From a virus: a stretch of 28,069 nt of DNA. Each line of letters opens with the position of its first letter. Within the stretch, counting starts at the first letter, position 1. The stretch is from positions 1 through 28,069 of IMG/VR virus record IMGVR_UViG_3300032931_000935; one strand, written 5' to 3'. The translations under genes and the position numbers were made by a program. A model generated the notes under the pieces. It made no database searches. It had not been told where the DNA came from and saw only the letters and a program-made list of their open reading frames with translations. Positions 1 to 28,069 of the stretch are shown piece by piece.

Positions 1-49
1 GAGATCGTGCCCCTGCCGCCAGCGTTGGGCGGACTTATCCCGCTCCTTG

Positions 50-490
50 TTATGGCGCGTAGAGAACCGGCCTTTTGTGGGCTGGATCCGCAAAAGGATC
101 CGCAAACCACCTGACCCCCTTATACACCCACCAGGCCCTCGGTTTGCTTATCATCCTCCAAAACCATTGCGATTGTTTACTGTCTTCAATAAATATCTTC
201 TGGAGAAGGCGATCCGCCACTTCCCTGAATACCTCGTGATCCAGATAGCCTTCCCTCATCAATTGGTAAAGGGCATCGTGGACCAGGGAGCCCCGCATTA
301 TACCCTTCGTATCTCTTGCAGGACCGGAAGCCCCATCCCAGGCATACCCTTCCCTAATAGTCAGCAGGCCTTCGCAGGACAGTTGCAGGAAATGGTTGTT
401 TACCGGCTTCTCGGGGCATATCCCGACATCTACGGAATAATCCTCGCAGAGTTGATATTTATAGCCACCCCGATAGGCGATGCGGTCCAT
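50..490 (-). CDS. DUF1353-family phage protein
   Basis: A 146-residue protein that I place in the DUF1353 family by pattern. It has a GYAWDGASGPARDT segment near residue 48, followed by an MRGSLVHDALYQLM segment near residue 65, and then REVADRLL. This Trp-Asp-Gly-Ala plus His-Asp arrangement is the family hallmark. DUF1353 proteins are common near the tail or lysis end of phage genomes and their biochemical role is unknown. The ATG is preceded by a GAGGGGG ribosome-binding site, and the upstream lipoprotein gene ends just before it. There is no signal peptide. It is the last complete gene before the window edge; the remaining 49 bases show no gene. Confidence 0.8.
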   Translation of the reverse strand: MDRIAYRGGYKYQLCEDYSVDVGICPEKPVNNHFLQLSCEGLLTIREGYAWDGASGPARDTKGIMRGSLVHDALYQLMREGYLDHEVFREVADRLLQKIFIEDSKQSQWFWRMISKPRAWWVYKGVRWFADPFADPAHKRPVLYAP

Positions 491-491
491 C

Positions 492-872
492 TTATATCCC
501 CCTCTTGGTTTCCACTGGGTGAACTCCCCTCAACTGGGGGTGCGACTCATCCTCAATTAGTACCCAAAAAGCGGCCATGCACTTTATCATCTCAGGGCCA
601 TGGGAGATGTTGACTGTATAGTAGATATACATCCCCTTGCCCTGCGGTATGAACTGAGATCTGTAAAATTCAATGCTGTGGACGGCGTAGGGGTCCCCAT
701 CCTCCCATTCCGCATTGACAAAATCCTGGATCATCTGGCCATAGTCGGGAGAAGCATCGATGCTGGGGGTGGGTCTCAATTCGGCCTTGGGCAGACATCC
801 GCTGAGGAGAAAGAAGGAGATGCAGGCAATGATGATCGCCACAGCCAAGGCTTCCCAAAGGAAACTCCTCAT
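492..872 (-). CDS. putative phage lipoprotein
   Basis: A 126-residue protein from the chosen ATG. It starts MRSF, has a long hydrophobic segment at residues 5-23, then a lipobox (LSGC) with Cys26, so it is predicted to be an outer- or inner-membrane lipoprotein. The rest is about 100 soluble residues without a recognised domain. Longer in-frame starts exist at 917, 923 and 935, but they would place 15-21 polar residues in front of the signal sequence, so I prefer 872. It follows the holin-like gene by about 25 bases. In T7-like phages this position is used by lysis proteins, so an outer-membrane spanin-like or superinfection-exclusion lipoprotein are both possible. Function is unknown. Confidence 0.65.
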   Translation of the reverse strand: MRSFLWEALAVAIIIACISFFLLSGCLPKAELRPTPSIDASPDYGQMIQDFVNAEWEDGDPYAVHSIEFYRSQFIPQGKGMYIYYTVNISHGPEMIKCMAAFWVLIEDESHPQLRGVHPVETKRGI

Positions 873-897
873 CGCACCCCGTGCAGCACCCAAAGGA

Positions 898-1137
898 TCA
901 TCTCTGCCGTCTATCATGTCCATCCCAATGCCCATTGACCTTTTCGCCCACCCTTTCTGGTAACTCCTGGAGGGTTCTCTCCAGACGGTCAAACCGCTTC
1001 TCAAACTGGGCGAAGGTCTCCTTGTCCATCTTCTCCCTTTCGACACGGGCAACCCTGCGATCCAAGCCCACCGCGACGAGGATCGTGCTAAGTAAACCCG
1101 ATAGGCCTCCTGTTACCATAGATTCAATGTCTGGCAT
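898..1137 (-). CDS. holin-like small membrane protein (tentative)
   Basis: A 79-residue protein with one hydrophobic stretch at about residues 8-24 (VTGGLSGLLSTILVAVGL), followed by a highly charged helix (residues 27-70) with heptad-like spacing that is predicted to be a coiled coil. An AGAAAGGA ribosome-binding site precedes the ATG. It follows the tail-fibre gene directly, which is where T7 carries its class II holin (gene 17.5), and precedes a lipoprotein. One membrane segment plus a charged tail also fits an XhlA-like membrane-anchor protein. The lysis role is inferred from position and topology, not from a recognised family. Confidence 0.55.
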   Translation of the reverse strand: MPDIESMVTGGLSGLLSTILVAVGLDRRVARVEREKMDKETFAQFEKRFDRLERTLQELPERVGEKVNGHWDGHDRRQR

Positions 1138-1155
1138 GGGTATCCTTTCTGAGAA

Positions 1156-3795
1156 TTAAATCGCCACCCACGTGCTGGTCCCCACGCACATCAACCTCGT
1201 AACGGTACTCGCCCCTGGAGAGGAAGTATAGCCTCCAAACCCATTTATCGTAGTCCCCGTGATCCCCGCATTGGTGATGATGGTTATTATGTGGCCGAGA
1301 GGCCAACATCCAGTTGTGGTCCTCAGGGTTACGGTAAGGTTGTCGGCGTTCACCCATATCACCGCTGCGGAAGTTGGATAAATAGTCGCATTGGCGACGA
1401 CTTCCAGCAAGTTCAGGTTCGGAATTATGACATTGTTGTAAATGACGCCGGAATACAGATCAGCCAGTCCGTCCGAGGAAACCAGGTTATGCCGGAAAAT
1501 GTTATTGATAGGGTTGACCCCGCCGCTCGTCGCGAAGACAAAGGGGACATCCCCGACATAGGATATGTCATTTTCCGCGAAGATTACGTTGTAGTTGCCG
1601 GCAACCCTGATTCCGCGATACACGTTGTCGATCTTGTTCCCGACAACCCGGCTGTCATATAGACGGTTGCAGGTAATGCCGCTTGACCCGAGGGCGGCAG
1701 TGGCACCATTGACCAAGGAAACGCTGTTCCCTATAATATCGACCTCTCGGATATCGTCTGGCAGCGTCAGCGAAGCTGGCAACTCGTTGACAATTCCAGT
1801 CGCAAAATTTCCGCTTACGGAATTATTTATGATCTTGATGCGGCGATACCATTTAGTGGCCGTGGCAGACATCACGTCTATCCCAATGGAAGTCACCGTT
1901 ACATCCCAGGCGAATGAGCCTGTGATAATGTTTCCCGAGACTATATTGTTGTATTGATCAACCGGCACCGTCCCTTCGGTCATCAAGATTCCGCGCTTGT
2001 AGAGAGCTCCGTCGTAATTGCTCGTGATCTTGATTATATTGGCTTCGACTACCGTATTATTGCAACCGGCTAAATCAACGCCGCCATGGGCCGTAATCTC
2101 ATTGTGGGATATGTTCCAATTGCTCCCAGTGACCTTTATTCCGTACATACCCTCGGATATCGAGTTGGCATGATCACTATGGGCCACGAAAACATTACCC
2201 TTTATCACCCCTCCAACACCACTATACAAATAGACTCCCTTGTCCTTAAAGGCGATGCCGTAGTTTTTCTGGATATTGACACGTCTCAGGGAATTTGCGG
2301 TCGTCCCGTCTATGGGGTCGAGGATGGCAGTCGCGCTACCATTGCTGCCCCCGCCGATCGCGTTGGTGCAATTTTCGATGTAGTTCCCCTCGACGACCGG
2401 AGCTCTACACGAGTTCAGCATCACCCCGATATACGAATACCCTCCCCATAAAGTAACGGGTGCTGGATATTCTGGATGGTCTACGTCCGTTAATTCCTTC
2501 CCGACGATTCGGTTGTTCCTTATGGTGGGGGAGAAGGTTCTGTTTACGATAATCCCGGCGAACTCCTGCATCAGAAGTGTCATGTTTTCAATCGTGGCAT
2601 AATGCCCTTCATGCGCTCCCGTCAGGTTCCCCACTTCGATCAAGCCCCCGGCGTTTACATCTATTTTCACATCCCCAGAACCCTCGATGGTGAAGTCTTT
2701 GATGGTGACGTAATCACCTGTCACATGGAACAAGGGGATCCCCAGCGCAGCAGCCGTGTGGCTCAACGTAATGTGAGCCTCCCCCGATATAGTCACGTAG
2801 TCGGTTGTGAGGTCAATGGTGTCCCCTGCCACATCCAGGAGTGCAGTATAGTCGCCTGCGGGCAAATACAACTCCTGCCCTGCAATGAGAGACGCGACCG
2901 CTGCTTTTATGACCGGGACCACGTCGGCGAGAGATGAGGACAGGCCAAACCATGCGGCACTTATCCTATTCGGACTACCAGCCGCAAAACGCACTACCCC
3001 TGCCCCGGAAATTACCTGGTGATTTCCGGCTTCAAAGCCACCATTGACAGTAACCGTTTTGCCGGTGGCAATGGCAAGGGACCCGCTCCGGTTGAACCAG
3101 AGGGTGACATAACTGGGGACCGTGACATCCCCGGCTACAGGTTCGACGGTGGAGATCCGCAATGTGGTGCCAGAAGAAAGGCTGGCAATGGCAGAGGCAA
3201 AGTCGGCGAATTGGCTGGAATCAACAAACTCTACCCCATCATTGACGGCAACGCCCGTAAGATCATAGAGGGCCGCGCCTGTCCCGGCCGCGTTCCATCC
3301 CCAAAGTTTACCGGCCCCAGGGACAGGGAGATTCACCCCTGTCATAGGTGAGGTCACGGGCAATTTGATCGAGCGGTCCACCGCCTCCTTCAACTGCTGG
3401 CTCATCATTACACTTTTGTCGAAGGTGCTTTCCAGACCTTTGGCGGGGAGGGGACCGTGTTCGGTGAGCAGGGTGAGCTGGGTGAGGGGGACTTCACGGT
3501 AGATTAATACGGTTGAACCTGTCGCGGGTGCGGTCACAAAAGTGACATTCCCCCCGGCGACCATCCCTGCCCCTGAGACGGAGTAATCCGTAGTTAGGGC
3601 TTTCGGAGACGAATCGACATAGACCTTCAGATCGGAGGTCAGGAGGGTCTTGAAGGTATAGGGAAAGACGGTCTGCCCGGCGGTGACGGTATAGGTGAGA
3701 CGAGAAGTCGCGGAAGAGAGGACGGCCTGAGTAGGTATCGCCGAAAGGGCCACGAGCATCCAGATCGAAACAGCAAAGGCGAGTAGCTTTTTCAT
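1156..3795 (-). CDS. T7-gp17-like tail fibre/spike with Sec signal peptide and beta-helix
   Basis: An 879-residue protein. The ATG is supported by a GAGGTAGG ribosome-binding site and an ATGA overlap with the upstream ejection-protein stop. Residues 1-24 form a classic Sec signal peptide (MKK, a hydrophobic core, then IPTQA). About residues 32-145 resemble the T7-type tail-fibre N-terminal attachment domain: FPYTFKTLLTSDLKVYVDSS, a YREVP strand, then FDKSVMMSQQLKEAVDRSIK. The long middle part is Ser/Gly/Asn-rich and reads as a right-handed parallel beta-helix, as in pectate-lyase-type tailspikes (many I-x-N-N-x-I and V-x-G-N turns). The C-terminal 85 residues match a module seen in other fibres of this phage. 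A signal peptide in front of a virion-attachment domain is unusual. Confidence 0.88.
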   Translation of the reverse strand: MKKLLAFAVSIWMLVALSAIPTQAVLSSATSRLTYTVTAGQTVFPYTFKTLLTSDLKVYVDSSPKALTTDYSVSGAGMVAGGNVTFVTAPATGSTVLIYREVPLTQLTLLTEHGPLPAKGLESTFDKSVMMSQQLKEAVDRSIKLPVTSPMTGVNLPVPGAGKLWGWNAAGTGAALYDLTGVAVNDGVEFVDSSQFADFASAIASLSSGTTLRISTVEPVAGDVTVPSYVTLWFNRSGSLAIATGKTVTVNGGFEAGNHQVISGAGVVRFAAGSPNRISAAWFGLSSSLADVVPVIKAAVASLIAGQELYLPAGDYTALLDVAGDTIDLTTDYVTISGEAHITLSHTAAALGIPLFHVTGDYVTIKDFTIEGSGDVKIDVNAGGLIEVGNLTGAHEGHYATIENMTLLMQEFAGIIVNRTFSPTIRNNRIVGKELTDVDHPEYPAPVTLWGGYSYIGVMLNSCRAPVVEGNYIENCTNAIGGGSNGSATAILDPIDGTTANSLRRVNIQKNYGIAFKDKGVYLYSGVGGVIKGNVFVAHSDHANSISEGMYGIKVTGSNWNISHNEITAHGGVDLAGCNNTVVEANIIKITSNYDGALYKRGILMTEGTVPVDQYNNIVSGNIITGSFAWDVTVTSIGIDVMSATATKWYRRIKIINNSVSGNFATGIVNELPASLTLPDDIREVDIIGNSVSLVNGATAALGSSGITCNRLYDSRVVGNKIDNVYRGIRVAGNYNVIFAENDISYVGDVPFVFATSGGVNPINNIFRHNLVSSDGLADLYSGVIYNNVIIPNLNLLEVVANATIYPTSAAVIWVNADNLTVTLRTTTGCWPLGHIITIITNAGITGTTINGFGGYTSSPGASTVTRLMCVGTSTWVAI

Positions 3796-6700
3796 TTTCC
3801 TACCTCTTTTTTCTTGAGCAAGAACAATCCTTTCCCCTTGCTCTTTTCGATGAATAGTTTCCCAAGCGCCGGGTATTTTTCCTTCAACCGCTCTTGGGCT
3901 AAGGCCCTGAACGCTTGGACTGATTGCTTTATCATCAGACTCTTCCCGCCCTCCGGACCATCGCTCATTTTCGCATAGGCAGGACCTTTCATCATCCATT
4001 CAAGATGATCCCTCAAGTTCCGTCCCCCGATCTTTACCCCTTGGGTTGTCATAACCCCCAATTTGTCTCTCTGTTCGGGGGTCAACGGAATACCCCACCT
4101 CACGCTCTCAGTTGCCAAGGGATTGTCGGGTTGTAAAACTCCTCCAATGGCCTTGGGAAGTCTTGGCAGGATGCATTTCTGTCTTCCGATTTCCAAAAGG
4201 ACAGGATCTTTTGTCTGGGTAGAAGTATAGATAGGCGAGATCCAGTCTGGCCCAAGCCCTCCCCCCAGCATAATTGGATCGCCAGTGATGATGTTCCGCT
4301 CTGCGAACATACCTCCAGAAGACCAAGGAATTCTCGACCTGGCAAAATCCACAAGATCATAGGCCTCCCGAAGGGTCGGGTCCATCTGCCTTTCAATCTG
4401 GGCCACACCGGAAGGGACGAGGGTTCCCACGAGACTTCTCAATATCCTTGGTTCCGCTGTGGGATTCTCAACCGCATCAAAGACATTCGCCAGGGAAGTG
4501 ACGAGGGTTTTGCTCAGAATATTTTGCACAGGCGCCAGTACTAAAGCGGCTCCGATCTGTGCAGCGTCCATCTCGTCGAGTTCACCGCAGATTTCAACGA
4601 AGTTTGCCGCCACCCCCAGAAGAGCACCGATCGGGTCCGCCCGGTTGAGGGAATAATATTTCCCATTGATTTTCAGGGAATAGGGTTGCCACCCAATTTC
4701 CTTCTGCATGAAGGCCCTCAGTTCCTTATTTCTCGGTCCTCCTCCTGTGATGAAACCGGCAGCGGAGAGAGAACCAATCGCGGCCATTGTCATCGAACCC
4801 ATTGAGACCTTGGCCAATGCGAGCTCCCTCGCCACTCCTCCCGCCTTCAGGTCATTGCGCACGGAAGTGAGAAGCATATTCAATCCAGGAGTCCGTTCAA
4901 GTGTAACCTTGAAGATGTTCGTAGGTGTCACAACGAAGGGGGCAACGAAATTCATTGCCGGATGCCTACCTTTGAATTGCTGGAAAGCGTGGCCTAATTC
5001 TCCAAGTTCCTTTTGGAAAGTGCCATACTTGGCGAAGTCCTCAGCTTGTGATTTGATTTGAGCCGGGGGATTCTGGATAATTTCGTTCATGATCTTAGCC
5101 ACTTCTTCTTTACTGGCATCCTGCCCTGCGCGGGACATTCCTTTCCTGTATGCCAAAGCCTCAAGTTCCATCTGGTAAAAGATACCCTTCCAAAAATCAT
5201 CAACCGTAATCAAGGCCCGGGTCGGTAGACTTACAAAGGCCCCGAGAACATCCACTGCTGAACCGACAGGACCGGCCACTTGCAATGCCTCAGAACTAAT
5301 CGCTTTCCTGATTTCTTGCTTCTGTGTTCCGAAGGCGGGCTTGCCTGTCAAGAGGGCTTCTTTTGCAAGTCTAAAACCTTTCATGGTTCCTCTGGTCATT
5401 GCCCAAAGCATTACCGTGGCTTCACCCTTGGCAACCCCTTTACCCCCACCGATTTGCGCCGCCAAACCTCGCTCTCCAACAAACATCCAGGCGTTAATAA
5501 AAGAGGAAAGGAAGTTGACGGCGTGGGTAGCCGGGTTACTGAGCAAGGCATTGATCCAGACCTCTTGAAAGATTTCCATTGCTCCCGGTTTGCTGAGTTG
5601 CCTCATCATTGTTGCGACCTGTCCAGGGGTCTTCAGGCTGGCAATCTTCTCGACGAATTGTATAGGGGTGAGACCAGAAGCTTCAGAGAAAACCTTGGCG
5701 AATTGGTCAACGTGCTTGTTCAGGCTCGAAAGAGGATCATTCAGAATTCCAAGGGTCCGGCCAGCCTCGGCCACCACACCGAATCGTTTGGGGTCTGTCT
5801 CCATCATTACCACGGCCCGCTTGAGAACATCCTGAATATCCTCTTCGCTTCCGGTCATTATGGCCTTGTAGGAAGAGGCTTGCAAGTCTTCCGCGAGTCT
5901 CCCTTGGAGATTGATAAGGGCGGCGGCCTGACTGTCTGCCATGGCCGTTCCTGGCTCTATCCCCTTGGCTTCTTCCACGGTCATCCCGAGGCGCTCGCCT
6001 TCCTCTCTCGCCGCTTCCCTTGGCCGGACTCCACGCCGTTGCTCCTCAACCATATTGTCCCAATTGTCGGAGAGTTTCCTGACTTCCTGAAAGGCATCGT
6101 CAACACTCTGGCTGGGTTCGGGGATCACGGTTTCCAGCTTGGGTTTCTTCCCCATCTTCCTGATTTCATCTACTCTGGAAATTGCGGCCTTGTGAATCTT
6201 GGAAACCCGCATGGCTCTGACAACTGCCACAAAAGAATCGAGGGCTCCGCCGATGAGCAATCCTTCCACGGCATTCTTCATGCGTCCCTCGGCCTGAGCA
6301 TCAGAGGGATCTGACTTGAGGAAATCGGTCAAGGGATTGGCAAGGGCGGGCGCCAACTTATTGATCGCATCGCTCACCCTCGGTTGGGTCGGATCGAAGG
6401 CGGTGAAGTCGGCAATAGAACCGGCTACGGCCCCTTCCAATACCTTCGAAGTAATACCCAGGCCCCTTGCTATCTTCCCCCCCGGTATGAAGCCAGCCAT
6501 GAATTGAGAGGCGTTCCTGACAAGACTTCCAGTGGTGGAGGTCGGTTGCTTAATAGGCATCAAATCAAATTGGACCTTCCCCATGATGGGGCTCTCCCCT
6601 CCGGGTACATTCTGCCGAAGCCAATCACCAGCGGATTCTACTCCCTTCCAAGCCTGCTCTACGAAATCCCGCACCCCCCCTATCACTTGGGTTGGATATT

Positions 6701-6848
6701 CCATGATGGAACCGAACATGGGACGGCTTTCTTTTTCTTCCGCTACCGGACCCGCCGGGGTAAGAATCCCTTCCATGGCAAGCATCTGCTGCCATTCTTC
6801 ATCTTCTGCTGTTTTTCGGTATTGGGTATATTCTTCTTCCACGGTCAT
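3792..6848 (-). CDS. large internal virion (ejection) protein, T7 gp16-like position
   Basis: A 1018-residue protein in the position of the T7 large ejection protein, between smaller coiled-coil internal proteins and the tail fibre. The N-terminal 100 residues are acidic and soluble. A glycine-rich amphipathic stretch follows (FMAGFIPGGKIARGLGITSK, about residues 113-132), which is typical of podoviral internal proteins. The middle region contains an NALLSNPATHAVNFLSS segment and several hydrophobic helices that could insert in the host envelope. I see no lytic transglycosylase motif in it. The start overlaps the upstream stop as ATGA. Its role is inferred as forming part of the DNA-ejection channel across the cell envelope. 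Confidence 0.75.
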   Translation of the reverse strand: MTVEEEYTQYRKTAEDEEWQQMLAMEGILTPAGPVAEEKESRPMFGSIMEYPTQVIGGVRDFVEQAWKGVESAGDWLRQNVPGGESPIMGKVQFDLMPIKQPTSTTGSLVRNASQFMAGFIPGGKIARGLGITSKVLEGAVAGSIADFTAFDPTQPRVSDAINKLAPALANPLTDFLKSDPSDAQAEGRMKNAVEGLLIGGALDSFVAVVRAMRVSKIHKAAISRVDEIRKMGKKPKLETVIPEPSQSVDDAFQEVRKLSDNWDNMVEEQRRGVRPREAAREEGERLGMTVEEAKGIEPGTAMADSQAAALINLQGRLAEDLQASSYKAIMTGSEEDIQDVLKRAVVMMETDPKRFGVVAEAGRTLGILNDPLSSLNKHVDQFAKVFSEASGLTPIQFVEKIASLKTPGQVATMMRQLSKPGAMEIFQEVWINALLSNPATHAVNFLSSFINAWMFVGERGLAAQIGGGKGVAKGEATVMLWAMTRGTMKGFRLAKEALLTGKPAFGTQKQEIRKAISSEALQVAGPVGSAVDVLGAFVSLPTRALITVDDFWKGIFYQMELEALAYRKGMSRAGQDASKEEVAKIMNEIIQNPPAQIKSQAEDFAKYGTFQKELGELGHAFQQFKGRHPAMNFVAPFVVTPTNIFKVTLERTPGLNMLLTSVRNDLKAGGVARELALAKVSMGSMTMAAIGSLSAAGFITGGGPRNKELRAFMQKEIGWQPYSLKINGKYYSLNRADPIGALLGVAANFVEICGELDEMDAAQIGAALVLAPVQNILSKTLVTSLANVFDAVENPTAEPRILRSLVGTLVPSGVAQIERQMDPTLREAYDLVDFARSRIPWSSGGMFAERNIITGDPIMLGGGLGPDWISPIYTSTQTKDPVLLEIGRQKCILPRLPKAIGGVLQPDNPLATESVRWGIPLTPEQRDKLGVMTTQGVKIGGRNLRDHLEWMMKGPAYAKMSDGPEGGKSLMIKQSVQAFRALAQERLKEKYPALGKLFIEKSKGKGLFLLKKKEVGK

Positions 6849-7672
6849 TTCCCTTTCTGAAGTTTCTTTTGTAGTACTGGCTTCAGTTCCTTCATCTTCA
6901 CCCCGCCCGGCCCCCAGGTTTCCTCAAGGGCGGCTTCTTTATCCAGGCGCCGAATCTCTTTTTGGATCTCGGTAAGCCGAGGTTTGAGAGGAGGAACGGC
7001 AGCGGCCTTTTTCTCTGCGGCTCTCTCCGCTGACAATCTTTCGATTTCTGATACCCGTTCTTGGGCCGCTCGCAGAATCGTCGGATTGATGATTTTCTGA
7101 TTGATAACCTCTGAATCCATGCTGATCTCATCCGCGGCCTTGAGATAATCACCGCCCGCATCTCCTACAATTTTATCCAATTTGCGCTTAAAACCAGCCC
7201 CTACCTGTTCTTTCCCTTCGCTTACCATCTTCAGCCAATCCGCCTGTTCCCGCAAGTAAAGATTCCCAAACCTAACACCGCCGGGACTCTGTTCGGCATA
7301 AGGGACGGCAATTGATTCTCTCCGCTCGGTTCCCTTTTCTATCTCCCACCAACGAGCCCAGTCTGAATTCTTGGGAAAAAAGATATTTAGCGAGGGCCAC
7401 CGTTCGCTCTTAATTTGATATTTTATGAGATTTGCTATATCATGCCGGTCTCTATTCTCGTCTGCCGCATAGAGCATCTTGACTACCTTCTGCGGCTTTT
7501 CTCCATAGTCTCCTGCCTCAATACCATCTACTACATCCGCTGCGCTATGAATATCAAGTTCGGAAAATGGAATGGCAGCATTACCAACAGGAGGTTCTGA
7601 CTGATCGAATCCCCAAAACTCCTCAGAAGGATTATCCCCTTTTATCGCTTCGAGATAGACTTCATCGGCCAT
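6845..7672 (-). CDS. putative internal virion protein
   Basis: A 275-residue protein that I do not recognise by family. The N-terminal half is mixed and acidic, with many Trp and Tyr residues in the middle (SDWARWWEIEKG at about residue 104). The C-terminal third is strongly helical and charged (AAQERVSEIERLSAERAAEKKAA, then a Pro-rich break, then further Lys/Glu helices), predicted as coiled coil. It is translationally coupled with the large ejection protein through an ATGA overlap and follows the gp15-like gene by two bases, so it belongs to the ejection-protein block. It might be a split-off part of the large ejection protein system, or a minor core protein. Confidence 0.6.
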   Translation of the reverse strand: MADEVYLEAIKGDNPSEEFWGFDQSEPPVGNAAIPFSELDIHSAADVVDGIEAGDYGEKPQKVVKMLYAADENRDRHDIANLIKYQIKSERWPSLNIFFPKNSDWARWWEIEKGTERRESIAVPYAEQSPGGVRFGNLYLREQADWLKMVSEGKEQVGAGFKRKLDKIVGDAGGDYLKAADEISMDSEVINQKIINPTILRAAQERVSEIERLSAERAAEKKAAAVPPLKPRLTEIQKEIRRLDKEAALEETWGPGGVKMKELKPVLQKKLQKGK

Positions 7673-7674
7673 TG

Positions 7675-9411
7675 TTATTTCCTCGGGAAGAGGGGCGTGT
7701 AGTCCTTGCCGCTCGTAGGTTTGGGGTTAGGATTTTTGGACTCAGTTTTCTTTTCTTGTTTCGGGGCCGCAGCTGGAGCAGGAGCGGGGGATGCCTGCGG
7801 TTTAGCGGGAACAGACTGAGGAGCCGCCGGGGCAGGAGCCGGTTGCAATTTGAGAACCCTTGTCCATATCCTTCTCTCCGCCTCGTATTCCCCCCGACTC
7901 ATAGTTTTCCTTGCTCGTTCTACTTCAGCGGCAGAGTTGAAACGGGAAATCTTCTTCAACCTATCAACATCCAAATTGGTTCTGTCGTCCAACGCCTTTT
8001 TGTATCTGGGTAGTATTTCCCACATCACCTTCAGGGGATCTTCCTTACCATCTACCGCGCTTGATCTTCCAAGCAATTCTTCATGGTAGAGAGAATACAA
8101 CCCGTTGGCTATCGGATCTTCCCGTTCGATAATTCCTTCCCCGATGAGGTCTTTTCTACCTGCTTGATCGGCCCTTTCGTGTCTGTATCTTATATCAGAC
8201 TTCGATTCGTCCCTCAACGCTTCCCATCTCTGGGCCAATTCCCCTTTGAGCCTCACCGCTGTCTTAGTGGAAAGACCATTGCCGACATACCAGTCTATCT
8301 GTTGTGGTTTATGAATTGGCCTCATGCTCTTAGCGTCAAGTGACAATTTCCTCACCAGGTCAGAATCATCAGGGAAGTCTTCGCCGGAGGCGACCATTTT
8401 TTTGATCCGCGTGTTCAGGGTTATCATATCTTCATGGTCTTTAGAGGTAAGATCGCCATTGCCGAAGTCGGTATCCAACTCCAACTGGACATCTTCTTTG
8501 TTCACCAAGATCCTTTCGGAATACTGAGCCCTGAGATTTCCAGAGCGGTCCTTAATGACTTTTTCCGTTTCTCTCTGGTCCCGATCTGCCCGGCTCTGTT
8601 CGGCCCGGATAAGGGATTCTGCCCGATTCTCATAGGACGCAGCATATCGTAGGATTGTATCAGGATCGAGATACTTAACCCTTCCACTCGAAAGCTCTTC
8701 TGCCTTCATCATCAGGTAATCGGGATCATTGCTCGATCTGTCTCTTAGAATCTGGTCTTCCTCGACATCTTTCCTAAATCCCTGAAGGGCCTTTTCAGCA
8801 TCCTCTTGCGTGAGAACCGTCCCCCGGTGTTGGTTAATCAGACCTTCGCCTGCGGTCAAGTAATCTTCTCGCGCCGTCGGGTTCGTTTCCCTGGACGCCA
8901 AGAATCGGAGATTGTTCAATTCCCTATACCGGAAGGCGTCCTGGTCGTCTTTGAAATATTTATTCTCTTTTGCGAATGATACCGGAAACTGTTGTTCTTT
9001 GAACCGATCGCGATATTGCTGAAGTGCCCCTCTAACCCTATCATTTGATGCAGTCTTGAAGGCCGAGGCATAGGAATCATCAACGGTCTGCATCACGGCA
9101 TCGGCGTAATTGGTATGATCCGGTTGTTTGTCTAAGAACTCCGTTCGTTCAACGATCTGCCTTTGCGTCTCGGTGTAGAGGGACAAAGACTCCTCGCTGT
9201 CGAGTAATCTCTGCTTCTCCGCCTGCAATTCCCTTCGCCGTTCATCCCACATCGCCTGACGGTCGGCAAGTTCCGTCACCCCCCGCATCGCCTCTGCCGC
9301 TGCGCCTAATCCCGCCGTCGCCCTCTCGGGGGAGATTTGGGGAATGTCGGGCAATGTCGAGGGAAGGCTACGAGGAAGAGGGGTTTGGGCTAAGATTTGA
9401 GAGATTTTCAT
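7675..9411 (-). CDS. internal virion protein, T7 gp15-like position
   Basis: A 578-residue protein from the ATG that overlaps the preceding stop as TGATG; an upstream in-frame start at 9489 would lie inside the gp14-like gene and is unlikely. It is almost entirely alpha-helical and charged, with long runs of Glu/Arg/Lys/Gln (for example WDERRRELQAEKQRLLDSEE near residue 60), so it is predicted to be an extended coiled-coil ejection protein. About residues 525-565 form a Pro/Ala-rich linker (APAPAAPQSVPAKPQASPAP) before a short basic tail. Order and composition match the second ejection protein of T7-like phages. I infer function from order and fold class. Confidence 0.72.
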   Translation of the reverse strand: MKISQILAQTPLPRSLPSTLPDIPQISPERATAGLGAAAEAMRGVTELADRQAMWDERRRELQAEKQRLLDSEESLSLYTETQRQIVERTEFLDKQPDHTNYADAVMQTVDDSYASAFKTASNDRVRGALQQYRDRFKEQQFPVSFAKENKYFKDDQDAFRYRELNNLRFLASRETNPTAREDYLTAGEGLINQHRGTVLTQEDAEKALQGFRKDVEEDQILRDRSSNDPDYLMMKAEELSSGRVKYLDPDTILRYAASYENRAESLIRAEQSRADRDQRETEKVIKDRSGNLRAQYSERILVNKEDVQLELDTDFGNGDLTSKDHEDMITLNTRIKKMVASGEDFPDDSDLVRKLSLDAKSMRPIHKPQQIDWYVGNGLSTKTAVRLKGELAQRWEALRDESKSDIRYRHERADQAGRKDLIGEGIIEREDPIANGLYSLYHEELLGRSSAVDGKEDPLKVMWEILPRYKKALDDRTNLDVDRLKKISRFNSAAEVERARKTMSRGEYEAERRIWTRVLKLQPAPAPAAPQSVPAKPQASPAPAPAAAPKQEKKTESKNPNPKPTSGKDYTPLFPRK

Positions 9412-9950
9412 CAAGTGCTCCGATAGTATCGGTTGTAAATATCCATCGTGCTTGAGGCCCCAGAGGCAGCGGATGAAACCCCCTGCCACATGCCCGCCTT
9501 AAGGGCCTGTCTGCCATACATATTATTCAGCATCGCCTGATAATTGGAGCTCCATGCCGCATTGGCACCACCTCGGCGGAGGGATTCAGCCTGGAGTTCT
9601 CCTGTCCGGCGGATATTGGAAAGTTCCCTGGCCGCCTCCTCTGCGCTCTCCATCATCACTTCAAGAGGACTGCCGGTGGTCGAGATACCCGAGGCTCCGT
9701 ATTGGGCCTGCTGGGTAGAGAGGGCTCGCTTCAATTGGATATCCCTGACCCGCAGTTCCTCCTTGGTGGCCATCTCTACAACTTCAGCTTGGCGTTCGCC
9801 TTCCTCCCGTTGCAGTTCGGCCTGAGTCTTATACATCCGGGCTTGCTGGGAATAGACTTTCTTTTCCTGCCGTCCCTTCTCGATCGTCATCGCTGTCGAG
9901 GAAACAGTCCCGACAATCCCCACTATCAAAGAAACCGCCGCCATTGACAT
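9411..9950 (-). CDS. internal virion protein B, T7 gp14-like
   Basis: A 179-residue protein with an N-terminal hydrophobic segment (AAVSLIVGIVGTVSSTAM, residues 4-21), then a long charged coiled coil rich in Gln/Glu/Arg, and a C-terminal GASGISTTGSPLEVM motif that recurs in phage virion core proteins of the T7 gp14 class. In T7, gp14 is ejected first and lodges in the outer membrane to begin the trans-envelope channel. The start follows the upstream stop directly (TAG then ATG), and its own stop overlaps the next start. Size and topology are close to T7 gp14. Confidence 0.8.
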   Translation of the reverse strand: MSMAAVSLIVGIVGTVSSTAMTIEKGRQEKKVYSQQARMYKTQAELQREEGERQAEVVEMATKEELRVRDIQLKRALSTQQAQYGASGISTTGSPLEVMMESAEEAARELSNIRRTGELQAESLRRGGANAAWSSNYQAMLNNMYGRQALKAGMWQGVSSAASGASSTMDIYNRYYRST

Positions 9951-10385
9951 CTATCCCTCACCTCGCAATCGGGAATACATGATGTGATCTTTTCCCAGGA
10001 TGTAGGCCCGCAGTCGGCCCTCCGCCTGGAAACCAAGTCTCATCAACCATTCCTGGTCTTTTTCCGAATCTGCATCGGCAGTCGCCTGTCCTCGGGCGAG
10101 TTCCATTACCGTATAGGCCTTGTCAAGATAATATTTGATGATCTTGTGAGCCGACCACTTCCAACTTTCCATATCCGGCTGGGGAACAAACCAGAATTCT
10201 CCGGTCCCCTTCCAGAGTTCAATCACGCCGAAACAGGCCTTGACCTCTCCCTCAATAAGAAAGGTGAAGGGAAGGCCGGTCATAAAAGACTCAACGCATT
10301 TGTCGCGGTTCGGTTGGCAAAGGGCCTCGCTGTTCTCTATCTCCAATATGTCCTCTGGCCGGAAGTCCCGCACGTCTACCCTCAT
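9951..10385 (-). CDS. gp13-like protein with GNAT acetyltransferase fold
   Basis: A 144-residue protein with the strand/helix order of a GNAT fold: an N-terminal VRDFRPEDILEIE beta-alpha start, central strands (PFTFLIEGEVKACFGVIELW), a conserved-looking EFWFVPQP segment, a helix (WSAHKIIKYYLDKA), and a C-terminal LMRLGFQAEGRLRAYILGKD strand pair. This matches the phage Gp13/DUF2833-type family that occurs between the tail nozzle and the core proteins in T7-like phages. In T7, gp13 is needed for virion morphogenesis; acetyltransferase activity has not been established there. The start overlaps the nozzle-gene stop as ATGA. Confidence 0.78.
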   Translation of the reverse strand: MRVDVRDFRPEDILEIENSEALCQPNRDKCVESFMTGLPFTFLIEGEVKACFGVIELWKGTGEFWFVPQPDMESWKWSAHKIIKYYLDKAYTVMELARGQATADADSEKDQEWLMRLGFQAEGRLRAYILGKDHIMYSRLRGEG

Positions 10386-13078
10386 CCCCCAACCTCCACG
10401 GTCCCAAAGATCGCCAGCACGGTGCAGGGCAATGGATTTCGTTGCTCTATTACAAGTTTCACATCGTAACCATGGCCAAGGTTCGTGACCTTCTTCAGGC
10501 CGGTGAAGGTCTGGGTGGCCTCGTCAAAGGGATCATCCCCGGTCCTCCACCAAACCTGTTCCCCGTTGATCGTAACACCTTGAGTCTCATAGAGCATGAC
10601 AAAGATCTCTACCCACCGCTTCTTTTGCCCCATCGAAGTCCCGGAGGACGTTGGCACCTCCAGGGTATTTGTCACGAGGATGGATTCAAAACCTTTTCCT
10701 GCCTCAACTTCTTCACATTCTTGGTCAAGAGTGATCTGTCCATTCACGTCAACTGTCTTGTCCTCCATCAATATCAGGTCTCCGACCACTTTCACGGTTT
10801 CGCCTACCAAGTGATCGAGGCCCCCGATAACGCTCGTGGCGGGACCGATATAGGTCAACCCACAATCGACGTTGATGGTCGGGTCCATAAGCTCGATGAG
10901 TCTCTTTTCCGTCCCGTTGATCGTTCTCTTGGTCGCGAGCCATAATTGATCCTCCTTGGTAATCTCATCCGGGATGATAGCGATGCTGTCAATATCTCCT
11001 TCCGTATGCACGCGAGTCCAGGCGACCACGGTATCTTGCAGCCGCTCGTAACAGACGGCCAGTAAGTCCCTGTCTTCCAGCAGAACCCAAATGACCGGCT
11101 GGGGAGTTTGCTGAAAGGCCAAGGCCCTGATCCCGTGCTCCAATAGGTGAGGGGCCAGGATACTCATGTCGGGGGCGACATAGGCATCCTCTTCCCACTT
11201 GTAGGTCATTTCCAACAGGCTTTTCTCTGCCCATTCAGTGAAGATGATTGAACCTCCTACCTTTAGGGGTTGAATAGTGGAGGCCCGCTGGGTCCCCTCC
11301 TCCCGCCGCTCGACATTCGTTGGGGTAATCATTGGATCCCCGGTCATGCGGTGGATCCCCGACATGGTGCCGATAATGAGGGCCGTCCTGGACTTGAGCC
11401 AACGGATTGCCGAGGAGGGAATAGTGAAGGTCCAAGGGTCGGCGTCACCAGTCCCTGGGGTGAAATTGTCGTAGTCTTCATAGGTGCCGGATTTCGATGC
11501 CCAAATTGTCGAAGGGCTTGACGATGTATGGGCGTAGAGCATCCGGTTCTCGTGGAGACAGACACAGGCCGGGAAGCCCCGGTAGGTTGACCAGGCTCCT
11601 TCCCGGTAATAATCGCAATTCCCTGTGGAATGGAAGGCCTTTTTTACCAGAACAGAAATCTGGGTTCCGTCTGTCCTTACCGTGATCTTCCCGTATCCCC
11701 AGTTGGTCCCTTCGTCCAGCCTCCAATAGGCCCCTACTTGGCCGGATACCCAGAGAAGACAGCGGTTCTCTATGTTGTCGAGGGTGCTGGTGGCGTTGGC
11801 CGTTTGCCGAAATTGGATAAAGACTTGGGAGAAGTTCGCCGTAAAGGTAATGATGTTAGCGAGTCCAATCGGCACCGTAGTGTCTGCCAGAATATCGTCC
11901 AACCCACTTGCCGAACCGATACGAATTTTGGCATCGGTAGTCTCCACATCCAACTTGACGCGGTATTGATTTCCGACCACACACAAATCCTGTTGCTCCA
12001 CCCATCCCACCCCGGCGGCACCCCCGGCGATATCAATTTTCCCCCCGGCGTTCCAACCGATACTCCCCGTGCCAGTCGATAGATCGGTCCAAAGAAGAAT
12101 GTCGCTCGGGAAATCCCCATTGACTATCTGGTTATTCGTCCGCAGAGTGACGGTCGTTCCGACACCACTGGTGGCAGAAGCTCTAACCTGGGGTTCAGCC
12201 ACCTTGTCGAGATAGGGGCCGTCTTCCGGATCTATGACGGCGAGGGTCCAGGCCGTGTGGGAAGACCGGGTGAGTTTGTAGGGTAGCCGGGACCCATCGC
12301 AGATGTAGAGGTAGTTGTTCGTCTGCTCATATACCAGGTCCGGCAGGTCCACGGTCTCATAAGGGCTGGTAAGAATTTCCACGGGCGCCCAGACGAAGAG
12401 ATCGACATTATCCAACTCTGCCGTTACCCCGGCGTTGGATATGAATTGGATGTAGGTAGTCAAGGATTTGGCGGTGAAATAGACCTCCCAGACGTGAGCC
12501 CCGTGCGTGTAGTTGGTGATCGGCAGGACTTCGCTTCCTCCCGAGGTCTTTCCAATCCGGCACTTCAGGTTATTTCCTGTGGCCAAGAACCGCAGACGAT
12601 ATTCTGTTCCGACAACCGTAGCAATTCCCTGTTGTGCTACTCCAGGGGCCACCACCGTCCCGGTAAGGTTCATGTGGTTGACAGACCAGGCAATTGTTCC
12701 GGGGGCAACAGAAAGGTTCGTCCAACCTGCAATCCCGGCAGGGAAGGTTCCATTTGTCACCAGTGTCGCCCCGGTCGCCTCACCGATCCGGTATCCATCC
12801 ATAAAGAACCGGAAGTAGAGGTCACCTACCTCCAGGATGTAGGCTTGGGTGGCGGAATAAACGAAGGGGATGAGGTTGCAGGAGTCGTCATCATATTTGG
12901 CATATGCTACGAATCGCATTCCTGCCCGGCGATCCGCCGGACCCTGCCGCAGGACGATGAAGTTCTCCATCAACTGAACGCCCTTGGCATAGCGGGGAAG
13001 ATCCAGGCGGCCAGCCGTGATCCCGCCCAGTTCTCCACCGGTGAAGTCAGTATAGAGGGGATGGGTTTTGAGTGCCAT
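10382..13078 (-). CDS. tail tubular protein B / nozzle (T7 gp12-like) with two inserted jelly-roll-like modules
   Basis: An 898-residue protein beginning with the signature of T7 gp12-type nozzle proteins: FTGGELGGITAGRLDLPRYA at residues 12-31, then MENFIVLRQGPADRRAGMRF. Later segments (NYLYICDGSRLPYKLTR; ASKSGTYEDYDNFTPGTGDA; SGIHRMTGD) also fit this family's beta-propeller core. Two related modules of about 125 residues interrupt the core at residues 107-228 and 317-443. Each starts with an NG(T/D)FP...W pattern, contains a GTEYRLRF- or GNQYRVKL-type strand and ends LDN, like a carbohydrate-binding jelly roll. It forms the distal end of the short tail. The start overlaps the upstream stop (TAATG). 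Confidence 0.87.
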   Translation of the reverse strand: MALKTHPLYTDFTGGELGGITAGRLDLPRYAKGVQLMENFIVLRQGPADRRAGMRFVAYAKYDDDSCNLIPFVYSATQAYILEVGDLYFRFFMDGYRIGEATGATLVTNGTFPAGIAGWTNLSVAPGTIAWSVNHMNLTGTVVAPGVAQQGIATVVGTEYRLRFLATGNNLKCRIGKTSGGSEVLPITNYTHGAHVWEVYFTAKSLTTYIQFISNAGVTAELDNVDLFVWAPVEILTSPYETVDLPDLVYEQTNNYLYICDGSRLPYKLTRSSHTAWTLAVIDPEDGPYLDKVAEPQVRASATSGVGTTVTLRTNNQIVNGDFPSDILLWTDLSTGTGSIGWNAGGKIDIAGGAAGVGWVEQQDLCVVGNQYRVKLDVETTDAKIRIGSASGLDDILADTTVPIGLANIITFTANFSQVFIQFRQTANATSTLDNIENRCLLWVSGQVGAYWRLDEGTNWGYGKITVRTDGTQISVLVKKAFHSTGNCDYYREGAWSTYRGFPACVCLHENRMLYAHTSSSPSTIWASKSGTYEDYDNFTPGTGDADPWTFTIPSSAIRWLKSRTALIIGTMSGIHRMTGDPMITPTNVERREEGTQRASTIQPLKVGGSIIFTEWAEKSLLEMTYKWEEDAYVAPDMSILAPHLLEHGIRALAFQQTPQPVIWVLLEDRDLLAVCYERLQDTVVAWTRVHTEGDIDSIAIIPDEITKEDQLWLATKRTINGTEKRLIELMDPTINVDCGLTYIGPATSVIGGLDHLVGETVKVVGDLILMEDKTVDVNGQITLDQECEEVEAGKGFESILVTNTLEVPTSSGTSMGQKKRWVEIFVMLYETQGVTINGEQVWWRTGDDPFDEATQTFTGLKKVTNLGHGYDVKLVIEQRNPLPCTVLAIFGTVEVGG

Positions 13079-13671
13079 TATGTCCTTACCGAGGTGAAGG
13101 TGTCAGAGCTAAAGGAGTAATGGGATTGCCCGGCCTGGGAGTCCATTGTCCGGGCCTGTTGCAAGATTTGTCCGAAGAGACTCCACATTTCGGCAGCGGC
13201 GCCCGCTCCCTTGACCGCAGGAGCGATATTCGCCGCCAGGGCATACACAAGGGCCTGGGTGAACAGGTCGTCGAACAGAGAGCAATCTGTGATCCTGGAG
13301 GTATATAGGATCGAAATGGCATCCTGGTCTGTCTCGATGAAATTCCCCACTTGTCTGTATTCAATAGCGCCGTCTGATTCGTCCAGGGAAATGACTTTCA
13401 CGCAGTCAACCGGCAGGGTGAATTTATGCTCGTATCCCCAAATCGGTGCGGGAAGAGCCGAGGCCAGGGCCGCTCGTGCATTGGCAAATTTCCAAGGATG
13501 GCATCGTAATGCCGCCCCAAGGGCGATATCCCACATGGCGTTGAGGATGGTAATATTCGTATTGTTCCCCCGGCCGCAGGTAGGACAAACGTCCGCCCCC
13601 ACCAAGGCGATGATCGTTGTTTCTCCCAGGGCAATCAGGGACGCATTGCAGATTTCAGTTTGGGATGGCAT
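13078..13671 (-). CDS. tail tubular protein A / head-tail adaptor (T7 gp11-like)
   Basis: A 197-residue protein. The family pattern is clear: EICNASLIALGE at residues 6-17, RCHPWKFANARAALA at about residues 56-70, and a C-terminal helical region that ends by the portal side in homologues. In T7 gp11, twelve copies join the portal to the nozzle. An unusual CPTCGRG segment near residue 29 sits in the loop before the second helix. It could bind a metal or form a disulfide, and I do not recall it in the family. The start lies inside the tail of the tiny zinc-ribbon gene. Confidence 0.83.
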   Translation of the reverse strand: MPSQTEICNASLIALGETTIIALVGADVCPTCGRGNNTNITILNAMWDIALGAALRCHPWKFANARAALASALPAPIWGYEHKFTLPVDCVKVISLDESDGAIEYRQVGNFIETDQDAISILYTSRITDCSLFDDLFTQALVYALAANIAPAVKGAGAAAEMWSLFGQILQQARTMDSQAGQSHYSFSSDTFTSVRT

Positions 13672-13786
13672 CCTTTTTCTCCTCTATCTTTTCTCTGTAC
13701 CCACAGTCCGGGCAGACAAGCCACTTCATGGTGAAATCCCACACTTCCCTCATTTTGTTCCCGCATTTGGGGCAAGGGGGCTTCAT
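13655..13786 (-). CDS. small zinc-ribbon protein (43 residues)
   Basis: A short gene that a 60-residue cutoff would miss. It starts MKPPCPKCGNKMREVW and has a second Cys pair in LVCPDCGYREK, giving CxxC-17-CxxC, the arrangement of a zinc ribbon. The remaining C-terminus is Lys/Glu-rich. Its ATG overlaps the upstream stop as TAATG, and its 3' end overlaps the gp11-like gene start by 17 bases, so it fits the translational-coupling pattern of the whole cluster. Small zinc ribbons are frequent in phages, usually of unknown role. Confidence 0.75.
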   Translation of the reverse strand: MKPPCPKCGNKMREVWDFTMKWLVCPDCGYREKIEEKKDAIPN

Positions 13787-14130
13787 TACATCGCCGCCGT
13801 CCGACCTTCTTCAACCCAAAGGGTTCCGTCTTTGCAGGTGAAGGACACTTGGAAAATCTTTGCCGTCACTGTACCAGTTGACAGTTTTCCCGCTGCCTTG
13901 AAGTTGGTCCCGAAGGTCAAGACCCTCGCCGTTGTCCCGCTGGTGGTGATGATGAAACCTACCCTCTGCCCTGCTATCCCGCCACTGGCATTAAAGGTGC
14001 AGGCCCCGGTGGGGGTGATGGTGAAAACACTCACCGTCCCCATATTCACCGTCATGGCCCCAGTTGTTGCCGGTGTTGCACTTGCACCCATGAGGGCACG
14101 ATGGGCTACTTGTTCTGTCTGGGCTGCCAT
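13786..14130 (-). CDS. small fibre- or decoration-like structural protein
   Basis: A 114-residue protein without signal peptide, rich in Thr/Gly/Ala and predicted all-beta. About residues 40-112 resemble the C-terminal module of the 330-residue fibre and of the tail spike in this window: a GQRVGFIITTSGTTARVLTF segment, then a strand pair ending FTCKDGTLWVEEGR. Here the module stands almost alone, so it may be a head-decoration or fibre-cap subunit. No family name is recognised. The start lies two bases after the preceding stop and the stop overlaps the zinc-ribbon start. Confidence 0.68.
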   Translation of the reverse strand: MAAQTEQVAHRALMGASATPATTGAMTVNMGTVSVFTITPTGACTFNASGGIAGQRVGFIITTSGTTARVLTFGTNFKAAGKLSTGTVTAKIFQVSFTCKDGTLWVEEGRTAAM

Positions 14131-14132
14131 TC

Positions 14133-14402
14133 TTACGCCGCCACATCGTCATAAGAAACTGCCAGTTCTCCTGCTGCATCCCGCTGGACAGACACGATAT
14201 TAAACTGTCCGGGCGTCGGAGATGTGATAACCGCCTTCCCCAATTTGGTCGCGGCGGCTGAATCCAATGCGGCGAGATCGGCGGGGTTCACCTGCGCTCC
14301 AGCCGCGATGCCTGACAACTTCGTGGCGGCAGCAGAATCAAGGGCTGCCAGATTGGCATAACTCTGAGCATTAGGATCAAGGACCATCGTTTGGATTGCC
14401 AT
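14133..14402 (-). CDS. small tail-fibre-like repeat protein
   Basis: An 89-residue protein with two copies of LAALDSAAATKL, the first followed by SGIAAGAQVNPA, a turn motif widespread in phage tail-fibre shafts. It ends with RDAAGELAVSYDD, which resembles the C-terminus of the neighbouring 62-residue protein. A GAAGGAGGATAATT leader provides a strong ribosome-binding site. It may be a short fibre connector or a remnant of a larger fibre gene. No signal peptide. Its relation to fibres rests on the repeat motif only. Confidence 0.65.
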   Translation of the reverse strand: MAIQTMVLDPNAQSYANLAALDSAAATKLSGIAAGAQVNPADLAALDSAAATKLGKAVITSPTPGQFNIVSVQRDAAGELAVSYDDVAA

Positions 14403-14404
14403 AA

Positions 14405-14593
14405 TTATCCTCCTTCTGGGGTGTCGTCATAGGCAACGATCAACTTCTTTGTTTCGGGATCGACATAAAGATTCACTACCCGGCATTTGCCAACGGGAGG
14501 GTTGGAAGTAACCACGTCCGAACTTGATTCAAAAATTGGAGTAACTTCTTCCTGGAATAGCCTCAGTTTTTGAAGGACTGCATAGGGGTTCAT
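14405..14593 (-). CDS. small protein with C-terminal YDD motif
   Basis: A 62-residue protein with a helical N-terminal half (YAVLQKLRLFQEEVTPIF) and a beta-rich C-terminal half ending DPETKKLIVAYDDTP. The end resembles the end of the adjacent 89-residue protein (a D..G/K-L-x-V-x-YDD pattern), so the two may share a partner or descend from one fibre-associated gene. Its ATG overlaps the secreted beta-helix gene stop (ATGA). No family recognised. Confidence 0.6.
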   Translation of the reverse strand: MNPYAVLQKLRLFQEEVTPIFESSSDVVTSNPPVGKCRVVNLYVDPETKKLIVAYDDTPEGG

Positions 14594-16116
14594 GGAAGTG
14601 TAATCGTCCCCGCCCCCTCAGGCGTGCCACCACCTGCTCCTATCCCCGTTATTGTCCCTGCCCCTCCAAGTCCAATCCCAATAAGCGCCCCCGTCCCTGC
14701 ATCAGGTGCGAACGCCACCGTCACGGTCGCATCCGTCGTGATCGCCGAGGTCGTGCAGGAGTTGCCCGACACCCAGTCCGTCGTGCAACCCGATGGCGAC
14801 ACAGATTCGGTATGAAAGCCTGAGGCTGGGGTGAAAGTAATTGCGGCGGTGGCCCCGTAGACCACCAGTCCCGATCCCGCCACACCGTCCACCGCACCCG
14901 AGCCGTTGCCACCATTGACGGAGATGGTGACGGTCCTTGGGATTAACTGATGCGGATAGGTGTAGGCCACATAACCTGGCATGGCAGAGAGGTAGAAGTC
15001 CTGGTTGACCACGATAAAATTGGCAGCATCCTGGGTGCCGCTGCACGTCCCCTCGCATACTCCTGGATCTGCATAATCCTGCACGACACAGGTGGCGGCG
15101 ACCCCGTTGACCGTATTGCTCCAGAAATAAAGTGGCTCCAGGGCCTGAGCGTTCCCGCGCCCCACCTGGTCGGTACAAGGATAGGTGCAACAGCATCCCT
15201 CACCGTTTTCAGGCAACATATCGAGGCGGTACTCCATCAGGGTCGCCCCGTGATTTATCAGATTGCCCGTCTCGGTCATCGTGTTGCTATAAAATACCCC
15301 CGTGCCTCCTCGCACATTAAACCACCGGGTCTGCGCCTGCCCGGCATCGACACTCCAGATATTGCTGTAAACTTCCACGTGCCGTGTCCCGCCACCCTGA
15401 GCGGCGGTGTAGGCGACATTACCATGACTATCAAAGTCCATGTCATCGACGGTATTGTAGCGGAAGACCACCCGCGCCCCGCGATCTGCCATCACGCAGT
15501 GCCGACCGCTGATCGGATTGCGAGTGTCGGTAAAAATGTTATCCTCAAAATATACGGCATTCGCGGTTCCAAGTGTGGATGCTGTGGACCACGAGTCCGA
15601 TCTTCCATATACCGCCACTTGAGAGGCAGTAGCGGGGCCAGCATTGGAAAAAAGATTGTGGTCGATTATCCCATAGGCGTTGTAAACAGCAATCGGATAG
15701 CGGTGTGTTCCCCCGCCAATGAAAGAACAATGGTCAATCCTGAATCCGGTGCCAGTGTAGTTGATCCAGTTGGTGTCGTTTGAAACGGTTGTCGAATCCA
15801 TGCTGAAGGTAATGCCCGTGATCCGTACCGCCGCCGTCCAATTCAACATACAATTGGGCCAGGTGGCGGAATGATAACCGTTGATAATCGTGGTCAAGCC
15901 TGCCCCAGCTCCCTGGACCGTAATCGCTATTGCTACCGTGCTCTGGGCAGACCAGGTGGCAGAACCCGCAGGGAGAGACACAATATCCCCTGCTGTGGCG
16001 GCGGCAACTGCTGTGTTGAAATCCGCCTGAGATAATGACGCGGCCACATGGGTATCGGCCAGGGCAGGAAATGCCCACAGACAAACGATAAAGGTTAGGA
16101 GGAGAAGTTTTTTCAT
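14590..16116 (-). CDS. secreted right-handed beta-helix (pectate-lyase-like) protein
   Basis: A 508-residue protein with a textbook Sec signal peptide (MKKLLLL... FPALA, cleavage before Asp21). Residues about 25-390 read as a right-handed beta-helix: LPAGSATWSAQSTVAIAITV, a VQGAGAGLTTIING turn as in pectin-lyase-fold proteins, then repeated FRYNTV- and VYSNIW-type coils. Two Cys-rich loops (EGCCCTYPC and VCEGTCSG) suggest disulfides, which fits export. The last 120 residues are Gly/Thr-rich and contain a bacterial repeat-like domain (VTISVNGGNGSGAVDG... ATVTVAFAPD). The chosen ATG has a GGGGGA ribosome-binding site at good spacing; a TTG at 16122 is less likely. It may be a secreted polysaccharide depolymerase or exported spike. 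I see no virion-attachment domain. Confidence 0.8.
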   Translation of the reverse strand: MKKLLLLTFIVCLWAFPALADTHVAASLSQADFNTAVAAATAGDIVSLPAGSATWSAQSTVAIAITVQGAGAGLTTIINGYHSATWPNCMLNWTAAVRITGITFSMDSTTVSNDTNWINYTGTGFRIDHCSFIGGGTHRYPIAVYNAYGIIDHNLFSNAGPATASQVAVYGRSDSWSTASTLGTANAVYFEDNIFTDTRNPISGRHCVMADRGARVVFRYNTVDDMDFDSHGNVAYTAAQGGGTRHVEVYSNIWSVDAGQAQTRWFNVRGGTGVFYSNTMTETGNLINHGATLMEYRLDMLPENGEGCCCTYPCTDQVGRGNAQALEPLYFWSNTVNGVAATCVVQDYADPGVCEGTCSGTQDAANFIVVNQDFYLSAMPGYVAYTYPHQLIPRTVTISVNGGNGSGAVDGVAGSGLVVYGATAAITFTPASGFHTESVSPSGCTTDWVSGNSCTTSAITTDATVTVAFAPDAGTGALIGIGLGGAGTITGIGAGGGTPEGAGTITLP

Positions 16117-16325
16117 GTGCAATCCCCCGGCATCGTATCATCGTCAAGTTGGATATTCTCAAACTGATAGGTCGCGGCATCGGCGTCTGCTGCGTTATTT
16201 CCGATAAACACTTTGTCTACGTCTCCCGTGTCGGCATAAACCAACCCGGCGCAGAGAAAGACGGCCACCGAGAATAGGACCGCTACGAACCACAGAAACC
16301 ATTCACCCAATGTCTTTTTCATCAT
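16113..16325 (-). CDS. small exported or membrane protein
   Basis: A 70-residue protein that is half signal peptide: MMKK, then a long hydrophobic segment (WFLWFVAVLFSVAVFLCAGL) ending VYA before DTG, followed by about 37 acidic residues (about residues 33-70). It overlaps the O-antigen ligase-like gene upstream and the beta-helix gene downstream through ATGA junctions, so the three are translationally coupled. This coupling suggests a shared role at the envelope. The short acidic mature part has no recognised domain. It could also stay membrane-anchored. Confidence 0.65.
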   Translation of the reverse strand: MMKKTLGEWFLWFVAVLFSVAVFLCAGLVYADTGDVDKVFIGNNAADADAATYQFENIQLDDDTMPGDCT

Positions 16326-17815
16326 CGCACCCCCGGATAGTAAAAGGCCTTTTTGGATTGGTAGAAGCCAATCCAGCCCGAAGTTACTGACAAGGCATCG
16401 TAGAGTTGTGGAGAATCGAAACCCCTCTGGGCGTGTTGCAACTGGAAGAAAGCGTTTCTGGTCTCACCTTTTACCTGGTAGGCCCTGGCCCTGTCAATGT
16501 AGACCAGGGCATCCTTCCCGCCAACACCTTCGGCCATATCGCATAGGACCAATTGGCGGTCGTATTTCTGTTGGAGAAAAGATGACATCCCGCGCCAGAC
16601 CAGGGTACTCGAAATGAGGGCTCTGGTGTAATAGATACCTGAGATGATGCAGATGAAGACCATAATGACGGCAGTCATGCGTACCGGTATTTTGAACCTC
16701 ATCGGTACTTCCCTCTGACTGATGAAAAACCCGAACAGGAGCAGGCTCCAGATGTTCGACAGGGGAAAAGCAAAGAAGCCCCCTACCACCATAGCCACCA
16801 AACCGGCAGAACAGACGAGAGGGGCCTTCTGGATACCCAGAACGAGGATGACCAGAAAGAGAATGAGGGCGGGAATCCCGAGCTCGGCTGCGAAATGCAG
16901 GAACTGGTTGTGAGGGGACTCGAGGGTGGCATTCGAATTCCCGTTCCACATGAGTCCCACATAGGGTTTGAGTTTGCTGTCCGGGCGGTCTTGGAAGTAG
17001 CGTCCCTGATACCCGGGGTATTCGTCCCGGAATCTGTTCTGCCCCACACCGAGGATGGGATTGTCGGCAATCATGGAGGCCGTTACGGTCCACCAGAGCA
17101 TCCGACCCTTCACCGTATTGCTATTGTTCACTCGTTGAACAATCCAGGGGGTGAAGGCCAGGGAGATGACCGTCAGGCTGATGGTCACAATCATTGCGGT
17201 TTTCTTCATCGCCTTTCCCCGGATACACCAGAGGAAGTAGATAATTCCAGCCAGCATCGCCAGCATGGCCGCCCGGGATCCGGTCGCCACAATGACAATG
17301 ATACAGACCGGGGCCAGCCAAATGAACTTGCTGATAACCAAAGGCAGGATGGCAGATAGATACTCCCCCAGGAATATGGGGTTGCCGAGGAAAGAGAAGG
17401 GGCGTTGATCGGGTGCCCATCCGATCCACAGGCTTTTTGGGTTCCTATATATCGGGATGTCGATCTTGAACATCTGAAGGATGGCATAGGCACAGATCGC
17501 CCCCGTCACCCACATCAGAGGCGCAGAAAGGTCTTTGCGGATAAAGAAGATGGGCAAAAGAAGAGGAAGAATGAAGGGGTCTTTGATTGGACTTGCCGCC
17601 CCGGTGTAGCGGATGATCGCCCACAGGACGAAAACCACGAGAAGCGTCCCGGCGAGATCTATCGGGATCGGATCTGCCTTCTTGGAAACAGCGAGAAAAG
17701 CAAAGAAGATACCGAGCAGTATCGCCAAGGAAATCAACTTGGGCTGCCGGTAGCCGGACACGCACTCCGGGTAGAAAGGCAGGATAGCGAAGGGAATGAG
17801 CCACCAGACTTTCAA
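16322..17815 (-). CDS. O-antigen ligase/polymerase-like membrane protein (Wzy_C/WaaL family)
   Basis: A 497-residue protein with about ten hydrophobic segments between residues 1 and 405. The family signature is present: an ATGSRAAMLAMLAG segment after the central helices, then a long periplasmic loop beginning GVGQNRFRDEYPGYQG and ending ESPHNQFLHFAAELGIPALI, the conserved His-Asn-x-hydrophobic/Glu-Leu-Gly pattern of O-antigen ligases and polymerases. About 90 residues after the last helix look like TPR-type helices (YIDRARAYQVKGETRNAFFQ). The start is TTG with an AAGGAG site five bases upstream. Family members join or polymerise lipid-linked glycans at the periplasmic face. In a phage it could change surface glycans and block superinfection; that role is inference. 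Confidence 0.88.
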   Translation of the reverse strand: MKVWWLIPFAILPFYPECVSGYRQPKLISLAILLGIFFAFLAVSKKADPIPIDLAGTLLVVFVLWAIIRYTGAASPIKDPFILPLLLPIFFIRKDLSAPLMWVTGAICAYAILQMFKIDIPIYRNPKSLWIGWAPDQRPFSFLGNPIFLGEYLSAILPLVISKFIWLAPVCIIVIVATGSRAAMLAMLAGIIYFLWCIRGKAMKKTAMIVTISLTVISLAFTPWIVQRVNNSNTVKGRMLWWTVTASMIADNPILGVGQNRFRDEYPGYQGRYFQDRPDSKLKPYVGLMWNGNSNATLESPHNQFLHFAAELGIPALILFLVILVLGIQKAPLVCSAGLVAMVVGGFFAFPLSNIWSLLLFGFFISQREVPMRFKIPVRMTAVIMVFICIISGIYYTRALISSTLVWRGMSSFLQQKYDRQLVLCDMAEGVGGKDALVYIDRARAYQVKGETRNAFFQLQHAQRGFDSPQLYDALSVTSGWIGFYQSKKAFYYPGVR

Positions 17816-17828
17816 CGGGTCTCCTTGC

Positions 17829-18194
17829 CTACCTGGAATGTGAAGTCACAAAGGCCGAGAACTCGACCACAGCAATCATCCTGAACCACTGAGGATGATC
17901 TATCACGATGATGTCCCCGTCCTTGCAATGATAACACGTCGCATCCGGGGTGTAATTGGTCTCGGTCACGCCGGTGTAGTAATCATACCGATAGTAACCC
18001 GCCCCGTTCGTTTGGAGCAGACACGGAAGATTGCCTTTCAGCGCCCCGAAGGGTTGATAGGTCGCAGCGGTGATCTTCTTGACGGCGGTAGTGGTCACGT
18101 GCAGACTCTCACTCAGGAAGGGTGCCCCGGTGATTGCCCAAACCGTCGCCACGGAGGCCAGGATTATCAAAACTGAAAACAAGAACTTTTTCAC
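17829..18194 (-). CDS. small exported protein resembling a phage structural domain
   Basis: A 121-residue protein starting at GTG, with an AGGAGG site six bases upstream; an ATG at 18335 is in frame but would overlap the upstream gene and hide the signal peptide. Residues 1-20 are a Sec signal (VKKFLFSVLIILASVATVWA). The mature part is beta-rich with a YYRYDYYTGVTETNYTP segment and DGDIIVIDHPQWFRMIAVVEF. That resembles small phage proteins with an xxRYRxDGxxPTxxxGxxLxxGDxIxL pattern, normally cytoplasmic virion components. Two Cys residues lie close (CYHC). Three exported proteins are encoded within the next 3 kb. Confidence 0.7.
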   Translation of the reverse strand: MKKFLFSVLIILASVATVWAITGAPFLSESLHVTTTAVKKITAATYQPFGALKGNLPCLLQTNGAGYYRYDYYTGVTETNYTPDATCYHCKDGDIIVIDHPQWFRMIAVVEFSAFVTSHSR

Positions 18195-18209
18195 GGTGAT
18201 CCTCCTGAA

Positions 18210-18232
18210 GGGGGAGGTTTCCGGCCTCCCCC
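18210..18232 (-). other. GC-rich hairpin between the decoration-like and exported-protein genes
   Basis: A perfect 8-bp stem (GGGGGAGG / CCTCCCCC) with a 7-base loop sits 3 bases upstream of the AGGAGG ribosome-binding site of the exported 121-residue gene. No T-run follows on the minus strand, so it is not a standard terminator. It may slow ribosomes, protect an mRNA end or tune expression of the accessory cassette. Confidence 0.55.
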
Positions 18233-18276
18233 CTCTGAAGTGACCTGTCTGCATGCGAACGCACAGGCAGGTTGGT

Positions 18277-18714
18277 TTACGGGCGCAGGAAAGAGACCTC
18301 GCCCTTGATCGTTCCGGCGTCAACCAGGGCCTCACCCGTTACGGTCAGGGTCAGCCAGAATCCGGTGGCCACATATTCCCCATAATACAGGGCATCCGTA
18401 TTCCCGAACTCATCAGATCCGGCTGCATCCATATCCAGGGCGTTTGCGTATTTCGCCGCAGTTGTTCCATCGCCCACACTGCATCCGGAGGTCCCACCCG
18501 CACTCGACAGGGCCGTATTTACGGTTTTCCCACCGAGCAGGCGAACCCCCTTCGGGATGTATCTGAGGGCAATGGTTTGAGCCACGGCCAGGTCTCCGGC
18601 AGGAACGGTGTAGTCGAAATACAGGGTTTCCTTCTTCCCTTGGTCCCTTGAATCTACGCTCGACTGCGGGACCGCTATTTCGAGCGTTGCCTGAGTGCTA
18701 TACTTGTCAGCCAT
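18277..18714 (-). CDS. putative capsid decoration-like protein
   Basis: A 145-residue protein without signal peptide, downstream of the fibre-like gene and close to the major capsid gene. It is beta-rich with a YTVPAGDLAVAQTIALRYIP segment, then IPKGVRLLGGKTVNTALSSA and a C-terminal TGFWLTLTVTGEALVDAGTI. This layout is like abundant phage head-associated proteins of similar size that lie after the capsid gene. I do not recognise a named family. A GAGGTGA ribosome-binding site precedes the ATG. Confidence 0.65.
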   Translation of the reverse strand: MADKYSTQATLEIAVPQSSVDSRDQGKKETLYFDYTVPAGDLAVAQTIALRYIPKGVRLLGGKTVNTALSSAGGTSGCSVGDGTTAAKYANALDMDAAGSDEFGNTDALYYGEYVATGFWLTLTVTGEALVDAGTIKGEVSFLRP

Positions 18715-18729
18715 GCTTTTTCACCTCGC

Positions 18730-19722
18730 TTAGTTGTCGGCCCGTCCGGTTTCGACCCAGACTGAACCAGTATAGAGACCGGACCAAGTATCTTCTGCCG
18801 CAAGGGTCATCCCGCCAGCCGTGGCGTTAATGACTCCCGCTTGATCCGTAAATTGAATCGTGTAGGTGGCAGCGTTGTAAATCGTAAGGAGCTGGCCAGC
18901 CACCGCACCACCCTCAAACCACGTGATTGCCGCTATTCCATCCGGATCGTTGTTGGTAAAGGCGTAGCACGATGCCGTCGGAGTGAAGTTGTAGCTCGCA
19001 CTTCGACCCCCTACCGCGTCATTGGCAATCGTAATGGCAACGGGAGTCGTGTTTAAGCTAACGGTCGTGACAGAAGTCACGCTCGGACTCGCCGTATAGG
19101 CCGGAACTGTGCTCGCCCCAGCGGAAGCCAGGACTTGACCAGTTGCCACGGCGGCCACTACACCAACCGTATTTGCGCTGGTCGCCACCGCGATGTCTCC
19201 AGTCGTCGCGGCATTGGGGAGAACTAAAGTGGACCAAGCGGGAGCGGTCGTTGCTCCTCCATTGCGAAGGAACATTCCGGCAGTAGCCCCGGCATTCAAA
19301 GCGGCAAAAGTATTAGTGCCGCTCGAATACATCACGTCGCCGGTGGTTGAAGCGTTAGGCAGGATAGTCGAAGACCAAGCCGCCGCCGTGCTGGCACCCG
19401 CAGACCGCAACCAAAGCCCAGCCGTTGATTGGCTGAGTTTCCCTATTACGGTCCCCGAGGTGAATACTACGATGTCGCCGGTCGTCCCAGAGGTTGGAAT
19501 CGTGAAGGACGACCAAGCCGGTGCGGATGCTCCCGCCTGCAAAATCTTTCCCGCCGTTCCAAGCGGCAGGTTGAGCATATACCCGCCACTGGAATAGAAC
19601 ACATCCCCGGTGCCGGTCCCTGATGCGAGAGGCCACCTGTAATCTCCTGCCGCCGCAAAGACGCTGACGGCGAAGGCAAGCAAGATGGTCAAGACCAGGA
19701 AGGAACTTTTGATTTTCTTCAT
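18730..19722 (-). CDS. repeat fibre protein with Sec signal peptide
   Basis: A 330-residue protein. Residues 1-23 are a signal peptide (MKKIKSSFLVLTILLAFAVS then VFA). Residues about 38-225 hold four tandem repeats of about 45 residues, each beginning TGD(V/I) and continuing SSG...L..GTAG..L...GA..APAWS, a repeat common in phage tail fibres. The last 85 residues form a beta-rich module ending YTGSVWVETGR, shared in outline with the spike and the 114-residue protein. The ATG has a GGGGAGGT site. It lies directly downstream of the capsid gene. It could be a head fibre or an exported adhesin; the signal peptide favours export, the repeats favour virion origin. Confidence 0.78.
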   Translation of the reverse strand: MKKIKSSFLVLTILLAFAVSVFAAAGDYRWPLASGTGTGDVFYSSGGYMLNLPLGTAGKILQAGASAPAWSSFTIPTSGTTGDIVVFTSGTVIGKLSQSTAGLWLRSAGASTAAAWSSTILPNASTTGDVMYSSGTNTFAALNAGATAGMFLRNGGATTAPAWSTLVLPNAATTGDIAVATSANTVGVVAAVATGQVLASAGASTVPAYTASPSVTSVTTVSLNTTPVAITIANDAVGGRSASYNFTPTASCYAFTNNDPDGIAAITWFEGGAVAGQLLTIYNAATYTIQFTDQAGVINATAGGMTLAAEDTWSGLYTGSVWVETGRADN

Positions 19723-19740
19723 CGTGTTTTACCTCCCCGG

Positions 19741-20610
19741 TTACACTTCGGTGCAAAGCATTTGAAGCACTTTGCAATCCTCGATACGACTCGCGGTCAC
19801 GCTGAACTGAGTGTAGATATACCAGCGAAACCGCTTGTCGGCCCGATTCTCGACCTTCGTCCATTCACTACGCACAGAGGCGCCCATCCCGCTCTTGCAG
19901 TAGACATAGCAATAGCGGTCTGCCGCTGGCTTGGCGAGCTTGTTGGATACGATCCAGTTCATCCCCATCCACCGGGAAACCAGTGTCCCGTCGGCGATGG
20001 GTTTGTTCACGTTGAACTCGAAGGACTTCCACTCGGCGATAGCCGGTAGGTCCTTCGTCGCCTGATACTCACTGATGAGAACCGTAATGTCCTCAACATC
20101 CGGGTCCACATCGTAATACATGAACAACCGCTTGGCCTCGTAAAGTTTGGCAAGGGTCAAGCCAGTTGCCCCCGCTGCGATCTGGTAAGCACCAGGGAAG
20201 GTAACGGGGGTCCCCCCAGCGTGGCCTTCGTAGGCAGTCCCGCCGAGGGCGTTGACGATCCGCTCATCTTTCCGCCGTCCCACGGCTGCGGCTGCAACCT
20301 GAGTATAGGCGGATTTGGGGTCGATGAGGTAATCCGAGGGGTCGTTGATCCCCAGGAGTTTGCCCCAGCCGTAAGTCTGCCAGGACAGCATCCGGCGATC
20401 ATTGGCAACGGTCATGTCGGGGGAGTTGTCGGCGAGTGCAGTGACCTCCTCAGTCTCGGAGCTACCCCACCGTTCAAAGAAAGTGGCGGTCCCTTCCGTC
20501 TTGATATCCCGGCGGACCGTGTTCTCCAACTTGGAAGTCTTCTGTTGGGAGAGCAAGATGATATTGCTCGAAAACGTGTCTATTTTTGCCTGTTCAATTG
20601 TATCGGCCAT
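19741..20610 (-). CDS. major capsid protein (Phage_capsid_2-type)
   Basis: A 289-residue protein. The N-terminal helix (ADTIEQAKIDTFSSNIILLS) is followed by an extended loop with SKLENTVRRD and a WGKLLGINDPSDYLIDPKSA segment, then VAAAAVGRRKDERIVNALGG, which is the spine-helix pattern of HK97-fold capsids of T7-unrelated podoviruses and siphoviruses grouped as Phage_capsid_2. The C-terminal part (WTKVENRADKRFRWYIYTQF) fits the P-domain end. It follows the scaffold gene, as expected for a capsid operon. The start follows directly on a small upstream ORF's TAA. Confidence 0.87.
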   Translation of the reverse strand: MADTIEQAKIDTFSSNIILLSQQKTSKLENTVRRDIKTEGTATFFERWGSSETEEVTALADNSPDMTVANDRRMLSWQTYGWGKLLGINDPSDYLIDPKSAYTQVAAAAVGRRKDERIVNALGGTAYEGHAGGTPVTFPGAYQIAAGATGLTLAKLYEAKRLFMYYDVDPDVEDITVLISEYQATKDLPAIAEWKSFEFNVNKPIADGTLVSRWMGMNWIVSNKLAKPAADRYCYVYCKSGMGASVRSEWTKVENRADKRFRWYIYTQFSVTASRIEDCKVLQMLCTEV

Positions 20611-20736
20611 TTAACATCCCTCCGCTAAAGGTAAATTCATCCATGCTGATTGCGGGGGATTGTCTGGCCGTCCAGATCCTCCTTGCCTCTCTTGCGGGCC
20701 ATGCAGCCAAACTTTCTTGGCTGTCAGCCGGGCCAT
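20611..20736 (-). CDS. possible 41-residue ORF between scaffold and capsid
   Basis: An ATG-started ORF that begins MARLTAKKVWLHGP and continues as a Gly/Pro/Arg-rich tail, ending with TAA immediately before the capsid ATG. Apart from this ORF, the 140 bases between scaffold stop and capsid start hold no other long frame. The exact stop/start abutment favours translational coupling, but the ribosome-binding site is weak (CAGAG next to the ATG) and the composition is not clearly protein-like. It may be only a capsid leader. Confidence 0.4.
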   Translation of the reverse strand: MARLTAKKVWLHGPQERQGGSGRPDNPPQSAWMNLPLAEGC

Positions 20737-20750
20737 CTCTGGTTGTCCGG

Positions 20751-21611
20751 CTACTTTCTTTTCTCCATCGTGGCGATTGCTCGCCTCCATTGCAGGATCT
20801 CCTCGCCGATCTGTTTCCTTTCGGCGTCAGATCCGGTATGGTATTTCGAGGTAAGATCGTTTTGATGGAGATTAATCTTGGCCTGGAGACTTTCCTTTGT
20901 CTCCGCCCCAACCATCTTTCCTTCCCGGAACTGATCCTCGGGGAGGGTCAAGCCTACCCGGTGAAGGAAACGAGTGATGGAAGGGTATTTGTAGACTCCT
21001 GTTTTCTTCAGGAGATTGAAGACCTGTTCATAGTCTGCCCCGGAATAATGTTTCAGGGCCTGGTCGGCAAGGGCGAAATTCTCATTGGAGAACGGCCCCC
21101 ATTCCTTTTGAAGTTCGGCGATGCCTTTCAGAACTTCATCCCGCTCGGCCCTGGATCGCTCCGCCTCGAATTGAATCTGAGCGGCGACTATCCCCTTTGC
21201 CTGTTCTGGGAGTAGACGGAATTGGTGGGCGGTATTTCTGAACCAAGCCACCAGGTCATTATCCCATTCCGTCCCCTCGGGGAGCTCGCCGAAGGTCAGG
21301 TCATAACCTTCCGGGGTCTCCGGGGCTTTCAACTTGGTCAATATGTCATTGACAAACTTTTGTCTTTCCTCGACCGGGGAATCGTCCTTGGGTAAACGGA
21401 TCGAGCCACCAACCATCTTCTGCGCCTCAATAAAACTCCTAACCATCGCCGGGACATCCTTGATGGTCTCAAGGGACTTCTCGGCCTTCAGGTCCTCGGG
21501 AATCAAACTCTTCCAATCGAAGGTAGCTTCGGGGATTGGGATCACCGGGGCCGCTGCGGCGGCTTTCCCATCAACTTCATCTTGTCCTTGTCCTTCAATG
21601 GGATCTGCCAT
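20751..21611 (-). CDS. capsid scaffolding protein
   Basis: A 286-residue, acidic, helix-rich protein immediately upstream of the capsid gene. It starts with an Asp/Gln/Ala-rich tail, contains WKSLIPEDLKAEKSLETIKD and a FIEAQKMVGGSIRLPKDDSP segment, a pattern typical of phage scaffolds with a domain like DUF-type prohead assembly proteins, and ends in a basic helix (WRRAIATMEKRK) that would contact the capsid. It overlaps the upstream gene as TAATG. Scaffolds guide procapsid assembly and then leave. No protease motif is visible. Confidence 0.85.
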   Translation of the reverse strand: MADPIEGQGQDEVDGKAAAAAPVIPIPEATFDWKSLIPEDLKAEKSLETIKDVPAMVRSFIEAQKMVGGSIRLPKDDSPVEERQKFVNDILTKLKAPETPEGYDLTFGELPEGTEWDNDLVAWFRNTAHQFRLLPEQAKGIVAAQIQFEAERSRAERDEVLKGIAELQKEWGPFSNENFALADQALKHYSGADYEQVFNLLKKTGVYKYPSITRFLHRVGLTLPEDQFREGKMVGAETKESLQAKINLHQNDLTSKYHTGSDAERKQIGEEILQWRRAIATMEKRK

Positions 21612-21832
21612 TACTTGTCTCCTTTTCTTTTGGGCCTGAGACGGCCCACGGTAGGTTGCAATTTGGACACCTTCTCCTGCAACTTTTCAATCTCTTCGCA
21701 CAGTGCCCCCACCAAACCGATCGGTTCACCGTGCCGCATGAGGCGATACAGGGATTCGTCGCTCCCTATTTTCTCTGCTCGATCAATTACTTTGTTCAAA
21801 AGGAGCAGCGAAGACTCTTTCAGTTCGGCCAT
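21611..21832 (-). CDS. small coiled-coil protein
   Basis: A 73-residue protein with a helical N-terminus (SSLLLLNKVIDRAEKI), a middle segment HGEPIGLVGALCEEIEK, and a C-terminal helix with heptads (LQEKVSKLQPTVGRL) ending in a basic tail. It overlaps both neighbours, starting about 50 bases inside the Bbp19-like gene, and sits in the portal-to-scaffold interval, so a minor head-assembly role is plausible. Family is not recognised. Confidence 0.6.
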   Translation of the reverse strand: MAELKESSLLLLNKVIDRAEKIGSDESLYRLMRHGEPIGLVGALCEEIEKLQEKVSKLQPTVGRLRPKRKGDK

Positions 21833-22157
21833 CTCGTTCCTTTCCCCGGTAGAGCTCGGGGTGTTCTGCTGCCTTGACCATTCGATCGATCAACCCCAGC
21901 CATGAACGCTGTCCTTCCCGGAAAGCAAGAATGTATGGAAGATTCGGGTCTCCCTTGGAGGTTTCAAAGGTAATAAGGGCGCATTGCTTTTCCATATCCC
22001 CCAAGACCCACCTACCGTCGGGGTTGACAAAGACATTGTGATAGATCTTCGCCCCGTCCAGAAAACTGAATTTCTCTTGAGCGTAATCGGAGAAAGCATC
22101 CTTATCCTCGGGAGGACAGAAGAATTTGAGAAAGAACCACCTAAGCAGCCTCCGCAC
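21783..22157 (-). CDS. Bbp19-like phage protein
   Basis: A 124-residue protein whose centre follows the pattern of the Bbp19 family: a helix ending in YHNVFVNPDGRWVLGDMEKQ, then a loop and PYILAFREGQRSWLGLIDRM (the conserved F-x-E-G-x-R-S helix). Bbp19 proteins occur beside portal genes in podoviruses and have no established function. The N-terminus is basic and aromatic (MRRLLRWFFLKFF). It overlaps the portal 3' end by 17 bases. Confidence 0.72.
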   Translation of the reverse strand: MRRLLRWFFLKFFCPPEDKDAFSDYAQEKFSFLDGAKIYHNVFVNPDGRWVLGDMEKQCALITFETSKGDPNLPYILAFREGQRSWLGLIDRMVKAAEHPELYRGKERDGRTERVFAAPFEQSN

Positions 22158-23781
22158 CGTTCCCTCCCGTTAACATTTGCAGCGCCGGGGCGGCCTTCCC
22201 CATCCCCTCGGCAGTCATTGCCAGTTCTTGCGATTGTTTCGCCTCGGCCATTTGCTCGGCGCGGGCCTGTTGAATCTCCAAAACCTGCTCAGGAGATCGG
22301 ATCAGCCGGCCACTGACGCCAAGGATCGGCCCCAAAACTGACACCACCTGGTCGATATTGATCTGGTCAAAGACCTTTTGGGCTACCTCTGGGTTGGTCT
22401 GGGCAATCGGCGCAATGAGATCGAAGAGCCGGGCAAAGGCCTCGACCTCGTGCATCTTCTGCCCCTTGGCCAGGGATCCCTCAAACTCGATCTCGATGTC
22501 CGGGTTCAGGGAGATCAACTCGGGGGGAGGAGGCGCGAAGGCCCCGGCCCGGAACATGAGGGCAAATACCCGGTGGATAATTCCCCGCAGGAAATCATAG
22601 AGACGACCAATAGCCGGACCCATGACCTCCTCGGCGTTCCGCAGGCGAGCGAAGTATTCCGCAGCGGTCATCCGGGGGGACTGCTCAATCTCAAGCTGGT
22701 TGGCATACCACATCTGGCGGATCGAACCGAGAATGTCCTGAACGATGAGTTGCTCAATTTTGAAGTCCCCGGTGAATGGAATCGGACCCCAACCCTGGCC
22801 TGGGGGAGTGCGGACGAAGTTCAAAGCACCACAACTCAGATCCATCTCCCCGATGATACCACCATCGAGAGCCCACATCGGCGGCAGAACGGCTTGTGCC
22901 CCCGCCTTCAGGGATTGTTCCTTGACCTTGTTCAGGGTCTTTATATCGGGAAGGCTGGTCATACCTGGTCCCCGGCCATACTTCTCACCGGCCGCCTTGC
23001 ACCAGACGCCTACCGAATAGGGATTTTCGTAGTAACCCCCCTCATCGAGGAGTAACTTGTCGTCGAAGAGAATATAGGCCGATTCCCAGGGCGCCCCAAG
23101 GTTGCCTTTGGCTCCATCCCAATTCGATCGAGGGGAGACGGCGTGGAGGATTTTCACCATCTCGTAAGGCCGCAATTTCGCCATCTCGTCAATCCGGGCG
23201 GGGACCTTATCCTTGAATTCGTTTTTGACATTGATCGCCTCGGTCATGTAGGTCCGCATGAGGGTATTGACATTCCCGCTGTGGTCCTCGGCAATGACAT
23301 ATTCGCCGGGGGCCAGGGAACGGAAGACAAGTTTCTCCAACTCAACCCCAGCCCAAGGAGTTTTGCTGGTATAGATCGCAGTCGTGGCGTAGGAAGGAAA
23401 GTCAAGATAGCATTCGGCGATCTGGGTGTAGAAGTTCGATTGCCGATATCGGAGAAACATTTTATTGGTACAGTCTTCAAGCCAATCGGTGATTGCCTTT
23501 ATTCTGTTGGCCTCTTCGGAGCGAGTCACAAGAGACATCCAATCGGAAGATTGCGGGGTAAGCCGGGCGAAAATGACCCCGGAAAGGATCTGGTTATAGA
23601 ACATGGCGGATGAATCAAAGATCTCCGACATGACAGCCGCGCCGGGGGTGATCGTCCGTATGGTCGTCGAATGGTTCTGATTGACGTACTGGCCCACATC
23701 GTACCAGAGGTTGCGGAAGTTGGCCTGGTCGTTATAGAGCCATTCGTATTCTCTCAGGCGCTGGTTAACATCTACTGCCAT
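22141..23781 (-). CDS. portal protein (T7-like head-to-tail connector)
   Basis: A 546-residue protein from the ATG preceded by GGTGAGGG; an in-frame ATG at 23808 lies inside a terminator-like hairpin and is unlikely. It has the head-tail connector family layout: N-terminal QRLREYEWLYNDQANFRNLW, SSAMFYNQILSGVIFARLTP, the SDWMSLVTR segment near residue 85, an AIYTSKTPW region, and a C-terminal Met/Glu/Gln-rich helical barrel (EIQQARAEQMAEAKQSQELA). Twelve copies form the DNA entry ring that the terminase docks on. Position after the packaging genes and before scaffold and capsid agrees. Confidence 0.9.
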   Translation of the reverse strand: MAVDVNQRLREYEWLYNDQANFRNLWYDVGQYVNQNHSTTIRTITPGAAVMSEIFDSSAMFYNQILSGVIFARLTPQSSDWMSLVTRSEEANRIKAITDWLEDCTNKMFLRYRQSNFYTQIAECYLDFPSYATTAIYTSKTPWAGVELEKLVFRSLAPGEYVIAEDHSGNVNTLMRTYMTEAINVKNEFKDKVPARIDEMAKLRPYEMVKILHAVSPRSNWDGAKGNLGAPWESAYILFDDKLLLDEGGYYENPYSVGVWCKAAGEKYGRGPGMTSLPDIKTLNKVKEQSLKAGAQAVLPPMWALDGGIIGEMDLSCGALNFVRTPPGQGWGPIPFTGDFKIEQLIVQDILGSIRQMWYANQLEIEQSPRMTAAEYFARLRNAEEVMGPAIGRLYDFLRGIIHRVFALMFRAGAFAPPPPELISLNPDIEIEFEGSLAKGQKMHEVEAFARLFDLIAPIAQTNPEVAQKVFDQINIDQVVSVLGPILGVSGRLIRSPEQVLEIQQARAEQMAEAKQSQELAMTAEGMGKAAPALQMLTGGNGAEAA

Positions 23782-23791
23782 TTTGCCCTCA

Positions 23792-23847
23792 CCAAGCAAA
23801 AAGCCCATTTCACCATTGGCCAGTGAAATGGGCTTTTTATTGCTTGG
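23792..23847 (-). terminator. intrinsic terminator hairpin upstream of portal
   Basis: A perfect 13-bp stem (AAGCCCATTTCAC at 23801-23813 with GTGAAATGGGCTT at 23823-23835) and a 9-base loop, extended by three A-T pairs and then, across a 3-base bulge, by CCAAGC/GCTTGG. Both strands end the stem with a T-run, so it could stop transcription in either direction. It separates the packaging genes from the portal gene, and its base abuts the portal ribosome-binding site. Confidence 0.8.
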
Positions 23848-23848
23848 A

Positions 23849-23867
23849 CCGGCCTCGCGAAGGCCGG
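23849..23867 (-). other. second hairpin beside the terminator
   Basis: A perfect 7-bp GC stem (CCGGCCT / AGGCCGG) with a 5-base loop, immediately upstream (in transcription) of the main terminator and 11 bases after the preceding gene's stop codon. No T-run follows it. It may protect the 3' end of the transcript or work with the terminator. Confidence 0.6.
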
Positions 23868-23878
23868 GATTTAGATTG

Positions 23879-24103
23879 TTAATTCAATATGGCTTTTCGA
23901 GCAACATCCCAGGGAATCGGATTACCCGGTGGAACCCACGTGCCCCAGTAGAGTTTATCTTTTCTGCAATAAACGAGTGTCCATCCGATTCTGTCTATCC
24001 GCTGAAGTTGGTTCTCGCGTACTATGATCTTTACCCCTTCTCTCCTCAATACCTGTTCATCGGTTAAGGTGTTTGTCCATGGGAATTCAAATGATTCTGA
24101 CAT
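23879..24103 (-). CDS. small unknown protein downstream of packaging genes
   Basis: A 74-residue protein. The start is fixed by an excellent AAAGGAGGAG site just upstream; an ATG at 24163 is in frame but lies inside the previous gene. The sequence is aromatic-rich (FEFPWTNTL; RIDRIGWTLVYCRKDKLYW; WVPPGNPIPWD), with alternating strand and helix suggesting a small compact domain. No family is recognised. It is the last gene before the terminator, so it may be the end of the packaging transcript. Confidence 0.65.
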   Translation of the reverse strand: MSESFEFPWTNTLTDEQVLRREGVKIIVRENQLQRIDRIGWTLVYCRKDKLYWGTWVPPGNPIPWDVARKAILN

Positions 24104-24113
24104 TGCTCCTCCT

Positions 24114-24500
24114 TTAGTATCCCAAAAGCCTCTTCGCCGCCCCTCCCGGACGGTAGGTTTCAAGCAATCTTTCCTGGGGGGTCAGCATCCCGCCAGCCGA
24201 TCCTACCCCGGCCCGGTGGATGTTCTGCTTTCTTTGCTCCTCTTCGGCCTTCTTGGCATCCAACTCCTGCTGCTTTTGCCATTCCTCGAAGGATTCCTGC
24301 GCCTCTCTGCCAGCGGCTCTCATCTCACGCTGATAGTCGTTGAATTTCGCCCTTTTGGCGCGGTCCTTCTCTTCCTTTGCTTGGTAAAGTCCAACAGCTT
24401 TCTGAGCCATCCAACCGTGTGCAGGGTCTCCAGTCAAGCTGCCTATCATCTTTGATACTTTCCCAAACCAGCTTTTTGTCCCTTTCCCGCCACCAGACAT
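24114..24500 (-). CDS. small coiled-coil protein
   Basis: A 128-residue basic protein. Residues about 40-95 form a long charged helix rich in Lys/Glu/Arg/Gln (KEEKDRAKRAKFNDYQREMR and EEWQKQQELDAKKAEEEQRK), predicted coiled coil. The N-terminus is Gly/Ser/Lys-rich, and the C-terminus is Gly-rich (GSAGGMLTPQERLLETY). The start overlaps the previous stop as TAATG. Similar charged small proteins between terminase and portal often are virion or packaging accessories, but no family is recognised. Confidence 0.6.
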   Translation of the reverse strand: MSGGGKGTKSWFGKVSKMIGSLTGDPAHGWMAQKAVGLYQAKEEKDRAKRAKFNDYQREMRAAGREAQESFEEWQKQQELDAKKAEEEQRKQNIHRAGVGSAGGMLTPQERLLETYRPGGAAKRLLGY

Positions 24501-24700
24501 TACTTTGCCCTCTTCGGCAATTTCTTGCCCTTGGATTCGTGGAGATGAGATTCGAGTTCGGAATCCGTGATGCCTGCCATCCTGGCCTTCTTCCCTGCCC
24601 GACGCCGGGCCAACTCGGCCCCGAACTTCCCCTGCTGGGCGTCCGAAGTGATCAGGGTGTGCTTTTTCTTAGTGCAAAGACCGTGGCTCACGGCGTCCAT
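24500..24700 (-). CDS. small basic protein (AQQ..F/KLP-type)
   Basis: A 66-residue Lys/Arg-rich protein. The pattern ITSDAQQGKFGAELARRRAG followed by ITDSELESHLHESKGKKLP resembles a class of small phage proteins with S-x-A-Q-R near the start and K-x-L-P near the end that I recall from terminase neighbourhoods; their role is unknown. It overlaps the previous gene by 32 bases. Confidence 0.6.
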   Translation of the reverse strand: MDAVSHGLCTKKKHTLITSDAQQGKFGAELARRRAGKKARMAGITDSELESHLHESKGKKLPKRAK

Positions 24701-24878
24701 CCCCTGATGTTGGTGCCAACACCAATTCGGAAATCTGTTGGAATTTTCCCGCCTTTATGGATCTCGATGAGGTAGGTAGCGAATCCGACCGCTTATCCGG
24801 GTCAACGGAATGATGAAAGCAAAAGCCGGTCTCGTTGATCTCCGCCAACGGCCTACCGCACTTCCTACACCAATTCAT
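24669..24878 (-). CDS. small zinc-binding-type protein
   Basis: A 69-residue protein starting MNWCRKCGRPL, with a second cluster GFCFHHS about 11 residues later, giving CxxC...CxHH, a small zinc-finger-like arrangement. The rest is Ser/Arg-rich and poorly structured. The ATG overlaps the large-terminase stop (ATGA), so translation is coupled to terminase. Function unknown. Confidence 0.6.
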   Translation of the reverse strand: MNWCRKCGRPLAEINETGFCFHHSVDPDKRSDSLPTSSRSIKAGKFQQISELVLAPTSGDGRREPRSLH

Positions 24879-27433
24879 AGCACGTTCTCCTGTGGTCTGA
24901 CTCTGGTTTGCCCGTAGTTGGGCGAGAGGATAGAAGCATCGGTCCGGACTCGGGTTGATCTGGTCTTCCGCTCATATCCGGGGAAGAGCCACTTCAGGCT
25001 GTGGCACAAGGCATCCGCCGGGTGGCTGTGAAGGTCCTTTATCGGCTTGGTTTTCAGGACCTGACCGCTGGGATTTCTATGGTAATGCCATCCCCCGGAA
25101 AATGCCCGGTGAAGCAATTTCTCGTGGACAGACAGAAGTATCTGTTTTCTCACGAGGGCTTCCTTCAACATCTCCCGGCGGGGACCCCAGTCTGGTTCTC
25201 CCGGAACAAAACAGGCCCCGAGGGATTGGTTGATAATCTGGGCCACAAAAACGGCTGAATCTGAACTCTCGGGGTAGGCAAGGCTGGGGTCCCCGGTGTC
25301 GAACCAGTCCGTGATCCCCATGTAGCGGAGCCCGATCGTCGGTTTCACCTGGGTTTCGATGAACTGTTTCATCGCCGTATTGTCGCCGCGAAGGGTATCC
25401 AGTATATGAAAACGGCCAGAAGGAACGATCTGGCCGAAGACACAGGTGGGATTTTGCCCGCCATCCCACATCCGGTAGACCCGGATTCCGGGGATGGGGT
25501 TGAGGGGAACTTGGCTACGGCAGGTCGCCTCGTCATACTCCAACTCCGTTATGACCCGCTCACCCGGGTACACCGCCGACGGCCTGCCGTAGACCAAACG
25601 GTTCAGCAAATCAGGACGGCCCCGCAGATCGTTCTCCATGTTCTCCCGATAATTGACCGGGAGATGCTTATTCTCGCCCCTCGGGATTCTGAGCAATTTC
25701 CCTATCCCCTCATCATGGAACCGAACCCAGGTCCAGTGATCCTCGTCGGGGTAGTTCATCGTGATAATTGCCCGGTTGTTGTCGCCGTACCGGAGGGATG
25801 TGAGACCGACCAGCCAGGTGGATTCGGGGATACCGATGCTTGCCACATCGGACTCCATGACCGGGGCTGCCTCCTCGAACCAGAGGATCGACAACTGCAT
25901 CGTGAGTTTGTTCATGTCCGCCGCAGAATCTACCCCAAGCAGGTAGGCCGTCCAAAGGCCTCGGGGCCGACCGGGAGGAGTGCAGTGTATTTCCCTGCCG
26001 CCATCCTTAAACTCAAGGAAAGGTCGGATTGTAGCGGCGAATGATCCAGGGCGAGGCTGATTGAGTGAAACGAGGGTGGTACGCTGGAGGTTCGAGAAGG
26101 TGTCCCGGACGATAGCGCAGGGAATTGGCAAGATCTCCTGCGGCTGTTCATAGGCATGGGTCGTCAACGCCATAATCCCGCCCTCGGTGTTGTGGGTGAC
26201 GATAAAGTCGTGGACCACGTAGAGGTTGGAAGGATGGTCAACTTCAAAGCATACACCACCATCCGCCTCTGCGGATTCTACACTGACGATGAAACGCCGA
26301 GCACGGTTGCGTTCACCTTTGTCGCGGACGTGTTCCAACTTTCTCTGGAGACGAAATGGAGCAACACCGTTAGGCAGGCAGACGTTGACGTGATAGCTCG
26401 GTCTTCCTTCCCTGCGCTCTCCCTTGTACATGTAGTGGGTTTGCCGCATCCTCCACGGCGCTACACCCCCAAGAGACTGAACCAAGAAAATAACATCCTT
26501 TGCCAGTTGCTCAGATGTCGTGCTGAATGAGACCGAGTGGCTATGGGCAAGGATTGTTCCATCCGTGTCGAGAAGTCCAAGGAGGACAGCAAGACGAACA
26601 TCCGGGGTGTTCCAGAGATAGCAAGATGGAACGAATTTCTCCCAGGCTCGGTGGCCCAATAGCCCCAGGTAGCCCAGAATCTCTCGCATTGCCGTGCCAC
26701 GAATGCGCCACTGGTAGCGACGGTCGTTGACGAGTTCACTCCCAACCGGCAAGGCTGCCTTTACAGATTCGGCTATGGCATCATCTGCTGATGTCAGGGT
26801 AATCATTTTTTCTCCTATTGATCCGTCGCCGAGTAAAACACCTAAAGCGTAGGGATCAAGAGGAACAGTATGTCGGGTAAGTTGGACTGGCGCGACGAGC
26901 GGGATTGACCACCGCCCTCCGTTCTTCCAAGAACCCGCCTCGATTGTTTGCCGAATCTCAAGTGTCGTTACCACCTTCTGGCCGCGATGTTTTCCCCAAA
27001 CTCGCTTTTGTTCCGGTGGCTTCCGAAGTCCACGTCCGCGGCCCGTGCGGTCTCGTGTATCCACCACGGCTCCTCCGTCTCGATCCCACTTCGTCTCCAC
27101 GGCCCAGAGATGGTCGTCACTTGTAGTGAATGATGTCCCGTCGGAGAAACAAAGACGCCAGAGGGGTTGAACCGGTTGAGGATACACGCCGCGCACTGAG
27201 GTTGGCATGCCGTCGCAGGAAACAAGTTGGTCTCCGGCACGAATGTCACCAGCCTTGACCCATCCAGTCGGAGTCAATATCAATGACGTAGTGCGGCAGA
27301 GCTTACCTTCCCCTCTCGGACCCATCATACAGGTCTCTCGGTCCTTAGAGAGGATCAGGTCGAGCTGGGTTTTGCTGGGATAGAGCTTTAGGTCCGTCGG
27401 CCGGGAGAGTAAGGACGGTGTCGCTTTGATCAA
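24875..27433 (-). CDS. terminase large subunit, interrupted by an intein
   Basis: The precursor has 852 residues and would be 481 after splicing. An AGGGG site seven bases upstream selects TTG at 27433; an in-frame ATG at 27508 would run 164 bases deep into the small-terminase gene. The Walker A motif is split: GPRGEGK lies before the intein and TEGG after it, so splicing restores GPRGEGKT. Downstream are a Walker B segment (LSILWFEEAAP) and the nuclease half, with RVYRMWDGGQNPTCVFG as the first acidic site and SHPADALCHSL as the last. The enzyme drives ATP-dependent packaging of the DNA and cuts it. Without splicing, ATP binding should fail. Confidence 0.92.
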   Translation of the reverse strand: MIKATPSLLSRPTDLKLYPSKTQLDLILSKDRETCMMGPRGEGKLCRTTSLILTPTGWVKAGDIRAGDQLVSCDGMPTSVRGVYPQPVQPLWRLCFSDGTSFTTSDDHLWAVETKWDRDGGAVVDTRDRTGRGRGLRKPPEQKRVWGKHRGQKVVTTLEIRQTIEAGSWKNGGRWSIPLVAPVQLTRHTVPLDPYALGVLLGDGSIGEKMITLTSADDAIAESVKAALPVGSELVNDRRYQWRIRGTAMREILGYLGLLGHRAWEKFVPSCYLWNTPDVRLAVLLGLLDTDGTILAHSHSVSFSTTSEQLAKDVIFLVQSLGGVAPWRMRQTHYMYKGERREGRPSYHVNVCLPNGVAPFRLQRKLEHVRDKGERNRARRFIVSVESAEADGGVCFEVDHPSNLYVVHDFIVTHNTEGGIMALTTHAYEQPQEILPIPCAIVRDTFSNLQRTTLVSLNQPRPGSFAATIRPFLEFKDGGREIHCTPPGRPRGLWTAYLLGVDSAADMNKLTMQLSILWFEEAAPVMESDVASIGIPESTWLVGLTSLRYGDNNRAIITMNYPDEDHWTWVRFHDEGIGKLLRIPRGENKHLPVNYRENMENDLRGRPDLLNRLVYGRPSAVYPGERVITELEYDEATCRSQVPLNPIPGIRVYRMWDGGQNPTCVFGQIVPSGRFHILDTLRGDNTAMKQFIETQVKPTIGLRYMGITDWFDTGDPSLAYPESSDSAVFVAQIINQSLGACFVPGEPDWGPRREMLKEALVRKQILLSVHEKLLHRAFSGGWHYHRNPSGQVLKTKPIKDLHSHPADALCHSLKWLFPGYERKTRSTRVRTDASILSPNYGQTRVRPQENVL
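26189..27301 (-). other. class 3-type intein with LAGLIDADG endonuclease in terminase
   Basis: A 371-residue in-frame insertion, residues 45-415 of the precursor. It begins with Leu (LCRTTSLILTPTGWVKAGD), not Cys or Ser, and ends THN before Thr. The block B motif is SDDHLW with Trp110, block F is GVCFEVDHPSNLY with Cys395, and block G is VTHN with Thr413: together the Trp-Cys-Thr triplet that defines class 3 inteins, in which the block F Cys is the nucleophile. Between them lie two LAGLIDADG-type motifs, YALGVLLGDGSI (195-206) and LAVLLGLLDTDGTI (281-294), each with the expected Asp, so the homing endonuclease may be active. Confidence 0.9.
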
Positions 27434-27893
27434 TATCGTACCCCTGGGGTGCCACGAGGGTGATATGGAAACTTTGCATCTGAGCCATCCGCGCAAGGAT
27501 GTCGGCAACCTCGGGTTGGTAGAAACCGAGGATTTTGGCCCGTTCTACCCGGGCCCGGAGGACTTTATCGAGGTCAGGACGCTCGACAATCTCGCAAATC
27601 AGGGCCTTCTTGCCGTTTTCGTCCTTACCCCAGGTCCTGATGAGCTCTTTCCACGACCAGGCCACCTTTTCCACCGCATCGAAGACCGCCAAAGTCTCGG
27701 AGATATGCTCGGAAAGGGCCACATCACGCCTTTTTGCCCATTCCACCCGGATTGCCTTCAGGTCCTTCATCACCGTCACCGGAGACATGCCAACCCGCTT
27801 GGCAATTTCGGTCTGAGACAGCCCCCTGACTCGCCATTCTGCTACTTCGGTCCGCCTGGAAGCAATTTCATCCATCATCCGGGTGTGTCTCAA
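27345..27893 (-). CDS. terminase small subunit
   Basis: A 182-residue protein with an N-terminal helix-turn-helix: WRVRGLSQTEIAKRVGMSPV followed by TVMKDLKAIR, at about residues 20-49. This is the DNA-binding arrangement of small terminases that recognise the packaging start. The remainder is helical (EHISETLAVFDAVEKVAWSW; ARVERAKILGFYQP), suited to ring oligomerisation. It begins at TTG with a GGAG site eight bases upstream; ATG codons at 27878 and 27875 are alternatives. It directly precedes the large terminase. An HTH regulator is the alternative reading but is less likely here. Confidence 0.82.
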   Translation of the reverse strand: MRHTRMMDEIASRRTEVAEWRVRGLSQTEIAKRVGMSPVTVMKDLKAIRVEWAKRRDVALSEHISETLAVFDAVEKVAWSWKELIRTWGKDENGKKALICEIVERPDLDKVLRARVERAKILGFYQPEVADILARMAQMQSFHITLVAPQGYDIDQSDTVLTLPADGPKALSQQNPARPDPL

Positions 27894-27910
27894 CGATTTA
27901 TCTCCAATCG

Positions 27911-27933
27911 GAAAACCGTCCGCCCTACGGACG
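27911..27933 (-). terminator. weak terminator-like hairpin upstream of small terminase
   Basis: A 6-bp perfect stem (CGTCCG / CGGACG) with a 5-base loop, followed on the minus strand by G and then TTTT. The stem is short for a strong terminator. It lies about 18 bases upstream of the small-terminase start and could end an upstream transcript or act as an mRNA leader structure. Confidence 0.45.
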
Positions 27934-28069
27934 CCTTCGACTCCAGGTTTTTACTTACTCACCGGGTCCTACTGCCTCCCGGTCCACTTCTCGCTGGCCA
28001 TGATCCTGAAGGCCTTTCGGCAGAGGCTTCTTCTGTGTAAGCCAAACATGCAGGCAGTCCATGGCTCAA
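27934..28069 (-). other. window edge, possible end of an upstream gene
   Basis: About 135 bases upstream of the small terminase. One minus-strand frame is open to the window edge and ends with TAG at 27969-27971 (the last residues read FRIMASEKWTGRQ, basic). A second frame has an ATG at 28062 and a 35-residue reading ending at 27955. Neither can be judged without more sequence. I see no promoter with confidence. Confidence 0.3.

Follow-up and report, generated by a model that had tools for sequence, protein, structure and literature searches.

Introduction

The usual assumption is that tailed phages synthesise their virion proteins in the cytoplasm and assemble them there. Filamentous phages, which assemble at the membrane, carry a receptor-binding virion protein, pIII, that has a Sec signal and can also block superinfection. 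The phage described here is tailed, and shares with HTVC010P-type pelagiphages and VP2/VP5-type vibriophages both the order and the homology of its portal, scaffold, capsid, gp11 and gp12 genes. Its tailspike has the N-terminal virion anchor and beta-helix of T7/Uetakevirus/Dpo31-type tailspikes. HTVC010P also carries a capsid cement gene, as does our phage. In HTVC010P-type phages, however, the gap between capsid and gp11 contains nothing but the cement gene and some small genes, none with a signal, whereas the gap studied here encodes predicted exported proteins and a ligase.

A second group of described systems concerns this ligase. The residues R215, R288 and H338 of E. coli WaaL are conserved functional residues, and PglL, of the Wzy_C family, keeps the same three; PglL-type O-OTases have a pilin-type acceptor gene next to or close by their own in 21 of 31 cases, and PilO lacks the PglL_A motif (PMC3643930). 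Among tailed phages, VarioGold encodes VG_p25, a polytopic Wzy_C protein beside a signal-peptide gene, which its authors compared with D3, phi297 and PP9W (PMC9658991).

Results and discussion

An enlarged slot between capsid and gp11

The whole stretch of DNA analysed, here called the window, is a 28,069-bp podovirus fragment related to HTVC010P. Capsid and portal scans listed at least 600 stretches, by top matches mostly HTVC010P-type phages, and gap sizes were compared over the 118 loci with both capsid and gp11 present. The distance from capsid to gp11 is 6,070 bp in the window; in 114 of 117 relatives it is 60-1,306 bp, and it exceeds 1.4 kb at four of the 118 loci (the window, L061, L003 and L002). 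This space is filled by ten minus-strand ORFs (43-508 aa), in agreement with the about ten genes in 6 kb counted by a first-pass annotation made from the sequence. With their borders, they are:

19741..20610, minus strand: major capsid protein, left border (phrog_3437, 1.3e-62)
18730..19722, minus strand: fib330, predicted exported fibre-like protein with Sec signal VFAAA^GDY and S/T/A/G-rich repeats
18277..18714, minus strand: p145, the capsid cement protein that this lineage conserves here
17829..18194, minus strand: p121, small predicted exported protein; GTG start, SD AGGAGG, signal TVWA^ITG
16322..17815, minus strand: predicted polytopic enzyme of the Wzy_C (O-antigen ligase) family, PF04932; TTG start, AAGGAG
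16113..16325, minus strand: p70, small predicted exported protein, signal LVYA^DTG; ATGA overlap with the ligase gene
14590..16116, minus strand: bh508, Cys-rich, predicted exported beta-helix-like protein, signal PALA^DTH; ATGA overlap with p70
14405..14593, minus strand: p62, small, signal-less; ATGA overlap with bh508
14133..14402, minus strand: p89, small, fibre-linker-like, signal-less
13786..14130, minus strand: p114, small, S/T/A-rich, signal-less
13655..13786, minus strand: 43-aa zinc-ribbon-like protein; TAATG overlap with p114
13078..13671, minus strand: gp11 tail adaptor, right border (phrog_394, 1.3e-36)

The ATGA coupling proposed earlier for the ligase, small exported and beta-helix genes is real, and the overlaps exceed those claimed, reaching p62 and, as TAATG, the p114/zinc-ribbon junction. 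Promoter and terminator matches in the window showed no excess over shuffled sequence. GC and codon fit, in which the ligase gene resembles core genes, do not support the view that the cassette was recently acquired from the host. Among 80 portal relatives in genome contigs, most of which were proteobacterial prophages or MAG contigs, none had a signal-bearing gap block comparable to this one. The slot of L061 spans 7 kb and differs from the window in gene content.

One of the ten genes had been counted as cassette cargo in error. p145 matches an HMM of its relatives at 2e-17, and its AF2 model (pLDDT 86) resembles the Pam1 cement protein 7eel_H (TM 0.68, Foldseek 4.1e-7), with capsid or cement proteins of KHP30, GP4 and KHP40 as further PDB matches. 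It has the beta-sandwich fold, and its family the capsid-adjacent position in relatives, of Pam1/GP4/KHP30-type cements; in the window fib330 separates its gene from the capsid gene. p145 is the cement protein of the lineage and stands outside the accessory cargo. That T7 has nothing at this place is true of T7, but this lineage normally carries a cement gene here.

Among the other products, fib330 is rich in serine and threonine (S+T = 24%), has a C-terminal stretch weakly resembling Phage_depo_C (PF25692, 0.00069, under the cut-off), and has no relatives in named phages. Profile comparison lent no support to a C-terminal domain common to fib330, p114 and the spike. A family search with p121 returned no match, and the 43-aa protein has four Cys arranged as two CPxCG-type pairs, with weak zinc-ribbon matches.

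Export signals in the slot and on virion proteins

Signals were scored with an in-house detector and a shuffled control rather than SignalP. All four interval proteins proposed to carry Sec signals (starts 19722, 18194, 16325 and 16116) have strong ones with A-x-A-like sites; the first transmembrane segment of the ligase was judged a false positive of the detector. Since shuffled gap N-termini rarely fire the detector (2/160 for the window, 6/880 for a sister clade), the signals of the window and the sister clade are not due to chance. Sister-clade signals fall on 24 of 44 gap genes, in 18 of 20 contigs, versus 6 of 169 genes elsewhere, and HTVC010P-type phages have them on 0 of 128 gap genes. 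These signals repeatedly show a positive n-region, an h-region of 10-15 residues and small residues at -3/-1.

Predicted signals also precede canonical virion proteins, the first being in the window itself:

1156..3795, minus strand: tailspike, with a predicted Sec signal, then a T7-type virion anchor, then a beta-helix

The anchor is recognised through phrog_1640 (1.5e-31, residue 25 falling on profile position 3), with PF03906 at 0.02, under its cut-off, and the beta-helix through Beta_helix (9.3e-13) and the Dpo31 structure 28lx (4.2e-13). Homologues begin at the anchor and are signal-less; the window tailspike differs from the T7/Uetakevirus/Dpo31 type by an extra 24-residue Sec signal in front. 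The phiV10 and Carin1 spikes were considered as signal-bearing and rejected, both CDS starting at the anchor. The spike signal (3795-1156) and that of a lipoprotein (LLSGC, inside 1052-492), both reported in the first-pass annotation, are present.

The nozzle protein gp12 bears a predicted signal in seven contigs (L002, L003, L165, L166, L172, L174 and L293), each with one gp12 copy, and its A-x-A-like site is kept across them despite variation at other residues. gp11 is signal-less, and so is the gp12 of the window. A single-protein scan of viral contigs gave no close relatives of gp12, and within the part of the literature that was covered no paper reported a tailspike or nozzle protein with a Sec signal. 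In several lineages, predicted Sec signals precede a spike anchor, a nozzle or spike-like proteins encoded after the capsid, in contrast with the assumption of cytoplasmic assembly.

A Wzy_C enzyme beside predicted exported beta-helix proteins

The polytopic ligase- or polymerase-like protein noticed earlier matches PF04932 at 8.8e-24 (84.4 bits, cut-off 31.7) and has about 10 hydrophobic segments, within the about 10-12 taken as polytopic. Motif placement equates its R181, R238 and H302 with R215, R288 and H338 of E. coli WaaL, and it is by prediction an intact glycan enzyme with the three catalytic residues kept. Wzy_C is its sole Pfam match at E<=1; TIGR03097 scores 1.8e-7, far under cut-off, and PglL_A (PF15864) is absent, so the ligase is not classed as PglL. 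It resembles PglL/PilO in that its gene adjoins exported candidate acceptors outside LPS loci, its neighbours p121, p70 and bh508 all being signal-bearing, and differs from them in the missing PglL_A motif, which PilO lacks as well, in being phage-encoded and in having phage appendages as putative acceptors. VG_p25 belongs to a putative moron cluster that stands apart in a temperate phage genome, whereas the window ligase sits inside the virion block with fibre/spike-type proteins, on the same strand and in overlapping frames, unlike a seroconversion moron in a separate cluster. No relative was found by tblastn in named phages (50,697 phage records), nor any close relative by single-protein scans of viral and genome contigs.

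bh508 has 13 Cys and a C-terminal repeat domain. Its earlier label as a beta-helix holds as a sequence pattern with a weak PL6 lyase match (0.017), and finds no match in Pfam; a single-protein scan of viral contigs gave no close relatives. Homology to the sister-clade beta-helices was not detected (probability 2.7%), and the claim of it was rejected. In the sister-clade slot, the fold of the chief signal-bearing product is tailspike-like. Every one of the 23 PDB matches to the exported beta-helix fold at E<=0.001 is a phage tailspike or tail fibre, and a resemblance to lacto-N-biosidase is weaker than that to depolymerase tailspikes. Related proteins, some signal-bearing and some signal-less, are also encoded after the capsid gene in phages whose capsids are unrelated.

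Wzy_C scored above cut-off in four of 45 searched records, always directly downstream of a signal-bearing beta-helix gene; most exported beta-helices are thus without Wzy_C. Homology among the four enzymes (27-30%) extends over most or all of each protein, yet the L293 capsid has no similarity to those of L282 and L283, which argues that the pair moves as a unit. Its side-by-side occurrence in four contigs beyond the window, on at least two unrelated backbones, therefore indicates a real recurring module. Taken alone, the association with signal-bearing beta-helices (four of about 24 versus none of about 15 signal-less ones) is not significant. One further Wzy_C, in L161, belongs to a different module, and two of the four gave no tblastn relative in the 50,697 phage records.

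All five enzymes, that of the window included, keep the three catalytic residues. The four relatives end in TPR repeats, a protein-binding domain, and no TPR was detected in the window ligase, whose similarity to them is limited to the Wzy_C core. The likeness of the window to these contigs consists in position, signals and enzyme core, bh508 having no detectable homology; L282 encodes an additional exported LamG-type lectin domain. The cassette is not the only one of its kind. Conservation, whose absence the first-pass annotation had named as counting against it, appears as signals in sister-clade slots and as an exported tailspike-like protein with Wzy_C in four contigs.

Candidate roles of the module

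We tentatively favour reading the interval as one case of a recurring late module, an exported appendage plus Wzy_C, that glycosylates exported phage proteins. Tailspike- or fibre-type proteins made together with the capsid, presumably late, would leave through the host Sec machinery by their N-terminal signals. Wzy_C, with its active site on the outer face of the inner membrane, would act on them there, transferring host lipid-linked glycan in a protein O-glycosylation of the PglL/PilO type, and the products would work outside the cytoplasm, either as free proteins or on virions to which they attach after lysis. The adjacent exported proteins could equally well be the ligase acceptor, and the adjacency would be explained by glycosylation of proteins that the phage itself exports no less well than by surface remodelling. 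Phages may either release spike-like enzymes and alter surface glycans while growing lytically, or route virion parts through the periplasm and glycosylate them; each of these would assign a role to part of the viral dark matter.

Surface remodelling, the interpretation of the first-pass annotation, is plausible but on the unlikely side. It holds that a late Wzy_C alters host O-antigen or other surface glycan while exported beta-helix and fibre proteins cut or cover receptors, keeping progeny from re-adsorbing to debris and shutting other phages out of the cell. Exported proteins do occur with Wzy_C, an enzyme known from phage conversion clusters (VarioGold VG_p25; D3, phi297, PP9W), and O-antigen-modifying genes adjoin tailspike genes in phiV10 (oac, 'superinfection immunity') and PAS61; the depolymerase-like and more weakly lacto-N-biosidase-like fold and the lectin domain of L282 would also suit it. 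However, the VarioGold gene is a putative temperate-phage moron oriented apart from late genes, late expression would allow little time for LPS change, and no further O-antigen gene was recognised nearby. It also leaves the signals on the anchor-bearing spike and the sister-clade gp12 unexplained, and one of its genes is the cement gene. The interpretation as a whole is partly supported, with the host surface as target, superinfection exclusion and depolymerase activity as its putative elements.

The virion might instead be matured partly outside the cytoplasm, with spikes, fibres and nozzle exported by Sec, folded in the periplasm, glycosylated by Wzy_C on the adjacent exported beta-helix as acceptor, and docked at lysis; we regard this combination as unlikely. 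Improbable too is the version in which the signal-bearing spikes, fibres and sister-clade nozzle wait outside the inner membrane until lysis, when they join the heads, with Wzy_C as an independent passenger. Signals before canonical virion proteins (the spike with its T7-type anchor, gp12 in seven contigs) and the single gp12 per contig favour it, but gp11 and the window gp12 are signal-less, the beta-helix/Wzy_C pairing is not accounted for, and addition of a nozzle from the periplasm is not known to us in any tailed phage.

Accumulation of morons, by which a post-capsid slot tolerant of insertions gathers unrelated genes, would explain the variable slot content (L061, 7 kb, other genes) and the Wzy_C in another module (L161), but appears quite improbable given the strong signal enrichment in the slot and the adjoining exported beta-helix and Wzy_C genes in backbones with unrelated capsids. 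That the hydrophobic N-termini are membrane- or virion-anchoring segments rather than Sec signals is very improbable: long hydrophobic stretches in relatives such as L177 and L178 would fit, but the n-region, h-region and -3/-1 pattern recurs, and gp12 keeps its A-x-A-like site in seven contigs.

Genome layout and content of the capsid–gp11 interval

The window record is a linear fragment of 28,069 bp and a complete IMG/VR entry. All of its structural genes lie on the minus strand, in the order TerL, portal, scaffold, capsid, interval, gp11, gp12, gp14-like, large internal proteins and tailspike, with these assignments:

Portal, minus strand, PF12236 (9.4e-92)
Capsid, 20610-19741, minus strand, phrog_3437
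gp11, 13671-13078, minus strand, phrog_394
gp12, minus strand, phrog_376

By capsid, the closest named relatives are the HTVC010P-type pelagiphages (~35%), and VP2/VP5-type vibriophages are also matched; HTVC010P relatives are described as lytic and without integrase (PMC6811365). TerL (27508-24875, minus strand) carries an apparent LAGLIDADG intein just after the Walker A lysine (PF14528, 5e-9), with junctions GPRGEGK/CRTTS and FIVTHN/TEGG; its N-terminal splice point is only approximate because K precedes L in the translation (GPRGEGKLCRTTS).

The interval holds ten ORFs (19722-13655), most with good ribosome-binding sites, several joined by stop/start overlaps and four with clear predicted Sec signals, which bears out the exported-protein cassette described in the first-pass annotation. 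The proposed O-antigen ligase homologue is likewise a good Wzy_C member that keeps all three residues important in WaaL (PMC3643930). The view of some ten genes as accessory holds for the flanking cargo but not for 18714-18277. This gene falls in the ~150-aa gap-gene family of the relatives (2e-17), and its AlphaFold model (pLDDT 86) matches capsid/cement proteins of Pam1, KHP30, GP4 and KHP40; it is therefore a core gene, and the accessory cargo sits either side of it.

Predicted exported proteins in the same slot of related phages

Among the matches listed, capsid and gp11 were both locatable in 118 loci, the window counted in. The gap is 60-1,306 bp in 114 of the 117 others, mostly with one ~150-aa gene, and is longer only in contigs L002, L003 and L061. 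The 7-kb interval of L061 (9867-16550) encodes a 977-aa extracellular-type protein and lacks signals. Starting from L002 and L003, a sister clade of at least 22 contigs was recognised, with the order capsid, 270-aa signal-less protein, at least one signal-bearing protein, gp11 and gp12. Signals were scored with a home-made detector, with shuffled N-termini as control. In the sister clade, predicted signals are present in 24/44 gap genes, spread over 18 of 20 contigs, of which L180, L181 and L182 are near-identical; for the remaining plus-strand genes of these contigs the count is 6/169, and for shuffled N-termini 6/880. HTVC010P-type phages gave 0/128 (shuffled, 3/1,311). Conservation in related phages, which had been suggested as a check on the cassette, is thus seen as signal-bearing proteins in those 18 contigs.

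In the sister clade, the main protein with a predicted signal begins with a coiled-coil-like part, continues as a right-handed beta-helix-like body and closes with a C-terminal beta-sandwich. Its PDB matches at E<=0.001 are all phage tailspikes or tail fibres (23/23), with low TM-scores of 0.21-0.33 (query length), and it shares a C-terminal domain with its small exported neighbour (hhalign 99.9%). Scanning with this family reached 50 loci; about half of the distinct ones bear a signal, and the rest have a different N-terminal segment. Nine signal-less post-capsid members (L289, L294, L297, L300, L304, L306, L307, L312, L313) share a segment resembling SPLFxRKxxGGVFxVVNETLTTGNIFYVDSG; it may be a module for binding to the head, with the signal taking its place in the other forms. 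Another post-capsid homologue without a signal, in ctMEh928, is annotated as lacto-N-biosidase. The ten tested genes 5' of beta-helix genes, of signal-bearing and signal-less forms, all code for major head proteins, and these fall into three PHROGs with no relation to one another (212, 1357, 10).

A recurrent beta-helix/Wzy_C pair

Wzy_C exceeded the cut-off in 4 of 45 records searched (L311, L293, L282, L283), and in all four it is the next gene downstream of a beta-helix gene with a predicted signal. The pair of L293 has overlapping stop and start codons, and behind it come gp11 and a gp12 that also bears a signal; the L293 capsid has no similarity to those of L282 and L283. Homology among the four enzymes (27-30%) spans the whole protein or the greater part of it, and all four end in TPR repeats. 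The window enzyme matches them only in the Wzy_C core (L283, 25.7% across 245 aa, 5e-7; by profile, 97.7%), and no homology was detected between its beta-helix-like protein bh508 and the exported beta-helices elsewhere; the window is therefore placed in the module on the strength of location, signals and enzyme core, without full homology. The expected recurrence of exported protein plus ligase is found as a pair in four records. Among the matches listed, one of 100 portal/capsid relatives has Wzy_C, outside the gap. Neither the window enzyme nor two other Wzy_C enzymes tested has relatives in named phages.

A second kind of phage Wzy_C (L161:1315-2403, minus strand; 362 aa), without the R215-equivalent arginine, adjoins a VRR-NUC-like gene in a relative. 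In L282, a third signal-bearing protein (7955-8728) follows Wzy_C and has a LamG/concanavalin-type domain (PF13385, 1.7e-16).

Possible roles of the module

These comparisons of predicted proteins establish an export-linked module within the virion block, and its recurrence; they do not decide whether the glycan acceptor of Wzy_C would be a protein or LPS or another surface. O-glycosylation of the exported phage proteins by Wzy_C is slightly favoured, since exported proteins adjoin the enzyme, the four relatives have TPR domains and no recognised LPS genes lie near the module, although the window ligase lacks the PglL_A motif and scores well under the TIGR03097 cut-off. Remodelling of LPS or another surface glycan would have precedents in a phage Wzy_C within a conversion-type cluster (PMC9658991) and in tailspikes adjoined by O-antigen acetylase genes.

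Predicted signals also occur on virion proteins. The window tailspike has a predicted 24-residue signal immediately ahead of a domain whose match to phage tail proteins begins at profile position 3, whereas in HTVC010P, phiV10 and Carin1 the gene begins at that domain. In the sister clade, predicted signals precede gp12 in L002, L003, L165, L166, L172, L174 and L293, with an apparent ATT start in three of the seven. In L165, L166 and L172, ATG, GTG and TTG are absent ahead of the signal and AAGGAGGGG is followed by ATT CGT AAA, which suggests a conserved ATT start codon. Because spike, gp12 and beta-helix have signal-less counterparts elsewhere, a predicted signal has been added in three protein families. 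Passage of virion proteins through the membrane, indicated by the signals on gp12 and on the anchored spike, is a less likely reading.

In vir555 (BK063671.1; listed host Methanomicrobiales), the protein immediately before gp11 (L269:10884-11396) has a hydrophobic, signal-like N-terminus, and its gp12 shares 52% identity with L003 gp12 over the N-terminal region. A collagen-like tail fibre, a virion-type protein, has a strong predicted Sec signal in contig L050 (6776-8302).
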